IMG/VR virus record: IMGVR_UViG_3300009159_000072
Coordinates: 1 to 64,000 of that record
Direction: 5' to 3' (one strand)
Source: a virus
DNA length: 64,000 nt
Made by a program: the position numbers and the translations under genes. Positions 1-64,000 of the stretch are shown here, in pieces (within the stretch, counting starts at the first letter, position 1; each line of letters starts with the position of its first letter). Under the pieces are notes generated by a model. That model worked only from the letters and a program-made list of their open reading frames with translations, ran no database searches and was not told where the DNA came from.

Positions 1-1
1 C

Positions 2-1363
2 ACAGGTTTGTTTCGTGATGCTAGTGATAATATTTGGAAATTCTTTAATAATTATTCTCCAGAACCTGATGCATCTCCATATATTGATACCACACACTCA
101 TCATTTAGAATTGCACCATTAACCGCAAATTTGATTACTGATGTTATTAGTGTTCGTGGCATGGATCCATTGGATAGAGCCAATAATGCTTTTGGTCAAG
201 CCAACTTAGCTTATGATGCCGCTAACAGTGCTGTTATTGTTGGTCAAGCTAACGTAGGTGCTGGACTTATTGCAGTTACTTCTGCATATCAAGCTAACGT
301 TGGTGCTGGTCGTATTGCTGACCAAGCCTCTGCACAAGCTAACGTTGGTACTGGACTTATTGCAGTCACTTCTGCATATCAAGCTAACTCTGGTGCTGGA
401 CTTATATCTTTAAATTCTAGTTTAACATCAGCTTACCAAGCAAACGTAGGTGCCGGTTTAATTGCCACAACCAATGCGGCTCAAGCAAACGTAGGCGCAG
501 GACTAATTTCTCTAAACTCAACATTGACTTCAGCTTACCAAGCTAACGTAGGTGCTGGTTTAATTACACTGAATTCAAATTTAACTTCTGCATATCAAGC
601 TAACGTAGGTGCAGGACGTATTGTTGACCAAGCCTCTGCACAGGCTAATACAGGCGCTGGTCTTATTGCAGTTACTTCAGCTTATCAAGTTAACGTAGGT
701 TCTGGTTTAATTGCCACAGCTAATGCGGCTCAGGCTAACGTTGGTGCAGGTTTAATCAGTTTAAATTCTTCACTTACATCTGCATACCAAGCTAACTCTG
801 GTGCTGGATTAATTTCGTTAAACTCTAGCTTAACATCCGCATATCAAGCAAACGTAGGTGCTGGTCGTATTACCGACCAAGCCTCCGCACAAGCTAACAC
901 GGGTGCTGGTTTAATCACTGCTAAAGCTAACTGGGAAGCAAACACTGGTGCTGGATTAATCACGAAAGTATCCAAAGCTGGTGATAACATGACTGGTGGC
1001 TTGTATGCACCATCATTAGCGGCTAATACAACAGTCACAATCAATACTGCATTGACACAAGGTGCTACAGTAGTTACAACTGCAAGCACATCACAAATTA
1101 CATTAGATTCATTCTCAACAAGTACATATCGTTCTGCAAAATACTTTGTCCAGATGACTAGTGGTTCTGCATATCATATCATTGAACTAAGCGTTCTGCA
1201 TGATGGTACAACCGCATACTTAACACAGTATGGTGAAATTAAGACTGGTGCTACATTAGGTGTATTCGACTCAACAATCTCAACAGGTACATTGAGTCTA
1301 CTATTTACACCAAATAACTCAATAACTACCGTTAAGGCAAGTATTAACAAAATAGCGGTATAA
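2..1363 (+). CDS. Tail-fibre-type repeat protein (5' partial)
   Basis: The start lies upstream of the window. The frame is open from base 2, and the residues before the first possible TTG (T-G, then L-F-R-D-A-S-D) match the interior of the fibre gene at 10624 (T-G-I-F-R-D-A-S-D). After a shared segment containing WKFF, PEPD and VRGMDPL come about 20 short repeats of the form QAN-V/S-GAGLI, then a roughly 110-residue C-terminus without repeats. Repeats of this kind build the shaft of trimeric fibres in T4-like phages of aquatic bacteria. Assignment as a virion fibre or fibre-connector protein is inference from the repeats and the neighbouring fibre genes. Receptor specificity cannot be read from the sequence. 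Confidence 0.75.
   Translation, partial: TGLFRDASDNIWKFFNNYSPEPDASPYIDTTHSSFRIAPLTANLITDVISVRGMDPLDRANNAFGQANLAYDAANSAVIVGQANVGAGLIAVTSAYQANVGAGRIADQASAQANVGTGLIAVTSAYQANSGAGLISLNSSLTSAYQANVGAGLIATTNAAQANVGAGLISLNSTLTSAYQANVGAGLITLNSNLTSAYQANVGAGRIVDQASAQANTGAGLIAVTSAYQVNVGSGLIATANAAQANVGAGLISLNSSLTSAYQANSGAGLISLNSSLTSAYQANVGAGRITDQASAQANTGAGLITAKANWEANTGAGLITKVSKAGDNMTGGLYAPSLAANTTVTINTALTQGATVVTTASTSQITLDSFSTSTYRSAKYFVQMTSGSAYHIIELSVLHDGTTAYLTQYGEIKTGATLGVFDSTISTGTLSLLFTPNNSITTVKASINKIAV
225..960 (+). repeat. Tandem coding repeats, QANxGAG type
   Basis: Degenerate in-frame repeats of 33 to about 63 bases built on caagctaacgtaggtgctgg encode QANVGAG followed by LIAVTSAY, LISLNSSLTSAY or RIADQASA. 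Related arrays occur at 6800-6960 and 10890-12100, so recombination between fibre genes is possible. Confidence 0.85.
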
Positions 1364-1366
1364 ATA
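1359..1366 (+). promoter_or_regulatory. T4-type late promoter, TATAAATA
   Basis: An exact TATAAATA overlaps the stop codon of the upstream fibre gene (TAA at 1361-1363) and lies 28 bases before the TTG start at 1395. In T4 this octamer alone directs late transcription through gp55, which is encoded in this window. Confidence 0.7.
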
Positions 1367-1394
1367 AAATAACAGACTAAGTGGAGAATGAAAC

Positions 1395-1817
1395 TTGTCA
1401 AATCAAAATTTTATAGTTAAGAATGGCTTAACCGTTGGTATAACTGACGTAGTAGCCGCAAACGGTGCATGGACAGGATTACCAATTGGTTTTGCAACCA
1501 ACTCAGGTAACACCAGCAATATCAGCATCACAAACGATGCAACAACAAGTGCAGTCGTTTTCCCTGTTTGGTCAACCGCAAACACAGGCAATCTCTCCCT
1601 CAAAGTAACCTCAACAAAATTGACATATAACCCAAGTACGGGTGAAATGAGAACTACAGCATTTGTTGATAATAATGCTATCATGGTTGTTAATACTACA
1701 GTCACAGAAAATTATACAATCGCCACAGGAACAAATGGACTATCAGTTGGTCCAGTTACTGTTGCTAATGGCGCAACTCTTACACTGTCCTCTGGACAGA
1801 GATATATTGTCTTATGA
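1395..1817 (+). CDS. Small fibre-region structural protein
   Basis: A 140-residue protein of unknown family. The TTG start is preceded by GTGGAG at 1381-1386; the nearby ATG at 1388 is in another frame that stops after ten codons. Its composition is Ser/Thr/Asn/Val-rich, as in beta-structured virion proteins. It begins MSNQNFIVKNGLTVG, like the N-termini of fibre-associated proteins, and its stop overlaps the next gene start (ATGA). A fibre attachment or adaptor role is inferred from context only. Confidence 0.6.
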   Translation: MSNQNFIVKNGLTVGITDVVAANGAWTGLPIGFATNSGNTSNISITNDATTSAVVFPVWSTANTGNLSLKVTSTKLTYNPSTGEMRTTAFVDNNAIMVVNTTVTENYTIATGTNGLSVGPVTVANGATLTLSSGQRYIVL

Positions 1818-3469
1818 GTAGCATATCTTCAGGCACACTAGTTAATACCGGTTTAGTTGTTGCATCAGATACATCCGGTAATTTGGTTGTAAAAACTGGA
1901 GCCACAGGTAATACTGCGGCAGTTTTTGATGCTAATGGTAGTGTCAACTTTGGTTACTCAGTTACTCATGGTGTTGGTACAGCCAACGGCGTTGCCTACC
2001 TGAACGGTAGCAAAGTCGTAACCACAGGGTCTGCGCTGACGTTTGATGGTACGAACTTGGGTATTGGGACAAGTTTACCATCGGCTCCACTAGATATTTC
2101 TGGTTCTGGCGCTACTTCTGTTATTACATCCACAAGTGCATCAAGCTATTCGGTTTTGCGATTGAGAAACACAGGCGCTTCTGGTAAAACGTATGAGATT
2201 GCTGTTGGTGGCTCTGGTACTGGTGCTGTGGCTAACAGTTGGTATGTGTACGATGGTTCAGCGTCTACTGTTCGTATGCTTCTTGATGCTAATGGTAATT
2301 TTGGTATTGGTACAAGTTCGCCAGTAAACCTTGGTACAGGCCGCACAAGTTTGACACTTAACGGATCAACTGATTCACTTATTTGGATGTATTCAAATGG
2401 TGTAGCTTCTGGATATATTCAAGGAACCAGTACCGATATGAACTTTGTAAGTTCATCTAATAAAAACGTAACTATTACCGCCCAAGGTACTGGAACTCAA
2501 AATTTTTCAACGAATTCAGTATCTCGAATGGTGATTGATGCTTCTGGTAACATTTTGGTCGGAACTGGAGCAGGCATAGATGCTCGCCTTACAGTTTATG
2601 GCGCTGGAACAACATCAGCAAACTACACAAACGGTGATGCTACAGGAGCCACTATATATTTACGAGACAGTGGAGGATTAAGTGGAAACGGTGGCCAAAT
2701 TTTATTTGGTTCTACATTTGGTGTTCATGCAGGTATTAAAGGACTTGTTACAAACGGTACTGGCCCTGCGGGAGAATTGGTATTCCAAACCCGAACTACC
2801 AGTGGCAACGTAGTTGAACGGGCACGTATTGACTACCTTGGCAAATTTATGGTTGGCACTACGGGTTCCATTGGAAGTGCAACAGGCACTTTTGTAGCCG
2901 CAAATGATGTTGCGGGTCTATATATTGGAACTTCTACACCCCAAGGTCTCTATATTTCTGCTAATTCAACAAGTAGATATGTAACTTTTGCTTCAAGCGG
3001 AGCATTCAGTGGTGGTTACATTTTTAATGTCGGTAATACTGAAGCCGCTCGTATTACTCTTAGTGGAGGAATGTCTGTTGGTACAAGCGCAGACCCTGGT
3101 TTTGGAGGAATTTATTCTACAGGTAACATGACTGCATATTACTCCGATAAACGACTGAAGACTGTCCGTGGTAAGATTAAGAATGCCTTAGATAAAGTTG
3201 ATGCACTATCAGGAGTTTATTATACTAATAATGATATTGCCAAGTTGTATGGGTATACTGGAGATGAAGTTCAAGTTGGTGTCTTGGCTCAAGATGTCGA
3301 GACTGTTTTACCGGAAATTGTCAAAGCGGCACCATTTGACTTGGATGAAAATGGAAACAGTAAGTCTGGAGAAGACTATAAAACAGTTCAATATGAACGC
3401 ATAGTACCCCTGTTGATTGAAGCTATCAAGGAACTACGTGCAGAAATTAAATTGTTGAAGGGAGAGTAA
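1814..3469 (+). CDS. Tail fibre/spike with C-terminal S74 chaperone domain
   Basis: A 551-residue fibre protein. The N-terminal ~80 residues hold the module GTANGVAYLNGSK...TTGSALTFDGT shared with the gene at 4674. The middle has repeated beta motifs (LGIGTS, IDASGNILVGT). The last ~110 residues (from YYSDKRLKT, with VGVLAQDVE and a helical tail) match the peptidase S74 intramolecular chaperone, which trimerises the fibre and usually cleaves itself off. The usual S-D pair of that family is present at SDKRLK. Four-base overlap with the preceding gene. Receptor binding is inferred from the family. Confidence 0.85.
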   Translation: MSSISSGTLVNTGLVVASDTSGNLVVKTGATGNTAAVFDANGSVNFGYSVTHGVGTANGVAYLNGSKVVTTGSALTFDGTNLGIGTSLPSAPLDISGSGATSVITSTSASSYSVLRLRNTGASGKTYEIAVGGSGTGAVANSWYVYDGSASTVRMLLDANGNFGIGTSSPVNLGTGRTSLTLNGSTDSLIWMYSNGVASGYIQGTSTDMNFVSSSNKNVTITAQGTGTQNFSTNSVSRMVIDASGNILVGTGAGIDARLTVYGAGTTSANYTNGDATGATIYLRDSGGLSGNGGQILFGSTFGVHAGIKGLVTNGTGPAGELVFQTRTTSGNVVERARIDYLGKFMVGTTGSIGSATGTFVAANDVAGLYIGTSTPQGLYISANSTSRYVTFASSGAFSGGYIFNVGNTEAARITLSGGMSVGTSADPGFGGIYSTGNMTAYYSDKRLKTVRGKIKNALDKVDALSGVYYTNNDIAKLYGYTGDEVQVGVLAQDVETVLPEIVKAAPFDLDENGNSKSGEDYKTVQYERIVPLLIEAIKELRAEIKLLKGE

Positions 3470-3470
3470 T

Positions 3471-4274
3471 TTGACAATTACAAACACAAATGTTAGTTTG
3501 GCTGATGTTAATTCAAACCTTAATAGAGTATCATCTTCACAGGCAACTTTTACCGCACATGTTGCTCAATTGAGATCAACTTTTGCTGGCACACCTGTTA
3601 GTGCTAGTGAAACCCGTGGCAGAGTTAAAGATAGTGGTTACGTATGTTTAATTAAATGTGATGGTGCAAATAACTCAACTTCTGTAAGTGATATTACAAA
3701 TACTTTCGCTCTTACTTCTATTGGTACTGCAACTATTTCAACTGCACAGAGTAAGTTTGGTAGCGCATCTCTTTATACAAATACTACTGCCACGAGTTTT
3801 GCATTAACAAATAATCCATCAAATACCAATTTGACATCTTATAGCGGTGATTGGACTATCGAGATGTTCGTTTACTATCAAAACGGTGGATCAAGTGTTA
3901 TGCGTTTCATTAGCGGATTTGCAGGTTCATATGATTCTTCAATTCGTTTTTATGCTACCGGTTTACATGCTTATTATTTTGAACCACCAAGTAACACATT
4001 TAGGTCAATTACATATAATCTTGCTTCATTACCAACTAACACATGGATTCATTGTGCTTTCGTAAAATCAGGAACAAATTTGTATTTGTACTATAATGGT
4101 AGTCAAGTCGGCACAACAACATGTGCAAGTGTTGCTATGCCAATGAGTGGTTTTTATGTTGGCAACTCAGGTAGTGAATTCTTTACTGGCTATTTGGATG
4201 AAATTCGGTTTTCAAATTATGCCAGATACACTGCTTCAACATATACTGTACCGACAGCATCATATGATGCGTAA
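3471..4274 (+). CDS. LamG-like (concanavalin-fold) structural protein
   Basis: A 267-residue protein with a TTG start one base after the preceding stop; GGGAGAG lies just upstream inside that gene. Residues ~55-267 read as a laminin-G/concanavalin-like beta sandwich: WTIEMFVYY near residue 126, NTWIHCAFVKSGTNLYLYYNG near 190-205, and GYLDEIRFSNYARY near the end. Such domains occur in phage fibres and bind carbohydrates. Position in the fibre array suggests a virion adhesin. The first ~50 residues are probably a helical attachment region. Confidence 0.8.
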   Translation: MTITNTNVSLADVNSNLNRVSSSQATFTAHVAQLRSTFAGTPVSASETRGRVKDSGYVCLIKCDGANNSTSVSDITNTFALTSIGTATISTAQSKFGSASLYTNTTATSFALTNNPSNTNLTSYSGDWTIEMFVYYQNGGSSVMRFISGFAGSYDSSIRFYATGLHAYYFEPPSNTFRSITYNLASLPTNTWIHCAFVKSGTNLYLYYNGSQVGTTTCASVAMPMSGFYVGNSGSEFFTGYLDEIRFSNYARYTASTYTVPTASYDA

Positions 4275-4291
4275 AATATTAGGAGATATTG

Positions 4292-4648
4292 ATGTCAAAT
4301 TATAAACAAACTTCAGTTGTAGGCGAATCATGGGTTCGTGCATACAGCATTATTATTAACAATTTAATTAATCAACCCAAGACTATTCATTTTCAAGAAG
4401 AAAAAGCAATTGTCACGGATGATGGTGATGTATTAACTAAACGAGTTGGTGAAGTTTCTGAAAAATTTAATGATGAAAATGCAAACACCGAATTCGATTT
4501 ACTAAATCCAGAAACTGGTGAAGTCATAAGAACAACTACGTATAGCGAAGTATATGCAATTCTTCATAGCCTTTATATGCACTTGGCAGTTGAACGTGAT
4601 GTTCGATTAGCTACTCCTGTAACTATTGCTGAACCATTGCCGATGTAA
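4292..4648 (+). CDS. Hypothetical fibre-region protein
   Basis: A 118-residue protein of unknown family. ATG at 4292 is chosen over an in-frame TTG one codon earlier because AGGAGA at 4281-4286 is well spaced for it. It is acidic and not repetitive, unlike its neighbours, with a predicted beta N-half (KTIHFQEEKAIVTDDGDVL) and a helical segment near SEVYAILHSLYMHLAVERDV. It may be a small assembly or baseplate-associated protein, but no motif supports a specific role. Confidence 0.6.
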   Translation: MSNYKQTSVVGESWVRAYSIIINNLINQPKTIHFQEEKAIVTDDGDVLTKRVGEVSEKFNDENANTEFDLLNPETGEVIRTTTYSEVYAILHSLYMHLAVERDVRLATPVTIAEPLPM

Positions 4649-4658
4649 ATTAATATAG

Positions 4659-4666
4659 AATAAATA
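4659..4666 (+). promoter_or_regulatory. Late promoter-like AATAAATA
   Basis: One mismatch from TATAAATA, 7 bases before the fibre ATG at 4674. The short distance would leave almost no leader, so this is a weaker candidate than the exact octamers. Confidence 0.4.
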
Positions 4667-4673
4667 AAAATCT

Positions 4674-6626
4674 ATGAGCAATATAATCTCCGCCGATAAC
4701 GGTTCATTTACAGGCACCGCAGGTTTCAAATTAAGTAGTGATACTTCTGGTGCATTAGCGTTTCAAACAGGTAATAACGTTACTGCGTTAACGGTGGATT
4801 CTAGTCAAAACTTATCTCTGGTTGGTGGTTTAACAGTAAGTGGTTCAGTTACTCATAGTGCCGGTACAGCTAACGGAGTAGCGTATCTCAACGGTAGCAA
4901 AGTATTGACTACGGGGTCTGCGCTGACGTTTGATGGGACGGATTTTACTGTTAGCGGAGGCAATGCAAGAATTAATAAAAGTTCTAACGCTTCTATTCTT
5001 ACGCTTGGCGGCTCACCATCCAACAATTGGGAAGGTGATATTCAATTTCTGACGAGCAATGCTGTAACTAATTGGCGACTTGCTTCAAATAGATTAGTTA
5101 GTGGTGCCTTCACAATTACACCATCTACTGCGGGTGGCGGTTCTACGTTTACAACCCCTGCTGTAACAATTGACTCCTCCGGTAACGTAGGTATTGGGAC
5201 AAGTTCACCATCATCAAGACTTTCATTTGGTGCAAACATTGGGCGTGATTTTGCTGTATATGAAGGGGCAGGCGGTGCTAACAAATATGGCATTGGCATG
5301 GGTGGTGCTGGAACTGGCGGTGATCCATATAGAACAAAATTGTACGCCAACGGCACTGAGTATTTATGTATTGATTCCAATGGCAACGTGGGCATTGGGA
5401 CAAGTTCGCCAACTACTTATGGTGGATTTTCATCGATTGCACTTAATAATACCACTGGAGGTTTATTAGATTTTTCTGCTGCTGGAACAGTACAAGGACA
5501 AGTCTTTTCTTCTGCGACTGAAATGCGTTTTACAAAAGTAGGCGCAAATTTCATGGCATTTTATACTAACGCAGCAGAACGGATGCGTATCGACTCCTCC
5601 GGTAACGTAGGTATTGGGACTGTTCCATCCAACAGACTTGATGTAACCGCAGCATTAGGCGTAGTTAACGTATCGTCAAGCACAGGTACAAACTACGTTA
5701 AATTACAAGTCAATAACACAGGCGGCTCTTTCCAGTTTGCAATAGAGAATTCAGCAGGCAGTAACTTTGGTGCTCCAGCTTATTCGCGAGTACTTTGGAA
5801 TGACGGCGCATACCCTACCGTTTTCTTTGTTAACGCAACGCAACGAATGACGCTTTTTCCAAGCGGTAATTTTGGTGTTGGAAACACAGGCGATGCTTAC
5901 AAATTTACAGTATATGGATCAACGCCAGATATAGTGACTTTTCACAACGGGGCGAATGGTACTCGTGGGTATATTACGTCAGATAATTCTGCGGTGTATT
6001 TGGGTACAACATATTCAGGTGGCGGTGTTCCAATTATTTTTGCACAAGGCGGATTGGGTTCAAGTGGTGCAGAACGTGCCCGTATAGACTCCAGTGGGAA
6101 TTTGCTGGTGGGGACTACGAATTCGGCAGGTTTTTCTACAGCCACTGGCGCTCAGACCACTCCAAGTGGGAGATTTTTGGCTACTTGCTCGGGGGACACG
6201 GCTTTTGCTGGAAGTCGTTTGGGTTCTGATGGAAACGTTGCGTCTTGGTATAGAAACACAGCTCTTGTTGGTAGCATTTCTGTTACCGCAAGTGCAACAG
6301 CTTACAACACATCATCAGATTACAGGTTGAAGGATGATATTGCACCAATGAACAATGCGCTTTCCAAGGTCGCTGCGCTTAAGCCTGTTACCTACAAATG
6401 GAAATCCACTGGCGAATTTTCTCAGGGGTTCATTGCTCACGAACTTCAAACTGTTGTGCCTGAATGCGTAAGTGGCGAAAAAGATGCAGTGGATGCTGAA
6501 GGCAAGCCACAGTACCAAGGCATCGACACCAGCTTCTTGGTGGCTACATTAACAGCCGCCATTCAAGAACAACAAGCCCTTATCGAATCACTCACAACCC
6601 GCCTCACGGCACTGGAGCAAGCATGA
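4674..6626 (+). CDS. Long tail fibre with C-terminal S74 chaperone domain
   Basis: A 650-residue fibre. It starts MSNIISADNGS, like the fibre at 10624, and carries the same GTANGVAYLNGSK module as the gene at 1814. Four to five IDSSGNVGIGTSSP-type motifs mark repeated beta units between residues ~160 and 490. The C-terminal ~110 residues (DYRLKDDIAPMNNAL, GFIAHELQ, then a coiled tail ITRLTALEQ-like) form an S74 intramolecular chaperone. The shared N-terminal module with different middle parts suggests mosaic exchange between fibre genes. Confidence 0.85.
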   Translation: MSNIISADNGSFTGTAGFKLSSDTSGALAFQTGNNVTALTVDSSQNLSLVGGLTVSGSVTHSAGTANGVAYLNGSKVLTTGSALTFDGTDFTVSGGNARINKSSNASILTLGGSPSNNWEGDIQFLTSNAVTNWRLASNRLVSGAFTITPSTAGGGSTFTTPAVTIDSSGNVGIGTSSPSSRLSFGANIGRDFAVYEGAGGANKYGIGMGGAGTGGDPYRTKLYANGTEYLCIDSNGNVGIGTSSPTTYGGFSSIALNNTTGGLLDFSAAGTVQGQVFSSATEMRFTKVGANFMAFYTNAAERMRIDSSGNVGIGTVPSNRLDVTAALGVVNVSSSTGTNYVKLQVNNTGGSFQFAIENSAGSNFGAPAYSRVLWNDGAYPTVFFVNATQRMTLFPSGNFGVGNTGDAYKFTVYGSTPDIVTFHNGANGTRGYITSDNSAVYLGTTYSGGGVPIIFAQGGLGSSGAERARIDSSGNLLVGTTNSAGFSTATGAQTTPSGRFLATCSGDTAFAGSRLGSDGNVASWYRNTALVGSISVTASATAYNTSSDYRLKDDIAPMNNALSKVAALKPVTYKWKSTGEFSQGFIAHELQTVVPECVSGEKDAVDAEGKPQYQGIDTSFLVATLTAAIQEQQALIESLTTRLTALEQA

Positions 6627-7300
6627 GTATTATCTTTGACGGCACACTAGGTCAAATTACACAAACTGGAGCGCAAACATTTTCGACAGATGTTTCTGTT
6701 GCGGGTATACTAACTGTACGTGGAATGGATCCTCTCGGTACTGCTAATAGTGCATTTGGTCAAGCTAATCTGGCTTATACTGCGTCTAATACCGCAGTCA
6801 CTACTGGTCAAGCTAACGTTGGTGCTGGACTTATTACTACGACAAGTGCATATCAAGCTAACTCTGGTGCCGGTCTAATCTCATTAAGTTCCAGTTTAAC
6901 TTCTGCTTACCAAGCTAACGTTGGTGCTGGTTTAATTGCTACGGCTTCTGCGGCTCAAACATTAACTAATAAACGAATTGACCCACGGGTATTAAGCACA
7001 ACATCTTCCGCTTCTGCCGTCACTCCCGACATTAGCGCATATGACATTTACGCATGGACAGCACAAGCGGCTACATTGACAATCAACGCACCCATTGGAA
7101 CGCCATTAAATGGCGACAAATTGATTTTCCGCATCTTAGATAACGGAACTTCTCAAACGCTTTCTTGGAACGCAACATTTACAGCAATGTCTGCCACATT
7201 GCCTACTGTAACAACTCCCAATAAAATGACGTATGTTGGGTGTATTTACAATGCAGCCAACACTCGGTGGGATGTTATTGCACTAACAACACAGGCATAA
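6623..7300 (+). CDS. Fibre-type protein with QANxGAG repeats and beta tip
   Basis: A 225-residue protein that overlaps the preceding stop by four bases. Residues ~30-110 carry VRGMDPLG, AFGQANLAY and QANVGAGLI repeats, as in the genes at 2 and 10624. The C-terminal ~110 residues (AAQTLTNKRIDPR, LNGDKLIFRILDNG, WDVIAL) form a separate beta domain commonly found at phage fibre ends. It looks like a short fibre made from the same parts as its larger relatives. Confidence 0.75.
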   Translation: MSIIFDGTLGQITQTGAQTFSTDVSVAGILTVRGMDPLGTANSAFGQANLAYTASNTAVTTGQANVGAGLITTTSAYQANSGAGLISLSSSLTSAYQANVGAGLIATASAAQTLTNKRIDPRVLSTTSSASAVTPDISAYDIYAWTAQAATLTINAPIGTPLNGDKLIFRILDNGTSQTLSWNATFTAMSATLPTVTTPNKMTYVGCIYNAANTRWDVIALTTQA

Positions 7301-7302
7301 AA

Positions 7303-7524
7303 ATGATTAAATTTGATTTTGAACGTGATACCCAATACGGTGTGTACCGTGATGCCATTACCCTGCCAGATGACCACGGTTTATCTGATGCTGACATTGA
7401 AGCAATGATGCAACAGCGCGTTGACAATTGGGTTGCGTATGTAAGCAACCCGCCGCAGCCAGAGCCAGAGCCAGAACCTGAGTTTGTGGAAATTGATGGC
7501 GTGAAATACCAAAAGGTGCAGTAA
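7303..7524 (+). CDS. Small acidic fibre-region protein
   Basis: A 73-residue protein. ATG at 7303 is two bases after the preceding stop; an upstream TTG in the same frame lies inside the previous gene and has no ribosome site. A Pro-Glu run (PEPEPEPE) near residues 52-60 links an N-terminal helical part to a short IDGVKYQKV tail. Its stop overlaps the start of the next gene by one base. Function unknown; small proteins of this form are frequent beside fibre genes and may assist assembly. Confidence 0.6.
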   Translation: MIKFDFERDTQYGVYRDAITLPDDHGLSDADIEAMMQQRVDNWVAYVSNPPQPEPEPEPEFVEIDGVKYQKVQ

Positions 7525-10500
7525 TGGCAACGCTTTATTGGGGCGGCGGCACAGGAACTTGGGCAGGATTTACCACTGGGAATTGGTACACCGATCTTGG
7601 GCGTACAGTGCTCTCAACGCGTGCGCCTTCCGCAGAAGATGATGTTATTTTTGACGCTACCTCAAATGCAACAGCATACACAGTCACGGTTGGTGCGCTT
7701 GCGGTTTGTCGCAATATTACTGTTGCTGGCCCCGCTTCTGGCAACATCACTCTTGATGGCTTCGATGATATATATATTTATGGCGGTTTAACATTCCCGG
7801 CAACTGGTTTAACCCTCACTTATAGTGGTGCAATTCAATTTTATGGCACAGGAAATCACACCATTACAACTAACGGCATAGCATTGGTTTCTAGTATTAC
7901 ATTTGCTGGAACAGGCACTTACACTCTGCAAGACGCTTTTAACAATTCAGGATATGCCATTAACGTCAATGCTGGAACATTTAATACAAACGGTCAAACT
8001 TTAACAGCTTTTAGTATTTCCACTTCTAGTGGCGCAACAACTGCCGGAATTTTAAATCTTGGCGCATCAACAGTAAACATCACTAGTTTTGCTCCTAACG
8101 GACCATTAATAGTAAATGGCGGCACATCTAATATTACATTGTCATCCACTGGTATGGGATTTTCAGCCAATTTTATTGGAGGCACGTTTTATAACGTCAC
8201 ATATACTTCCGCTGGATTATCCAATTTTTACGGTACAAACACATTTAATAATTTAACATTTGCAACCGCATCAACAGCTACTGTTAACTCAATTGTTTTA
8301 TACGGCAATTTAACTGTAAATGGGACATTAACTATTGCGGGTCAATTATCTGTGCGCCGATTTATGATTCGCTCATCTGTTATTGGCACTTCTCGCACAA
8401 TTACAGCTAATGCTGTTGCAACGTTAACCGATGTTGATTTTCGTGACATTGTTGTAGCGGGGACATCCGCACCGTGGTCAGGCACTCGTTTGGGCGATTG
8501 CGGAGGCAATACAAACATTACTTTTCCTGCTGCTAAAACAGTTTACTGGAATAGTTTAACTGGTGGCGCTTGGTCAGGGACATTTTGGGCGGCTTCTTCT
8601 GGTGGAGCAGTTAGCGCTGATAATTTTCCGCTGGCTCAAGATACGGCAATTATTAATGACACAGGTCTTAATTCAGGCGCTTCGATTACTGGTTTTTCTT
8701 CATACAACCTTAAAACTTTAACATCCACAAAAACAAACGCATTTACGTTGACTGGTTCACAGCCATTTATTTATGGCGATTTAACTGCAACTGCATCAAT
8801 GACAATGAGTAGTTTTCAGCCACATTTTGCGGGGAGAGTCACACAAAATTTGACTAGCGCAGCAAACTCACTGCAAGTAATTTACATTGGCAATTATGGC
8901 GTTTCTTTAAGATTGGTAGACAATTTAACAGTTACCACTATGGTATGGAATTCTGGTGGTTTAGATACAAATTCCAGATCAATAACATTTACATCTGGTA
9001 TTACAATTGGTCAGACAGGATTACCTTTTGCTTTAACACTTGGTTCAAGCGCACTAACATTAGCAAGCGGAGGAATTAGCAGCAGCAGCGCTAGCCCATT
9101 AATAATGACTGTTAGCGCAGGTACATCTACTATCACATGCAACAATGCTTCGGTATCTTTTGGCATACTTGGGCAAAATATTACTTGGTACAATGTAATT
9201 TGTCCTACGGCTCTTACACAAGCCATACTTTTCGGAACAAACACTTTTAATAATTTGACGTATACTGCGCCAAGCGCAGGCACTGGTCTTATCCTTTTTA
9301 GATTGTATGGAAATTTAACCGTAACTGGAACATTGGCATTTGGAGGAGGGCCTTCGGTTCTCAAACGATTAAACGTAGTTAGCGATACCCCCGGAATTCA
9401 AAGAACTATTACCGCTGCTACTGTAACCGGATTGTCTGATATTGACTTCCGTGACATTGCGGCGGCGGGAGCATCTGCGCCGTGGTCTGGAACTCGTTTG
9501 GGAAATTGTGCTGGAAATAGTGGCATTACTTTTGCGACTGGCGTAAACAAATATTGGAACCTTACGGGCGCTCAAAATTGGAACGCAACAGGATGGGCAA
9601 CCACCAGCGGTGGAACACCAGCGGCAAATAATTTTCCGCTTGCTCAAGATACTGCGGTTTTTGATAACACCGGAGCAGCCACCTCTGTTGCGTTTTCTGT
9701 TGCATACAATGTTGGTTCTATTAACGCTTCTGCTCGTACAACAGCATTAACAATATCAAGTACCGCTGGTGCTACAATTTTTGGGGATGTAAATATTTCT
9801 GGGTCTGGTATAACATTTACTTTTAATTTTACACTTACATTTTCAGGCTCATCTACACAAACTTTTACAACAGGGGGAAAATCCCTTGTTTGCGGTATTA
9901 TAGTTAACAATTTATCATGTATTTTTCAACATGGTGATGCTTTAACTACAACAAGCTCTATAAATGTTACTAGTGGAAGTTACACAACACAAAATTACAA
10001 CGTGAGTCTTCAAAGTCTTGTAAGCGGCGGAAATCTTTCCAGAAGTATTACCTTGGGAACAAGCACATTAACGTGTAGTTACAGCGCTGCATTTTCTGGA
10101 ACAAATTTAACATTTAGCGGATTATCATCCACCATTATTTTGGCGGGGGCTGTAACTAGAAGTTTTGATGTCACAAATGTTGCTTTTGGCACTTTGTCAA
10201 TTACCGGAGGAACCACTGCCAATGCTATAACTTTTTCTGGCAACCCTTCTTTTAAAACAATTTCTAATGCATCTGTTTATCCATATTTAATTTTTACGTC
10301 AGGGTCAACAGTAACCGTCAACAATTTTACTTATACAGGTGCAGTGAGTAACGTAGTGCGTATGTACACCACCATCCCCGGACAGCGCGTATATTTTAAA
10401 AAAGGGAATAGCAACGCAATTGGGGCCAACACTGTCAACGGTGGCAACAACAGCAACTTGGCGTTTACAGGAACATCGCAAGATTACTTTTACGCAAAAG

Positions 10501-10541
10501 ACATTGTGTATTCTTTAGATAATTTTATTGCAATGTTTTAA
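7524..10541 (+). CDS. Giant repetitive beta-rich adhesin
   Basis: A 1005-residue Thr/Ser/Asn/Gly-rich protein, very poor in charged residues. It contains three copies of a ~330-residue unit. Unit starts are YWGGGTGTW (residue ~5), YWNSLTGGAW (~341) and YWNLTGAQNW (~677), the last two followed by NNFPLAQDTA or DNFPLAQDTA. Units 1 and 2 end with nearly identical SAPWSGTRLG elements preceded by D-F-R-D-I. The pattern suggests a beta-solenoid built of many short strands. Secreted or virion adhesin is inferred from composition and neighbours; no enzyme motif is visible. Confidence 0.75.
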   Translation: MATLYWGGGTGTWAGFTTGNWYTDLGRTVLSTRAPSAEDDVIFDATSNATAYTVTVGALAVCRNITVAGPASGNITLDGFDDIYIYGGLTFPATGLTLTYSGAIQFYGTGNHTITTNGIALVSSITFAGTGTYTLQDAFNNSGYAINVNAGTFNTNGQTLTAFSISTSSGATTAGILNLGASTVNITSFAPNGPLIVNGGTSNITLSSTGMGFSANFIGGTFYNVTYTSAGLSNFYGTNTFNNLTFATASTATVNSIVLYGNLTVNGTLTIAGQLSVRRFMIRSSVIGTSRTITANAVATLTDVDFRDIVVAGTSAPWSGTRLGDCGGNTNITFPAAKTVYWNSLTGGAWSGTFWAASSGGAVSADNFPLAQDTAIINDTGLNSGASITGFSSYNLKTLTSTKTNAFTLTGSQPFIYGDLTATASMTMSSFQPHFAGRVTQNLTSAANSLQVIYIGNYGVSLRLVDNLTVTTMVWNSGGLDTNSRSITFTSGITIGQTGLPFALTLGSSALTLASGGISSSSASPLIMTVSAGTSTITCNNASVSFGILGQNITWYNVICPTALTQAILFGTNTFNNLTYTAPSAGTGLILFRLYGNLTVTGTLAFGGGPSVLKRLNVVSDTPGIQRTITAATVTGLSDIDFRDIAAAGASAPWSGTRLGNCAGNSGITFATGVNKYWNLTGAQNWNATGWATTSGGTPAANNFPLAQDTAVFDNTGAATSVAFSVAYNVGSINASARTTALTISSTAGATIFGDVNISGSGITFTFNFTLTFSGSSTQTFTTGGKSLVCGIIVNNLSCIFQHGDALTTTSSINVTSGSYTTQNYNVSLQSLVSGGNLSRSITLGTSTLTCSYSAAFSGTNLTFSGLSSTIILAGAVTRSFDVTNVAFGTLSITGGTTANAITFSGNPSFKTISNASVYPYLIFTSGSTVTVNNFTYTGAVSNVVRMYTTIPGQRVYFKKGNSNAIGANTVNGGNNSNLAFTGTSQDYFYAKDIVYSLDNFIAMF

Positions 10542-10593
10542 CATTAACAACACATAAAAATTGAAGAATTAAAAGAATTAGTATTATTACGAC

Positions 10594-10601
10594 AATAAAT
10601 A
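10594..10601 (+). promoter_or_regulatory. Late promoter-like AATAAATA
   Basis: One mismatch from TATAAATA in an 82-base gap upstream of the fibre gene at 10624, with AGAGGA (10611-10616) as ribosome site between them. Confidence 0.5.
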
Positions 10602-10623
10602 GCCAATAACAGAGGAAATTTAA

Positions 10624-13092
10624 ATGAGTTCTATCATCAATGCTGATGACGGCAGTGTTTCAGGTCGTGCAGGTCTAAAAACAATATCTGGAAATAACGG
10701 TACACTAGAGATACAATCTAAAGGTGTAGCCGCTATTACGGTTAATGATACACAATCCGTTACATTTGCAAATACTATTTACGCACCATCAATTGTAAGT
10801 GCAAGTATTAACGTACTGACTAGTTCATCAACATCAGCATTTGGCCAAGCTAACTTAGCTTATAGTGCGGCTAATACCGCAGTTACATCAGGACAAGCAA
10901 ACGTTGGGTCCGCGGTTATTGCAGTTACTTCTGCATATCAAGCTAACGTTGGTGCGGTCAATATTTCATTAAACTCTGAGATTAGTACTCGTCAAGCTAA
11001 CGTTGGTGATGCAGTAATTTCTACCACCAATGCTTACCAAGCTAACGTAGGTGCTGGTCGTATTGCTGACCAATTATCTGCTCAAGCTAATACTGGTGCA
11101 GTTAACATCGGATTGAATAGTGAGATTACTAACCGTCAAGCAAACGTTGGTGATGCGGTAATTTCCACAACAAATGCTTACCAAGCTAACGTAGGCTCAG
11201 CTAGAATTGCATTACAAGGTCGTGCAGACTCCGCATTTCAACAAGCTAACTTAGCATACATTCAAGCTAACACAGCTTTTGATACCGCCAATACAAAACT
11301 AGCCTTGACTGGTGGAACAATTTCTGGCAACTTAACTATTTCCGGTAACCTAACAATTATTGGAAATACAACTACAGTTTCTGCAAATAATCTCGTTGTT
11401 AAAGATAATATGATTTATCTTAATGATGAAGATTACACATCAAATATTGACGTAGGTATTGTATCAAATTATTTTGATACTTCTTACAGACATACAGGTA
11501 TATTCAGAGATGCATCGGATGGTATTTGGAAGTTCTTTGATAACTACCAACCAGAACCTGATGCCGCAGTCAACATTGATACTTCAAATGCAACATTCAG
11601 AATTGCTACTATTTTTGCAAACGTAAAGACTGATGTTATCAGTGTTCGCGGAATGGATCCACTTGGTGTTGCTAATAGTGGTTTTGCACAAGCTAACTTG
11701 GCTTATACTACAGCCAATTCTGGAAGTGGTGTAGCCGCTTCTGCATTTGGTCAAGCTAACCTTGCTTATACTGCCGCAAACTCTGGTGTTGGTATTGCCA
11801 CATCAGCTTTTGGTCAGGCTAACTTAGCATATAACACAGCCAATTCTGGAAGTGGTGTGGCCGCTTCTGCATTTGGTCAGGCTAACCTTGCTTATACTGC
11901 CGCTAATACCGCAGTTACAACAGGACAAGCTAACGTTGGTGCTGGACTTATTGCCACAACAAGTGCATATCAGGCCAACTCTGGTGCAGGTCTAATCTCA
12001 TTAAGTTCTACTTTAACATCAGCATATCAGGCTAACGTTGGTGCAGGACTTATCAGTACCACTTCTGCATATCAGGCAAACGTTGGTGCTGGTTTATTAA
12101 CCAAAGCTGGGACAACAGGTTCTGGAGCATCTGGCACTTGGGGTATCAACGTTACAGGTAGTGCAGGTTCAGCAACAACAGCTACCAACGTGTCTGGCGG
12201 TACAGTATCGGCAACTACAGGTACTTTTAGTGGCCTTATTAAGGCTGATGGTGGGACAACGCAAGTTGGATCTAGCGCAGGCACGTATCGTCAGTTTCGA
12301 TATGACGGAACCATATCGTCCGATGGCACAAATTTTTATACCCTACTCAATTCTAACAACTATACCAGCTACAGTCCATCATTGACAGGTTCTGGAGCAT
12401 CTGGCACTTGGGGTATCAACGTTACAGGTAGTGCAGGTTCAGCAACAACAGCTACCAGTGCAACATCTTTAAACAGCAGTAACTTCATAACTCAAAAGGG
12501 TAGTACCGGCTCTTGGAATGCAGACTTCCAAGCTACACCGGCAGGTACAACAGCATATAATGGCGATTTAGGCGCTAACGGTACAAACGGACCTGGAGGT
12601 TCGTGGTGGATTCAACAAAACTTTCGACATACTAACGCATCTAACTATTGGGGAATCCAAGTTGCTTGGGGTTGGGAAGATAACGCCAATAGATTAGCAA
12701 CACGAAATGTTACTTCCGGTACTTTTGGAAGCTGGGTTTATTATGTAAATTCATCTAACTATAACGCTGTCATTAACCGTGGATTATGTCTCCGTGAAAC
12801 TAACGGTGGCACTATGACCGCCGGCTACATTTACAGTATCTACACGGGCGGTGGTGCAGTTGGTATGTATCTTCCAACTGTTGCAAACACGGTTGCTGGT
12901 GACACAATCCGAATTTTAAACTTGCTAAATACATGGTCAGCGACAAATCCATTTTATGTGTACATGAACGGTTCAACTCAAATTATGGGTGATGCCAGCA
13001 CAATGACTTGTGCCATCAATGTTGGTGGTTTTACGCTTGTGTGTAACTACAATGATGGTACTACCGCTCGTTGGTCTGTGACTGCGGGTTAA
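10624..13092 (+). CDS. Long tail fibre with repeats and beta tip domain
   Basis: An 822-residue fibre. The N-terminus (MSSIINADDGSVSGRAG) resembles that of the gene at 4674. Residues ~60-220 and ~350-500 carry QANVG and AFGQANLAY repeats. Between them (residues ~220-350) is a segment (NLVVKDNMIYLND, TGIFRDASDGIWKFF) whose end is shared with the gene cut by the window start. Residues ~500-625 hold two copies of SGASGTWGINVTGSAGS. The last ~150 residues form a beta tip (GDTIRILN, IMGDASTMTC) that resembles the protein at 13126. AGAGGA precedes the ATG. Confidence 0.8.
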   Translation: MSSIINADDGSVSGRAGLKTISGNNGTLEIQSKGVAAITVNDTQSVTFANTIYAPSIVSASINVLTSSSTSAFGQANLAYSAANTAVTSGQANVGSAVIAVTSAYQANVGAVNISLNSEISTRQANVGDAVISTTNAYQANVGAGRIADQLSAQANTGAVNIGLNSEITNRQANVGDAVISTTNAYQANVGSARIALQGRADSAFQQANLAYIQANTAFDTANTKLALTGGTISGNLTISGNLTIIGNTTTVSANNLVVKDNMIYLNDEDYTSNIDVGIVSNYFDTSYRHTGIFRDASDGIWKFFDNYQPEPDAAVNIDTSNATFRIATIFANVKTDVISVRGMDPLGVANSGFAQANLAYTTANSGSGVAASAFGQANLAYTAANSGVGIATSAFGQANLAYNTANSGSGVAASAFGQANLAYTAANTAVTTGQANVGAGLIATTSAYQANSGAGLISLSSTLTSAYQANVGAGLISTTSAYQANVGAGLLTKAGTTGSGASGTWGINVTGSAGSATTATNVSGGTVSATTGTFSGLIKADGGTTQVGSSAGTYRQFRYDGTISSDGTNFYTLLNSNNYTSYSPSLTGSGASGTWGINVTGSAGSATTATSATSLNSSNFITQKGSTGSWNADFQATPAGTTAYNGDLGANGTNGPGGSWWIQQNFRHTNASNYWGIQVAWGWEDNANRLATRNVTSGTFGSWVYYVNSSNYNAVINRGLCLRETNGGTMTAGYIYSIYTGGGAVGMYLPTVANTVAGDTIRILNLLNTWSATNPFYVYMNGSTQIMGDASTMTCAINVGGFTLVCNYNDGTTARWSVTAG
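12115..12187 (+). repeat. 73-bp direct repeat, copy 1
   Basis: Identical to 12385-12457 over 73 bases, with a 270-base offset (90 codons), so loss or gain of a unit keeps the frame. It encodes TGSGASGTWGINVTG plus the next ~9 residues. Confidence 0.9.
12385..12457 (+). repeat. 73-bp direct repeat, copy 2
   Basis: Exact copy of 12115-12187 within the same fibre gene. Complete identity, including third codon positions, points to a recent duplication or ongoing gene conversion. Confidence 0.9.
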
Positions 13093-13125
13093 TTTAAATT
13101 TAAAAAATTTTAAAGAAGGTTTATT

Positions 13126-13572
13126 ATGATTATTACACCGGATGATTTTGAAGTTCAAACTCTCGAAAAAACACTCCAATATGCTTCAAAAAATCAACCA
13201 TGGCTTGTTTATCGGGACGAAAATAAATTTTATGTTAACTCCGGTGATGAATATGCTTATGAGTATGTAGAGCATGAACAAAGTTACTATGTTGATACCA
13301 ACATGCAAAAAGGTATGTTGGTTTTACCACCAAATCCAAGAGATGGATTTAAAATTATTGTTAGTGATTATTTTGGTAGTTGGATTTATCATCCATTAAT
13401 TATTCATCGTAATGGAAAACCAATTATGGGAATAGATGAAAATATGACATGTGATGCACCAAATTCTATTTTTGCTTTGATATATACTAATACATCATCT
13501 GGTTGGGTTGTAACACAGAATCTTACTACAACCGAACTTTTAAACAAGGTCAAGAAAGGACCATTTCAATGA
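13126..13572 (+). CDS. Fibre-tip-like domain protein
   Basis: A 148-residue protein starting after AAGAAGG. Its second half (GDGFKIIV-like DGFKIIVSD, KPIMGIDENMTCD, then a Val/Thr-rich strand) lines up with the C-terminal tip of the upstream fibre (GDTIRILN, QIMGDASTMTC). This looks like a stand-alone or split-off version of the same beta domain. Role unknown: possibly a separate tip subunit. Its stop overlaps the next gene (ATGA). Confidence 0.6.
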   Translation: MIITPDDFEVQTLEKTLQYASKNQPWLVYRDENKFYVNSGDEYAYEYVEHEQSYYVDTNMQKGMLVLPPNPRDGFKIIVSDYFGSWIYHPLIIHRNGKPIMGIDENMTCDAPNSIFALIYTNTSSGWVVTQNLTTTELLNKVKKGPFQ

Positions 13573-14339
13573 GTAGCTTATCTACATTTATTGCCGCCGC
13601 AGGTGGGGGTGGCGGTAAATTAAAATATCAAGAATTCACCTCAGGAGGAACATTTACTCCTTCTGCAACTCTAGTTACCAACGGCGGTCAAGTTTGGGTA
13701 ATGGTTGTTGGAGGTGGCGGCGGTGGCGGCGGAGGAACTAATACGGGCAAATACGGAAACTCCACCGGTGGCGGTGGCGGTGGTGGAGGTTTAAAAATGA
13801 GTCCCTTTACCGCGACTACAGCACAAACAGTGACCATCGGCGCTGCCGGTGCTGCCGGTAGTAATTACTCTGGTAGTGATGGTGGTACCACATCTATTGG
13901 ATCTTTATCTGTTGTTGGTGGTGGTGGTGGTGGGGCATACTACACCGGTGGTAGTTTGAACGGCCGAACAGGTGGCTGCGGCGGCGGCGCTTGGGGCTCA
14001 CCGGGTGGCTCCACCAGCGGCGGCGGCGGCGGTATGGGCGGAACGGCTTACACGTGGGCAACTTCCGGCCAGGGTAAAGGAACTATTGGAAGCGCAGGAA
14101 ATTCTCCTCATCCAACGACTGGATATTGGCTTGGTGGTCATACCGGCGGTACTGTGGGAATTATGGGATTTTGTGGCGGCGGCGGTGGTTACACTGGAGT
14201 GGGTTCTTCTGGTGGTGGCAATGGTGTCGGCTACAGCGGCAGCGCCGGAGACGCAAATACCGGCGGCGGCGGCGGCGGGGGCATCACCGCAGGCACCGCC
14301 GGTGGCACAGGATTCTGCCGTGTTTGGTGGTTTGAATAA
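13569..14339 (+). CDS. Glycine-rich tail tip/adhesin protein
   Basis: A 256-residue protein. ATG 13569 (MSSLSTFIAAAGG) overlaps the preceding stop and is preferred to a longer in-frame extension inside that gene. An N-terminal beta segment (FTSGGTFTPSA, VWVMVVGGGGGG) matches the usual opening of phage glycine-rich tip proteins. At least eight poly-glycine runs follow. In T4-group gp38 adhesins, glycine-rich motifs form a polyglycine-II sandwich carrying the receptor-binding loops. A similar fold here is inference. Gly codons make the gene far more GC-rich than its neighbours. Confidence 0.7.
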   Translation: MSSLSTFIAAAGGGGGKLKYQEFTSGGTFTPSATLVTNGGQVWVMVVGGGGGGGGGTNTGKYGNSTGGGGGGGGLKMSPFTATTAQTVTIGAAGAAGSNYSGSDGGTTSIGSLSVVGGGGGGAYYTGGSLNGRTGGCGGGAWGSPGGSTSGGGGGMGGTAYTWATSGQGKGTIGSAGNSPHPTTGYWLGGHTGGTVGIMGFCGGGGGYTGVGSSGGGNGVGYSGSAGDANTGGGGGGGITAGTAGGTGFCRVWWFE

Positions 14340-14348
14340 GGAAATAAA

Positions 14349-14849
14349 ATGATATTTGCATTAATTAAAAACAATATTGTCGAAAACATAGCCGTAGCTG
14401 ACCAGGAATGGGCTGATACTATTTTAACAGATTGGCAATACGTCATCGATATTACAGACGTAACTCCACAACCTGGTCCACTTTGGTCATATGACGGCCA
14501 TGCATTTGAGCCGGACCCTCCACCTCCTGCGTTACCTCCAGAGCCGATAAATTGGAAAATTACACGACTTGCGTTCCGCAACCGGTTTACATCTTCTGAA
14601 AAAGTAGCGGTGGAACTAGGTTGTTTGGATAATCCAGAAGGAACATTACAACAACGTCAACAAGCCGCGTTGCTTAGAACGATGCAAAAAGATTTAGATG
14701 CCGCAAGTTATATCGATTTAAAGAACCAAGACACACGTAATGGTGTTCAAGCATTAGAAACGGCAGGTCTTTTGGCATCAGGCCGCGCATCACAAATTCT
14801 TAATATTAATCCTACTCGTATAGAAGTTTACACTGGACCAACAACATGA
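14349..14849 (+). CDS. Tail-fibre-region protein, possible assembly factor
   Basis: A 166-residue protein. An N-terminal domain (MIFALIKNNIVENIAVAD, residues 1-50) is followed by a Pro-rich linker (PDPPPPALPPEP, ~56-67) and a helical C-terminal domain (ITRLAFRNRFTSSEKVA, then GVQALETAGLL). The linker-plus-helical layout occurs in small proteins encoded next to phage fibres, some of which are fibre assembly chaperones. That function is not proved here. It overlaps the next gene by four bases. Confidence 0.6.
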   Translation: MIFALIKNNIVENIAVADQEWADTILTDWQYVIDITDVTPQPGPLWSYDGHAFEPDPPPPALPPEPINWKITRLAFRNRFTSSEKVAVELGCLDNPEGTLQQRQQAALLRTMQKDLDAASYIDLKNQDTRNGVQALETAGLLASGRASQILNINPTRIEVYTGPTT

Positions 14850-15214
14850 CAAATACTCCTGAAAGCAAAATTATAATGACAGGGAGTGTATATACTCGGC
14901 TTATGTCATTTCATAAAAAAGGCGATAAAAATATAGGCCATTCACATCAATATGACCATGCAACTCTTGTAGCATCAGGGTCTGTTGTTGTTCGAACAAA
15001 AGGACAAGAAACAATCTACAAAGCTCCAGATTTAATTTGGATATCAAAAGGTATAGAACATGAGCTAGAAGCATTGGAAGACAATACAATATGTGCATGT
15101 ATTCATGCATTGCGAGATGATAATTCCGAAATTATTGATCCTGCTATGATTCCTGCTGGCACTGTAAACGATTACAGTCTTTTTGAAAGTTTTGAGCCCC
15201 TTATTCACAAATAA
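14846..15214 (+). CDS. Cupin-fold metal-binding protein
   Basis: A 122-residue single-domain cupin. Motif 1 is GHSHQYDHATLVASG (H32, H34 and H38, where classical cupins have Glu instead of the third His). Motif 2 is KGIEHELEALEDN with its His near residue 75. These His residues would bind a divalent metal. Cupins include sugar isomerases, dioxygenases and binding proteins, and the substrate cannot be told. It ends the fibre operon by four-base overlap, so a role in virion or host-surface sugar chemistry is possible but unproved. Confidence 0.7.
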   Translation: MTNTPESKIIMTGSVYTRLMSFHKKGDKNIGHSHQYDHATLVASGSVVVRTKGQETIYKAPDLIWISKGIEHELEALEDNTICACIHALRDDNSEIIDPAMIPAGTVNDYSLFESFEPLIHK

Positions 15215-15298
15215 AATTTATTAAAATAAAATTGGTTTGGTATACTCCATCCTCTTAACTAAATAACTAATTATCATTTATACATAAGGAGAATTGAA

Positions 15299-15472
15299 AT
15301 GAATGAACAACAAGAACCAACAGTAACTTTGGAACTTAAAGCATCCCAAGTAAATGCAATTATTGCAGGTTTAGAAGAACTTCCACATAAAGTAAGCCGT
15401 GCTATCATTGATGAGATTATTCGTCAAGGACAACCACAATTGCAAGCGCAACCTTCAGAAGCGGTATTGTAA
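15299..15472 (+). CDS. Conserved small protein
   Basis: A 57-residue protein with a strong AAGGAG site 5' of the ATG. The core reads as a short strand (TVTLELKA) followed by helices (VNAIIAGLEELP, HKVSRAIIDEIIRQ) and a Gln-rich tail. Small proteins of this plan are common in T4-like phages near the neck genes, but their function is unknown. It is followed by a hairpin terminator. Confidence 0.7.
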   Translation: MNEQQEPTVTLELKASQVNAIIAGLEELPHKVSRAIIDEIIRQGQPQLQAQPSEAVL

Positions 15473-15503
15473 TAGGACCTCGTTAAAAGTATTAGACTCT
15501 ATT

Positions 15504-15535
15504 AATAACCTCACTTTGGTGGGGTTATTTTTTAT
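15504..15535 (+). terminator. Rho-independent terminator
   Basis: An 11-bp stem (15504-15514 with 15519-15529, one G-T pair), a four-base TTTG loop and a T-run. It separates the fibre/cupin operon from the neck genes. Confidence 0.85.
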
Positions 15536-15538
15536 CTT

Positions 15539-15546
15539 TATAAATA
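15539..15546 (+). promoter_or_regulatory. T4-type late promoter, TATAAATA
   Basis: An exact octamer directly after the terminator and 27 bases before gene 13, so it restarts late transcription for the neck/packaging operon. Confidence 0.8.
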
Positions 15547-15572
15547 GGTAATAAACTATAGGTATATTACAC

Positions 15573-16526
15573 ATGGCTAAACCTACAACAAGAACCGAAT
15601 TTAAAGACTACTGTTTACGTAGATTAGGTCATCCAGTTATTCAAATTAATGTTGATGATGACCAAGTTGAAGATCGTATTGATGATGCTTTATCATTTTT
15701 TCACGATTACCATTTTGATGGTTGTGAAAAAATGTTTATGAAACATCAAATGACACAAGTTGATATTGACAGAAAGTGGATTTATTGCCCGGATGCCGTA
15801 TTATTTGTGACTGGTGTTATGCCTTTCGACTCTTCTTCATCATCAGTCAATATGTTTGACTTACGTTATCAATTGCGTTTACATGATTTGTATGATTTTA
15901 CATCAGTTTCTTATGTCTCATATGAGATTACCATGCAACACATCCAGACATTGAATCTGTTATTCTCTGGTACACCTCAATTTAGATTTAATCGCAAACA
16001 AAATAAAGTATTCCTAGACATTAATTGGAGTTCCGATTTGCAAGTGGGTGAGTATGTTATACTTGATTGTTACCGTAAAGTTAGTCCAGACATATTTACA
16101 ATTTCTGGAACAGTTACAACTTCAAATACCACTAACCTTGTTACTGGTACAGGAACAGTATTCTCCAGAGATGTTACTATTGGCGATGATATGACTTTTG
16201 GTAGCGAATCTAAACGTATTGTATCTATTATCAGTGACACACAATTAGTTGTGGATTCAACATTTAGCACAATACAAACAAATGTGACTGCGTTTAAAGC
16301 TGGTGAATCTGATGTATGGGATGATAAATTCTTAAAATCGTATGCAACTGCTAAAATTAAATATCAATGGGGAACAAATTTATCTAAGTTTGCAGGCATT
16401 CAAATGCCCGGTGGTGTAACATTAGATGGTCCACGTATTATGCAAGAAGCACAAACTGAGATTGATAAACTAGAAGAAGAAATGTTCAGCTCCAATAGTT
16501 TGCCAAGTGAGATTTTTACTGGATAA
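15573..16526 (+). CDS. 13: Neck protein gp13
   Basis: A 317-residue protein, close to T4 gp13 in size. The N-terminal region (FKDYCLRRLGHPVIQINVDDDQVEDRIDDAL) and the C-terminal helical region (YATAKIKYQWG, NLSKFAGIQMPGG) are typical of the family, which forms the head-tail neck with gp14 after DNA packaging. Residues ~175-245 (TISGTVTTSNTT, GTGTVFSRDVTIGDDM) form an extra beta domain of the sort also seen in gp14 and gp15 here. Position before 14, 15, 16 and 17 confirms the call. Confidence 0.92.
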   Translation: MAKPTTRTEFKDYCLRRLGHPVIQINVDDDQVEDRIDDALSFFHDYHFDGCEKMFMKHQMTQVDIDRKWIYCPDAVLFVTGVMPFDSSSSSVNMFDLRYQLRLHDLYDFTSVSYVSYEITMQHIQTLNLLFSGTPQFRFNRKQNKVFLDINWSSDLQVGEYVILDCYRKVSPDIFTISGTVTTSNTTNLVTGTGTVFSRDVTIGDDMTFGSESKRIVSIISDTQLVVDSTFSTIQTNVTAFKAGESDVWDDKFLKSYATAKIKYQWGTNLSKFAGIQMPGGVTLDGPRIMQEAQTEIDKLEEEMFSSNSLPSEIFTG

Positions 16527-16538
16527 TTGGAGCATAAA

Positions 16539-17432
16539 ATTTCTACCAACTTTTATTTCAATAATTTTCCACAACATCAAATTACCAGTGAGCAATTACT
16601 GGTTGAAGATTTGGTGATAGAAGCTATGCAAATTCATGGTATGGATGTATTCTATCTTCCTCGCATGACTGGAGATAGTGTAGATTATATTTATGGTGAA
16701 GATACATTGAAACAATATCGTCAAGCATTACCTATAGAAATGTATCTAGAAAACGTTACAGGTATGGATGGTGAAGGCGATTTTATCTCTAAGTTTGGTC
16801 TTGAAATTCGAGATGAAGTTACTTTATTAGTATCTCGCCGTAGATTTGCGGCAACAGTAAACCAAATTAGACCTAATGAAGGTGACTTGGTTTACATTCC
16901 ATTGTTACAGAACTTTTTTGAAATTACATTTGTTGAACATGAAAACAATCAAGCAATGTTCTATACACTTGGTCGTGGTCGTGGCGGCAACGTTTATGTT
17001 TACGCTTTGCGTATGAAACAATTTGTCTTCTCTGAAGAAATTATTTCTACCGGTATTGAAGAGATTGATGGTCAGATATTTGATTCATATAAACGCACTA
17101 AATTGATACTTGCAAACACTGGTTCAGGTTCATTCTTGCCAACAGAAAGTGTGTACCAAGGAACATCATTGGCAACATCAACAGCGCAAGCTGTGGTGTA
17201 TTCTTATTCACCACATTCTGAAATTATGGTTATTCAACTTCAAGGAACATTTGCTAATGGAAACAATGTGATTGGTGCTACAAGCGGTGCTTCACGACCA
17301 ATTATTCAAGAAGATACTTGGACTCAAGTGGGCAATACTATGTTTGAAGAACTTGCAGATAACACAAGATTAGAGAATGAGGGTAAAGACATTATTGATT
17401 TTACAGAACATAATCCATTTGGTGAAGCCTGA
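16539..17432 (+). CDS. 14: Neck protein gp14
   Basis: About 297 residues; T4 gp14 is 256. Family features are VEDLVIEAMQIHGMDVFYLPR, the DEVTL strand near residue 95 and EGDLVYIPL. Start choice: the first in-frame codon after the gene 13 stop is TTG at 16527, but TTGGAG (16527-16532) itself looks like the ribosome site, six bases before ATT at 16539. The same TTGGAG-N6-start spacing occurs at genes 43904 and 60272. An ATT start giving (M)STNFYFN is therefore proposed, with TTG 16527 as the alternative. Residues ~205-260 are an added beta module. Confidence 0.9.
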   Translation: MSTNFYFNNFPQHQITSEQLLVEDLVIEAMQIHGMDVFYLPRMTGDSVDYIYGEDTLKQYRQALPIEMYLENVTGMDGEGDFISKFGLEIRDEVTLLVSRRRFAATVNQIRPNEGDLVYIPLLQNFFEITFVEHENNQAMFYTLGRGRGGNVYVYALRMKQFVFSEEIISTGIEEIDGQIFDSYKRTKLILANTGSGSFLPTESVYQGTSLATSTAQAVVYSYSPHSEIMVIQLQGTFANGNNVIGATSGASRPIIQEDTWTQVGNTMFEELADNTRLENEGKDIIDFTEHNPFGEA

Positions 17433-18430
17433 TGTTAAATAACGATCACTTTTACAACCGAACAATAAGAAAAGTTATTGTTGCATTTGGTAGTGTGTTT
17501 AATGATATTGAAATTATTCGTTATAATAAAGCACAAACTACAGAGTATGAAAGAATTCGTGTTCCATTGTCCTATGGACCAAAAGAAAAATATTTAACTC
17601 GCATTACTACTGATCCAAATTTGACAAAATCTATTGCTACTGTGGTTCCGCGTATTGGATTTGACTTATCTAGTTTATCGTATGACGTTAATAGAAAATT
17701 AAATACTATGTCCAGAAATACAGCCATTCAAAACAATGGTTCCATTGCTGGACAATACAATCCAGTTCCATACGATTTTGATTTTGACATGGCAATTTAT
17801 GTCAGAAACATTGAAGATGGTACTCAAATTCTTGAACAAATTCTTCCATTTTTTACCCCAGATTTTACAGTCACTGTGAATCTAAATGAAGCGATGGGTA
17901 GAAAATATGATATGCCTATTATTTTAAATTCAGTTTCTTCTGAAATTGATTATGAGAGTGATATGACTACAACAAGATTGATCATATGGAATCTTTCATT
18001 TACAGCTAAAGGTTATATTTTTCCTGCTGTAAAAACGGATGCCAAAATAATTAATCAAGCTAACACCAATTTTTATATTGATAGTAGAAATACACAAAGT
18101 CAACAAGTGTATGTTGATAAAGCAAACAGTTCTGGGGTGTTTACAACAAACGAAACTTATCGAGAAATTACTACAGGCAAAACTGGAACAATTGTTTATT
18201 ATGCAAATAATACAACAGGATCATTAGTAGTTACAAATGTATCAGATTTATTGGATGAGGGTGATGAAATTATTGGTGATTATTCTCACTCTAGAGCAAT
18301 CATAAATACAGTAGATGTTAATCCATTAAAAACAGTTTCTGTAGTTATTACAACAAATCCTTATGGTAAATTACCCAATAGTGATTTTGGTTATACAACA
18401 ACAAGAAAAGAGTTTCCAAAAACAATATGA
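17432..18430 (+). CDS. 15: Tail sheath stabiliser/terminator gp15
   Basis: 332 residues against 272 in T4. gp15 forms the ring that caps the contracted or extended tail and joins it to the neck. The opening (DHFYNRTIRKVIVAFGSVFNDIE) and the sheath-partner region (PYDFDFDMAIYVRN, QILPFFTPDFTVTVN) are typical. Residues ~215-310 form a C-terminal beta extension (YVDKANSSG, GDEIIGDYSHSRAII) resembling the extra module in gp14. It overlaps gene 14 by one base and gene 16 by four. Confidence 0.9.
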   Translation: MLNNDHFYNRTIRKVIVAFGSVFNDIEIIRYNKAQTTEYERIRVPLSYGPKEKYLTRITTDPNLTKSIATVVPRIGFDLSSLSYDVNRKLNTMSRNTAIQNNGSIAGQYNPVPYDFDFDMAIYVRNIEDGTQILEQILPFFTPDFTVTVNLNEAMGRKYDMPIILNSVSSEIDYESDMTTTRLIIWNLSFTAKGYIFPAVKTDAKIINQANTNFYIDSRNTQSQQVYVDKANSSGVFTTNETYREITTGKTGTIVYYANNTTGSLVVTNVSDLLDEGDEIIGDYSHSRAIINTVDVNPLKTVSVVITTNPYGKLPNSDFGYTTTRKEFPKTI

Positions 18431-18813
18431 AAAATAGTGACCAAAAATTATCGGATATTTTTGATATTGCGCCTGCAATAAATGTAACACCTGCGCTTGT
18501 GCCTATTGTGGATGAGGGGGTTGAATCTGATTTTGCTTTTGCTAGAAAAAATATTAGAGATTTGGTAGAAAAAGGAAATACAGCGGTTGATAATATACTT
18601 CAAGTTGCATCAGCCACAGATCATCCAAGAGCATATGAAGTTGCATCTAATATGATTAAACAACTTGGTGATTTAAACCGAGATTTACTTTCCCTACAAA
18701 AAATGCGTAAAGAATTGTCTCCGCAAACATCACAAACAACAGTTAATGTTGATAAAGCAGTATTTGTAGGATCAACAGCAGAATTAATTAAACAAATCAA
18801 AGGAATCCAATAA
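18427..18813 (+). CDS. 16: Small terminase subunit gp16
   Basis: A 128-residue, largely helical protein between 15 and 17, smaller than T4 gp16 (164 residues). gp16 regulates the gp17 motor and recognises DNA for packaging. The helical core (DFAFARKNIRDLVEKGN, AYEVASNMIKQLGDLNRDLL) fits the coiled-coil oligomerisation region of small terminases. Assignment relies on position plus this layout. It overlaps the dps gene by one base. Confidence 0.85.
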   Translation: MKNSDQKLSDIFDIAPAINVTPALVPIVDEGVESDFAFARKNIRDLVEKGNTAVDNILQVASATDHPRAYEVASNMIKQLGDLNRDLLSLQKMRKELSPQTSQTTVNVDKAVFVGSTAELIKQIKGIQ

Positions 18814-19247
18814 TGGATACACTCATTCAACAACTAAAAGTTATTCTTGGTACAAATTTTGCACTGTATTTTAAGTCTCATGGATATCACTGGAACATTG
18901 AGGGTTCAAATTTTCCACAGTATCACGATTTCTTAAATAATTTTTATACTGCTGTATTTGCACAAACTGATACTATTTCAGAACATATTCGTTATCTTGG
19001 TTCATATTCACCAGGATCGTTAGCTAGAATGTTAGAGCTTGCAGACATTCAAGAATCAACCAATATTCCAGATGCACTAAGCATGATGACAGAATTGAAA
19101 GCAGATAATGATAGATTCATTTATCATTTGAGAGCAGGCATTCAAGCAGCGGAAAATGCACAAGAACCTGGGGTGTCAAATTTTCTACAAGACTTATTAG
19201 GTAACCATCAAAAACAAGCATGGATGTTAAGAAGCATTATTAAGTAA
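18813..19247 (+). CDS. dps: Dps-like ferritin (DNA-binding ferroxidase)
   Basis: 144 residues of Dps family. Dps oligomers (usually dodecamers) oxidise Fe(II) with peroxide, store iron and shield DNA. The ferroxidase residues H26, H38, D53 and E57 show the same spacing as E. coli Dps H51, H63, D78 and E82, and the YHWNIEG signature is intact. The Lys-rich N-terminal DNA-binding tail of E. coli Dps is absent, as in some Dps proteins that bind DNA weakly or otherwise. It sits between the terminase genes, joined to 16 by TAATG and two bases before 17, so it is probably a late protein. Protection of packaged or host DNA is inference. Confidence 0.88.
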   Translation: MDTLIQQLKVILGTNFALYFKSHGYHWNIEGSNFPQYHDFLNNFYTAVFAQTDTISEHIRYLGSYSPGSLARMLELADIQESTNIPDALSMMTELKADNDRFIYHLRAGIQAAENAQEPGVSNFLQDLLGNHQKQAWMLRSIIK

Positions 19248-19248
19248 T

Positions 19249-20883
19249 ATGGAATTAGGTGGATATCAAGGTAACTCAAAACTCAAACGTGGTGGTATTG
19301 AAATTGAATACACACATGAACAGTTAATTGAAATTACAAAGTGCATTAAAGATCCAGTATATTTTATTAAAAATTACATGAAAATTGTGAACGTAGATCA
19401 CGGTCTTGTTCCTTTTAATATGTGGCCATTTCAAGAAGAAATGGTTAAAAGTTTTCATGTAAATAGATTTACTATTGCAAAAATGCCGCGGCAGGTTGGT
19501 AAAACAACCACAACAGCAGGATATATGCTTTGGTCCATATTATTCCAAGATGATTATAAGATTGCTATTCTAGCCAACAAAGGCGATTTGGCACGTGATA
19601 TTCTTGGTCGGATTAAGTATGCTTACGAATATCTTCCTTTGTGGATGCAACAGGGCATCATGGAGTGGAACAAAGGTAATATTGTACTAGAAAATGGTTC
19701 TGAAATTTCAGCATATGCTACTAGCGCAAGTGGTGTTCGTGGTGGATCATACAACTTAATCTTTTTGGATGAGTTTGCATTCGTTCCACATAATATGGCA
19801 GAAGAGTTCTTTACTTCTACATATCCGGTTATTTCATCTGGTAAAACAACAAAGGTTATTATTGTTTCAACACCACATGGACTGAATCAATTCTATCGTA
19901 TGTGGACTGATGCAGTTGAGAAACGTTCAACTTATATTCCATTAGAAGTACATTGGTCTATGGTTCCAGGTAGAGATGCCGATTGGAGAGAAGAGACAAT
20001 TAGAAACACAAGTGAAGAACAATTTAGGCAAGAATTTGAAACAGAATTTATTGGCTCATCCGCTACATTGATTCCTGGTGCTAAATTGAAGATGTTGACT
20101 TTCTTTTCCCCACAAAGCTCACACGAAAATCATGACATTTATGAAGAACCAAAAACTGGTCACACATATGTTTCTGTAGTTGATTGTGCTGAAGGTGTAA
20201 ACAGAGACTATTCTGTGGTTTCTGTATTTGATGTTACCGAGATTCCATATAGACATGTAGCTAAGTTTAGGGATAATAAATTATCTCCATTGATTTTTCC
20301 AACATATGTTTATAATATTGCAATGCGATATAATCGAGCATACGTTTTAGTAGAAACTAATAGTGTTGGTCAACAAGTTGTAGACATTTTACATTATGAT
20401 TTGGAATATGAGAACATTTTTCGTATCGAAAGTCATGAAATTAAAGGTCAACATATCGCTTCAGGCTTTAAAAAAGGTGCAGCTTATGGAGTAAAAACTT
20501 CAAAAACTGTAAAAAAGATTGGTTGTGCAAACTTAAAAACTTTAATTGAAACTGATAAATTAATTACTAATGATTTTGACACCATTGCAGAACTAAATAC
20601 ATTTGTACGAAATAAAGACTCCTACGAAGCTGAAGAAGGTAACAATGACGATATTGTTATGACTTTGGTGCTTTTTTCTTGGTTAACTGCACAAAGTTAC
20701 TTCAGAGAAATTACAGACTCTGATGTTAGACAGAGATTGTTGGATGAAAGAAATCTTCAACTTGAAGATGAAATGCTTCCAGTTGGAATGCTTGATGATG
20801 GTTTGGAAGAACAAAAAGAATTTGATGGACAAGATTTATGGTCTTCTGTTAAAGACCGTGGCTACCTAACGTCAAGTTTATAA
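19249..20883 (+). CDS. 17: Large terminase subunit gp17
   Basis: 544 residues. The ATPase/nuclease pumps DNA into the prohead and cuts concatemers. Visible motifs: Walker A MPRQVGKTTT (residues ~80-89), Walker B LIFLDEF followed by an SGK coupling motif, and RNase H-type nuclease residues beginning VVDCAEGVNRDYS (D near 309) with an E-T-N at YVLVETNSVG. The C-terminus has acidic stretches. T4 gp17 is 610 residues, and the shorter length is usual in relatives. Confidence 0.96.
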   Translation: MELGGYQGNSKLKRGGIEIEYTHEQLIEITKCIKDPVYFIKNYMKIVNVDHGLVPFNMWPFQEEMVKSFHVNRFTIAKMPRQVGKTTTTAGYMLWSILFQDDYKIAILANKGDLARDILGRIKYAYEYLPLWMQQGIMEWNKGNIVLENGSEISAYATSASGVRGGSYNLIFLDEFAFVPHNMAEEFFTSTYPVISSGKTTKVIIVSTPHGLNQFYRMWTDAVEKRSTYIPLEVHWSMVPGRDADWREETIRNTSEEQFRQEFETEFIGSSATLIPGAKLKMLTFFSPQSSHENHDIYEEPKTGHTYVSVVDCAEGVNRDYSVVSVFDVTEIPYRHVAKFRDNKLSPLIFPTYVYNIAMRYNRAYVLVETNSVGQQVVDILHYDLEYENIFRIESHEIKGQHIASGFKKGAAYGVKTSKTVKKIGCANLKTLIETDKLITNDFDTIAELNTFVRNKDSYEAEEGNNDDIVMTLVLFSWLTAQSYFREITDSDVRQRLLDERNLQLEDEMLPVGMLDDGLEEQKEFDGQDLWSSVKDRGYLTSSL

Positions 20884-20886
20884 AAA

Positions 20887-20894
20887 CATAAATA
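20887..20894 (+). promoter_or_regulatory. Late promoter-like CATAAATA
   Basis: One mismatch from TATAAATA in the gap before the sheath gene. A second one-mismatch copy, AATAAATA, lies at 20918-20925. Either could drive the sheath gene late. Confidence 0.5.
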
Positions 20895-20939
20895 GAATAA
20901 TGAAACTAGTTCTATAAAATAAATAAAAGGAGAACATAA

Positions 20940-22604
20940 ATGGCTTTTCAATTATCACCTGGTGTTCAAGTATCCGAAGTAGATTTGACAACAGTTGTCC
21001 CTTCAGTAGCTACTACTGTTGGAGCTATTGTTGGTGGATTTTCTTGGGGACCTGCAAAAGAAATCACCACTATTAGTAATGAGATTCAACTTGTTGATAG
21101 ATTTGGTAAACCTGATGCGAATACATACGAAACTTTCTTTACTGCGGCTAATTTCTTGTCATATGGACAAGACTTGAGAGTTATTCGGGTGGTTGGTGCA
21201 GCCGCAAAAAACGCTGTAGCAAACGCTAATGCAAGCACAGTTTTGATTGAAAATCGTACTTCTTACGAACAATCTTACAGTTCAAATACTTCATCTATAT
21301 TTAATGCTAAATATGCCGGTGCATTAGGCAACTCTATCAAAATTTCTATTGCAGATTCTAATACATTCAACTCATGGACATATTCATCTAATTTCGACTC
21401 TACTCCAGCGACTACAGTGTGGGCGTCAGATCGCAGTTCTTCAAATGATGAAATGCACATTATTGTTATTGATACTAATGGTAGAATCAGCGGTATTGCT
21501 GGTACAATTTTAGAAAAATATCCTTTTGTTTCTAAAGCATCCGATGCTAAAAATCCAGATGGTTCTAGCAACTATTACAAAGAGGTTATTAATTCTAAAT
21601 CTAAATACCTATGGTGGGCTGGCCACATGAAAGCTAACTGGGGTACAGATTCTAGTGGTGCGGTTTCATATTCAGTTATGACAACACCATTTACTGCTAC
21701 TCTATCTGGTGGGGTTGACGCTACTCCTTCTACAGGTAACACAAACATTGGTTATGGTACTCTTGCTAATCCTGATTCTATTGATGTTTCTCTAATCATG
21801 GCAGGCAATGGTGGCGCAACTACAGTTAACTATCTAATTTCTATTGCAGAAAGTCGTAAAGATTGTTTAGTGTTTGCTTCTCCATTGAAAACAGATTGTG
21901 TAGATAGTGTTGGTTCTGAATCTGCCGATATTATTGCAACAGCAGGAACTTATACAAAATCTAGTTATGCAGTTATGGATTCCGGTTGGAAATATCAATA
22001 CGACAAATACAATGACGTATATCGTTGGGTACCATTGAATGGTGACATTGCTGGGTTGTGTGTACGTACTGACATTGAACGTGATCCTTGGTTCTCACCA
22101 GCAGGTTTGAATCGTGGTATTATTAAGAACGTTGTTCGCTTGGCTTGGAATCCAACTAAAGCTGAACGTGATGACTTGTATAAAAACGGCGTTAACCCAG
22201 TTGTTTCTTTCCCAGGTGAAGGCACAATCCTTTACGGTGATAAGACTCTTCTGAACCGTCCTTCTGCATTTGACCGTATCAACGTTCGTAGACTTTTCAT
22301 TGTACTTGAAAAATCAATTGCAAAAGCGGCTCGCTCTTCTATGTTCGAATTTAATGATGAATTTACTCGTGCAGCATTCGTTAACTTGGTAGAACCATAT
22401 CTACGTAACGTACAAGGTCGCCGTGGCATTTATGACTTTAAAGTTGTATGTGACACTACAAACAATACTGGTGAAGTTATTGACCAGAATCAATTTATTG
22501 GTGATATTTACATTAAACCAGCTCGTTCAATTAACTACATTCAATTGAATTTCACTGCGGTACGTACCGGCGTGAACTTCTATGAGATTGTTGGACAAGC
22601 CTAA
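20940..22604 (+). CDS. 18: Tail sheath protein gp18
   Basis: A 554-residue contractile sheath subunit. The N-terminal PGVQVSEVDLTTVVPSVATTVGAIVG is characteristic, followed by GPAKEITTI. The conserved C-terminal sheath core (FEFNDEFTRAAFVNLVEPYLRNVQGRRGIYDF, GDIYIKPARSINYIQLNF) makes the inter-subunit mesh. The surface-exposed middle domain is shorter than in T4 (659 residues). AAGGAG lies upstream. It is directly followed by the tube gene. Confidence 0.96.
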   Translation: MAFQLSPGVQVSEVDLTTVVPSVATTVGAIVGGFSWGPAKEITTISNEIQLVDRFGKPDANTYETFFTAANFLSYGQDLRVIRVVGAAAKNAVANANASTVLIENRTSYEQSYSSNTSSIFNAKYAGALGNSIKISIADSNTFNSWTYSSNFDSTPATTVWASDRSSSNDEMHIIVIDTNGRISGIAGTILEKYPFVSKASDAKNPDGSSNYYKEVINSKSKYLWWAGHMKANWGTDSSGAVSYSVMTTPFTATLSGGVDATPSTGNTNIGYGTLANPDSIDVSLIMAGNGGATTVNYLISIAESRKDCLVFASPLKTDCVDSVGSESADIIATAGTYTKSSYAVMDSGWKYQYDKYNDVYRWVPLNGDIAGLCVRTDIERDPWFSPAGLNRGIIKNVVRLAWNPTKAERDDLYKNGVNPVVSFPGEGTILYGDKTLLNRPSAFDRINVRRLFIVLEKSIAKAARSSMFEFNDEFTRAAFVNLVEPYLRNVQGRRGIYDFKVVCDTTNNTGEVIDQNQFIGDIYIKPARSINYIQLNFTAVRTGVNFYEIVGQA

Positions 22605-22610
22605 TAAATA
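22603..22610 (+). promoter_or_regulatory. Late promoter-like AATAAATA
   Basis: A one-mismatch late octamer overlapping the stop codon of gene 18, 22 bases before the tube gene, with GGAG between. It could give extra late transcription for the abundant tube protein. Confidence 0.5.
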
Positions 22611-22631
22611 AGAGAGAACAGGAGAAACTAA

Positions 22632-23177
22632 ATGGCTTTCAATATCAACCAATTTCGCTCTCAAATGCAGGGAGACGGTGCTCGTCCAAATTTATTTGAG
22701 GTGACAGTACCATTCCCACCATTCGCATTGCCTGGTACTGCACTAACTAAATTAACTTTTATGTGCAAAACTGCTCAGTTACCTGGTTCTACAGTTAACA
22801 CAGTTCCTGTCCAATATTTTGGACGTGAATTAAAGTTTGCTGGTAATAGAACTTTTCAAGACTGGAATATCACAATTATCAATGATGAAGATTTTATTAT
22901 CCGTAATGCTTTTGAGCGTTGGATGAACGGTCTAAATAGTCATTCATTGAACGTTCGTAATCCAGCGGCCGCTACACCAAATAGTTACACCGTTGATTCT
23001 GAAGTACGTCAATACAGTAAAGGCGGAGATATTCTGAAGAAGTACAAATTCATTGGAATGTTTCCTACGGATGTTGCACCAATTGATGTTGATTGGGGTT
23101 CTAATGATACTATCGAAGAATTCTCTGTTACATTAGCTTTCCAATGGTGGGAATCCGCAGAGGACTTAGTAGCCTAA
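22632..23177 (+). CDS. 19: Tail tube protein gp19
   Basis: 181 residues; T4 gp19 has 163. Hexamers stack into the inner tube that carries DNA. Typical segments are NQFRSQMQGDGARPNLFEVTVPFP, the TAQLPGSTV turn and FQDWNITIINDEDF, followed by a final strand ending in TLAFQWWE. Position after gp18 confirms it. A hairpin terminator follows. Confidence 0.94.
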   Translation: MAFNINQFRSQMQGDGARPNLFEVTVPFPPFALPGTALTKLTFMCKTAQLPGSTVNTVPVQYFGRELKFAGNRTFQDWNITIINDEDFIIRNAFERWMNGLNSHSLNVRNPAAATPNSYTVDSEVRQYSKGGDILKKYKFIGMFPTDVAPIDVDWGSNDTIEEFSVTLAFQWWESAEDLVA

Positions 23178-23182
23178 TTTGA

Positions 23183-23208
23183 GAGGGGGTATATCTCCCT
23201 TATTTTTG
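23183..23208 (+). terminator. Probable terminator after tube gene
   Basis: A short G-run stem (AGGGGG with CTCCCT, loop TATAT) followed by TTATTTTT, between genes 19 and 20. It may reduce read-through so that tube and sheath are made in excess over portal. Confidence 0.6.
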
Positions 23209-23230
23209 TAATGAAAAGGAAATAAATCGG

Positions 23231-24904
23231 ATGGCAATCAAACTTTTTGGTTTCAACATCGGCGGTAAGGATATTATCCAGAAAGAAGTCCCTGAACAGG
23301 CTTCGTTTGCCTTGCCGACTGATGCTTTGGATGATGGTGCAGTTACCATTACTCAAAATGCACACTATGGAACATATGTTGATTTAGAAGGCTCCGTACG
23401 AAATGAGTTAGAATTAATTTCACGTTATCGTGAAATGGCTAATCATCCAGAATGTGACCAAGCAGTAACTGAGATTGTTGATGAAGCAATTACTCATGAT
23501 GATTCTGGTAAAGTTGTTGATATTATTCTCGACAAACTTAAACAACCAGAATCTATCAAAAAGAAAATCAAAGATGAATTTGACATTATTTTGAAAATGT
23601 TAAATTTCTCTAACCTAGCAGATGATATCTTCAGACGTTGGTATATTGATGGTAGGATTTACTACCACGTTGTAGTTAATGAAAAGAACCCTAAAGAGGG
23701 TATTCAAGAATTACGGTATATTGATCCACGTAAAATCCGTAAGGTTCGTGAAGTTCAAAAAGGTCGTGATCTAAAAACTGGCGCAGACATTATTAAATCT
23801 ACTGCTGAATATTATATGTATAATGATAAAGGTAGTGCTACTCAGTCATTTACAGCTTCAGCTAACCAAGGTTTGAGAATTGCACCTGATTCAATTATCA
23901 ATGTTAACTCTGGTTTGATGGATGCAAAAAACACTTTTGTTATTTCGTTCTTACACAAAGCAATCAAACCACTTAACCAGTTGCGTATGATTGAAGATGC
24001 TGTTGTTATTTACCGTATTTCAAGAGCACCTGAACGCCGTATTTTTTACATTGACGTTGGTAACTTACCAAAAGGCAAGGCAGAACAATATCTGCGTGAC
24101 GTTATGGTCAAGTATAAAAACAAGATGGTCTATGATGCACAGACTGGTGAATTGCGTGATGACCGTAAACACATGTCAATGCTTGAAGATTTTTGGTTGC
24201 CGCGCCGTGAAGGTGGTAAAGGTACTGAAATTACAACTTTACCAGCAGGTCAGAATTTAGGTCAAATTGAAGACGTACAATATTTTCAAAAGAAACTATT
24301 GCAATCCATGAATGTTCCTTACTCACGTATGGAACCACAGGGTGGAGGTATGGTTGGTCTAGGTCGTAGTACTGAAGTAACAAGAGATGAATTGAAGTTC
24401 AATAAGTTTGTTACCAAAGTTCGTAATAAATTTTCACAGTTATTTGACCACGCTTTAAAAATTCAATTAGTTTTGAAGGGTATTTGCACTCAAGAGGAAT
24501 GGGAAGAATTTAGAGAAAATATTTTTTACGATTACAAAAAAGATAACAATTTCACCGAATTAAAAGAAGCCGAAATATGGCAAAATAGATTACAGATGTT
24601 AGGTCAAGTTGATCCGTATGTTGGTCGTTACTTCTCACAAGAATGGGTAAAAAGAAATATTCTTCATTTGTCGGATGAAGACCTTGAAGAAATGCAAAAA
24701 CAAATTGATTCTGAACCCGAACCTGTACAAATGGGACAAGATGATAACTCAATACAACAAAGTCAAGAACAAGAACAACCTCAAGTTGATCCTAGCCAAT
24801 ATCCTCCCGAGGATAATGTTAATGATAAAAATTCTACTGAATCTGAAACACCAGAACTTGATAGTGTAACGGGTAGATTTAGTAGAGTACTAAATAAAAA
24901 ATAA
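23231..24904 (+). CDS. 20: Portal vertex protein gp20
   Basis: 557 residues; T4 gp20 has 524. The dodecameric portal nucleates head assembly and gates DNA. Typical segments are VDLEGSVRNELELISRYREMA near the N-terminus, EIVDEAI, the crown/stem region IYRISRAPERRIFYIDVGN and QGGGMVGLGRSTEV. The C-terminus after residue ~490 is a low-complexity Gln/Glu/Pro tail, longer than in T4. AAAGGAAATAAATCGG leads to the ATG. Confidence 0.95.
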   Translation: MAIKLFGFNIGGKDIIQKEVPEQASFALPTDALDDGAVTITQNAHYGTYVDLEGSVRNELELISRYREMANHPECDQAVTEIVDEAITHDDSGKVVDIILDKLKQPESIKKKIKDEFDIILKMLNFSNLADDIFRRWYIDGRIYYHVVVNEKNPKEGIQELRYIDPRKIRKVREVQKGRDLKTGADIIKSTAEYYMYNDKGSATQSFTASANQGLRIAPDSIINVNSGLMDAKNTFVISFLHKAIKPLNQLRMIEDAVVIYRISRAPERRIFYIDVGNLPKGKAEQYLRDVMVKYKNKMVYDAQTGELRDDRKHMSMLEDFWLPRREGGKGTEITTLPAGQNLGQIEDVQYFQKKLLQSMNVPYSRMEPQGGGMVGLGRSTEVTRDELKFNKFVTKVRNKFSQLFDHALKIQLVLKGICTQEEWEEFRENIFYDYKKDNNFTELKEAEIWQNRLQMLGQVDPYVGRYFSQEWVKRNILHLSDEDLEEMQKQIDSEPEPVQMGQDDNSIQQSQEQEQPQVDPSQYPPEDNVNDKNSTESETPELDSVTGRFSRVLNKK

Positions 24905-24914
24905 GGAGTAGATT

Positions 24915-25070
24915 ATGGAAACAAGAGATTTTATTGATTTATTAGGAGCTGGTGAAGCATCTGAAGCTAAAAATGCTTTAGAAGAATTGCTCTCAGCTAA
25001 AGCATTTGATGCATTAGAAACAAAAAAACAAGAAATTGCATCCACACTTTTCACTACACAAGAAACATAA
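24915..25070 (+). CDS. Small prohead core-like protein
   Basis: A 51-residue protein that begins METRDFIDLLGAG. It is Ala/Glu/Leu-rich, almost certainly helical, and has AAGGAG upstream. It sits just after the portal gene, where T4 has gene 67, a small prohead core protein removed by the gp21 protease. Equivalence is inferred from position and composition only. Its stop overlaps the next start (TAATG). Confidence 0.65.
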   Translation: METRDFIDLLGAGEASEAKNALEELLSAKAFDALETKKQEIASTLFTTQET

Positions 25071-25765
25071 TGAAATCTTTACAAGAATTTAAATTAATTT
25101 CTGAGGAAGAAAAACAAGACTTCACTAAGTTTGATGCGCTTGTTCGTGCAGGTTTAGCCAATAAAGCACAACTTCAAAGATTGCATAAAATTCTCAGTAA
25201 AATGTCGGAAGAAAAACCTAATTTTTCACCAGCAGATAGAGCTATTATACAAAATGTATTTTCGAAAATGGTTGATTTGATTACTAATAATCCTCAAATT
25301 AATCGCCAAGTACGTAAGGCGGTTAATGAGAATGTTCATGATACTTCAGATTTCAAACTTGATGCTACAGGCAGAAAAGTCAAGGCACACAGGTTTAAAA
25401 TAGGCAAAGATGAAACAATTGAAGAATCGATTAGTAATCAACCTCCCTACGTTATTGTTCTTAAAAGAACAGCAATTCGTTTGTATCCTAATGGAACAAA
25501 AGTTGCAACTTATTATAGTCAACGTTTAAATAAAGAATTTGCTATACCTTTTAGTGAAGATTCACTAAATATACAATCAGAAGGTTACGTTGTAGATTTT
25601 GATGACGGTGAATTTGTATTGGTAGATTTTGATACGGCATCAATAATGAATCAAGTATATGAATCCTTGAATAATGTAAACAAAGATAAATTTGCTAATA
25701 TGATGCATGAATCTTTAGAACAATTTGAAAAGGCAAAATCTTTTGCTCTGAGTAAAACTAAATGA
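25070..25765 (+). CDS. Head-region protein of unknown function
   Basis: 231 residues. A helical N-half (residues ~1-85, QDFTKFDALVRAGLANKAQLQRL) is followed by a beta C-half (PPYVIVLKRTAIRLYPNGTKVATYY, FDDGEFVLVDFD). It lies between the small core protein and the basic core protein in the capsid cluster and is translationally coupled at both ends. It is probably a prohead component. T4 has no obvious counterpart of this size at this place. Possible gp21-type cleavage contexts (I/L-x-E) occur, for example IEE near residue 119. Confidence 0.6.
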   Translation: MKSLQEFKLISEEEKQDFTKFDALVRAGLANKAQLQRLHKILSKMSEEKPNFSPADRAIIQNVFSKMVDLITNNPQINRQVRKAVNENVHDTSDFKLDATGRKVKAHRFKIGKDETIEESISNQPPYVIVLKRTAIRLYPNGTKVATYYSQRLNKEFAIPFSEDSLNIQSEGYVVDFDDGEFVLVDFDTASIMNQVYESLNNVNKDKFANMMHESLEQFEKAKSFALSKTK

Positions 25766-26202
25766 GATTAATTGACTTCATATTTGAAGGTAAAGCTGTA
25801 GAAGCAAGAGAAGAAATTTTTTCTCGCTTAAATAATATTGTAGCTAAACGTTTAGAAGAAGCAAAGCAAATTATTGCAACACATATATATGAAGAGATAG
25901 AGATTCTTGATGAAGCTCCTTCACGTAATATTATTAGACAAGGTAGAGTTGAGAAGATTCGCCGTAGAATTAGACGTAATACACAAGGACGAATTGTTGT
26001 CCAACGTAACGTTAAACGTTCTGCATTAAAAGGATTTAGAATTTCTGGAAATACTGTAAAGAGAATACCCGCTATGCAACGTATTCAAAAGACCAGAAAG
26101 TTGAAAAGATATTGGAAAACAAAAGGTAGGGCTAAAATGAATAGAACATTATTAAAAAGAAAAATGTCAATTCGCCGCCGCACATCAATGGGAATAAAAT
26201 AA
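25762..26202 (+). CDS. Basic prohead core protein, gp68-like
   Basis: 146 residues. Acidic helices at the N-terminus (MRLIDFIFEGKAVEAREEIFSRL) give way after residue ~65 to a strongly basic tail with many Arg/Lys clusters (EKIRRRIRRN, IRRRTSMG). Position before the prohead protease and the charge split match T4 gp68-type core proteins, whose fragments stay with DNA or are lost on maturation. Assignment is by context. The start overlaps the previous stop. Confidence 0.6.
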   Translation: MRLIDFIFEGKAVEAREEIFSRLNNIVAKRLEEAKQIIATHIYEEIEILDEAPSRNIIRQGRVEKIRRRIRRNTQGRIVVQRNVKRSALKGFRISGNTVKRIPAMQRIQKTRKLKRYWKTKGRAKMNRTLLKRKMSIRRRTSMGIK

Positions 26203-26203
26203 A

Positions 26204-26563
26204 ATGTCATATGAAGTAAACAATACTCTGAGAGGCACAAGTGTAATTCGTGTAGTTGATCCTGGCACGTATACAATTACTTTAGCAAACCTTTCTTCTA
26301 ATACACAATTAGAGACGGTTAGTGCAGCAAACATTAAACGTATTCAATGGTCATCAAATGGTTACATCAATATCGGTCGGGGTGCTACACCAACTCCAAT
26401 GTTGGCATTATCTCAATCTGGTGAAATGTATTTTGATACATTAGGGTATTCATTAGCAAACACCAATACGGGTAACGTTGTTGTTACCGTTGTAACGGGT
26501 GGCACTGTTGTTATGGAAGTATCTAAGATTGCAACTTATTCAACCAACTTGGATAATACGTAA
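26204..26563 (+). CDS. Small beta-rich head-cluster protein
   Basis: 119 residues of short strands and turns (RVVDPGTYTITLANLSS, NVVVTVVTGGTVVMEVSKIATYS) with no recognised domain. It lies between the basic core protein and the gp21 protease, separated from each by one base, so it is expressed with the capsid set. A head decoration or vertex protein is possible. No sequence motif decides this. Confidence 0.55.
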   Translation: MSYEVNNTLRGTSVIRVVDPGTYTITLANLSSNTQLETVSAANIKRIQWSSNGYINIGRGATPTPMLALSQSGEMYFDTLGYSLANTNTGNVVVTVVTGGTVVMEVSKIATYSTNLDNT

Positions 26564-26564
26564 C

Positions 26565-27218
26565 ATGAAACTAATTACAGAAACAGTTGAAGACGTAAGA
26601 TATTTAACTGAAAAAACGGAAGATGGAAAGAAAAATCTTTTTATTGAAGGTATCTTTCTAGTAGGCGAACAAGCTAATCGTAACCGTAGAATGTATAAAA
26701 TTGATACTCTACGTGAAGAAGTTGGTCGCTATACAGACGAATACATCAAGACAAATCGTGCGCTTGGTGAACTCGGACATCCTGATACACCATCAATTAA
26801 TTTAGAGCGTGTGTGTATCAAAATTGAATCTTTGAAAGAAGATGGCGGTAATAGATTCATCGGTAAAGCGAGAGTTTTAGAAACACCATATGGTAATATT
26901 GTTAAAAATTTTATTGAGTCTGGTGTTTCTTTGGGTGTTTCTTCTAGAGGTATGGGTTCATTAGTTCCTGGGCGTGATGGTATTAACATTGTAGGCGATG
27001 ACTTTAGATTAGCTACGGCTGCGGATGTTGTTGCTGATCCATCAGCACCAGGAGCATTCGTGAATGGTATTATGGAAAACAAAGAATGGGTATTTGTTGA
27101 GGGACGTTTTGTGGAAATGCACATAGATAACGCAAAACGTCAAATACAACAAGCATCCAGAAAAGATATTGAACAAGTGGCTTATCGCCTCTTTGAAAAC
27201 TTTATTTCAAAACTTTAA
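26565..27218 (+). CDS. 21: Prohead core protease gp21
   Basis: 217 residues; T4 gp21 has 212. This serine protease matures the prohead by cutting gp23, gp22 and core proteins after I/L-x-E. The catalytic pair appears as H72 in GELGHPD and S127 in GVSSRG. Their 55-residue spacing equals that of T4 H85/S140. ATG 26565, next to the previous stop, is chosen because a longer in-frame TTG start lies inside the upstream gene. Position before 22 and 23 is canonical. Confidence 0.94.
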   Translation: MKLITETVEDVRYLTEKTEDGKKNLFIEGIFLVGEQANRNRRMYKIDTLREEVGRYTDEYIKTNRALGELGHPDTPSINLERVCIKIESLKEDGGNRFIGKARVLETPYGNIVKNFIESGVSLGVSSRGMGSLVPGRDGINIVGDDFRLATAADVVADPSAPGAFVNGIMENKEWVFVEGRFVEMHIDNAKRQIQQASRKDIEQVAYRLFENFISKL

Positions 27219-27221
27219 AAT

Positions 27222-27229
27222 TATAAATA
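27222..27229 (+). promoter_or_regulatory. T4-type late promoter, TATAAATA
   Basis: An exact octamer in the 35-base gap between genes 21 and 22, followed by AAGGAG. It drives scaffold and major capsid synthesis. Confidence 0.8.
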
Positions 27230-27253
27230 GATAAACACAAAAGGAGATTCCTA

Positions 27254-28246
27254 ATGGCTACTAATAAACTTTTTGAGGCTGCGGCTGAAATTCTTGCTTC
27301 TGGCAAGGGTAAGAACGCTATGCCTCCACAAAAGCTGGACGGCGAAATTGTAGATGCTGGTGGGCCAACACCAGAAAATTATAAACAAGATGATGATTCT
27401 GCAAAGATCACACCCGCAACAAAGAGCGCAACTCCAGCAACAACAAAAGCATCAGATGCTTCTGCCGAAATGGCTAAGAAGACTCTTTCTAAAGAAGAAA
27501 CCGAAGCTGAAGAATTTATGGATCTTTCTGATGATATTGATGCTATGTTTGCAGATGACAATACCATTTCTGAAGAATTTAAAACTAAAGTTTCCACAAT
27601 TTTTGAAGCACGTGTTTTAGATCGTATTTCACAAATTGAAGAAAATATTGAATCACATTATTCTTCTTTGTTAGAAGAAGCAGTTGAGTCCGTTAAAACA
27701 GACTTAACAGAAAAAGTTAATGATTACCTTGCTTACGTTGTTGAGCAATGGATGGCAGATAATGAAATCGCTATTGAAAAAGGCATTCGTGCTGAATTAA
27801 CAGAAGATTTTATTTCTGGCCTACGTAATTTATTTGCAGAACATTATATTGATGTTCCTGCCGAAAAAGTTGACCTAGTCGATGAAATGGCTTCAAAGAT
27901 TGATGATCTTGAAGTTAAACTCGATGAAGAAGTTGAGCGCAATGTAGAGTACCGTAAGGCTCTTATTGAAGCTCACAAAGTTGAAGCTACCCGTGAAGTT
28001 TGTGAAGGTTTGACCGACACTCAAGTTGAAAAGATTAAATCGCTTGCAGAGAGCGTAGAGTTTTCCACAGAAGAAGAATATAAATCTAAACTTGAAACCA
28101 TTCGTGAAAACTATTTTCCTTCCGGAGTTAAGAAGGCTGATGAAGGCCAACTTAATGAGCAAGTAGAGCAAGTTGGTGATGTTAAAATTACTGATGCTTA
28201 CATGAACTCAATCGTACAATCAATTTCAAAAACAACAAGAATTTAA
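27254..28246 (+). CDS. 22: Prohead scaffold protein gp22
   Basis: 330 residues; T4 gp22 has 269. It is acidic and rich in long helices/coiled coil (residues ~110-280, e.g. RISQIEENIESHYSSLLEE and DLEVKLDEEVERNVEYRK), with an Ala/Thr/Lys-rich N-terminal region. It forms the core on which gp23 assembles and is then digested by gp21. Candidate cleavage contexts include LFE near the N-terminus. It lies between 21 and 23. Confidence 0.92.
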   Translation: MATNKLFEAAAEILASGKGKNAMPPQKLDGEIVDAGGPTPENYKQDDDSAKITPATKSATPATTKASDASAEMAKKTLSKEETEAEEFMDLSDDIDAMFADDNTISEEFKTKVSTIFEARVLDRISQIEENIESHYSSLLEEAVESVKTDLTEKVNDYLAYVVEQWMADNEIAIEKGIRAELTEDFISGLRNLFAEHYIDVPAEKVDLVDEMASKIDDLEVKLDEEVERNVEYRKALIEAHKVEATREVCEGLTDTQVEKIKSLAESVEFSTEEEYKSKLETIRENYFPSGVKKADEGQLNEQVEQVGDVKITDAYMNSIVQSISKTTRI

Positions 28247-28268
28247 TTTAAATCAAGGAGTATCCTAA

Positions 28269-29603
28269 ATGTTTCTTTCCGAAAATCTACAAAAAAAGTG
28301 GGCACCTGTTCTAGAACATGCTGACCTACCAAAAATTACTGATCCATATAAACGTGCTGTTACAGCCGTTATTTTGGAAAATCAGATCCAAGCAATGCAA
28401 AAAGATGCTGGTTATTTAACAGAAGCTGTACCTACAAACGCTTCTGGTACCGGTGGTTTTGGTGGTGCTGACGCTCAAAACAGCGGTCCAGTAGCCGGTT
28501 TCGATCCAATCCTTATTAGCTTGGTTCGCCGTTCATTGCCTAATTTGATTGCTTATGACGTTTGCGGTGTACAACCAATGACTGGTCCTACAGGCATGAT
28601 CTTTGCAATGCGTTCAATGTATGCAACTGACCGTACTACAGCTACTGGTACAGAAGCATTCTACAACGAAGCTAATACTGCTCATTCTGGTGCTTCCGCT
28701 ACTGTTCAACAAACATTGGCAATGAAAAGTTCTACTTCTGACCGTGCATATGGTATCTTTGATGCTAACACGGCCGCTGGTATGGCTACAGCTACTGCTG
28801 AAAACTTGACACCACTTGAAATGGGTTTCAGCATTGAGAAAGTTACAGTTACTGCAAAGACACGTGCTTTGAAGGCTGAATACTCAATGGAACTTGCACA
28901 AGATTTGAAAGCAGTTCACGGTCTAGACGCTGAAACAGAATTGTCTAACATTCTGTCTTCTGAAATTCTTGCTGAAATTAACCGTGAAGTTCTGCGTACA
29001 ATCTACACAGTTTCTAAAGTTGGTTGCAAAGTTGGTACAACTACTGTTGGTACATTCGACTTGGACACTGACTCTAACGGTCGTTGGATGGTTGAAAAAG
29101 TTAAAGGTTTGGCTTTCCAAATCGAACGTGAAGCTAACCAAATTGCTAAATTGACTCGTAGAGGTAAAGGCAATACATTGATCTGTTCTTCTGACGTAGC
29201 TTCTGCTTTGGCAATGGCTGGTTTGTTGGACTATCAATCTGCATTGCAGAGCCAAGTTAACTTGACAGTTGACGATACAGGTAACACATTTGCTGGTACA
29301 TTGTTCGGTCGTATCAAAGTGTATATTGATCCATATTTCCCAACAGGCTCAACTTCCGAGTTCGCAGTTGTTGGTTTCAAAGGTTCTAATGCATATGATG
29401 CTGGTCTGTTCTATTGCCCATACGTTCCTTTGCAAATGGTTCGCGCAGTTGACACTAACACCTTCCAACCAAAAATTGGTTTCAAGACACGTTACGGTCT
29501 AGTTGCTAATCCATTCGCTGAAGGTACTGCTGCTGGTCTTGGTGCGTTGAATGCTACTGCAAACAACTACTATCGCGCATTTAAGATTACAAACATTATG
29601 TAA
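28269..29603 (+). CDS. 23: Major capsid protein gp23
   Basis: 444 residues with HK97-type fold; T4 gp23 has 521. Typical segments are FDPILISLVRRSLPNLIAYDVCGVQPM, TARTRALKAEYS-like KTRALKAEYSMELAQDL, and FYCPYVPLQMVRAVD. A gp21-type cleavage site is visible as L50-T-E52 before A53, placing the propeptide at ~52 residues (65 in T4). The cleavage is inferred. AAGGAG precedes the start, and a strong terminator follows. Confidence 0.97.
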   Translation: MFLSENLQKKWAPVLEHADLPKITDPYKRAVTAVILENQIQAMQKDAGYLTEAVPTNASGTGGFGGADAQNSGPVAGFDPILISLVRRSLPNLIAYDVCGVQPMTGPTGMIFAMRSMYATDRTTATGTEAFYNEANTAHSGASATVQQTLAMKSSTSDRAYGIFDANTAAGMATATAENLTPLEMGFSIEKVTVTAKTRALKAEYSMELAQDLKAVHGLDAETELSNILSSEILAEINREVLRTIYTVSKVGCKVGTTTVGTFDLDTDSNGRWMVEKVKGLAFQIEREANQIAKLTRRGKGNTLICSSDVASALAMAGLLDYQSALQSQVNLTVDDTGNTFAGTLFGRIKVYIDPYFPTGSTSEFAVVGFKGSNAYDAGLFYCPYVPLQMVRAVDTNTFQPKIGFKTRYGLVANPFAEGTAAGLGALNATANNYYRAFKITNIM

Positions 29604-29632
29604 TTAAAACCTCCGTTAAGAGAGGTACTTTT

Positions 29633-29662
29633 AAAGGGAGACTGAAAGGTCTCCCTTTTTTT
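29633..29662 (+). terminator. Strong rho-independent terminator after gene 23
   Basis: A perfect 10-bp stem (29633-29642 with 29649-29658, loop TGAAAG) running into seven T residues. It closes the capsid operon. Confidence 0.92.
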
Positions 29663-29665
29663 GTA

Positions 29666-29673
29666 TATAAATA
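29666..29673 (+). promoter_or_regulatory. T4-type late promoter, TATAAATA
   Basis: An exact octamer starting four bases after the terminator and ending five bases before the ATG at 29679. The transcript would begin at about the start codon. Confidence 0.75.
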
Positions 29674-29678
29674 TACAC

Positions 29679-30212
29679 ATGATTACAGCAATATCAACAA
29701 CACCAATTAACCAGAATTTTCTTCACCCAAATAAGTTCCAGATGAACTTTGCTCGGTTGCCAGATATGCAATTCTTTTGTCAGTCTGTAAACGTACCTGG
29801 TATTTCATTAGGTGAAATTTCCGTACCTACTCCTTTCGTTGAAATGTATTCTCCGGGAGAAAAAGCAATTTATGATATATTAAATGTAACTTTTGCTATT
29901 GATGAAGATATGCAATCATGGTTAAAAATACATGATTGGATTCGTGCTATGACGTTTCCAGAAGACTTTGACCAGTACAAACAACTGGGTAGATTATCTA
30001 GCAAAATAAGTAATCCAGCGGCGCCACAATTCTCAGATGCAACTTTAACGATACTTTCTTCAGCTTACACGCCCAATATAAGATTCAAATTTACCAATTT
30101 GTTTCCTACTTCTCTTTCTTCTTTTGTACTAGCTACGGCAGATAGCCCACAATCAATATTAACTGCCGATGTATCGTTCAGATTTACCTACTATACTATT
30201 GACAAATTTTGA
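29679..30212 (+). CDS. Tail-tube-fold protein (gp3/gp19-like)
   Basis: A 177-residue protein. Segments NFLHPNKFQMNFARLPDMQFFCQSVNVPGISLG and FAIDEDMQSWLKIHDWIRAM resemble the tube-fold family (gp19, gp54) of contractile tails. In related phages a tail completion protein (gp3, 176 residues in T4) lies between 23 and uvsY, so that identity is plausible from position. ATG 29679 follows the late promoter directly with no Shine-Dalgarno. A TTG at 29661 would put the start inside the terminator T-run and is less likely. Confidence 0.75.
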   Translation: MITAISTTPINQNFLHPNKFQMNFARLPDMQFFCQSVNVPGISLGEISVPTPFVEMYSPGEKAIYDILNVTFAIDEDMQSWLKIHDWIRAMTFPEDFDQYKQLGRLSSKISNPAAPQFSDATLTILSSAYTPNIRFKFTNLFPTSLSSFVLATADSPQSILTADVSFRFTYYTIDKF

Positions 30213-30227
30213 TAAATGATGTAAACT
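30199..30227 (+). promoter_or_regulatory. Host-type promoter for uvsY
   Basis: TTGACA at 30199-30204, a 17-base spacer and TAAACT at 30222-30227, inside the end of the upstream gene. It would allow early or middle expression of the uvsY-uvsW operon independent of gp55. Confidence 0.65.
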
Positions 30228-30238
30228 CCTAAAAGGAG
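30226..30238 (+). promoter_or_regulatory. Hairpin covering the uvsY ribosome site
   Basis: CTCCT (30226-30230) pairs with AGGAG (30234-30238) over an AAA loop, burying the Shine-Dalgarno. A transcript from the promoter at 30199-30227 would start near 30234 and lack the 5' arm; read-through transcripts would contain it. Confidence 0.45.
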
Positions 30239-30246
30239 ATTTCGTA

Positions 30247-30681
30247 ATGACTAAACTTGATGAACTAATGACAGAATGGAGTAAAGACTCCCAGATTGAC
30301 CGTACCGAACCAGGTAAGGCTCTAATTGACATATCCAAACTACACTCAAAATACTTGAATATTCTTTCTAGGCATAAGTTATTGTCTAAAGAAGCTGAGT
30401 TCCGATTTAATAAAATGAAGAAAATTAAATGGGAATATTATACAGGTAAAATGGGAGATGATGACCTAAAGAAATATGGTTGGACTCCTTTTCCTTTTGT
30501 ACTCAAATCTGACATTGCTACATATATGGATGCTGATGATGATTTGAATAAACATCTAGCAAATAAAATGATGCATGAAGAAGTTGTGGATAGTTGTGAG
30601 CTTATAATGAAAGAATTACATAGCAGAACTTTTCAATTAAAATCATTCATAGATTGGGAGAGGTTCATTCAGGGTGTATGA
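30247..30681 (+). CDS. uvsY: Recombination mediator UvsY
   Basis: 144 residues; T4 UvsY has 137. It loads UvsX recombinase on gp32-coated ssDNA for recombination-dependent replication. The family start (KLDELMTEWSKDSQID), LHSKYLNILSRHKLLSKEAEFRFNKM and KYGWTPFPFVLKSDI are recognisable. It is followed directly by uvsW with an eight-base overlap, as in relatives. Confidence 0.93.
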   Translation: MTKLDELMTEWSKDSQIDRTEPGKALIDISKLHSKYLNILSRHKLLSKEAEFRFNKMKKIKWEYYTGKMGDDDLKKYGWTPFPFVLKSDIATYMDADDDLNKHLANKMMHEEVVDSCELIMKELHSRTFQLKSFIDWERFIQGV

Positions 30682-32143
30682 TGTAATAGTACATAAAGTA
30701 AATGAAGCGTTTGTTAGTATAGAATGTGAAAGAAGTTTAGCTCAAGAAGTTTCCGACCATTTTACATTTTACGTACCAAATCACCAATTTACTCCAGCGT
30801 TCCGTAATCGATTATGGGATGGTAAAATTAGACTTCTAGATTTAAGGTCAAATCAAATATATTATGGTTTGTTGCCTTACCTAGAAAAGTTTTGTATTGA
30901 TAGAGAATATAAAATTCACTTTGACCGTGATGTGGATGTTACAGAAAACATTTCACTCAAAGAAGCAAAAGACTTTATTGCTACTTTAAATTTACCAACT
31001 AACTTGGAACAAAGAGATTATCAAATTGAATCTTTTGTTCATGCGATTCGTAATAAGAGAGTTTTATTGTTGTCACCAACTTCTTCAGGTAAATCTCTTA
31101 TTCAATACCTGATTATTAGACATATACAAACGCAATGTAAGAAAGGCTTGATGATTGTTCCACGTACATCATTAGCTGAACAAATGTATACCGATTTTGC
31201 TTCTTATGGATACGATTCAGAAAAATATTGTCACAGACAGTATGCAGGTAAGGATAAATTTACCGACAAGTTTCTGACAATAACAACTTGGCAATCAATC
31301 TACACATTACCTAAAGAATATTTTGAACAATTTGATTTTGTTCTTGGTGATGAAGCACATGAATTCAAAGCAAAGTCTTTGACCACAATCATGTCTGGTT
31401 TAGAAAATACAAAATATCGTATTGGTTGCACTGGAACTTTAGATGGTACTCAAACACACAAACTGGTGCTTGAAGGTTTGTTTGGTCCTGTATTGAAAGT
31501 TATTACCACCAAAGAATTGATGGATAAAAATTATGTTGCAGATTTCGAAATTAAATGTTTGATTTTAAAATATCCAAAAGAAATATGTTCAGAAATAAAA
31601 AAACTAGACTATCATGGAGAGATTGACTACATAGTTAAGAACACTGCTAGAAATAACTTCATTAAAAATTTATCACTATCACTCAAAGGCAATAGTCTTA
31701 TTTTGTTTCAGTTGGTAGAAAAACATGGTAAAGAGTTACATAAAATAATTGATGCGGAAAAAGGCAGTAGAAAAGTATTTTTCGTATATGGTGCAACAGA
31801 TGTTCAAGTTAGAGAAGATGTCCGTAGAATTGTGGAAAAAGAAAATGATGCCATCATTGTTGCGTCTTATGGTACCTTTTCTACTGGGGTTAATATTAGG
31901 AATCTTCACAATGTTATTTTTGCAAGTCCTTCTAAATCAAGAATTAGAAACTTGCAGTCTATCGGAAGAGGTTTACGAAAAGGCGATAATAAAACACAAG
32001 CAATACTATTCGATATAGCTGATGATTTCAGAATAGGTAAACATAAAAATTTTACCTTGAATCATTTCGTTGAGAGAGTTAAGATTTATGAAGAAGAGAA
32101 ATTCACCTACAAATTTTACCCTATAGAGTTAAAAAATGGATAA
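30674..32143 (+). CDS. uvsW: Branch-migration helicase UvsW
   Basis: 489 residues; T4 UvsW has 503. This SF2 helicase unwinds R-loops and Holliday junctions and shifts replication from origins to recombination. An N-terminal DNA-binding region (residues ~1-110) precedes the motor. Motif I is SPTSSGKSL, motif II GDEAHEF, motif III GCTGTLDG, and motif VI QSIGRGLRKG. All needed residues are present. Confidence 0.95.
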   Translation: MYDVIVHKVNEAFVSIECERSLAQEVSDHFTFYVPNHQFTPAFRNRLWDGKIRLLDLRSNQIYYGLLPYLEKFCIDREYKIHFDRDVDVTENISLKEAKDFIATLNLPTNLEQRDYQIESFVHAIRNKRVLLLSPTSSGKSLIQYLIIRHIQTQCKKGLMIVPRTSLAEQMYTDFASYGYDSEKYCHRQYAGKDKFTDKFLTITTWQSIYTLPKEYFEQFDFVLGDEAHEFKAKSLTTIMSGLENTKYRIGCTGTLDGTQTHKLVLEGLFGPVLKVITTKELMDKNYVADFEIKCLILKYPKEICSEIKKLDYHGEIDYIVKNTARNNFIKNLSLSLKGNSLILFQLVEKHGKELHKIIDAEKGSRKVFFVYGATDVQVREDVRRIVEKENDAIIVASYGTFSTGVNIRNLHNVIFASPSKSRIRNLQSIGRGLRKGDNKTQAILFDIADDFRIGKHKNFTLNHFVERVKIYEEEKFTYKFYPIELKNG

Positions 32144-32534
32144 CATACAAATTATCAGATTACGTGACGGTGAAGATATTATTGCTAACATAGCAAAGTC
32201 AGACCATAGTATATTTCATCTTACAAACCCAATGACACTTTTTCATAAAAGAATGTCTGAAGGTAAAATGGTAGTCTTTATGACACCTTGGTTGCCTATT
32301 GAAATCATTCAATTAAATGAAGCTAAGATATTCTGCAATGAAGTTCTTACTATTGTTGAACCTAAGAAATCTATGATGGAATATTATGTAAAAGCAGTGA
32401 CTGAGATGAATGAAAACCTTAAACATCTAGAAGAAAATATCTCTGTGTATGATGGAGATGAGATAGAAGAAGAGGAAGAACCAACAGAACAACTACAGGT
32501 TCAGGAAGATATAACCAATAAGGTAATACATTAA
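32136..32534 (+). CDS. Sm-like small protein after uvsW
   Basis: 132 residues. The N-half (IIRLRDGEDIIANIAKS, LTNPMTLFHKR, TPWLPIE) resembles an Sm/Hfq-type beta barrel. The same layout appears in the protein at 51917 (TVLGTVSEES, MEKPVQVI, SPFLEYS). The C-terminus is a long helix and acidic tail (DEIEEEEEP). Sm-like proteins bind RNA or form rings. The function here is unknown and the fold is inferred. It overlaps uvsW by eight bases. Confidence 0.6.
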   Translation: MDNIQIIRLRDGEDIIANIAKSDHSIFHLTNPMTLFHKRMSEGKMVVFMTPWLPIEIIQLNEAKIFCNEVLTIVEPKKSMMEYYVKAVTEMNENLKHLEENISVYDGDEIEEEEEPTEQLQVQEDITNKVIH

Positions 32535-32609
32535 GATGGAACACCAACGATTGTACAGAGATTTCCATCCTTTGTCAACCATTATTTAAGGCAATAGTAA
32601 AAATAATAT

Positions 32610-32638
32610 TTGATTTAACTTGAGAAACGTGATATACT
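32610..32638 (+). promoter_or_regulatory. Host-type promoter for gene 55
   Basis: TTGATT at 32610-32615, 17-base spacer, TATACT at 32633-32638. It lies in the 110-base gap upstream of the late sigma factor gene, whose first ATG (32645) is at the expected +1. Confidence 0.75.
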
Positions 32639-32644
32639 ACCTTT

Positions 32645-33253
32645 ATGAATGAAACCCTCGCCACTGGAAATCCAGTAATGTCCAAATCCAAACATTATGT
32701 CAATAATGCAGACTTTTTAATTGCATTAAACGAATACAACCAAACTTGTGAAAATTGTAGGGCTTCAGGTAAAACTGAACCTAATATTCCAAATTATATT
32801 GGTGAGTGTTTTCTAAAAATTGCTACACACTTATCCCGCAAACCAAATTTTATATCATATTCATTCCGTGAAGAAATGATTGGTGATGGTATCGAAAACT
32901 GCATGATGTATTTCAGAAATTTTGATCCATCCAAATCATCCAATCCGTTTGCATACTTTACTCAAATTATTTACTTTGCTTTTCTCCGAAGAATTCAAAA
33001 AGAAAAGAAACAACTGTATGTAAAATACAAAGCTACTGAACAATTTGGTCTTCTAGATGAAGGTGAAATGTATGAGGACGCTGAAGGTAACATGAAACAG
33101 TTTGTACTTTATGATAACATTTCCGAATTCATTCATACATTTGAAGATAAGAAAGCGGCAAAAAAGAAAACAAAAACCAAGGGGCTTGACAAATTCATAG
33201 AACCTGATATAATCGAAGACATGCTATTGCCTAATGATGGAGAATTTGAATGA
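32645..33253 (+). CDS. 55: Late sigma factor gp55
   Basis: 202 residues from ATG 32645, or 191 from the internal ATG 32678. The latter gives MSKSKHYVNNADFL, which lines up with the T4 start (short tail, then YVNN), so the true start may be 32678; neither start has a good ribosome site. Family segments are SYSFREEMIGDGIENCM and NPFAYFTQIIYFAFLRRIQKEKK, the region 2-like part that recognises TATAAATA. T4 gp55 is 185 residues. It works with the sliding clamp (gene 45, present here). Confidence 0.93.
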   Translation: MNETLATGNPVMSKSKHYVNNADFLIALNEYNQTCENCRASGKTEPNIPNYIGECFLKIATHLSRKPNFISYSFREEMIGDGIENCMMYFRNFDPSKSSNPFAYFTQIIYFAFLRRIQKEKKQLYVKYKATEQFGLLDEGEMYEDAEGNMKQFVLYDNISEFIHTFEDKKAAKKKTKTKGLDKFIEPDIIEDMLLPNDGEFE

Positions 33254-33678
33254 AAGTTGGATTTACTTGCTCAACGTTTGACCTGTTTCATGCAGGTCAT
33301 ATTATGATGTTAAAAGATGCCAGAGAAAAATGTTCATACCTGATTGTTGGGTTGCAAACCGATCCAACGATTGACCGAGTAGAAAAGAACAAACCTGTAC
33401 AGTCGGTATTTGAAAGATTCATTCAACTAGATGCTTGTAAATATGTTGATGAAATTATTGTTTATGCTACCGAAAAAGAACTGCTAGATATTCTTCAGTC
33501 ATATGCAATTGATGTTCGTATTGTTGGTGAAGAATACCAAGATATGTCATTCACCGGTAAAGAACTTCCTATTGAAATTTACTACAACAAACGCAGACAT
33601 AGTTTTTCTACTACAGAATTACGCAAACGGGTACAAGAAGCCGAGTCATTGAAATCTGCTAAAAACGATAAGTGGTAA
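33250..33678 (+). CDS. Cytidylyltransferase (TagD/GCT-like)
   Basis: 142 residues of the HIGH-superfamily nucleotidyltransferases. The CTP-binding signature TFDLFHAGH (residues ~9-17), IVGEEYQDMSFTGKE and the C-terminal HSFSTTELRKRV match glycerol-3-phosphate cytidylyltransferases of ~130 residues, which make CDP-glycerol for polymers. Related enzymes act on other phosphorylated alcohols, so the substrate is open. It sits between 55 and 47 with four-base overlap at the 5' end. Perhaps it modifies surface polymers or feeds nucleotide-sugar pathways. Confidence 0.85.
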   Translation: MKVGFTCSTFDLFHAGHIMMLKDAREKCSYLIVGLQTDPTIDRVEKNKPVQSVFERFIQLDACKYVDEIIVYATEKELLDILQSYAIDVRIVGEEYQDMSFTGKELPIEIYYNKRRHSFSTTELRKRVQEAESLKSAKNDKW

Positions 33679-33679
33679 T

Positions 33680-34753
33680 ATGCGTATTGCTTTAATAAAT
33701 GATACACATGCCGGCGCCCGTGGTGATAGTCTACTGTTTAATGAATTCTTTTTTAAATTCTGGGAAAAAACTTTCTTTCCTTATCTAAAAGAAAATAATA
33801 TCAAACACATCATACACTTAGGTGATGTTGTTGACCGTAGGAAATTCATTAACTACGTCATCCTCAATCAATGGAGAACTAGATTCTTTGATATACTTAA
33901 AACTGAAGGCATCACCATGGATGTTATCGTAGGTAACCATGATGTATCTTATAAGAACACGAATGAGATTAATGCTATCGATGAGTTGTTTGCTCACTAT
34001 GAAAATATCAATGTTTACATTAATCCAAAAGAAGTTACATTTGATGGAACAACCGTATCTTTGGTTCCTTGGATTAACTCAAGTAATTATGAAGAATCGT
34101 TGGAGTTTTTGAAGACTACAAAGACAGAAATTGTTTTTGGTCATTTTGAAATTGCTGGTTTTGAAATGGACCGCGGTAACGTTTGTCACTCTGGTCTGAA
34201 TCGTGACATGTTTGACCGTTTTGATATTGTCATGTCTGGTCACTTTCACCATAAATCTTCTGATGGAACAATCTTCTATCTTGGTAATCAATATGAAATT
34301 ACTTGGGCAGATTATGGTGATACTCGTGGATTTCATGTGTTTGATACATCAACCCGTGAGATTGAATTTGTTGCCAATCCTAATAGAATGTTCTACAAAG
34401 TTTCTTATGATGATACTACACAAGACTTTGAATATTGGAAAACATATGACTTTAGCCAGCACAAAAATACTTATGTAAAAGTCGTTGTAGTCAATAAGAA
34501 CAATGCATACCTGTTCGATTATGTTGTTGACCAAATGTATAAGTCTGCTGTTGCTGATGTTGCTATCGTTGAAGACTTCAGTGAAATTTCGGTAGATGAA
34601 GATGATGAGATTGTCAATCAGGCAGAAGATACAATGACAATACTTTCTAAGTACATTGATGGCTTGACAGTCAATGTGGAACCTGCTAAACTGAAGAACT
34701 TAATGCGAGAACTATATGTTGAGTCGCTGAATGTTGAAGTAACTACAGAATGA
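33680..34753 (+). CDS. 47: Recombination nuclease subunit gp47 (Mre11-like)
   Basis: 357 residues; T4 gp47 has 339. Calcineurin-type phosphoesterase motifs are in order: NDTHAG, HLGDVVDRR, VGNHDVSYK, FGHFE and SGHFHHKS. With gp46 it resects DNA ends for recombination and degrades host DNA. It overlaps gene 46 by four bases. Confidence 0.95.
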   Translation: MRIALINDTHAGARGDSLLFNEFFFKFWEKTFFPYLKENNIKHIIHLGDVVDRRKFINYVILNQWRTRFFDILKTEGITMDVIVGNHDVSYKNTNEINAIDELFAHYENINVYINPKEVTFDGTTVSLVPWINSSNYEESLEFLKTTKTEIVFGHFEIAGFEMDRGNVCHSGLNRDMFDRFDIVMSGHFHHKSSDGTIFYLGNQYEITWADYGDTRGFHVFDTSTREIEFVANPNRMFYKVSYDDTTQDFEYWKTYDFSQHKNTYVKVVVVNKNNAYLFDYVVDQMYKSAVADVAIVEDFSEISVDEDDEIVNQAEDTMTILSKYIDGLTVNVEPAKLKNLMRELYVESLNVEVTTE

Positions 34754-36462
34754 TTTTTTTCAAGTCTATTAAATTTAAAAACTTTATCTCAACTGGAAAT
34801 TATTGGACACAAATTAATTTTGATAGGTCTAACAATACTTTGGTTGTAGGTACAAATGGTGCAGGCAAATCCACTATGTTGGATGCTTTGTGCTTTGTGC
34901 TTTTCGGTAAAGCATTTCGTAATATCAATAAACCACAGTTGGTCAATAGTATCAATCAAAAAGATTGTGTGGTTGAAATTGAACTTTCCATAGGTACAAA
35001 ACAGTATAGAGTTGTACGTGGGATAAAACCAAATATTTTTGAAATTTATTTGGATGGTGAACTCTTGAATCAAGATGCGGCTAATAAAGATTATCAGGAA
35101 CATCTTGAAAAATTTATACTGAAACTTAATTACAAGTCATTTACACAAATTGTAATTCTTGGTTCAGCCTCTTTCACACCCTTTATGCAATTGTCTACCT
35201 CAGACCGAAGAGCTATCATTGAGGACTTATTAGACATTCAGATTTTTTCTACAATGAATAGTGTTCTTCGAGATAAATTAATGTTGAACAAAGAATCTAT
35301 TGTATCCAATAAGACTCAATATGAGTTGGTGGAAACAAAACATGGAATGCAGGACAATCATATCACTACATTAAAACAGAATAATGATGATATGATTTTA
35401 GTTAAACAGAATGAGATTACCAACACACTTACTCATATTGAAACTACACAAAAGAATATTGATGCACTAAATGAAGAAGTTGCAACTTTACAATCATCTA
35501 TTGATGACACTGGTTTGGTTGATGGTAAAATTAAAAAGTTAAATCAACTTGAAACTCAAATTGAAAGCAATCTATCCAAGTATAAAAAAGACTTGAAATT
35601 CTTTCAACACAGTGATGATTGTCCTACTTGCCATCAAAGTATACCTCAAGATTTTAAGCAACAACAAATTACCGACCTGAATGGAAAGATTACAGATAGA
35701 GAAACCGGACTAACCAATATTGAAAAACTGATTTTAGAACAAAATTCTCGAATCAATGAAATTCAATCCATTACCAAAAAAATTCAATTGAGACAGGTCA
35801 ACGTTGCTTCAAACAACATGTCTATTGTTGAATCAAACAAGTATATTGGAAAATTACAACAAGACATAAAACAATTGTCAGAAACCAAGGAAGACTTGTT
35901 TCTGGAAACTGGTAAACTTCTCGCATTGAAAACACAATTACAAGAGTTAGAAGCCAGTAAAAAAGAATTGATAGAAGAGAAGACATATTTGGATGCGGCC
36001 TCGTTGTTACTAAAAGATACAGGCATCAAAACAAAAATCATCAAACAATATTTGCCAATTATCAATAAGTTGGTAAATAAGTATCTAGCCTCTTTGGATT
36101 TCTTTGTTAACTTTAACCTTGATGAATCATTTAAAGAAACTATCAAGTCTCGTCACCGTGATGAGTTTAGCTATGCATCTTTCAGTGAAGGTGAAAAGCA
36201 ACGTATTGATATGGCTCTGATGTTAACTTGGCGTGCTGTTGCTAAACTGAAGAACTCCACAAATACAAACCTTCTTATTTTGGATGAGGTGTTTGATTCG
36301 TCACTAGATAATAATGGTACAGAATATTTAATGAGCATTTTACAGATGCTAGAAGATGTTAACTTGTTTGTCATTTCACACAAAGGTGATATTTTACAAG
36401 ATAAATTTAGGTCTGTATTACGTTTTGAAAAAGTTAATAATTTTAGTAGGATAGCAACATGA
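34750..36462 (+). CDS. 46: Recombination ATPase subunit gp46 (Rad50-like)
   Basis: 570 residues; T4 gp46 has 560. Walker A GTNGAGKST is near residue 35, the long coiled coil spans ~180-420, and the zinc hook is CPTC at ~291-294. The signature FSEGEKQRIDMALML and Walker B LLILDEVFDS lie near the C-terminus. It forms the end-resection complex with gp47. All ABC-type residues are intact. Confidence 0.96.
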   Translation: MIFFKSIKFKNFISTGNYWTQINFDRSNNTLVVGTNGAGKSTMLDALCFVLFGKAFRNINKPQLVNSINQKDCVVEIELSIGTKQYRVVRGIKPNIFEIYLDGELLNQDAANKDYQEHLEKFILKLNYKSFTQIVILGSASFTPFMQLSTSDRRAIIEDLLDIQIFSTMNSVLRDKLMLNKESIVSNKTQYELVETKHGMQDNHITTLKQNNDDMILVKQNEITNTLTHIETTQKNIDALNEEVATLQSSIDDTGLVDGKIKKLNQLETQIESNLSKYKKDLKFFQHSDDCPTCHQSIPQDFKQQQITDLNGKITDRETGLTNIEKLILEQNSRINEIQSITKKIQLRQVNVASNNMSIVESNKYIGKLQQDIKQLSETKEDLFLETGKLLALKTQLQELEASKKELIEEKTYLDAASLLLKDTGIKTKIIKQYLPIINKLVNKYLASLDFFVNFNLDESFKETIKSRHRDEFSYASFSEGEKQRIDMALMLTWRAVAKLKNSTNTNLLILDEVFDSSLDNNGTEYLMSILQMLEDVNLFVISHKGDILQDKFRSVLRFEKVNNFSRIAT

Positions 36463-36659
36463 CACAAAAATATGATGAAGACCTAATTCCATTGCAGTCT
36501 CATTTTGAAGGTAGTAAAATGGCAACTGTTTACCTCAAGGGTGATGAAGAGTATATTGTTTTGTTATCAGATGAAGACACTGGTTTTAGAGACAAACAAT
36601 TTTTTGAAACTGAAGTTAAGGCGGAAGATTACGCTGAAAATTGGGTACTAGGAGTATAA
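36459..36659 (+). CDS. Small acidic hypothetical protein
   Basis: 66 residues, overlapping gene 46 by four bases and ending one base before the deformylase gene. It reads as one small alpha/beta domain (MATVYLKGDEEYIVLLSDED, then KAEDYAENWVLG). No family recognised. The tight spacing supports a real gene. Confidence 0.65.
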   Translation: MTQKYDEDLIPLQSHFEGSKMATVYLKGDEEYIVLLSDEDTGFRDKQFFETEVKAEDYAENWVLGV

Positions 36660-36660
36660 T

Positions 36661-37230
36661 ATGAGTGAATATTTAACAATCAACACCTCGCCTGAGAAGG
36701 TCAAAAAAGAATTGGTGCCATATGAAGTATATGCTGATGGTAGTCCATCACTGTCTTTTAAGCCTGCCGAAATTCCAATGGAAGACATTAAGAATCCGCA
36801 GATGCAGGAGATGATTGAACGATTGAAATTGACAATGAAAGTCTATAATGGTTTAGGACTATCTGCTACACAGTGTGGTATGAATGCACGTTTATTCGTT
36901 ATGGGTTCTGATGTATTTCAAATGGTCTGTATCAATCCAAAAATTGTAAAAACATTTGGTGATATGGAACGATTGAAAGAAGGTTGCTTGTCTTTTCCAG
37001 GTATGTACTTGTCGATTCCACGATTCAAAAAGATTGCCGTAGAATTCCAGAACCAAGAAGGCAAGACTATTACTACCGAACTTGAAGGCATTTCTGCTCA
37101 AGTTTACCAGCATGAGCTTGACCATATGAACGGCGTGTGTTATACTAAGCATGTTGGACCTTTAGCTATAAAGATGGCTAAACAGAAACGAGCAAAACTG
37201 ATTAAGAAAATTAACGGAGCTACACGATGA
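36661..37230 (+). CDS. def: Peptide deformylase
   Basis: 189 residues. It removes formyl groups from nascent proteins with a divalent metal (usually Fe). All three motifs are present: GLGLSATQCG, EGCLSFPG (Cys ligand) and QHELDH (two His ligands plus catalytic Glu). About 30 residues precede the usual catalytic core. Phage deformylases, known from marine T4-like phages, are thought to keep up with heavy late translation. It overlaps the next gene by four bases. Confidence 0.95.
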   Translation: MSEYLTINTSPEKVKKELVPYEVYADGSPSLSFKPAEIPMEDIKNPQMQEMIERLKLTMKVYNGLGLSATQCGMNARLFVMGSDVFQMVCINPKIVKTFGDMERLKEGCLSFPGMYLSIPRFKKIAVEFQNQEGKTITTELEGISAQVYQHELDHMNGVCYTKHVGPLAIKMAKQKRAKLIKKINGATR

Positions 37231-38570
37231 CTATAGATGATTCAAATTGGACAGATGATATTAAAAAACAATGGAGTGATTGGTCAGACGCCAATCCAGT
37301 AGATTCGTTTCGTGATGTAGATTATGATGAATTGAAATCTCGTGTCATTACCGAACTCAGTTATGTTTCACAGATGGATGTCAAAGAGTATACTTTGTAT
37401 CAGAAGTGGTGTGAAGTGCATGAGAAGTTTCCTACACAAAAAATCTCAACTCTTTTCGGTGATGAAGTCAGTCTACTTGATCCAGAACAAGGTGAATTGA
37501 TTGACTCTATCAAAAATAATATCTGGATTCCAGAAAAACCTGAAGACTACCTAAAACTTGAACCTGTACTAGAGTACACTGATGATTCTGGTGAGTTTTT
37601 CACAACAGGGGTTGACGGTACACAAATCACCAATTTGAAGAAACGTAGTAAGTCTTTACCTAAGACTTGTAACACCGCACGTACATTCATCTCCTCAATG
37701 AAGAACAATTCAAATATTGGTCGCAATCTTAACTTCATGATAAAAGATTCGGTGACAAATAAATATCTCGGTATAATTTGTATCTCTTCTGACTTTCTTG
37801 ACTTAACACCACGTGATAGTTACATTGGCTGGCCACGTGATGTTAAGACACAGGGTAGAATGATTAATCACACCGCAATCGGCTCAACGATTGTTCCTTT
37901 CCAACCCCTTGGTTTCAACTATGTTGGTGGTAAGTTGCTTTCTCTACTTTGTCTATCTGATGATGTGCAAAATCTTTGGAAAAAATTATATGGTGATACC
38001 CTCGTTGCTGTGACTACAACTTCACTTTATGGTAAAACAAAAGCTGGCGGGTTATCTCAGTATGATAATTTGGATCACTGGAAACCAATGGGGTTTACTT
38101 CTGGTTCGGTTTCGTTTGAACCAGCTAAAAGAACTCGTAAAGACATTGAAGCATGGTTGAAAAAGAATCATACTCAAAAATATTTTGAATGGTACGTTGC
38201 AACGAATCCTGCTGGTCAACCATTCAAACGTGACCACAAGAATCGTTCATTGAACTTCACGTATGGCAAGATGGCTGTACCAAAAGAGTTGATTCGTTCC
38301 GAACATGCCCGTGGTATCTATTTCAGTCCTTTGTATGATAACTCTCGTGAATTCTTGAGGAAAGAAATTGGTGAGGACCAACTGGTCAAATCATTTGATA
38401 CTAGTACTGAAGCATTAGTAAAAATCTGGAAAGAAAAACATGCCAAAGGTCGTATCAAACAACTAATGAAAAAGAATACAGTTTCCTATGAAACTCTTTT
38501 CTATGATGATTTGATATACATGAACTGGGAAGAAACTAAAACTAAATACCTCAGTCAGGTTGGTCGGTAA
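37227..38570 (+). CDS. DruA-like (DUF4338-like) protein
   Basis: 447 residues. The middle (~165-300) follows the DUF4338 pattern: GRNLNFMI, YLGIICISSD, RDSYIGW, a conserved block ending GGKLLSLLCLS, then LWKKLYGDTLVAVTTTSLYG and WKPMGFTSG. DUF4338 is the domain of DruA in the Druantia anti-phage system and also occurs in phages and mobile elements; its biochemical activity is unsettled. The flanks (residues 1-160 and 310-447) are unlike bacterial DruA as far as I can tell. It closes the recombination operon and is followed by a terminator. Family call is from memory of the pattern, not a search. Confidence 0.65.
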   Translation: MTIDDSNWTDDIKKQWSDWSDANPVDSFRDVDYDELKSRVITELSYVSQMDVKEYTLYQKWCEVHEKFPTQKISTLFGDEVSLLDPEQGELIDSIKNNIWIPEKPEDYLKLEPVLEYTDDSGEFFTTGVDGTQITNLKKRSKSLPKTCNTARTFISSMKNNSNIGRNLNFMIKDSVTNKYLGIICISSDFLDLTPRDSYIGWPRDVKTQGRMINHTAIGSTIVPFQPLGFNYVGGKLLSLLCLSDDVQNLWKKLYGDTLVAVTTTSLYGKTKAGGLSQYDNLDHWKPMGFTSGSVSFEPAKRTRKDIEAWLKKNHTQKYFEWYVATNPAGQPFKRDHKNRSLNFTYGKMAVPKELIRSEHARGIYFSPLYDNSREFLRKEIGEDQLVKSFDTSTEALVKIWKEKHAKGRIKQLMKKNTVSYETLFYDDLIYMNWEETKTKYLSQVGR

Positions 38571-38595
38571 ACAACCAGTTTTCTGGTTGTTTTTT
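38570..38595 (+). terminator. Rho-independent terminator
   Basis: A perfect 8-9 bp stem (ACAACCAG with CTGGTTGT, loop TTTT) and a T-run end the uvsY-to-DruA-like operon. Confidence 0.92.
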
Positions 38596-38615
38596 ACAAA
38601 AAAAGCCTATATAAT
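38587..38615 (+). promoter_or_regulatory. Candidate promoter for a small RNA
   Basis: TATAAT at 38610-38615 is exact. The -35 (TTGTTT at 38587-38592, 17-base spacer) is weak and overlaps the terminator stem. Predicted +1 is near 38622. Confidence 0.5.
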
Positions 38616-38621
38616 AGTATC

Positions 38622-38728
38622 ACTGCGGTTTTCCGTGAAACGTGTCTCCCAAGACAAAAGTTGGTTAAACTCCATAAAGCCGCTCCAAATTTGAAGCCTG
38701 TTGTATTTTTACGACAGGCTATTTTTTT
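38622..38728 (+). ncRNA. Candidate ~107-nt small RNA
   Basis: The 38596-38730 gap has no credible coding region. A -10 TATAAT lies just upstream and an intrinsic terminator ends it. A long-range stem closes most of it: GCGGTTT (38625-38631) with AAGCCGC (38677-38683). Inside are small hairpins, CGT-GAA-ACG and GTCT-CCCA-AGAC. Position immediately before the early promoter of the next gene resembles stable small RNAs of T-even phages, but no known RNA family is recognised. Confidence 0.5.
38695..38728 (+). terminator. Rho-independent terminator
   Basis: A 10-bp stem (38695-38704 with 38711-38720, one T-G pair, loop ATTTTT) followed by ATTTTTTT, just upstream of a consensus promoter. Confidence 0.9.
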
Positions 38729-38730
38729 GC

Positions 38731-38758
38731 TTGACATAAGTTATGGACCGTGTATAAT
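38731..38758 (+). promoter_or_regulatory. Consensus host-type promoter
   Basis: TTGACA (38731-38736), 16-base spacer, TATAAT (38753-38758). Both hexamers are perfect. It drives the VWA/zincin gene, probably early. Confidence 0.9.
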
Positions 38759-38782
38759 TCATCCATACGTTAAGGAATTCAG

Positions 38783-41053
38783 ATGCAATTCACTCAAGAA
38801 TCTAAGTCACAATTAGCCAAACTAATGGCTACCGAAAATCTCCGTGTTGAACATGCCAACGTTCAAACGGCTATGTTTAATCTCAAAACCCGGACACTGA
38901 TCTTGCCAATTTGGAAAGATATGTCAGGCGAACTTTATGACCTTTTAACAGGACATGAGGTTGGTCACGCATTGGAAACTCCAGAAGAAGGCTGGCACAA
39001 TGCTGTTATTGGTTCTGGAAAATACAATAAAAACTTCAAGCACTTTTTAAATGTGGTAGAAGACTGCCGTATTGAAAAGAAAATGAAACGCCGTTATCCA
39101 GGTCTACGTCCTTCTTTTGTGAAGGCTTATGGACAATTAATTGAACGTGATTTTTTTGGTATAAAAAACCGTAATATTAATTCAATGTCATTTATTGACC
39201 GTTTAAATCTTCATACAAAAGGCGGTGTTGCTTTGAATATAAGTTTCACTGATGAAGAACAGAAAATGGTTTCTGATGTAGAAACTTGTGAAACATGGGA
39301 TGACGTTTTGCGAGTAACAGAAACTGTTTATGGTTATTCTAAACAAGAACAAGAAGAACAATTCAAACTAGCCAATCTCAATTCTATTGATGAAGATGAT
39401 TCTGAATATGAATATGAGGATAGTGATTACGATGAAACCGATGGTTCAGATTCAAACTCCGATGAAACTGGTGATTCAGATTCAGATTCAAACTCCGATG
39501 AAACCGATGGTCCAGATTCAAACTCCGATGAAACCGATGGTCCAGATTCAAACTCCGATGAAACTGGTAATCGTTTAGAACGGTTTAAAGATTCTAAACC
39601 AATGAATTCTGTTAGTGATTTTGAACCAATATGCGAAACTGATGAAACATTCCGCAGAAATGAAAATAAATTATTGGATGAAAAAAGTCGCCCATATGTT
39701 TATGTTACTCTACCAAAACCAATTATGTCCGAAATTCTGACACCATATAAACGTGTACATGAATTGATGGAAGAATACTGGTTCGGTCAAGCATTCATTT
39801 CAAAAGAATTGCAACAAAGACTGTATAATGAATTCAAACAAAAGAATGACCGTTATATTGGCTTACTGGCTAAAGAATTTGAAATGCGTAAAGCCGCTTC
39901 TAAATTCTCAAAACAAAAAATTTCTGAAACTGGTGATATTGATGTTTCTCGCATCTACAAATACCAAGTTGATGACAATATTTTCCGTAAGATTAACCGT
40001 GTTCCAAAAGGTAAATCTCATGGACTAGTTTTATTGTTTGATCGTTCAGGTTCAATGCATTATAATATGGAAAGTACGATTGAGCAATTCTTGATTCTTT
40101 CTTTGTTTTGCCGTAAAGTAAATATTCCTTTCGTGGTGTATGGTTTTGGTAATAATACTGATGGATTTGCTCTTGACCATGGCCGTCCTAGTGGAAATTG
40201 CTTTGATGAGAAAATTGGTTCATTGAATATGCCAAGCGTTTATTTGCGTGAATATCTTAATTCTAAAATGTCTGTGAGTGAATTCACTCGTTGCGTTAAA
40301 AATTTGGTATGTCTTGGAGAATCATTTGCTCCAAAAGGTCATCGCAAATTATTTCCTCCTCGTTCAGAGAATTTGTCATGTACACCAATGATTGAATCAA
40401 TCGTTGCATTGAAACCTCTCACAGAAGAATTCCGTAAAAATAATAATCTTGATATTGTTAATATGGTACTATTACATGATGGTGATGCTGACAATATAAG
40501 TTCTTATTACAATCATAAAGGAAGTATTTCGAGTTTTTATCTAGAAACCAGTAATGTAATTTTGCGTGATGAAAAAACCAAATTTGAAACTAAGTTGAAT
40601 TATCTAGATGGTGATTCTGGTGTACGTGAAGGTGTTTTTAATTGGTACCAGAAAACAACAGGTGCTAAAATTATTGGCTTCTTCATTAATGGTGGAACAA
40701 GTGGTCAAGTGAAGAATAGCATACTTCGCCGATACCACGATAAAAATGGTAAAACTATTTTTGAAAATACTGAAAAACTTGAGAAGTACCGTCAAAGTTA
40801 CGAACAAGAAATAATTGTAAAAAATTTAGTTAAAACTATGAAAGAAGAACGATTCTTAGAATCAAATAACCGTGGTTATAAAAAGTTCTTTTTGATACCT
40901 GGTGGTTCTGACCTTGATACGGTGAACGATAACCTTCAAATTGAAGGTAATGTTACAGCTTTAAAGCTAAAGAATGCATTTATCAAAATGAATAAGAAAC
41001 GTCAAGTTTCTCGTGTTTTGGTAAACCGCTTCATTGGCGAAATCGCTGTATGA
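38783..41053 (+). CDS. VWA-domain protein with HEVGH zincin-like motif (CobT-like)
   Basis: 756 residues in three parts. The N-terminal ~200 residues carry HEVGH (58-62), the zinc/catalytic motif of metallopeptidases, followed by a downstream EDCRIEKKM segment that could supply the third ligand. A very acidic Asp/Ser/Glu linker (~203-267) has tandem repeats. The C-terminal ~340 residues are a von Willebrand A domain with MIDAS motif DRSGSM at 420. The acidic linker plus VWA layout resembles CobT, the partner of the AAA+ CobS in cobaltochelatase. The next gene is CobS/MoxR-like. No CobN-like subunit is seen, so a chelatase is not implied; a remodelling or proteolytic pair is as likely. Confidence 0.8.
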   Translation: MQFTQESKSQLAKLMATENLRVEHANVQTAMFNLKTRTLILPIWKDMSGELYDLLTGHEVGHALETPEEGWHNAVIGSGKYNKNFKHFLNVVEDCRIEKKMKRRYPGLRPSFVKAYGQLIERDFFGIKNRNINSMSFIDRLNLHTKGGVALNISFTDEEQKMVSDVETCETWDDVLRVTETVYGYSKQEQEEQFKLANLNSIDEDDSEYEYEDSDYDETDGSDSNSDETGDSDSDSNSDETDGPDSNSDETDGPDSNSDETGNRLERFKDSKPMNSVSDFEPICETDETFRRNENKLLDEKSRPYVYVTLPKPIMSEILTPYKRVHELMEEYWFGQAFISKELQQRLYNEFKQKNDRYIGLLAKEFEMRKAASKFSKQKISETGDIDVSRIYKYQVDDNIFRKINRVPKGKSHGLVLLFDRSGSMHYNMESTIEQFLILSLFCRKVNIPFVVYGFGNNTDGFALDHGRPSGNCFDEKIGSLNMPSVYLREYLNSKMSVSEFTRCVKNLVCLGESFAPKGHRKLFPPRSENLSCTPMIESIVALKPLTEEFRKNNNLDIVNMVLLHDGDADNISSYYNHKGSISSFYLETSNVILRDEKTKFETKLNYLDGDSGVREGVFNWYQKTTGAKIIGFFINGGTSGQVKNSILRRYHDKNGKTIFENTEKLEKYRQSYEQEIIVKNLVKTMKEERFLESNNRGYKKFFLIPGGSDLDTVNDNLQIEGNVTALKLKNAFIKMNKKRQVSRVLVNRFIGEIAV
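39445..39567 (+). repeat. 30-bp coding minisatellite (Asp/Ser-rich)
   Basis: Four units of about 30 bases at 39445, 39481, 39511 and 39541, with a six-base insertion after the first, encode SDSNSDETDG-type decapeptides in the acidic linker. Units 39481-39510 and 39511-39540 differ at only one or two positions. Confidence 0.85.
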
Positions 41054-41070
41054 TTTTTACAACACCATGC

Positions 41071-41099
41071 TTGACAGTGTGGTGCATTTGATGTATAAT
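41071..41099 (+). promoter_or_regulatory. Consensus host-type promoter
   Basis: TTGACA (41071-41076), 17-base spacer, TATAAT (41094-41099), all consensus, 36 bases before the AAA+ gene. Its own promoter suggests it is needed in excess of the VWA partner. Confidence 0.92.
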
Positions 41100-41134
41100 T
41101 GGTTTTATTGATTTGATTAATTGGAGTTTTTATT

Positions 41135-42301
41135 ATGCGTACAGTTCAGACTGACAAGCGTGAGAAGTTTTTGTCCCTTGCCGCCGCTACCGGTAAAACC
41201 GTTTTAACATTGCAGGATATTGAAAATATTTGCAGTGAAAATGATGTTAAGAAACCACAATGGTTTATGAAAGACTTGGCTAATCGTGCTGGTCGAGGTT
41301 TGTATAAAGTTCCCAATGCTACAATTTCCATGGCTACTGTTATTTCTATGAAAAAACCAGAACCAGAATTTGATTCTAAAAAACGAATTACTAATATCGT
41401 TACTGATCTTGAAACTGAAAATTTGGTTCCACAAGTTTATAAGAATTATGTTCCTTTCGGTAACTATGATGACTTAGTTGCTATTGTTCAAAGTAACCAA
41501 TTCTTTCCTATTTTTATTACAGGTCAATCTGGCAACGGCAAAACAATGTCTATTGAACAAGCCTGTGCAAAAACAAAACGTAAATTTATTTGCGTTTCAA
41601 TGACACCTGATACCGATGAATCTGATTTGCTCGGTAATTATGTACTTATCAACGGTCAAATGGAATGGCGTGATGGTCCAGTTACTGTTGCGGCTCGCCA
41701 AGGTGCAGTTTTGTGTATTGATGAGATTGATTATGGTGCTCAAAACTTAGCTTGTTTGCAACGTGTACTTGAAGGCAAACCATTCTTGTTGAAAAAGAAA
41801 AACGAATTGGTATCACCGGCTGAAGGTTTTACCATTGTAGCCACTGCCAATACAAAAGGTAAAGGTTCAGAAGATGGTCGATTTATGTTCACCAATGTTT
41901 TGAATGAAGCCTTCTTGGAACGTTTCTTGAATACATATGAACAAGAATATCCTCCTGTTGCGATTGAAAAGAAAATTATTCGTAAAGAAATGAAATCTTT
42001 TGGTCGTGAAGATGATTCGTTTGCCGATAAACTTGTTATCTGGGCAGATACAATTCGTAAAACTTTTGAAGAAGGTGGTGTGGATGAAATCATCTCTACT
42101 CGCCGTCTGGTTCACATTTGTAAAACCTATGGCATCTATGGTGATCGAATGAAGGCAATTTCACTTTGTTTGAATCGTTTTGATACCGATACCAAAATTT
42201 CGTTCCTTGACTTGTATTCTAAACTAGATGCTGATGTTAAGAAAGAAGAAATCCCAGTGAGTACTGTAACTAATCCTTACATGGAAGAAGTTCCCTTTTA
42301 A
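41135..42301 (+). CDS. cobS-like: MoxR/CobS-like AAA+ ATPase
   Basis: 388 residues. An N-terminal ~100-residue region is followed by an AAA+ core with Walker A GQSGNGKT (130-137), Walker B VLCIDEID (D196, E197), sensor-1-type IVATANT, and an Arg-finger region near NEAFLERFLNT. The family contains CobS and MoxR chaperones, which act on VWA-domain partners. CobS-like ATPases are frequent in T4-like phages of aquatic hosts, usually without a VWA partner being discussed. Here the partner is adjacent. The N-terminus (LQDIENICSEN, KPQWFMKDLANRAGRGLYKV) looks like a winged-helix-type segment. Confidence 0.88.
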   Translation: MRTVQTDKREKFLSLAAATGKTVLTLQDIENICSENDVKKPQWFMKDLANRAGRGLYKVPNATISMATVISMKKPEPEFDSKKRITNIVTDLETENLVPQVYKNYVPFGNYDDLVAIVQSNQFFPIFITGQSGNGKTMSIEQACAKTKRKFICVSMTPDTDESDLLGNYVLINGQMEWRDGPVTVAARQGAVLCIDEIDYGAQNLACLQRVLEGKPFLLKKKNELVSPAEGFTIVATANTKGKGSEDGRFMFTNVLNEAFLERFLNTYEQEYPPVAIEKKIIRKEMKSFGREDDSFADKLVIWADTIRKTFEEGGVDEIISTRRLVHICKTYGIYGDRMKAISLCLNRFDTDTKISFLDLYSKLDADVKKEEIPVSTVTNPYMEEVPF

Positions 42302-42315
42302 ACGTCATCTTTGCC

Positions 42316-42342
42316 TACAGGATGGTTGCTAATCATCCTGTA
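42316..42342 (+). promoter_or_regulatory. Perfect inverted repeat, operator candidate
   Basis: TACAGGATG (42316-42324) and CATCCTGTA (42334-42342) surround nine bases holding most of the -35 TTGCTA. It has no T-run, so it is a poor terminator. Binding by the downstream winged-helix protein is a guess. Confidence 0.5.
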
Positions 42343-42354
42343 TTCTGTTATACT
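42326..42354 (+). promoter_or_regulatory. Host-type promoter for the small HTH gene
   Basis: TTGCTA (42326-42331), 17-base spacer, TATACT (42349-42354). The -35 sits inside the inverted repeat. An in-frame ATG at 42361 lies at the expected +1. Confidence 0.65.
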
Positions 42355-42420
42355 CCGAATATGAGAAATGAATCACCTCTCATATATTTTTTCAAGTGTG
42401 ATTTTTATTATGGAGCTATT

Positions 42421-42678
42421 ATGGCTAAACTGACTGCTAAACAAAAAATGCTTGCTACTTTGAGCAAGAAAACAGGATACAACACCTTTACTGTTGCTCA
42501 AGGACGTGTTCGATTTGGTGTTACCAATGTTGCCGCACGTATTAATGAGTTGCGTAATGACGGTTATTCCATCTACACCAACACCCGCAAACTGGCTGAT
42601 GGTCGTAAAATTTCCTTCTATCGCATGGGCAAACCAACAAAGACCATGGCGAAACAAGGTTATCGCACATTCGCCTAA
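42421..42678 (+). CDS. Small winged-helix DNA-binding protein
   Basis: 85 residues. A helical start (TAKQKMLATLSKKTGYNTFTVAQG) leads into a helix-turn-helix with the pattern VTNVAARINELRNDGYSIYTN and a beta wing (KISFYRMG), as in the phage HTH_39-type domains. ATG 42421 is chosen because TATGGAG lies 7 bases upstream; an in-frame ATG at 42361 would add 20 residues. It may bind the inverted repeat in its own promoter. A terminator follows. Confidence 0.78.
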   Translation: MAKLTAKQKMLATLSKKTGYNTFTVAQGRVRFGVTNVAARINELRNDGYSIYTNTRKLADGRKISFYRMGKPTKTMAKQGYRTFA

Positions 42679-42697
42679 AATTTAGGTGAATCCTAAT

Positions 42698-42735
42698 GAG
42701 GGTGTGATATATACTTGTATCACTCCCTCTTTTTT
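42698..42735 (+). terminator. Rho-independent terminator
   Basis: Stem GAGGG-T-GTGATA with TATCAC-T-CCCTC (one T-T mismatch), loop TATACTTG, then six T residues. It separates the HTH gene from the glycosyltransferase operon. Confidence 0.85.
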
Positions 42736-42746
42736 ATGGATACATT

Positions 42747-43562
42747 ATGGAAATTAAAGTTAAAATTGAAGACTTGAAGAAGCACAAACTTTTTGTTGCG
42801 ACTCCAATGTATGGCGGCATGAATCATGGCATGTACATGAAATCTTGTCTTGACCTACAGTCTATGTTGACCAAATATGAAATAGAAGTCCGGTTCTCTT
42901 TCTTGTTCAATGAATCACTAATTACACGGGCTCGAAATTATCTAGTAGATGAATTCTTACGTTCTGAATGTACGCACATGATGTTCATTGATTCTGATGT
43001 ACATTTTAATCCACAAGACGTTATTGCTTTGCTTGCACTTGATAAAGATGTTATTGGTGGTCCTTACCCCAAAAAATCTATTAACTGGGGTAACATTGCA
43101 GAAGCTGCACGTAAACATCCAGAGTTGGCTGCCGCTGACTTAGAAAACTTGGTTGGAGATTATGTTTTCAACGTTGTTGCTGGAACAAAACAATTCTCTG
43201 TAACTGAACCTCTAAAAGTTATGGAAATTGGTACTGGTTACATGATGATTAAACGTGAAGTCTTTGATAAGATGAAAGAGGCTTATCCACAATTGCGTTA
43301 CAAACCTGACCATGTTGGACAAGCCAACTTTGATGGCTCACGTTACATTCATGCATATTTTGATACAATTATTGACACTGTTGATAGTGCAACAGGTGGT
43401 GGTTCAGACCGTTACCTATCTGAAGACTATATGTTCTGTCAATTGTGGCGTAAAATCGGTGGCGAAATTTACTTGTGTCCTTGGATGAAGACTCAACATA
43501 TTGGTACATATGCCTTCACTGGTAATATGGCTAAGATCGCAGAGTTAACAGGGAAACTGTAA
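42747..43562 (+). CDS. GT-A-fold glycosyltransferase
   Basis: 271 residues. An N-terminal Rossmann-like region (HKLFVATPMYGGMNHGMYM, ESLITRARNYLVDEFL) leads to the metal/nucleotide-binding motif FIDSDVHF (residues ~78-85) and an acceptor-side GGGSDRYLSEDYMFC. This is the plan of phage glycosyltransferases with a DxD-type motif. The acceptor (DNA base, virion protein or host polymer) cannot be told. It overlaps the next gene by one base. Confidence 0.8.
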   Translation: MEIKVKIEDLKKHKLFVATPMYGGMNHGMYMKSCLDLQSMLTKYEIEVRFSFLFNESLITRARNYLVDEFLRSECTHMMFIDSDVHFNPQDVIALLALDKDVIGGPYPKKSINWGNIAEAARKHPELAAADLENLVGDYVFNVVAGTKQFSVTEPLKVMEIGTGYMMIKREVFDKMKEAYPQLRYKPDHVGQANFDGSRYIHAYFDTIIDTVDSATGGGSDRYLSEDYMFCQLWRKIGGEIYLCPWMKTQHIGTYAFTGNMAKIAELTGKL

Positions 43563-43867
43563 TGACTTCGGTTGAAGGTCGTAAGTTTGATGGTGGTAAA
43601 CTAGAATATGGTTTACTGCCACCATTAGCACTAGAAGAGACTGTTAAAGTCCTCACGTTTGGTGCTCAAAAGTATGAACGTGATAATTGGCAAAAAGTAC
43701 CAGACTCAAAACGTAGGTACTTTGATGCTTTACAGAGACATATGTGGTCATGGAAACAAGGTGAGCAACTTGATCCTGAATCTGGCATTCATCACCTTGC
43801 TCATGCTATGTGTTGCCTAATGTTTCTGTATGAACATGATGTGAAATATTCTCTTGACAACAAGTGA
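43562..43867 (+). CDS. dATP/dGTP diphosphohydrolase-like protein
   Basis: 101 residues. The pattern KFDGGKLEYGLLPPLALEE, VLTFGAQKYERDNWQ, RYFDALQRHMWSW and HHLAHAMCCLMFL is typical of the small phage family named after dATP/dGTP diphosphohydrolase N-terminal domains. Conserved Asp, Glu and His residues could bind Mg. Enzymatic activity is inferred from the family name only. The sliding-clamp promoter is embedded in its last codons. Confidence 0.7.
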   Translation: MTSVEGRKFDGGKLEYGLLPPLALEETVKVLTFGAQKYERDNWQKVPDSKRRYFDALQRHMWSWKQGEQLDPESGIHHLAHAMCCLMFLYEHDVKYSLDNK

Positions 43868-43882
43868 ATTAAACTGTATAAT
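43854..43882 (+). promoter_or_regulatory. Consensus host-type promoter for gene 45
   Basis: TTGACA (43854-43859), 17-base spacer, TATAAT (43877-43882), both perfect, then TTGGAG and the clamp ATG. Confidence 0.92.
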
Positions 43883-43903
43883 GAATTTTTTTTGGAGTAT
43901 ATA

Positions 43904-44581
43904 ATGAAGCTATCTAAAAGCACTTTGGTCGTATTGAAAAACTTTGCATCTATCAATGATGGTATCGTTTTCCGTTCTGGTAATTTGTTGCGTACCTGTG
44001 ACGCACAGAAACAGGTCCTTGCTGAGGCAACAATCGAGGAAACAATTCCTTCCGAATTTGGTATTCACGATTTAAATAAATTTCTTTCCGTTTTGTCGCT
44101 GTATGGTGATAATCCTAACATCGAGTTGGCTGAAAATAATAAGTCTGCATACTTGATGACTTCTCGCCGTAAAACAGACTATCGCCTGTGTGATGCATCT
44201 ATGGTAAAAAATGCACCTGAAAAATCCATTACTATGCCAAGCGTAGATGTTTCTTTCACCTTGTCTCAAGAAGATTTGGAATCAACCTTGAAGGCTTCTT
44301 CTGTTTTGGGTACACCACATATTGCTATCAATTCTGATGGTTCGAAAGTGTATGTTTCTGTTCTTGATAGCAAAGATAATTCAACACACACAAGTAAATT
44401 AGAACTCTGTGATGGTAAAGGTACGAAATATAATATGTTATTCAGGACTGAAAACTTGAAGATGATTCCTGGTGAATATGAAGTTTCTATCTCATTCAAA
44501 GGTATCGCAAACTTCAAGAATAAAAATTCACCAATCCAATATTGGGTAGCAACTGAACTCGGTTCTTCTGGAGAAGCATGA
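43904..44581 (+). CDS. 45: Sliding clamp gp45
   Basis: 225 residues; T4 gp45 has 228. The trimeric ring tethers DNA polymerase and activates late transcription through gp55. The family start (MKLSKSTLVVLKNFASINDGIVF) and the second-domain strands (VSFTLSQEDLESTLKASSVL, PGEYEVSISFKGIANFKN) are recognisable. ATG 43904 is six bases after TTGGAG (43892-43897), so the in-frame TTG at 43892 is the ribosome site rather than the start. Confidence 0.95.
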   Translation: MKLSKSTLVVLKNFASINDGIVFRSGNLLRTCDAQKQVLAEATIEETIPSEFGIHDLNKFLSVLSLYGDNPNIELAENNKSAYLMTSRRKTDYRLCDASMVKNAPEKSITMPSVDVSFTLSQEDLESTLKASSVLGTPHIAINSDGSKVYVSVLDSKDNSTHTSKLELCDGKGTKYNMLFRTENLKMIPGEYEVSISFKGIANFKNKNSPIQYWVATELGSSGEA

Positions 44582-44754
44582 TGTTCGTATACATTACGGA
44601 TGTTTTCCAAACAACTTGGGCTATCAATGTCAATAAAATAATTAAGTTGGTCGAAAATCAAAAAATAACCTTGATTTATCTTGATGATGGTGTTATAATT
44701 AAAACAACCAGACCAATGGCTGAATTGGTAGCACAACTGAACTTGGTTCAGTGA
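44581..44754 (+). CDS. Small FlbD-like protein
   Basis: 57 residues, starting at ATG 44581 (or 44578) after GGAG inside the end of gene 45. The pattern AINVNKIIKLVENQKITLIYLDDGVIIKTTR resembles small FlbD-type proteins known beside flagellar genes and also found in phages. Its function is unknown, and a flagellar role in a phage is unlikely. A promoter for gene 44 lies within it. Confidence 0.6.
   Translation: MFVYITDVFQTTWAINVNKIIKLVENQKITLIYLDDGVIIKTTRPMAELVAQLNLVQ
44671..44699 (+). promoter_or_regulatory. Host-type promoter for gene 44
   Basis: TTGATT (44671-44676), 17-base spacer, TATAAT (44694-44699), inside the small FlbD-like gene. Confidence 0.75.
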
Positions 44755-44780
44755 TTTGAATTTTATATTATGGAGTTGTT

Positions 44781-45713
44781 ATGGAACATATGCTTTGGAC
44801 AGAAAAACACCGTCCAAAAACGATTGAGGAATGTATTCTTCCAGTAAGGCTCAAAACGCCTTTCCAAGAGTATGTAAACTCTGAAAAGATTCCGCACCTG
44901 TTGCTATCTGGTGGCGCAGGTGTTGGTAAGACTACCGTTGCTAAAGCAATGTGTAATGAGATTGATGCCGACTACATTATGATTAACGGTTCTGACGAAT
45001 CTGGTATTGATGTTTTTCGTACCAAGATTAAGAACTTTGCATCTTCAATGTCTTTCACTGGCGGTCGTAAAGTCATTATTATTGATGAGGCAGACTATTT
45101 GAATCCTAATTCAACACAGCCTGCTTTACGTAATGCGATGGAAGAATTTGCAAGTAATTGTTCATTCATTTTCACCTGTAACTTTAAGAATCGTATTATT
45201 GATCCACTGCATTCACGTTGTGCAGTGGTTGATTTTACCTTGAAGAACGATGAGAAGACTGCCATGGCTGGTCAATTCTTCAAACGTATCCAATCAATCT
45301 TAAATGTTGAATCTGTTGAGTATGAACCTAAAGTAATTGCAGAACTGGTAAAGAAACACTTTCCAGATTTTCGCCGCATTCTAAATGAGCTACAGCGTTA
45401 TTCTCAGTTTGGTAAGATTGATACTGGAGTTTTATCCCAAATTGCAGATGTTTCGATTGGTGAAATTGTGAAGCACTTGAAAGGTAAAGACTTTGGCGCA
45501 ATTCGTAAATGGGTTGCGGTATCTGATGTTGATCCTGCTACACTGTATCGCAAATTATATGATAATATGTATGAAGTTTTACAACCACAAACTATTCCTC
45601 AAGCAGTAATTATTCTTGCAGACTATCAGTACAAACAAGCATTTGTTGCTGATGCTGAAATCAATACTGTTGCTTGTTTGACAGAGTTGATGGTGAGTGT
45701 GGAATTCAAATGA
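44781..45713 (+). CDS. 44: Clamp loader large subunit gp44
   Basis: 310 residues; T4 gp44 has 319. The AAA+ ATPase opens gp45 on DNA. Walker A is SGGAGVGKTT (residues ~43-52), Walker B VIIIDEADYL, sensor 1 FTCNFKNRI, and the Arg finger is in HSRC. The opening MLWTEKHRPKTIEECI is typical. TATGGAG precedes the ATG. Its TGA overlaps the next ATG. Confidence 0.96.
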   Translation: MEHMLWTEKHRPKTIEECILPVRLKTPFQEYVNSEKIPHLLLSGGAGVGKTTVAKAMCNEIDADYIMINGSDESGIDVFRTKIKNFASSMSFTGGRKVIIIDEADYLNPNSTQPALRNAMEEFASNCSFIFTCNFKNRIIDPLHSRCAVVDFTLKNDEKTAMAGQFFKRIQSILNVESVEYEPKVIAELVKKHFPDFRRILNELQRYSQFGKIDTGVLSQIADVSIGEIVKHLKGKDFGAIRKWVAVSDVDPATLYRKLYDNMYEVLQPQTIPQAVIILADYQYKQAFVADAEINTVACLTELMVSVEFK

Positions 45714-46195
45714 AAAGAGATATTTTTGGAGATTTTGTAGTTACTGCAAGTGACTATGGTGATAAAATTCGGCAAGAATTGAATTATACAAACTTTATTT
45801 CCGTGAAGCCAAAACTTCATACGAATAAAGGAGTGATTGCAGATGACTTTATTGATGGTGCAGGAATATATTTGCTGTATAGAAACGATGAGTTAATTTA
45901 CATTGGGTATAGTAATAGCAGTGTAAGAAATCGCATTGGTCGCCTTTTCGCTGGCGTTAGAGGGACAGAGCGCCATGATGAGTCGCATCCTGGAGCATAC
46001 AAGTACATAAAATTGTATGGAACAGTATGTGATAATTTGCAAGTAAAAATTGTGCCTCTTCAACAACATACACTGTTATGTGGTATTACGATGGAACAAA
46101 TAGAACATGAATTGATTTATAATATGAAGCCTATATTGAATAATGAAATATATCGTAATCGGGATATTATTTCCCATGTGATGGAACTTAAATAA
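45710..46195 (+). CDS. GIY-YIG nuclease
   Basis: 161 residues. The nuclease motif GIYLLYRNDELIYIGYS lies at ~53-69, with the catalytic Arg downstream in VRNRIGRL and the metal-binding Glu in the helix EHELIYNMKP. All essential residues are kept. There is no clear DNA-binding domain beyond ~50 N-terminal residues. It sits between genes 44 and 62, which adjoin in T4, like free-standing homing (Seg-type) endonucleases. Alternatively it is a domesticated nuclease of the operon. Confidence 0.82.
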   Translation: MKRDIFGDFVVTASDYGDKIRQELNYTNFISVKPKLHTNKGVIADDFIDGAGIYLLYRNDELIYIGYSNSSVRNRIGRLFAGVRGTERHDESHPGAYKYIKLYGTVCDNLQVKIVPLQQHTLLCGITMEQIEHELIYNMKPILNNEIYRNRDIISHVMELK

Positions 46196-46485
46196 TGTTA
46201 GACCTTTTCAAGCCCACATTAACATGGATCGAAGATGACTTTAATTCTCATCCTTTTCGTTTTTTCATTGAGTTGCTTGCTTGGGGCATTAGTATCGGGT
46301 GTTCAATTACCATGGCTATTACAGTCCCGAATCCGCCCCTACTTACTCTTTATCCTATATGGATCTTCGGTTGTAGTCTCTATGCTTGGGCTGCTTTTAG
46401 TCGGAAATCTTTTGGGATGTTGGCTAATTATATCTTGCTGACAACTATTGATTCTATTGGCTTAATTAGGATGATTATTGCATGA
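46195..46485 (+). CDS. Small membrane protein
   Basis: 96 residues with three likely membrane segments (~22-42, 48-68, 72-95); the first is FFIELLAWGISIGCSITMAI. Pro-rich loop PNPPLL lies between the first two. It overlaps neighbours at both ends by one and four bases, so it is translated with the clamp-loader operon. No family recognised; the three-helix plan recalls small transporter half-units, but this is weak. Confidence 0.65.
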   Translation: MLDLFKPTLTWIEDDFNSHPFRFFIELLAWGISIGCSITMAITVPNPPLLTLYPIWIFGCSLYAWAAFSRKSFGMLANYILLTTIDSIGLIRMIIA

Positions 46486-46766
46486 CAGATACTGCAACTA
46501 CACTAACCACCACCAGTATTGTTACAAACGTGCCAGTTGCATCATCGTACTGTTCTTCAGGATTGTCTGCTACAATATCAGGATCTTTTTCCACCATCTT
46601 AGCTAAACCATTATCTTATCAATTTAGAGTTGTAGAATGGGTCAAAGATAACCATGTTGCTGGTGTTGAACTACAGGTTAAAACAACAGAACATGACCAG
46701 TATGGAACTATAGTTGAAGAAGGACCTTGGAACAAAGTTCCTCGTATTAAGATGGATATGTCATGA
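46482..46766 (+). CDS. Hypothetical protein before gene 62
   Basis: 94 residues. A low-complexity Thr/Ser/Val N-terminus (residues 1-40) is followed by a compact beta part (YQFRVVEWVKDNHVAGVELQVKTTEHDQYG). Four-base overlaps on both sides support a real gene. No family recognised. Confidence 0.6.
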   Translation: MTDTATTLTTTSIVTNVPVASSYCSSGLSATISGSFSTILAKPLSYQFRVVEWVKDNHVAGVELQVKTTEHDQYGTIVEEGPWNKVPRIKMDMS

Positions 46767-47149
46767 GTAATCCATTCGACTATGTAAATGAGATTCTTCA
46801 AGGTAAGAAACAACTTATTGTTGATGACTATACTGAAAAATCCTATGAGCCTTTTTTGACTAATCGTTCTCTATCATACCACAAAGATTGTATCATGTAT
46901 GCAAATGAGATGAATCGCCGACACTTCCTCGATAAAAAAATGCAGAATGATTTTTTGCTAAATACTATTAGGTCAAGAAAACGACCTTTTAGTAAGTGGG
47001 CTAAAGCTGAGAAAAGTGAAGATATGTCATGCGTAAAAACATATTTTAATCTTTCCGATGCTAAAGCACGTGAAGCTCTACGCCTACTTTCTGATGAACA
47101 AATTCGAGAGTTGAAAGAGAAAACTGACCCCGGTGGTTTGAGAAAATAA
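46763..47149 (+). CDS. 62: Clamp loader small subunit gp62
   Basis: 128 residues, shorter than T4 gp62 (187) but like the short version in related aquatic phages: SLSYHKDCIMYANEMNRR, NDFLLNTIRSRKRPFSKWAKAE, and SDAKAREALRLLSDEQI. It joins four gp44 subunits to load the clamp. It is separated from 44 by three inserted genes and followed by regA, as in T4 order. Confidence 0.85.
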   Translation: MSNPFDYVNEILQGKKQLIVDDYTEKSYEPFLTNRSLSYHKDCIMYANEMNRRHFLDKKMQNDFLLNTIRSRKRPFSKWAKAEKSEDMSCVKTYFNLSDAKAREALRLLSDEQIRELKEKTDPGGLRK

Positions 47150-47160
47150 CACTTCCAAAT

Positions 47161-47204
47161 GAAGGTTCTTAAACGCTGAATAGTTAGTTACAATAAGAAC
47201 CTTC
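47161..47204 (+). promoter_or_regulatory. 11-bp inverted repeat upstream of regA
   Basis: GAAGGTTCTTA (47161-47171) and TAAGAACCTTC (47194-47204) are perfect complements with 22 bases between. No T-run follows, and the 3' arm ends 15 bases before the regA ATG next to its AAGG site. It may control regA translation. A weak TTCTTA/TACAAT promoter pair (47166-47194) lies within it. Confidence 0.5.
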
Positions 47205-47219
47205 AAAAGGCAAAGTGAT

Positions 47220-47636
47220 ATGATTGATACGAATGATATTTTTCGTGGTGTAGGAGTTGAGATTCTACTGAATGAACAAGATGATTTCCTTAAAGTCCGA
47301 GAGACCCTAACTAGAATTGGTGTCTCTTCTAGTAAAGAAAAAATTCTATACCAATCTTGCCACATCTTACACAAACAAGCTAGATACACAATACTACATT
47401 TTAAAGAATTGTTTGAGTTGGACGGAAAACCATCCAATATTTCTGATAATGACATTGAAAGACGGAATACAATTGCTAAACTTCTTGAAGAATGGGGTTT
47501 AGTGAAGATAATTAACCCAGAACTCATAGGTGAAAAAATAACACCTCTGCACCAGATTAAGATTATTTCATATCGTGAAAAAGATCAATGGCAGTTGGTA
47601 AGTAAATACAATATTGGAAAGAAATCTCAGGAATGA
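47220..47636 (+). CDS. regA: Translational repressor RegA
   Basis: 138 residues; T4 RegA has 122. RegA binds ribosome sites of many early mRNAs, including genes 44, 45 and its own. The similarity to T4 RegA is clear: DDFLKVRETLTRIGVSSSK, ILYQSCHILHKQ, LHFKELFELDG and LLEEWGLVKI. The N-terminus is about 12 residues longer than in T4. Position after 62 matches T4. Confidence 0.94.
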   Translation: MIDTNDIFRGVGVEILLNEQDDFLKVRETLTRIGVSSSKEKILYQSCHILHKQARYTILHFKELFELDGKPSNISDNDIERRNTIAKLLEEWGLVKIINPELIGEKITPLHQIKIISYREKDQWQLVSKYNIGKKSQE

Positions 47637-47642
47637 TATATT

Positions 47643-47828
47643 ATGAAAAAAGTAAAAGAGAAAGTGACCAGACTAAAGAACATTTACACTGGTGAAATCG
47701 TTATAACTAGTAACTTGTTTGAGAAAAGAGTTGATAGTACCATGACATTCATTCAGGTATATACCGAGACCAATCCACAAAGAATTTTCTTTGTTAACGG
47801 CGCGGCTTTTGTTCCGGCGACTAAATAA
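47643..47828 (+). CDS. Small hypothetical protein after regA
   Basis: 61 residues, starting six bases after the regA stop. A basic N-terminus (KKVKEKVTRLKN) and beta pattern (TGEIVITSNLF, FIQVYTETNPQRIFFVNG) suggest a small nucleic-acid-binding or SH3-like fold, but no family is recognised. Confidence 0.6.
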   Translation: MKKVKEKVTRLKNIYTGEIVITSNLFEKRVDSTMTFIQVYTETNPQRIFFVNGAAFVPATK

Positions 47829-47836
47829 TAGTATCT

Positions 47837-47966
47837 CAGGGATGGGAACATGGCGATAGTAACCATGTAAATAACTATCACTAATTTAAGAACCCACCTT
47901 AGGGCTGTTTGATGCTACGGTAAAAGGCGTCCGGGCAATTGCACTGTCACCCGTTAGTTGTCCCTG
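47837..47966 (+). ncRNA. Candidate structured RNA with pseudoknot ahead of hsp20
   Basis: The 206-base gap between the small gene and hsp20 has no ORF but much complementarity. CAGGGA (47837-47842) pairs with TCCCTG (47961-47966), closing a 130-nt domain. Inside, CATGG/CCATG (47849-47853 with 47863-47867) and GATAGT/ACTATC (47855-47860 with 47874-47879) cross each other as an H-type pseudoknot with loops of 1, 2 and 6 bases. CTACGG (47915-47920) pairs with CCGTTAG (47951-47957, one bulge). A terminator hairpin follows before hsp20. It could be a riboswitch-like attenuator or a separate small RNA. No known family was recognised, and tRNA and common riboswitch signatures are absent. Confidence 0.55.
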
Positions 47967-47985
47967 TATTAAGTAAGCAGGACCC

Positions 47986-48010
47986 AGCTACGCTTTCGAG
48001 GTAGCTTTTT
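47986..48010 (+). terminator. Terminator-like hairpin before hsp20
   Basis: AGCTAC (47986-47991) pairs with GTAGCT (48001-48006) across a nine-base loop, followed by a T-run. It ends the structured RNA and may set hsp20 read-through. Confidence 0.65.
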
Positions 48011-48034
48011 AACTTGCTTTTAAAGGAGAAATTT

Positions 48035-48523
48035 ATGACTAATCTAGGTCGTATTAATTTTGGACCATTGAGTCCAAGTACCGTTGGCTTTGAACGTTTT
48101 TTTGATGCGTTTGACCAACTCACCGTGGATAAAATTCCAACAAACACTTTTCCACCACATAACATTGTCAAAATTGATGACTATAATTACCAGATAGAAC
48201 TGGCAGTTGCAGGCTTCAAGATTAGTGATATTGATATTGAGGTTTTAAAGGGTGAATTGACAATTTCAGGTAAAAGAACTGAATTAAGTGATAAGTATAC
48301 TTATTTGCATCGTGGCATTGGTGCTCGATCATTTAAGAAGATTGTAAGACTCTCAGATTCTGTAAAAGTTGATGGAGCGACTTTGGAAGACGGAATTCTG
48401 ACGGTCAAGCTACATAACATCATTCCAGAAGAAAATCAGCCAAAACGCATTCCAATCGTTTCCAGTGGTAATACTCAAGTATTCAATTCTGAATCCGGCA
48501 ATAAAAAACTATTGCAAGAATAA
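48035..48523 (+). CDS. hsp20: Small heat-shock protein, Hsp20 family
   Basis: 162 residues. The alpha-crystallin domain spans ~45-140: NIVKIDDYNYQIELAVAGF, IEVLKGELTISGKR, RGIGARSFKKIVRL and DGILTVKL. It holds unfolding proteins in large oligomers. Hsp20 genes are characteristic of T4-like phages of aquatic bacteria and may aid capsid folding. ATG 48035 follows AAAGGAG; a longer in-frame TTG start would lie upstream of this site. Confidence 0.93.
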   Translation: MTNLGRINFGPLSPSTVGFERFFDAFDQLTVDKIPTNTFPPHNIVKIDDYNYQIELAVAGFKISDIDIEVLKGELTISGKRTELSDKYTYLHRGIGARSFKKIVRLSDSVKVDGATLEDGILTVKLHNIIPEENQPKRIPIVSSGNTQVFNSESGNKKLLQE

Positions 48524-48526
48524 TTG

Positions 48527-48555
48527 TTGACTTTTCTGCCTTTCCGTGTTATAAT
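48527..48555 (+). promoter_or_regulatory. Host-type promoter
   Basis: TTGACT (48527-48532), 17-base spacer, TATAAT (48550-48555), directly after the hsp20 stop. It drives the enzyme operon starting at 48575. Confidence 0.88.
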
Positions 48556-48574
48556 AAACATAGAAAGGTAGATT

Positions 48575-48817
48575 ATGAACAATGCTTTTTTGAGAAAATT
48601 GGCGTCAGATGACTTGCGTGAGACTTTGATGTTTTGTGGATTGGTGGATTCTCCAAACTGTAAAACAAAATCAGTTGACAGTAAAGGGAAAACACGATAC
48701 GTTTTCAATACGTATATTGGTGATATTATCGTTTATGGACATAATTCAATCTATATAAAGGGTAAGAGATTCCCCTCCATGAATCAAGTGAAATATGAAT
48801 TGATCAAATATTTATGA
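48575..48817 (+). CDS. Small hypothetical protein
   Basis: 80 residues. A helical N-terminus (FLRKLASDDLRETLMFCGL) is followed by a beta region (RYVFNTYIGDIIVYGHNSIYIKGKRF) and a C-terminal helix. First gene of the operon behind the promoter at 48527, overlapping the next by four bases. No family recognised. Confidence 0.65.
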   Translation: MNNAFLRKLASDDLRETLMFCGLVDSPNCKTKSVDSKGKTRYVFNTYIGDIIVYGHNSIYIKGKRFPSMNQVKYELIKYL

Positions 48818-49734
48818 AAATCGCTCTAGCATCGGACGTCCATTTGGAATTTGGACGCCTCGAATTATTTAATGATGAGAACGCGGACGTTCTAGTTTTG
48901 TCTGGTGATATTTGCACAGCAAATGATCTAAATGACCGTGATATCCATGGCATTATGGGTGAAAATACACGTAGCAATATGTACCATACATTTTTCCAAG
49001 AATGTTCAGAACGTTTTCCTCATGTTGTTTATGTTGCAGGTAACCATGAACACTATAATGGTGACTACGCAATAACTTTGCCAAGATTAAAAGAGAAACT
49101 TGGCTACCTAAAAAATCTACACATCCTCGATAAAGAACATATCGAGTTGGATGATTACGTTTTTGTTGGTGGTACTTTGTGGACAGATATGAATAAAGAA
49201 GATGCTTTAACTTTATATAATATCAAGGATATGATGAACGACTTTCGAATTGTAAAAAATTCGAATTCAACTGGATCACATAAAGTTCCTATCTACAAAA
49301 AAGATTCTGATGGAAATTATTTTAAAAATGAAAATGGTTTTAACGTTATTGACCATTACGAATTTGAAACATTTATTCCTAGATTTAATCCAGAAGATGC
49401 TGTTAAAGATCATTATAAAATGATGGATTATCTAAAAATAATCATTGATACTTTGGGCAAAGAACGTAAATATATTGTGTGTGGTCATCATTCTCCATCT
49501 AAAGTATCTACTAAACCTCAATATGAAAAAGAGGTTCTGATGAATGGTGCATATTCTTCCGACTTGTCTGAATTTATTTTGGATCGTCCTTGTATCAAAC
49601 TGTGGACGCACGGACACACACATCATATTTTTGATTATATGATTGGTTCAACTAGAATCGTATGTAATCCTCGTGGTTATGTTGGTTATGAAGTTAATCC
49701 TGGCGATTTCAATTTAACATATCTTGAAGTATGA
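48814..49734 (+). CDS. Calcineurin-like metallophosphoesterase
   Basis: 306 residues. All two-metal motifs are present: SDVHLE (D8, H10), LSGDIC, VAGNHEHY, CGHHSP and THGHTHH. The family cuts phosphodiesters in nucleotides, cyclic nucleotides, RNA or DNA; the substrate is unknown. An Asp/Asn-rich insertion (residues ~125-200) is specific to this protein. In an operon with an SGNH hydrolase and dCMP deaminase, an early role in nucleotide metabolism or removal of a host signal is possible. Confidence 0.88.
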   Translation: MKIALASDVHLEFGRLELFNDENADVLVLSGDICTANDLNDRDIHGIMGENTRSNMYHTFFQECSERFPHVVYVAGNHEHYNGDYAITLPRLKEKLGYLKNLHILDKEHIELDDYVFVGGTLWTDMNKEDALTLYNIKDMMNDFRIVKNSNSTGSHKVPIYKKDSDGNYFKNENGFNVIDHYEFETFIPRFNPEDAVKDHYKMMDYLKIIIDTLGKERKYIVCGHHSPSKVSTKPQYEKEVLMNGAYSSDLSEFILDRPCIKLWTHGHTHHIFDYMIGSTRIVCNPRGYVGYEVNPGDFNLTYLEV

Positions 49735-50126
49735 TTGATTGTTTAATTATGGGTGATAGTATTGCTGTTGGTGTTTCACAACAACGACCTGAATGTATTG
49801 TTCAGGCTGTTGTTGGCATTACCAGCAAAAAATGGAATATTACATATAACGGACAAAAACATGAGGCTAAGACTGCAATTATTAGTCTTAGTACCAATGA
49901 TTTTTCTGGTATTGACACACGAAGAGAACTTACTGATTTGCGTAAACAGGTTATTGCTGAGAAAGTTTTTTGGGTGATGCCTGCAAGATTCAATAGTGTT
50001 TTTCATATTGTACAAAAAATTGCTAGTGAGAATGGCGATAAATTCTTAATTTCCGCACATCTTTCTCCTGATGGTATACATCCAACAACTAAAGGATATC
50101 GCCTTCTTGCGGAACAAACCAAATGA
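49731..50126 (+). CDS. SGNH/GDSL-type hydrolase
   Basis: 131 residues, small for the family. Block I is IMGDSIAVG with Ser10 as nucleophile, block III LSTNDF with the Asn, and block V SPDGIHPTTKGY with the Asp-His pair. It has no signal peptide, so it acts inside the cell. Substrates in this family range from acyl esters to acetylated sugars. It overlaps both neighbours by four bases. Confidence 0.8.
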   Translation: MIDCLIMGDSIAVGVSQQRPECIVQAVVGITSKKWNITYNGQKHEAKTAIISLSTNDFSGIDTRRELTDLRKQVIAEKVFWVMPARFNSVFHIVQKIASENGDKFLISAHLSPDGIHPTTKGYRLLAEQTK

Positions 50127-50554
50127 AAGAAAAGTTTATTGAAGCATACATGCAAACAGCAGAGACATTTGCAAAGCTTAGTTCCGCACGTAGATTACAT
50201 GTTGGTGCAATTGTGGTCAAAGATGACCGCATCATCTCTATTGGTTATAATGGTATGCCAAGCGGTTGGGACAACAACTGTGAAGAAGAACTTAAATGGC
50301 CCAATGGTGAAATTAGATATTTAAAATCCAAACCAGAAGTACTCCATGCTGAAACGAATGCAATTGCTAAATTGGCTAGGTCTACAGAATCTGGATTGGG
50401 AGCTAGTCTTTTTGTTACTCATGCGCCGTGTTTAGACTGTGCTAAGTTGGTGTATCAGTCTGGCATCAATTCTGTGTATTACCGAGAATCTTATCGTTCC
50501 GATGATGGGATTAATTTTTTATTGAAAGCTGGAGTTGAGGTAAATAAATTATGA
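50123..50554 (+). CDS. cd: dCMP deaminase
   Basis: 143 residues. It converts dCMP to dUMP for thymidylate synthesis. The zinc site reads HAETNAIAKL (His, catalytic Glu) and APCLDCAKL (two Cys). The substrate-side SSARRLHVGAIVV and GYNGMPSGWDNNCE are typical of the phage and bacterial dCMP enzymes. T4 Cd is 193 residues. It is part of the early operon. Confidence 0.93.
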   Translation: MKEKFIEAYMQTAETFAKLSSARRLHVGAIVVKDDRIISIGYNGMPSGWDNNCEEELKWPNGEIRYLKSKPEVLHAETNAIAKLARSTESGLGASLFVTHAPCLDCAKLVYQSGINSVYYRESYRSDDGINFLLKAGVEVNKL

Positions 50555-50898
50555 AAGACCGTAGAAATTTTTTAAAGGGTGCAGGTATTATCTCTGCATT
50601 TGTTGTGGGTGCAGCATCTTATAAACAAGTGAAGGAAATGGCTGAATCGAACCAAGATATTAGTCACTTAGCACCACCTGAAGGTGCAACAACACTACAG
50701 ATTACTGGTAGCTATGGTAAACCTGTGACGCCATGGCGGATAACGCCACCTATTACTGCAACAAATGAATATGGAATGTATTCATTTGCGCCCATGTATT
50801 CTACACCAACAAACTCTGTTACTATGACTGTTGGTAAAGATGATCGTCTATGGATTAAAATTAATGAGGAGTGGAAACGTGTCGCAATTGAAGGATAA
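50551..50898 (+). CDS. Exported protein with twin-arginine-type signal
   Basis: 115 residues. The N-terminus MKDRRNFLKGAG followed by a hydrophobic stretch (IISAFVVGAAS) fits the twin-arginine signal (R-R-x-F-L-K). The mature part is Pro/Thr-rich with beta strands (TTLQITGSYGKPVTPWRI, DRLWIKINEEWKRV). It would be exported folded to the periplasm in a Gram-negative host. Function unknown; host-envelope modification or superinfection exclusion are conceivable. Its end overlaps the next gene by 20 bases. Confidence 0.7.
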   Translation: MKDRRNFLKGAGIISAFVVGAASYKQVKEMAESNQDISHLAPPEGATTLQITGSYGKPVTPWRITPPITATNEYGMYSFAPMYSTPTNSVTMTVGKDDRLWIKINEEWKRVAIEG

Positions 50899-51406
50899 AA
50901 ACTATATTGGTAATGTTGTTGAAATTTGTGAAAATGGCGATGCCATTTTAGAACTTCCTGACGATTTATTATCTGAAATGGGCTGGGGTGAAGGCACCAG
51001 ATTAAACATTGAAAATAAAAATGGAGGAATAATTTTGTCTGAGTTGAAAACTGAAATGAATAAAGACGTAAATACTTTTATTGAAGCGTGTGACCAAGTT
51101 TCTTCACCCGAGAACGTTAGTCTCTACAGAAATCTTATTAATGAAGAGTACTGGGAATTTCAAAATGCATTGAAAGCCAAAGATGATGTGGAACAACTTG
51201 ATGCATGTATGGACATGATTTGGGTTATTCTGGGTTATTGTAAAATGAAAGGTTTTGATGTTGATGGAGCATGGGCAGAAGTTGCACGAAGTAACTTAGC
51301 CAAAATTAATTCTGAAACAGGCAAAGTTATCAAGCGCAATGACGGCAAAGTTTTAAAACCTGAAGGATGGACGCCTCCAGTACTTGACACTTTCGTTCAA
51401 AAGTGA
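50879..51406 (+). CDS. AbrB-like/MazG-like fusion protein
   Basis: 175 residues from GTG 50879, preceded by GAGGAG (50866-50871). Residues ~8-55 match an AbrB/MazE swapped-hairpin DNA-binding domain (ENGDAILELPDDLLSEMGW, EGTRLNIENKNGGIIL). Residues ~62-150 are a MazG/HisE-type all-alpha NTP pyrophosphatase with NEEYWEF and DACMDMIWV supplying the metal-binding acids. A DNA-binding regulator fused to a nucleotide hydrolase is unusual. It could target dNTPs or the alarmone-related pathway attributed to phage MazG. It overlaps the next gene by four bases. Confidence 0.75.
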   Translation: MSQLKDKNYIGNVVEICENGDAILELPDDLLSEMGWGEGTRLNIENKNGGIILSELKTEMNKDVNTFIEACDQVSSPENVSLYRNLINEEYWEFQNALKAKDDVEQLDACMDMIWVILGYCKMKGFDVDGAWAEVARSNLAKINSETGKVIKRNDGKVLKPEGWTPPVLDTFVQK

Positions 51407-51412
51407 TACAAT
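51384..51412 (+). promoter_or_regulatory. Host-type promoter before the second MazG-like gene
   Basis: TTGACA (51384-51389), 17-base spacer, TACAAT (51407-51412), inside the end of the fusion gene. The ATG at 51418 is at the expected +1. Confidence 0.78.
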
Positions 51413-51693
51413 ACATTATGAACGATGATACACGGGAAATACTTTTAATACTCCAAGAAGAATGTGCTGAAGTTAGTCAAGCCATCAGCAAATGTTTCCG
51501 ATTTGGACCTGATCAAATTAAACCTGGCAAAGAACAAACTAACATTCAACACCTTCAAGAAGAACTTGGTGATGTACTAGCCATGATTGACTTGTTGGTA
51601 AAGAAAAATGTTGGTGTAGAAACCGTTGGCCTCTTAAATGCCAAAGTACAAAAAATTGAAAAACTTAAACAATGGAGCAATATCGCACTATGA
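51403..51693 (+). CDS. MazG-like nucleotide pyrophosphohydrolase
   Basis: 96 residues from GTG 51403, or 91 from ATG 51418. The motif LQEECAEVSQAISK and, ~30 residues later, EELGDVLAMIDLLV carry the E-E-x-x-E and E-x-x-x-D metal ligands of the MazG family. This is a single compact domain, unlike the preceding fusion. MazG proteins are common in T4-like aquatic phages and hydrolyse non-canonical or regulatory nucleotides. The start is uncertain: GTG is coupled to the previous stop, ATG sits at a predicted transcription start. Confidence 0.85.
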   Translation: MIQYIMNDDTREILLILQEECAEVSQAISKCFRFGPDQIKPGKEQTNIQHLQEELGDVLAMIDLLVKKNVGVETVGLLNAKVQKIEKLKQWSNIAL

Positions 51694-51920
51694 ATCCTTC
51701 TAAAATTGCATTCCTGTTGGCTCAGAAAATGAACCTGCGGGCCTATAAATATGACTTGTTCCTACGCGAGTATGATAACATGGTCGAGTTGGTCGGTTTG
51801 GTAAACGACCCAACACAAAACATGGAAGATTTCCGTGGTCGTGAAATGCTTTTCCCTAAGAAATGGGTAACGCTTAAAACCTTCTTTGCGGAAGAAAAAG
51901 TTGAAAGGTTGCTGGCATGA
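51690..51920 (+). CDS. Small hypothetical protein
   Basis: 76 residues from ATG 51690, which overlaps the preceding stop; an in-frame ATG at 51672 is possible, with ATGGAG between serving as ribosome site for 51690. Mostly helical (KIAFLLAQKMNLRAYKYDLFLREYD) with a short FPKKWVTLKTFF. No family recognised. It overlaps the next gene by four bases. Confidence 0.6.
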   Translation: MNPSKIAFLLAQKMNLRAYKYDLFLREYDNMVELVGLVNDPTQNMEDFRGREMLFPKKWVTLKTFFAEEKVERLLA

Positions 51921-52216
51921 AGCTAAGACTCATCACATTTAAAACTAACCAGACAGTTCTGGGTACTGTATCTGAAGAGAGTCCTGAATTTATTATTATG
52001 GAAAAACCTGTACAGGTTATTGTACAGCCGACCAAAGATGGTCCAATGATGGGATTCTCCCCTTTCTTAGAATACTCTGAAGAATTCAATACGGGTATTA
52101 ACTTTAAATCTGAAGACATTCTATGTGTTACGACTCCCGTTACTGAACTTCAAAATCAGTACAGCCAAATGTTTGGATCAGGCATTCAAATCGCATCATC
52201 TATTCCAAAATATTAA
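51917..52216 (+). CDS. Sm-like small protein before gene 43
   Basis: 99 residues: LRLITFKTNQTVLGTVSEES, MEKPVQVIVQPTKDG, GFSPFLEYS and EDILCVTTPV, then a short helix. The order of strands and the P-V/P-M and PFL/PWL positions resemble the protein at 32136, suggesting one family used twice. An RNA-binding ring is possible. It is next to the polymerase gene with one-base overlap. Confidence 0.6.
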   Translation: MKLRLITFKTNQTVLGTVSEESPEFIIMEKPVQVIVQPTKDGPMMGFSPFLEYSEEFNTGINFKSEDILCVTTPVTELQNQYSQMFGSGIQIASSIPKY

Positions 52217-54762
52217 TGAATAACTTTTACACAAGTGTAATTTGTGTAGGTAACAACATCCTTTATCGGGGTGTTGAAAATGGTCGGCGTGTTAAGCTAA
52301 AGATTGGCTACACGCCGACTATGTTTTTGCCTTCTCAAAAAGTTACATCATGGAAGAACCTTCAAGGTGAATCACTTGAAGAGATTAAACTCGGTTCGAT
52401 CCGTGAATGTAGAGATTTTATTAAACGTTACGAGGAAGTAGACAACTTTAAAATCTATGGAAATACACGCTACGAATATGCCTATATTGCTGATGAGTTC
52501 AAAGGAATGGTCGAATGGGACCAAAGCAAAATCCGAATCGGTATCATTGATATTGAGGTCGGTTCAGAAAATGGCTTTCCTGACCCATACAAAGCAAATG
52601 AGCCAATCACCGCAATTGCCCTCAAAATCTTAGATGGCAGTATGTTTGTTTATGGTTGCGGTGAATTCAACAACTATGATGACAACGTAACATATTTTAA
52701 ATGCCGTGATGAATATGACCTGTGTAAAAAGTTCATTGCAGATTGGTATGAAAATCCACCAGATATTCTAACTGGCTGGAACACCAAGTTTTTCGATATT
52801 CCATATTTGGTTAATCGTTTTGAAAAGATTGTCGGCTCCGATGTGATGAAGAAGTTATCTCCTTGGGGCATTATCAATGAACGTAAGACAAACATTCGTG
52901 GTCGTGAAATGATTGCTTATGAAATTTATGGTATTGCATCATTAGACTATATTGAACTGTATAAATGGTATGCGCCAGGTGGTAAATCACAAGAATCATA
53001 CCGATTGGATAACATTGCTAACGTTGAGTTGGGCGAAAGTAAACTATCTTATGATGAGTTTGATAACCTACACCAGTTGTATCGCCTGAATTACCAAAAG
53101 TTTATTGAATACAACATCAAAGACGTTGAGTTGATTGTTAAACTTGAAGGTAAGTTGAAGTTGATTGAATTGGCTTTGACTCTTGCATATGATACAAAAT
53201 CCAATTATGAAGATGTGTTTGCACAGACCCGAATGTGGGATGCTATCATTTATGGTTACTTGTTAGAAAGAAACATCGTTGTTCCTCCACGAGAAATCAG
53301 CGATAAAGATGGTCGTTTCGAAGGTGCTTATGTTAAAGAACCACAAGTTGGTCTACATGATTGGGTTGCCTCGTTTGACTTGAATTCGCTGTACCCGCAT
53401 TTGATGATGCAATACAATATTTCTCCTGAGACATTGATTGATCCGAGCATGTACACTTCAGAGATGCGTCAGATTATATCTGATGGAGTAACCGTTGATA
53501 AATTGTTGTTTAAGTCACTTAATCTATCAAATATGAGTGGTGTGACTTTAACTCCTAATGGTCAATTCTTTCGAACTGATGTACATGGCTTTGTGCCTAA
53601 AATGCTGGAAGAGATGTACAATGACCGTAAGAAATTTAAGAAGATAATGCTTGTCGCCAAACAAGACTATGAGAATGAAAAAAATTCAGTCAAACGAATC
53701 GAACTTGAAAATAGAATTGCTAGGTATGACAACTTGCAGTTAGCTAAGAAAGTTTCTTTGAATTCTGCATATGGTGCCATGGGTTCACAATACTTCCGAT
53801 TTTATGACTTACGTATTGCCCTTGCTGTTACTTCTGCTGGTCAATTATCTATTCGTTGGATTGAAAATAAATTGAACGGCTATATGAACAAGTTACTTGG
53901 TTCATCCGATATTGATTATGTGATTGCATCAGATACAGATTCTATTTACTTACGTTTATCTGAATTGGTGAACAAAGTTTATGGCGTAGATGGTGTCGTA
54001 AAAATGCCAACTCAAAAGGTTATAGAATTTATGGACAGAGTTTGTGAAGACAAATTACAACCATTTATTGATAGGTCTTATGAAGAATTGGCTAATTATG
54101 TGAATGCATTTGACCAGAAGATGCAAATGAAACGTGAAGGTCTTTCTAATAAAGGTATCTGGACAGCTAAGAAAAGGTACATTCTAAACGTTTATAATAA
54201 TGAAGGAGTTCAGTATAATGAGCCTCACTTGAAAGTTATGGGTTTAGAGATGGTTAAATCTTCTACTCCTTCCGCTATTCGCATTAAGATGAAAGAAGCC
54301 ATTCGTCTTATGGTGACAGGTACTGAAGATGATGTTCAGAAATTTATCTTTGATTTCCGTGAACAGTTTAAGAAATTACCTCCTGAAGAAATTTCTTTCC
54401 CACGTTCAGTTAATGGATTGAAGACTTATTCTAATTCGTCTAGCATTTATATTAAGGGTAGCCCTATACATGTGAAGGGTGCTTTGCTATATAATTATTT
54501 ACTGAAGAAACATAATTTGGATAAAAAATATCCAATTATTCAAGAAGGTGAGAAGCTAAAATTCACTTACCTGAAACAACCTAATCCTTTGAGTGATACG
54601 GTAATTTCGTATCCTTCTCGCTTACCCACTGAGTTTGGGCTTGACAATTACATAGATTATGATTTACAATTCGATAAGGCTTTCCTTGAACCAATCAAAA
54701 TCATCCTTGATTGTATGAACTGGCAAGCTGAAAAAACAAACTCCTTAGATGATTTCTTCTAA
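52216..54762 (+). CDS. 43: DNA polymerase gp43 (family B)
   Basis: 848 residues; T4 gp43 has 898. The proofreading exonuclease site begins IIDIEVGSENG (D and E) with YNIKDVELI. Polymerase motif A is FDLNSLYPHLM, motif B KKVSLNSAYGAMGS, motif C ASDTDSIYL. The C-terminus holds FLEPIKIILDCMNW and a clamp-binding-like tail SLDDFF. All catalytic acids are present. No intron or split is seen. Confidence 0.97.
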   Translation: MNNFYTSVICVGNNILYRGVENGRRVKLKIGYTPTMFLPSQKVTSWKNLQGESLEEIKLGSIRECRDFIKRYEEVDNFKIYGNTRYEYAYIADEFKGMVEWDQSKIRIGIIDIEVGSENGFPDPYKANEPITAIALKILDGSMFVYGCGEFNNYDDNVTYFKCRDEYDLCKKFIADWYENPPDILTGWNTKFFDIPYLVNRFEKIVGSDVMKKLSPWGIINERKTNIRGREMIAYEIYGIASLDYIELYKWYAPGGKSQESYRLDNIANVELGESKLSYDEFDNLHQLYRLNYQKFIEYNIKDVELIVKLEGKLKLIELALTLAYDTKSNYEDVFAQTRMWDAIIYGYLLERNIVVPPREISDKDGRFEGAYVKEPQVGLHDWVASFDLNSLYPHLMMQYNISPETLIDPSMYTSEMRQIISDGVTVDKLLFKSLNLSNMSGVTLTPNGQFFRTDVHGFVPKMLEEMYNDRKKFKKIMLVAKQDYENEKNSVKRIELENRIARYDNLQLAKKVSLNSAYGAMGSQYFRFYDLRIALAVTSAGQLSIRWIENKLNGYMNKLLGSSDIDYVIASDTDSIYLRLSELVNKVYGVDGVVKMPTQKVIEFMDRVCEDKLQPFIDRSYEELANYVNAFDQKMQMKREGLSNKGIWTAKKRYILNVYNNEGVQYNEPHLKVMGLEMVKSSTPSAIRIKMKEAIRLMVTGTEDDVQKFIFDFREQFKKLPPEEISFPRSVNGLKTYSNSSSIYIKGSPIHVKGALLYNYLLKKHNLDKKYPIIQEGEKLKFTYLKQPNPLSDTVISYPSRLPTEFGLDNYIDYDLQFDKAFLEPIKIILDCMNWQAEKTNSLDDFF

Positions 54763-54796
54763 TATGACACACATACAATATACATGAAAGGTTATT

Positions 54797-55849
54797 ATGA
54801 GCTTACTGGACAAAATTAAAAAGAACTCTACAATTAAAGATTCCGCAATTCTTTCAAAGTCTAAGTTTTTCAATGAGAAGGATATGATTTCAACATCTAT
54901 TCCTATGATTAACGTAGCATTATCAGGAAGACTTGATGGTGGTCTAACACCAGGACTTACCATGTGGGCAGGTCCTTCTAAACACTTTAAGACTGCGTTT
55001 AGCTTGTTGATGGCTAAATCTTACATGGAGAAATATCCAGAATCTGTATTGTTGTTTTATGATTCTGAATTTGGTACTCCAAAATCATACTTTGAGACTT
55101 TCAACATTGATATGGAGAGAGTTTTACATACTCCATTAACCGATATTGAACAGTTGAAGTTTGATATTATGAAACAACTAGAAGGTATTGACCGTAGCGA
55201 CCGAGTAATGATTTTGGTTGATTCTATTGGTAACTTGGCTTCTAAGAAAGAAGTAGAAGATGCACTTGAAGGTAAGTCTGTTGCTGATATGTCACGTGCA
55301 AAACAAGTAAAGAGTTTATTCCGTATGGTTACTCCACATCTATCACTTAAAGATATTCCAATGGTGGTTGTTAACCATACATATAAAACAATGGAATTAT
55401 ATTCAAAAGATGTTGTTGGTGGTGGAACAGGTTCTTATTACTCTGCTGATAATATTTTCATCTTGGGTCGCCAACAAGAAAAAGAAGGTACCGAAATTAT
55501 TGGTTATAACTTTATTATCAACGTTGAGAAATCTCGTTATGTTAAAGAGAAATCTAAGATTCCTGTTAATGTATTGTTTGATGGCGGCATTAGCAAATAT
55601 TCTGGTTTGATGGATGTAGCACTCGAAGGTAAATTTGTTACTAAGCCTAGCAATGGTTGGTATGCTAAAGTTGATCAATCAACTGGTGAAGTTGGTGAAA
55701 AATATCGCCTTACTGATACACTGAGTCCTGAATTCTGGAACGATTTGCTGGCTGATAATGGATTTAAAGAATATGTGAGAAAAAAATATGAAATCGCTTA
55801 TGGAAACATTATGGGAACTTCTGAAGTTTTGGAAGAAATCGAAGAATAA
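54797..55849 (+). CDS. uvsX: Recombinase UvsX
   Basis: 350 residues; T4 UvsX has 391. This RecA-fold strand-exchange protein works with UvsY. Walker A is GPSKHFKT (59-66), where the usual Ser is His and the final residue is Thr. The acid block LLFYDSEFGTP, Walker B VMILVDSIGNL and PMVVVNHTY follow. AAAGG lies upstream of the ATG. Confidence 0.95.
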   Translation: MSLLDKIKKNSTIKDSAILSKSKFFNEKDMISTSIPMINVALSGRLDGGLTPGLTMWAGPSKHFKTAFSLLMAKSYMEKYPESVLLFYDSEFGTPKSYFETFNIDMERVLHTPLTDIEQLKFDIMKQLEGIDRSDRVMILVDSIGNLASKKEVEDALEGKSVADMSRAKQVKSLFRMVTPHLSLKDIPMVVVNHTYKTMELYSKDVVGGGTGSYYSADNIFILGRQQEKEGTEIIGYNFIINVEKSRYVKEKSKIPVNVLFDGGISKYSGLMDVALEGKFVTKPSNGWYAKVDQSTGEVGEKYRLTDTLSPEFWNDLLADNGFKEYVRKKYEIAYGNIMGTSEVLEEIEE

Positions 55850-56159
55850 ACTTAAAGAAGGTATCGATTTTAAGTTCTACGATTTTGCTGATTCGGACTT
55901 GAGGGGTATAGTTCTTCTAACAGGAGAATATGCCGATGTTCTATTTTATTATACGAACGCAAGTATTGCTGAAGAAGGCATGGGTGCTAGACTGAAATTC
56001 GGTTATCAAGTTGTGAATTCAGGCAAATACACCAGAGAAGCATTGCAAACAGATGATAATTTTGTTACAATGCTAGGTGATTTGTTAACAAATATTATTT
56101 TAATGGATGGTAAATTTGAATCGCCTAGAACTTTCTATTCTGAAGAATCTAATCTATAA
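55788..56159 (+). CDS. Conserved hypothetical protein between uvsX and 41
   Basis: 123 residues if it starts at ATG 55788, which overlaps uvsX by 62 bases; ATG 55800 is possible and neither has a good ribosome site. The core (EGIDFKFYDFADSDLRGIVLLTGEYADVLFYY-type strands, GMGARLKFGYQVV, DDNFVTMLGDLLTNII) is compact alpha/beta. Overlap with 41 by 53 bases indicates translational coupling. No family recognised; a small replication accessory is possible from context. Confidence 0.65.
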   Translation: MKSLMETLWELLKFWKKSKNKLKEGIDFKFYDFADSDLRGIVLLTGEYADVLFYYTNASIAEEGMGARLKFGYQVVNSGKYTREALQTDDNFVTMLGDLLTNIILMDGKFESPRTFYSEESNL

Positions 56160-57516
56160 TGAAGACTATACCCGTAAGGTATTACCCTTCATTCAATCAG
56201 AGTATTTTTCAGACAACACCGAAAAAAATGTATTCAGTGAAATTAAAAACTTCATTGAGACCTACAACAATGTACCAACTTATGAATCATTGACAATTAA
56301 TTTCACAGAGAGTAAATCTCACACCGAAGAACAAGTTCGTGGTGCGATTGAAATTTTGAAAGATATTCGTGCAAACAAAGATGAACCAACTGATGAGAAT
56401 TGGTTGGTAACACAAACAGAAAAGTTTTGTCAAGATAAAGCAATTTACAATGCCATCATGGAATCAGTTTCGATTCTTGATGACAAGAAGAGTGCCAAAG
56501 GCAAAGGTGAAATTCCTAAGATTTTATCTGATGCACTTGGTGTATCCTTTGACAATAATATTGGTCACGATTACATCGCAGATTTTGAAAGCCGTTATGA
56601 ATTCTACCACAGAAAAGAAGAACGTGTCCCTTTTGACTTGGATTACTTTAACAGAATCACAAAAGGTGGTTTACCTAATAAAACACTCAATATTGCTCTT
56701 GCCGGTACTGGTGTGGGAAAAAGTTTGTTTATGTGCCACGTGGCCGCTGGCTGTATTGCACAAGGTACTGATGTTCTTTACATTACCATGGAAATGGCTG
56801 AAGAAAAAATTGCAGAACGTATAGATGCAAATATGTTGAATATTGCAATCAATGACCTGCACCTTATTGGTAAAGAAGATTATGTTCGTAGGTTTGAAGC
56901 CTTACAAAACAAGACTCATGGTAAATTGATTATCAAAGAATATCCAACTGCGGCCGCATCAGCGATGCATTTTAGAGCATTGTTGAATGAACTTCAATTG
57001 AAGAAGAACTTCCGTCCAAAGATTATCTTTATTGATTACCTGAATATCTGTTCATCTTCTCGTATGAAAATGGGTGCAAGTGTTAACTCATACACCTATG
57101 TCAAGTCGATTGCTGAAGAGTTGAGAGGTCTGGCTGTTGAGTTTAATGTTCCGATTGTATCAGCTACACAAACTACACGGTCTGGCTTCAGTAACTCTGA
57201 TGTTGGTCTGGAAGATACCAGTGAGTCTTTTGGTTTGCCAGCAACGGCTGACTTTATGTTTGCTTTGATTACTACTGAAGAATTACAACAATTGAACCAG
57301 ATTATGGTCAAACAGTTGAAAAATAGATACAGTGACCCTTCAATGAATAAGAAATTCGTTATTGGGGTTGACAAATCTAAGATGAGGTTGTATGATGTAG
57401 AAGACATAGCACAGAACTTGGTTGATTCTGGTCAAGTTGCAGAAGACAAACCTGTGAACACTTTTGGTAATCGTGAGCGTAAATTTAGTTCAAAGTTTGA
57501 GAATGTGCGTGTATAA
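56107..57516 (+). CDS. 41: Replicative helicase gp41
   Basis: 469 residues; T4 gp41 has 475. DnaB-type hexameric helicase. The N-terminal domain (KNLIYNEDYTRKVLPFIQSEYF) resembles T4; Walker A is ALAGTGVGKSLF (~198-205), then VLYITMEMAEEKIAERIDANML, KIIFIDYLNIC, and the VSATQTTRSG loop. ATG 56107 lies inside the preceding gene with no clear ribosome site, so initiation probably depends on coupling. Confidence 0.95.
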   Translation: MVNLNRLELSILKNLIYNEDYTRKVLPFIQSEYFSDNTEKNVFSEIKNFIETYNNVPTYESLTINFTESKSHTEEQVRGAIEILKDIRANKDEPTDENWLVTQTEKFCQDKAIYNAIMESVSILDDKKSAKGKGEIPKILSDALGVSFDNNIGHDYIADFESRYEFYHRKEERVPFDLDYFNRITKGGLPNKTLNIALAGTGVGKSLFMCHVAAGCIAQGTDVLYITMEMAEEKIAERIDANMLNIAINDLHLIGKEDYVRRFEALQNKTHGKLIIKEYPTAAASAMHFRALLNELQLKKNFRPKIIFIDYLNICSSSRMKMGASVNSYTYVKSIAEELRGLAVEFNVPIVSATQTTRSGFSNSDVGLEDTSESFGLPATADFMFALITTEELQQLNQIMVKQLKNRYSDPSMNKKFVIGVDKSKMRLYDVEDIAQNLVDSGQVAEDKPVNTFGNRERKFSSKFENVRV

Positions 57517-57519
57517 ATA
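57512..57519 (+). promoter_or_regulatory. T4-type late promoter, TATAAATA
   Basis: An exact octamer overlapping the stop codon of gene 41. CGGAG and the ATG at 57540 follow. It makes the next operon late, unlike the replication genes before it. Confidence 0.78.
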
Positions 57520-57539
57520 TCCAATAAACGGAGATTTTT

Positions 57540-58277
57540 ATGGCAGGCGCATCAGCAGAACGACAAGAATCAGGTGTGGTCAAAAAGATTAATGACGCAT
57601 TCAAAGCAAACGGCAAAAATCCAATTACCTTAATTGCAGGTAAAACTACAATTCCTGGGGTAATTGGTGCTGAAAAATATACTGGTAGACAACTTGGTGG
57701 TTCTGAACCATATACCGATGTTGTTATTTGTGTCATGGTCAAAGGTAAAAAAGTCGATATTAATTGCTCACTGAAAGGTGAATCTGCACCATCTTTAGCT
57801 GGTGGTGGTTTAAAAGGTTTGGAACTTGCTGTGCCTGGTATTGCAAAAAAGTTTATGCAGGCCGCATTCAAAGAATTAACAGGTAGAAAAAAGTTGAAAG
57901 CTGGAGACAAAGTACCTGATGTATTTGGTAAAATTTCAGATAATGATAAAGTAAAAATTGTCGTTGGAAATAAAGCAATGGGTGGTCCTATTGATTATAT
58001 GTACATTGGTCCTATGGATGTTAATGGTAAATATGATAAAAATAGCAATACATTAAGTTTAAATGGATCGTTAACAGAGGCAGTTAAATATGCTAAAACG
58101 CATAATTTATATTTCCGACTGAGAGCTAGAAGAGAAGACCAAAAATTTGACCCAGAAGCAAAAGATAGAGATGGAACACCAAAAATTTACGGTGTTTCTC
58201 CTTCCCGTGGCGATAGTGCCGGTCGTATTGTTGTTACTGACAAAGTGGCTTCAACAGGCGTAATTGTAAAAATATGA
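57540..58277 (+). CDS. Conserved protein paired with a ligase-like gene
   Basis: 245 residues, basic. Starts MAGASAERQESGVVKKI. A central block (YTDVVICVMVKGKKVDINCSLKGE near 55-80, followed by SAPSLAGGGLKG) has an Asp, a later acidic residue and a Lys-Gly-Glu. That faintly recalls PD-(D/E)xK nucleases but does not meet the motif cleanly. The C-terminus (FRLRARREDQKF, SPSRGDSAGRIVV) is basic. It overlaps the KxDG gene by four bases, so the two act together or are co-regulated. Nuclease function is speculation. Confidence 0.6.
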   Translation: MAGASAERQESGVVKKINDAFKANGKNPITLIAGKTTIPGVIGAEKYTGRQLGGSEPYTDVVICVMVKGKKVDINCSLKGESAPSLAGGGLKGLELAVPGIAKKFMQAAFKELTGRKKLKAGDKVPDVFGKISDNDKVKIVVGNKAMGGPIDYMYIGPMDVNGKYDKNSNTLSLNGSLTEAVKYAKTHNLYFRLRARREDQKFDPEAKDRDGTPKIYGVSPSRGDSAGRIVVTDKVASTGVIVKI

Positions 58278-59509
58278 AATTTACCGAATTTTTAACCGAA
58301 GGTGTCAAAAAAGAAGGTGCAAATCTTCACCTAGAACACATTGAGGACGAAGTATTAAACCGTGGTGTTTCTGGTGCTAGAGATGCTATTAACTTTTTGC
58401 GGTCCCTTAGAGATATGTTAGCTGGCCATGCCGATGCTAAAGTAGCCACAACAACTAAATGGGATGGCGCACCTGCTGTCTTCTGCGGTATCAATCCTGA
58501 CAATGGTAAGTTCTTTGTCGGTACCAAGGGAGTCTTTAACGTTAATCCGAAGCTGAATTATACAGATGCGGATATTGATACTAATCATCCAAGTGAAGGT
58601 CTAAATGCAAAATTGAAAGTTGCTTTGCGCTATTTGCCTAAACTTGGCATTGATGGTATTCTTCAGGGCGATATGATGTTTACTAAAGGTGATGTGCAGA
58701 AAAAAACAATTGATGGCGTTAAGTACATTATCTTTCAACCAAACACTATTGTTTATGCTGTGCCCGAAGATTCTGCACTTGCCAAAACGATGCTATCTGC
58801 ACAAATGGGTATAGTATTTCATACTTCATACACAGGTAAGACCTTCTCTGATATGAAGGCTTCTTTTAATATTGATATTAATCACTTAAAGACAACAAAA
58901 GATGTTTGGTTCCGAGATGCTTACTTTATTGATGCATCAGGCACAGCATCGTTTACTGAGAAAGAGACAAAAGAAGTTACTTATGCACTTTCTGATGCAG
59001 GTACACTATTTCAAAAAATCAATTCTATGACACTGAATAGAATCAGCACTAACGAAACTTTACTAGTTCAAATTAAGACTTTCAATAATACAAAAGTCCG
59101 TGAAGGAAAAGCTATCACTGACACAGTTAAACATACACAAGAATTGATTAAATGGGTTGAAGAGAAGCTGAATAAAGAAATCTTAGCTGCTAAAAAAGAA
59201 GATACTAAACTAAAACGTCAAGCTGAGAAGAATGAAATCATGCGTTTCTACCGAAACAATAATGGTGAACTCATTAAGATTTTCAATTTGATGAATGACT
59301 TAGTGATTGTTAAAAATATGATTGTGAATAAATTGCAACAAATGAAGCAAGTAACACATACTTTCTTACAAACTGATGATGGATATAAAATTACCAATCC
59401 AGAAGGTTTTGTTGCAGTAGATAAATTATCTGGTGGTGCAGTTAAATTGATTGACCGTTTAGAATTTGCTCATGCTAACTTTACTGCGGCAAAGAATTGG
59501 AGTAAATGA
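58274..59509 (+). CDS. KxDG nucleotidyltransferase-like protein (ligase superfamily)
   Basis: 411 residues. K62-W-D-G65 with preceding TTT and following APAVFCG is the lysine motif of covalent nucleotidyltransferases (DNA/RNA ligases, capping enzymes). Downstream, FFVGTKGVF, LQGDMMF and KYIIFQPNTIVYAVP resemble motifs III to IV in spacing. The C-terminal ~180 residues are helical (WVEEKLNKEILAAKKED, KLKRQAEKNEIMRFY) and lack an obvious OB fold. It could seal or adenylate nucleic acid or protein. Whether all catalytic residues are present needs an alignment. Confidence 0.7.
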   Translation: MKFTEFLTEGVKKEGANLHLEHIEDEVLNRGVSGARDAINFLRSLRDMLAGHADAKVATTTKWDGAPAVFCGINPDNGKFFVGTKGVFNVNPKLNYTDADIDTNHPSEGLNAKLKVALRYLPKLGIDGILQGDMMFTKGDVQKKTIDGVKYIIFQPNTIVYAVPEDSALAKTMLSAQMGIVFHTSYTGKTFSDMKASFNIDINHLKTTKDVWFRDAYFIDASGTASFTEKETKEVTYALSDAGTLFQKINSMTLNRISTNETLLVQIKTFNNTKVREGKAITDTVKHTQELIKWVEEKLNKEILAAKKEDTKLKRQAEKNEIMRFYRNNNGELIKIFNLMNDLVIVKNMIVNKLQQMKQVTHTFLQTDDGYKITNPEGFVAVDKLSGGAVKLIDRLEFAHANFTAAKNWSK

Positions 59510-59793
59510 TGGCTTCTAAGAAGTATGACTTAACTGAGATTATGAAAGAGTATGGTGATGACGATTTCGGATTCACCGCTACTGATGAAGAAGAGTATAA
59601 TGCTGTCATCGCTGAAAAAGATGGCACTGTAAAAGAATACAAGAACCGTTTACATGAAGTTGAGAAATTAATTTTGCCATTTTTGACGAACTTATTAAAG
59701 ACTGCGGATCAGCCAATCATCAAATGGCCTAACCGTAAACCTATTATTGAACAACAGATTCAGAAAATCTTAAACGTAACAAGGGGCGAATGA
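59506..59793 (+). CDS. Small acidic protein downstream of the KxDG gene
   Basis: 94-95 residues (two adjacent ATGs, 59506 and 59509). The N-half is acidic (DLTEIMKEYGDDDFGFTATDEEEYN) and the C-half is a long helix (KNRLHEVEKLILPFLTNLLK) with KWPNRKPIIEQQI. Similar short proteins occur in T4-like phages. Function unknown. Four-base overlap with the upstream gene. Confidence 0.7.
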   Translation: MMASKKYDLTEIMKEYGDDDFGFTATDEEEYNAVIAEKDGTVKEYKNRLHEVEKLILPFLTNLLKTADQPIIKWPNRKPIIEQQIQKILNVTRGE

Positions 59794-60092
59794 TGAAAAA
59801 GATAATAGCTATTTCTCTTTTGCTATGTGTAAATCTTGCACATGCTCAACATTGGCATCATGGGCACCATGGCCATCACGGAGGTGGTTATGGTGGTGGT
59901 TGGAATTGGGTAGTGCCTGCTATTATTGGTGGTGCTGTTGTTTATGGTGTCACACGACCACCAGAAAGACCAGTTGTAATTGAGCAACAAACTGTTATTG
60001 CACCATATGCACCGCCTGCTGGTTTCCACTGGGAACAAATTATTGATGCAAACTGTAATTGCAAAAGACTTGTACTGGTACAGAATCAATGA
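59793..60092 (+). CDS. Secreted His/Gly-rich small protein
   Basis: About 99 residues from ATG 59793 (ATG 59790 is adjacent) after GGGG. The first 19 residues are a good Sec signal peptide (MKKIIAISLLLCVNLAHA, cleavage after AHA). Next is a His-rich run with eight His in about 15 residues (HWHHGHHGHHGG), a Gly/Trp patch, a short hydrophobic segment (VVPAIIGGAVVYGV) and a C-terminal C-N-C. Metal binding or envelope association is suggested by composition only. Confidence 0.72.
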   Translation: MKKIIAISLLLCVNLAHAQHWHHGHHGHHGGGYGGGWNWVVPAIIGGAVVYGVTRPPERPVVIEQQTVIAPYAPPAGFHWEQIIDANCNCKRLVLVQNQ

Positions 60093-60247
60093 TAAAATTC
60101 AGAAAATTTAAAGCACTACATAATAGTGTGAAAGAAGAAAAAGAGAAGAAGTCTCCCAATCCAGATATTCTTCCTGTCGCTGGTGCTGGACAATGGGGCA
60201 CAAACAAATTGACCAACAAGTATAAGAAAGATACGCCAGGTCAGTAA
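60089..60247 (+). CDS. Small basic hypothetical protein
   Basis: 52 residues. ATG 60089 overlaps the preceding stop (ATGA). Lys-rich (KFRKFKALHNSVKEEKEKK) with a Pro/Gly turn (LPVAGAGQWG) and a basic tail. No family recognised; the tight overlap is the main support. Confidence 0.6.
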   Translation: MIKFRKFKALHNSVKEEKEKKSPNPDILPVAGAGQWGTNKLTNKYKKDTPGQ

Positions 60248-60271
60248 TTTATAATTTTTTTGGAGTATATT

Positions 60272-61111
60272 ATGAAAGATTTGATTATAGGATGTTCCAC
60301 TGGATATTCGTGGGATATATTAAAGTATTGGGTTAATTCTATTAACCAATCAGGATTTGAGGGTGAGAAAGCTCTCATTCTTATGAACTGTGATATTGCA
60401 ACCGCACAGAAAGTTGCTGAAGCTGGTTTTAGTATCATTGGTTTCAGTCAAGACGAAAAGGGAAACTTAGTCTACGAACACGGTAAGATTCCTGTTCACG
60501 TAGAGAGATTTCTACACATCTACAATCATCTAAATGATAACGAATATCGGTATGTTATTACTACGGATGTGAAAGATGTTATCTTCCAGAAAAATCCTAT
60601 TGAGTATATTGAAAGCAATCTACGTGATTGGGATAACTTACTGTTTGCTTCTGAAAGTATCAAGTACAAAGATGAAGCATGGGGTAATCAGAATCTCTTG
60701 GAGACTTACGGTCCTTATATCCACGAACGTTTTAATAACAACGAAATTTATAACGTAGGGGTTTTAGCTGGTCACGGTAAAGCCATGCGTGATTTGTGTA
60801 TTAACATTTTCACTGCGGCTATCAATCGTCCTATTCCAATTTGTGACCAATCAACATTCAACTTTATGATTTCAATGTCTCCTTACTTGGAGACCAGTAA
60901 ATATGCTAAGTCTGAAGACGGATGGGCAGCACAACTCGGTACAACTGGTGACCCAAGCAAGATGAATATTCATTTACCTTATTTGCTAGAAGCGATTCCA
61001 AAAATGGAAGGCGATAAAGTACTAACCTCTACTGGTAAAGAGTTCACAATCGTACATCAATATGATAGAGTACCAGAATGGCGCAAGATTATTGAGGCAA
61101 AATATGGTTGA
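60272..61111 (+). CDS. Glycosyltransferase-like protein (GT-A type)
   Basis: 279 residues. ATG 60272 is six bases after TTGGAG (60260-60265). The N-terminal nucleotide-binding part (LIIGCSTGYSWDILKYWVNS, ALILMNCD) leads to VITTDVKDVIFQ, a D-x-x-D motif expected to hold metal and nucleotide-sugar. The acceptor half has YNVGVLAGHGKAM and CDQSTFNFM. Overlap of eight bases with the next gene marks a sugar operon. A TATAAT lies at 60250-60255 without a good -35. Confidence 0.75.
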   Translation: MKDLIIGCSTGYSWDILKYWVNSINQSGFEGEKALILMNCDIATAQKVAEAGFSIIGFSQDEKGNLVYEHGKIPVHVERFLHIYNHLNDNEYRYVITTDVKDVIFQKNPIEYIESNLRDWDNLLFASESIKYKDEAWGNQNLLETYGPYIHERFNNNEIYNVGVLAGHGKAMRDLCINIFTAAINRPIPICDQSTFNFMISMSPYLETSKYAKSEDGWAAQLGTTGDPSKMNIHLPYLLEAIPKMEGDKVLTSTGKEFTIVHQYDRVPEWRKIIEAKYG

Positions 61112-61790
61112 TGGTATATTTTTTATTAGTTCTGCTTTAAACGTTAAGCAGTTGTCGGTATTTAATAATAAAGAACGTTATTTGCAGACGGTAGAAACGA
61201 TTAAAAGTATTGACAAGTACTGTCCAAATAATGTAAAATACATGTTCGACACCTCATATGAAGAACCTAATCCTGAGTATGTTGATGGTATGCAGAAGAT
61301 GGGTGTAGAGTTCTTCTATACTGGTATACATCCCAGTGTTAAAGAGTTTTCTGATAAAGGTCAACGTAGTCTTGCTGAGACTCTTGGCTTTGCAATGATA
61401 CTCCAACACTTTAAGTATAACAAGATTGATTGTAAAAGAATTTACAAAATGTCAGGTAGATATAAATTGAATGATAACTTTGTTCTCAATAAAGAAGAGT
61501 TCAAAGATTCGTTTGTATTTTTACCTACAGTAGATTCTTGGATGTCAAAAGATATTCAAGAGATGGCAGGTGTCGATAAGATTTTTGAATTGAGGCTCTG
61601 GCATATGGATGCTAGTTTGTTTGATACCTTTTTTGCAGAGTTGCCCAACATCTTTCAGTGTATGGCACAAAACAATATTGACGTTGAACATTCATATTAC
61701 AAATATCTGAATAAGTATAAGTGGACTACAGTAGACCCGATTGGATTGGAAGGTGTAATTGCACCAACAGGAGAAATTATTAATGAGTAA
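61104..61790 (+). CDS. Glycosyltransferase-like protein
   Basis: 228 residues from ATG 61104, six bases after GAGG (61094-61097). Segments FFISSALNV, VETIKSIDKYCP, KRIYKMSGRYKLND and HSYYKYLNKYK resemble uncharacterised sugar-transferase-like proteins from polysaccharide loci; no clear DxD motif is seen. It overlaps the dehydratase gene by eight bases. The call rests on this pattern and on context. Confidence 0.6.
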   Translation: MVDGIFFISSALNVKQLSVFNNKERYLQTVETIKSIDKYCPNNVKYMFDTSYEEPNPEYVDGMQKMGVEFFYTGIHPSVKEFSDKGQRSLAETLGFAMILQHFKYNKIDCKRIYKMSGRYKLNDNFVLNKEEFKDSFVFLPTVDSWMSKDIQEMAGVDKIFELRLWHMDASLFDTFFAELPNIFQCMAQNNIDVEHSYYKYLNKYKWTTVDPIGLEGVIAPTGEIINE

Positions 61791-62817
61791 AAATGTTTTG
61801 ATTACTGGTGGCGCTGGATTTATTGCTCATCATGCTATAGATAAAATGCTGAAAGAAACTGATTGGAATATTATCTGCCTTGACAGGCTTGATATTTCAG
61901 GCAACTTAAATAGGCTACATGATATGTTACAAGACCATGATCCTGCAACTGTATCTAAGAGGTTGCGGATCATTTTCCATGACCTTCGTGCAGAATTGAA
62001 TAGTCAAATTGTTGCTGATATTGGTCACGTTGATATTATTTTGCACCTAGCCGCGGCAAGCCACGTTGACCGTTCTATCACCTACCCTATGGAGTTTGTG
62101 CAAGATAACGTTATTGGTACAGTCAATATGCTAGACTATGCACGTAAGAACTTTCCGACTTTGGATCGTTTCGTTTATTTCTCGACTGATGAAATCTTTG
62201 GTGTAGCACCTCCCGGTGTTAGCTACAAAGAATATGACCGTTACAACAGCACTAATCCATATTCTGCAAGTAAGGCGGCCGCTGAAGAATTCTGTGTTGC
62301 TTATGAGAATACATATAAACTACCAATCGTAGTTACTCATACGATGAATGTATTTGGTGAACGTCAACATCCAGAGAAGTTTATTCCTGCAACCATTCAG
62401 AAAGTGCGTGATGGTCAAAAAGTTATCATTCATGCTGATCCTACTCGAACACAAGCTGGTACTCGTATGTACATTCATGCTAAAGATGTTGCAGAAGGAT
62501 TGCTGTTCATTCTAAATCTAAAAGATTATAAACACACAGGCGATTATGGTCATGCACATTGTCCTAAGTTCAACTTAGTTGGTACTGAAGAGATTGATAA
62601 CCTGACACTCGCACAATTGATTGCTGGTGGTGTTGGTAAAGAACTCATTTATGAAATGACTGATTTTCACACTAGCAGACCAGGACACGATTTGCGTTAT
62701 GCACTAGATGGTGGTTTATTAAAGAGTCTTGGATGGGAACCTAAAATTAAATTGAGTGAACGAATTAACGAAATGGTTAAATGGTCATTAGAGAACAATC
62801 GCTGGTTAAACAAGTGA
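61783..62817 (+). CDS. NDP-sugar 4,6-dehydratase (RmlB-like)
   Basis: 344 residues of extended short-chain dehydrogenase fold. NAD-binding GGAGFIAHH is at residues ~8-16, then HLAAASHVDRSI, the active-site STDEIFG and YSASKAA with catalytic Tyr/Lys. The family turns dTDP- or GDP/UDP-linked hexose into the 4-keto-6-deoxy form. A longer in-frame start at 61759 is rejected because GGAG at 61770-61773 suits ATG 61783. The neighbouring C-methyltransferase could act on its product. Confidence 0.9.
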   Translation: MSKNVLITGGAGFIAHHAIDKMLKETDWNIICLDRLDISGNLNRLHDMLQDHDPATVSKRLRIIFHDLRAELNSQIVADIGHVDIILHLAAASHVDRSITYPMEFVQDNVIGTVNMLDYARKNFPTLDRFVYFSTDEIFGVAPPGVSYKEYDRYNSTNPYSASKAAAEEFCVAYENTYKLPIVVTHTMNVFGERQHPEKFIPATIQKVRDGQKVIIHADPTRTQAGTRMYIHAKDVAEGLLFILNLKDYKHTGDYGHAHCPKFNLVGTEEIDNLTLAQLIAGGVGKELIYEMTDFHTSRPGHDLRYALDGGLLKSLGWEPKIKLSERINEMVKWSLENNRWLNK

Positions 62818-62824
62818 GATTATT

Positions 62825-64000
62825 ATGAACTGTGAAATTATTGAATCCTGTATTGCTTGTGGTAGCAATGACCTTGTTCCTGTATTGGACTTAGGTAATC
62901 AACCACTCGCAAACTCTTACAAGAAAACTGCTGATGAAGTTGAAGAATATTATCCTTTAGCTATCAATCGATGTGAACATTGTTATCATGTACAACTAAC
63001 TCATCGTGTCAATCCTGATTTGATGTTTAAAGACTATGCTTATGTTTCAGGTACAGCAAAAACTCAGCTAGACTACTTTGAGTGGTTTGCAGATTTTGTA
63101 TCTGAAAAATATGGTACTCGTCCAATAAATGCGCTCGATATTGGTTGTAACGATGGCAGTATGTTGAATGCATTTCAAGATAGAGGTACAGAAACATATG
63201 GTGTTGATCCTGCTGAGAATTTGTATGCAACTTCATCGGAAAGACATAAAGTTCATTGTGGCTATTTTACTGGCGATGAGTGGTCTGATAAATTTGATAT
63301 AATTACTTGTATGAATGCATTTGCACATAATTTTGACCAACTTGAATTATTAAGGAATATCTCCAAGAGAATGCACAAAGACAGTTTATTGTTTGCTACA
63401 ACTTCTCAGTGTGATATGATTATTAATGGTGAATTTGACACAATCTACCACGAACATTTATCTTTTTACAATATCAAGTCAATTGATGCATTATGCAAGA
63501 GAGCAGGACTAAACTTGATTGATGTTGAAAAACATCCAATTCACGGTAATAGTTATATTTTTATTATCAGCAAATTCAAGAAAGCTCCTGCTACAATCAG
63601 TAATCTAATTGCACAAGAGCAAGCACTTGGTCTTTATTCTGAATCGACATATTCTACTTATGCAAAAGATTGCTATAAAAACGTGAAGTTATTCAAAACT
63701 GTTATTGAAAATGCAAGTGAGCAAGGAAAAGTTATTGTTGGTTATGGTGCACCTGCCAAAGGTAATACATTAATGAACTTTGCTGGTATTGGTCCAGATT
63801 TTATTATTGATGACAATCCATTGAAGCAAGGTTTGTTTGCCCCTGGTGTAAACGTTCCAATCTATGGTTCCAATTATCTCGACAAATATGTAAACGATAA
63901 AGGTTTAGTTTTTATTCCTCTAGCTTGGAATTTCTTCAATGAAATTAAAAGTAAGATTAAATCTAAAAGACCTAATGGTGAAGACTATTTTATAAAATAT
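62825..64000 (+). CDS. Sugar C-methyltransferase (3' partial)
   Basis: 392 residues are present and the frame is still open at the window end. An N-terminal zinc-binding domain (C-x2-C in SCIACGSND and CEHCYH) precedes a SAM-binding domain (LDIGCNDGSML, residues ~100-110). A C-terminal nucleotide-binding-like domain follows (VIVGYGAPAKGNTL). This three-part plan is that of NDP-hexose C-methyltransferases acting on 4-keto sugars in branched deoxysugar synthesis. It supports product flow from the dehydratase upstream. Confidence 0.88.
   Translation, partial: MNCEIIESCIACGSNDLVPVLDLGNQPLANSYKKTADEVEEYYPLAINRCEHCYHVQLTHRVNPDLMFKDYAYVSGTAKTQLDYFEWFADFVSEKYGTRPINALDIGCNDGSMLNAFQDRGTETYGVDPAENLYATSSERHKVHCGYFTGDEWSDKFDIITCMNAFAHNFDQLELLRNISKRMHKDSLLFATTSQCDMIINGEFDTIYHEHLSFYNIKSIDALCKRAGLNLIDVEKHPIHGNSYIFIISKFKKAPATISNLIAQEQALGLYSESTYSTYAKDCYKNVKLFKTVIENASEQGKVIVGYGAPAKGNTLMNFAGIGPDFIIDDNPLKQGLFAPGVNVPIYGSNYLDKYVNDKGLVFIPLAWNFFNEIKSKIKSKRPNGEDYFIKY

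What the first reader, a model, noticed from the sequence alone, without database searches (positions are those of the whole stretch)
47837..48010. Unassigned structured RNA with an H-type pseudoknot upstream of hsp20
Seen: a 130-nt domain closed by a 6-bp helix, containing two crossing helices with loop lengths of 1, 2 and 6 (A/T-rich third loop), another bulged helix, and a terminator hairpin before hsp20. Known: this order (folded domain, terminator, gene) is how riboswitches and attenuators look; T4 uses a pseudoknot in gene 32 control. Inference: a cis-regulator of hsp20 or an independent small RNA.
Basis: partly seen in the sequence, partly recalled or inferred. Interest (0 to 1): 0.68.

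Follow-up and report, generated by a model that had tools for sequence, protein, structure and literature searches.

The report
Modular RNA leader of phage hsp20
The gap before the hsp20 chaperone gene of this T4-like water phage holds three separate folded RNA pieces: a pseudoknot at the 5' end that is almost always found with phage hsp20, a second RNA that occurs once per phage genome and does not need hsp20, and two hairpins like a bacterial RNA thermometer over the ribosome-binding site; the first two match no known RNA family.

Summary
(A) 47833-47879: a small hairpin, the conserved GGGAUGGGAAC and an H-type pseudoknot. It was found in about 55 aquatic phage loci, nearly all before hsp20. 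The second stem forms in 56/56 against about 7 in shuffles, with many compensatory changes. A sits just after a T4-type late promoter, whatever its distance to hsp20. (B) 47891-47982: a separate 92-nt RNA whose pseudoknot and 3' hairpin covary. There is exactly one copy in each of 22 phage records, often away from hsp20, so it probably acts on its own. (C) 47986-48028: the "terminator" is a conserved bulged-G hairpin, followed by CUUGCU..AGGAG, the U(U/C)GCU anti-SD motif of ROSE thermometers. Across 21 T4-like records such sites lie almost only at hsp20 (or the small ORF heading it), cultured cyanophages included. Rfam, manA and wcaG do not match. Best reading: a late hsp20 mRNA capped by a 5'-terminal pseudoknot, gated by a ROSE-like hairpin, and in this clade carrying an independent RNA. 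Anatomy is firm; function is inferred.

The parts
47823..47828 (+). TAAATA core of a T4-type late promoter (ACTAAATA, overlapping the stop of the 61-aa ORF)
   Evidence: Sequence. In leaders where TAAATA is recognised within 25 nt, it lies mostly 0-6 nt before the first structured element in A, A+B, B-only and bare leaders. Promoter activity inferred.
47833..47843 (+). A, P0: small 5' hairpin AUCU(CAG)GGAU, expected at about +1 of the late transcript
   Evidence: AUYY/GGAU hairpin of 4 bp or more in 52/56 A elements, shuffles mean 15.9, max 24
47839..47849 (+). A: conserved GGGAUGGGAAC
   Evidence: GAUGGGAAC was part of the search pattern, so its invariance is partly by construction; the GG before it is about 90-100% conserved
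47848..47879 (+). A: H-type pseudoknot; S1 47848-47853/47863-47868, S2 47855-47860/47874-47879
   Evidence: 97.5% and 96.3% of cells paired, covariation 0.364 vs 0.138 and 0.639 vs 0.189 in shuffles, slid versions 44% or less; R2 match 55 bits, E 7e-15 (the window was in the model)
47891..47982 (+). B: separate 92-nt structured RNA; P1 47893-47895/47902-47904, P2 47905-47908/47917-47920, P3 47932-47935/47950-47953 crossing P4 47946-47949/47959-47962, P5 47963-47967/47977-47981; P2b 47911-47915/47927-47931 uncertain
   Evidence: R1 match 110 bits, E 3e-28 (the window was in the model); P3, P4, P5 covary, 97.6-100% paired; one copy per genome in 22 records
47986..48006 (+).
   Evidence: 63/64 hsp20 leaders; 93.9% paired, 69 cells changed on both sides, covariation 0.650 vs 0.181
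48013..48028 (+). C, hairpin II: CUUGCU (ROSE motif U(U/C)GCU) opposite the Shine-Dalgarno AGGAG 48024-48028
   Evidence: T(T/C)GCU..AGGAG in 64/76 hsp20 upstream regions; in the window 1 of 32 SD-ATG sites, hsp20
48035..48523 (+). hsp20 (small heat shock protein, 162 aa)
   Evidence: tblastn to phage Hsp20 proteins

Best explanation
47829-48034 is the modular 5' leader of a late hsp20 mRNA. The late promoter places the transcript start at the 5' edge of element A, so A (small hairpin, GGGAUGGGAAC, H-type pseudoknot) forms the very 5' end of the message. I think A is a 5'-terminal cap structure that keeps the late hsp20 transcript from decay and may be bound by a protein through GGGAUGGGA. At the 3' end, hairpin I and the CUUGCU/AGGAG hairpin form a short ROSE-type gate on the ribosome-binding site, holding Hsp20 synthesis down until the hairpin opens, by warmth as in bacterial ibpA or by another trigger. 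Between them sits B, an independent 92-nt RNA with a pseudoknot that uses the hsp20 transcript as a carrier in this clade. Shown: the anatomy, covariation, association of A and C with hsp20, single-copy B in other contexts, and position next to the promoter motif. Inferred: promoter use, stabilisation, SD gating, thermosensing, and independent action of B.
For: A: about 55 distinct copies, S2 in 56/56, covariation; the next gene is hsp20 or a 70-76-aa ORF (several shown to precede hsp20) in nearly all; one confident copy in each of 10 of 39 records; no credible copy among GTDB genome hits, none found in cultured phages by DNA similarity or in 10 cultured records by model. Where TAAATA is found, A lies mostly 0-4 nt after it, while its distance to the start codon is 100-119 nt alone or 189-274 nt with B inserted, so it is anchored to the 5' end, not to the SD. 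B. C; ROSE motif and two-hairpin layout as in Pseudomonas ibpA (PMC3669281).
Against: No transcript data. Nearest-neighbour folding of the window does not favour the exact ROSE pairing (probability 0.08 or less at 5-42 C) and shows little temperature change, although ROSE hairpins use non-canonical pairs that such models miss. Hairpin II arms are too conserved to test by covariation. Some A copies lack a recognisable TAAATA (12 of 56 with none in the 60 nt upstream). One A (L180) precedes a different gene and in L054 an endonuclease-like ORF intervenes. B in the window has a U-U mismatch in P4.
Confidence: 0.5

Rival explanations
1. A is a ligand-binding riboswitch aptamer controlling hsp20.
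For: Compact pseudoknot with a conserved unpaired segment and A-rich L3, in a leader.
Against: Tied to one gene rather than a metabolic set; B can sit between A and the SD without apparent loss of A; no overlap with an expression platform; no Rfam riboswitch match.
Confidence: 0.17
2. A is a protein-binding operator, like the T4 gene 32 pseudoknot or the IbpA-bound ibpA leader: Hsp20 or a phage RNA-binding protein binds A and represses translation.
For: One copy, one gene, structure conserved while stem sequences vary; E. coli IbpA is reported to repress its own translation through its 5'UTR (abstract of PMC10474464).
Against: Many hsp20 leaders of the same phage group lack A; distance from A to the SD varies by more than 100 nt and the interval is structured, unlike the unstructured gene 32 leader (own knowledge).
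Confidence: 0.2
3. The gap is a transcription attenuator: hairpin I is an intrinsic terminator.
For: In the window hairpin I is followed by UUUU.
Against: In many homologues it is followed by AAUUU or mixed sequence, with a conserved bulged G; no alternative antiterminator seen.
Confidence: 0.04
4. B is a self-cleaving ribozyme that frees the downstream mRNA rather than a trans-acting RNA.
For: Pseudoknotted core with long invariant unpaired stretches; sits between genes just after stop codons.
Against: No similarity to any ribozyme family in Rfam; no cleavage site identified.
Confidence: 0.2

Closest known systems
Short two-hairpin ROSE-like RNA thermometers (Pseudomonas ibpA, PMC3669281)
   Same: Upstream of a small heat shock gene; stable hairpin I; U(U/C)GCU opposite the Shine-Dalgarno in the 3' hairpin
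   Different: In a virus behind a late-promoter motif; bulged-G hairpin I; very short hairpin II; extra modules upstream; melting not shown; homologues score below the Rfam ROSE_3 threshold (25.0 and 22.9 bits against 43)
T4 gene 32 autoregulatory pseudoknot
   Same: H-type pseudoknot near the 5' end of a T4-type phage mRNA
   Different: Different gene; conserved GGGAUGGGAAC; variable structured distance to the SD; no evidence of gp32 binding
manA (RF01745) and wcaG (RF01761) RNAs of cyanophages (PMC2864571)
   Same: Structured leaders in T4-like phages; manA was reported before ibpA-type chaperone genes
   Different: Their models hit P-SSM2, P-TIM40, Mosig, syn9 and S-PM2 at other places, none at A or B
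T4 stable RNAs C and D (for B, own knowledge)
   Same: Small single-copy phage RNA without known function
   Different: No sequence relation tested; B is embedded in mRNA leaders or between genes

Membership tests
ROSE-like RNA thermometer | Lies in the 5'UTR of a small heat shock gene | tested here: met
ROSE-like RNA thermometer | U(U/C)GCU anti-SD motif before the SD | tested here: met
   CUUGCU 48013-48018; T(T/C)GCU in 64/76 leaders
ROSE-like RNA thermometer | Stable 5' hairpin I | tested here: met
   Covariation 0.650 vs 0.181
ROSE-like RNA thermometer | SD paired and released by warming | tested here: inconclusive
   Nearest-neighbour model does not favour the ROSE pairing and shows little temperature effect; experiment needed
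ROSE-like RNA thermometer | Score over the Rfam ROSE models | tested here: not met
   No hit in the window; homologues 25.0 and 22.9 bits vs 43
manA / wcaG RNA | Match to RF01745 / RF01761 | tested here: not met
Riboswitch | Binds a ligand and switches expression | not testable with these tools
   Only anatomy available
Intrinsic terminator / attenuator | GC-rich hairpin directly followed by a U-run, kept in relatives | tested here: not met
   U-run not kept
T4 gene 32 operator | Pseudoknot followed by an unstructured leader of gene 32 | tested here: not met
   Gene is hsp20; the interval holds structured elements

The most novel reading that the evidence does not exclude
Two new phage RNA families lie side by side: an hsp20-dedicated 5'-terminal pseudoknot and a single-copy, trans-acting (or self-cleaving) pseudoknotted RNA, combined with a ROSE-type thermometer carried by viruses across the T4-like aquatic phages.
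Probability: 0.4. Interest if true: 0.82.

Novelty: new variant of a known kind. Interest (0 to 1): 0.7.

Why it matters
hsp20 is a core gene of T4-like cyanophages, thought to help capsid maturation (PMC3037559), and I found no account of how it is controlled. A leader conserved from Pelagibacter, Methylophilales and cyanobacterial phages to uncultured freshwater phages suggests that phages gate a chaperone at the ribosome-binding site, and it offers a simple reporter test. The pseudoknot and the one-per-genome RNA B are clear targets: two covarying RNAs without a family or function.

Tried and rejected
Single-sequence folding (z = +0.44) and Rfam gave nothing for A or B. manA and wcaG were considered because of the reported ibpA association and rejected by model search. 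The closing helix was rejected. Bacterial origin of A: 48 GTDB pattern hits, 3 with S1 paired, judged not to be copies. Cultured phages show similarity only in part C. The B inner pseudoknot P2b (GAYG/CGUC) is only 89.5% paired with a recurrent mismatch and no two-sided change: left undecided. Thermodynamic thermosensing simulation was uninformative. A covariance model of part C was not built because loops of varying length misalign the SD. tRNA/tmRNA search found none.

Full report
Setting. The window is a virus record of 64,275 bases from a T4-like aquatic phage (judged from its ORFs: clamp loader, sliding clamp, DNA polymerase, terminase). The finding lies between a 61-aa ORF (47643-47828) and hsp20 (48035-48523). 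Nothing similar is in the cultured-phage collection at DNA level. A near-identical 162-kb contig (L001/L004) and 78 further loci came from the clamp loader protein.

The observation. The H-type pseudoknot is present as described, with L3 = 5. On its own it is about what chance allows and the nested fold is not significant. The gap in relatives showed at once that the region is built of modules: some relatives have only the 3' half (L009-L036), one has only the pseudoknot (L039), some have neither (L041, L049-L051), and nearly all keep the last two hairpins of the leader.

About 55 distinct copies pass the S1 pairing filter. S1 pairing was part of the selection; S2 was not. S2 forms perfectly with at least 5 bp in 56/56, against 7 on average in shuffles. 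On two alignments, 97.5% and 96.3% of cells pair, 5 and 10 pairs change on both sides, and slid versions fall to 44% or less. Upstream lies a small hairpin AUYY/GGAU (52/56; shuffle mean 15.9) and the conserved GGGAUGGGAAC, most of which was fixed by the search pattern. The next gene is Hsp20, or a 70-76-aa ORF that in several loci precedes hsp20, in nearly all cases. The model of A (R2) gives one confident copy in each of 10 of 39 phage records (L001 has one further weak match). Pattern hits in GTDB genomes include no credible copy.

Position. In leaders where TAAATA of a T4-type late promoter is found within 25 nt, A begins mostly 0-4 nt after it, while the distance to the start codon is 100-119 nt without B and 189-274 nt with B. 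In B-only and bare leaders the first structure also begins a few nt after TAAATA. So A marks the 5' end of the transcript rather than the ribosome-binding site. The expected start near 47833 rests on general knowledge of T4 late promoters.

In the others B mostly follows a stop codon and precedes unrelated genes, including desaturase-like genes, a transporter-like gene and small ORFs; in L277 and L287 B holds the hsp20 site without hsp20 next to it. Model R1 finds exactly one copy in each of 22 of 39 records; G010 (184 kb) has B but no Pfam HSP20 match, and G013 has both about 49 kb apart. P3, P4 and P5 covary; P3 crosses P4 as a pseudoknot. B is therefore best seen as an independent RNA.

Element C. 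Hairpin I has a bulged G and a covarying outer stem (63/64 leaders; covariation 0.650 vs 0.181). The following T(T/C)GCU..AGGAG is the motif that marks ROSE-like thermometers (PMC3669281). Over 21 T4-like records, 20 have such a site before an ATG; these sites lie at hsp20 or the small ORF that heads it in all but a few cases (extra or unrelated sites in G008 and G010; none in W05), and they include syn9, S-PM2, P-SSM2, S-CRM01, P-TIM40, HTVC008M, Mosig, Melnitz-3 and C48C1. In the window 1 of 32 SD-ATG sites has it. Temperature response was not shown; energy models neither favour the exact pairing nor predict melting. It is filed as 'works like ROSE', not as a member.

What is known. Rfam 15 has no family for A or B. 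manA and wcaG, known structured leaders of these phages, are elsewhere in the genomes tested. The literature searched notes hsp20 as a cyanophage core gene, possibly a capsid scaffold helper (PMC3037559), and riboswitches elsewhere in Melnitz (PMC9004378), but no account of this leader turned up. The literature held is partial, so novelty is provisional.

Noticed in passing
L035:11010-11260, L092, L103, L122, L169: A 70-76-aa ORF (phasin-like in appearance, not tested) lies between the leader and hsp20 in some phages; the ROSE-type site then precedes this ORF.
   Followed up: partly
L054:11246-12128: A and B are followed by a GIY-YIG-like ORF inserted before hairpin I and hsp20.
   Followed up: no
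L301, L306, L312, L326: B lies upstream of desaturase-like genes in four loci, directly or one gene away; L320 has B at a similar site without that gene.
   Followed up: partly
L047:5895-5960, L048:5520-5580: hsp20 leaders with a similar pseudoknot but without GGGAUGGGAAC.
   Followed up: no
L158, L190: A further sequence block between A and B (CUACUGCAAUUGCGCUCCCUACUUGCUAGGUGU..), possibly another module.
   Followed up: no
L103:2093-2200, L106:4194-4300: B copies with an extra hairpin-like insert between P2 and the GGCGUCCG stretch.
   Followed up: no
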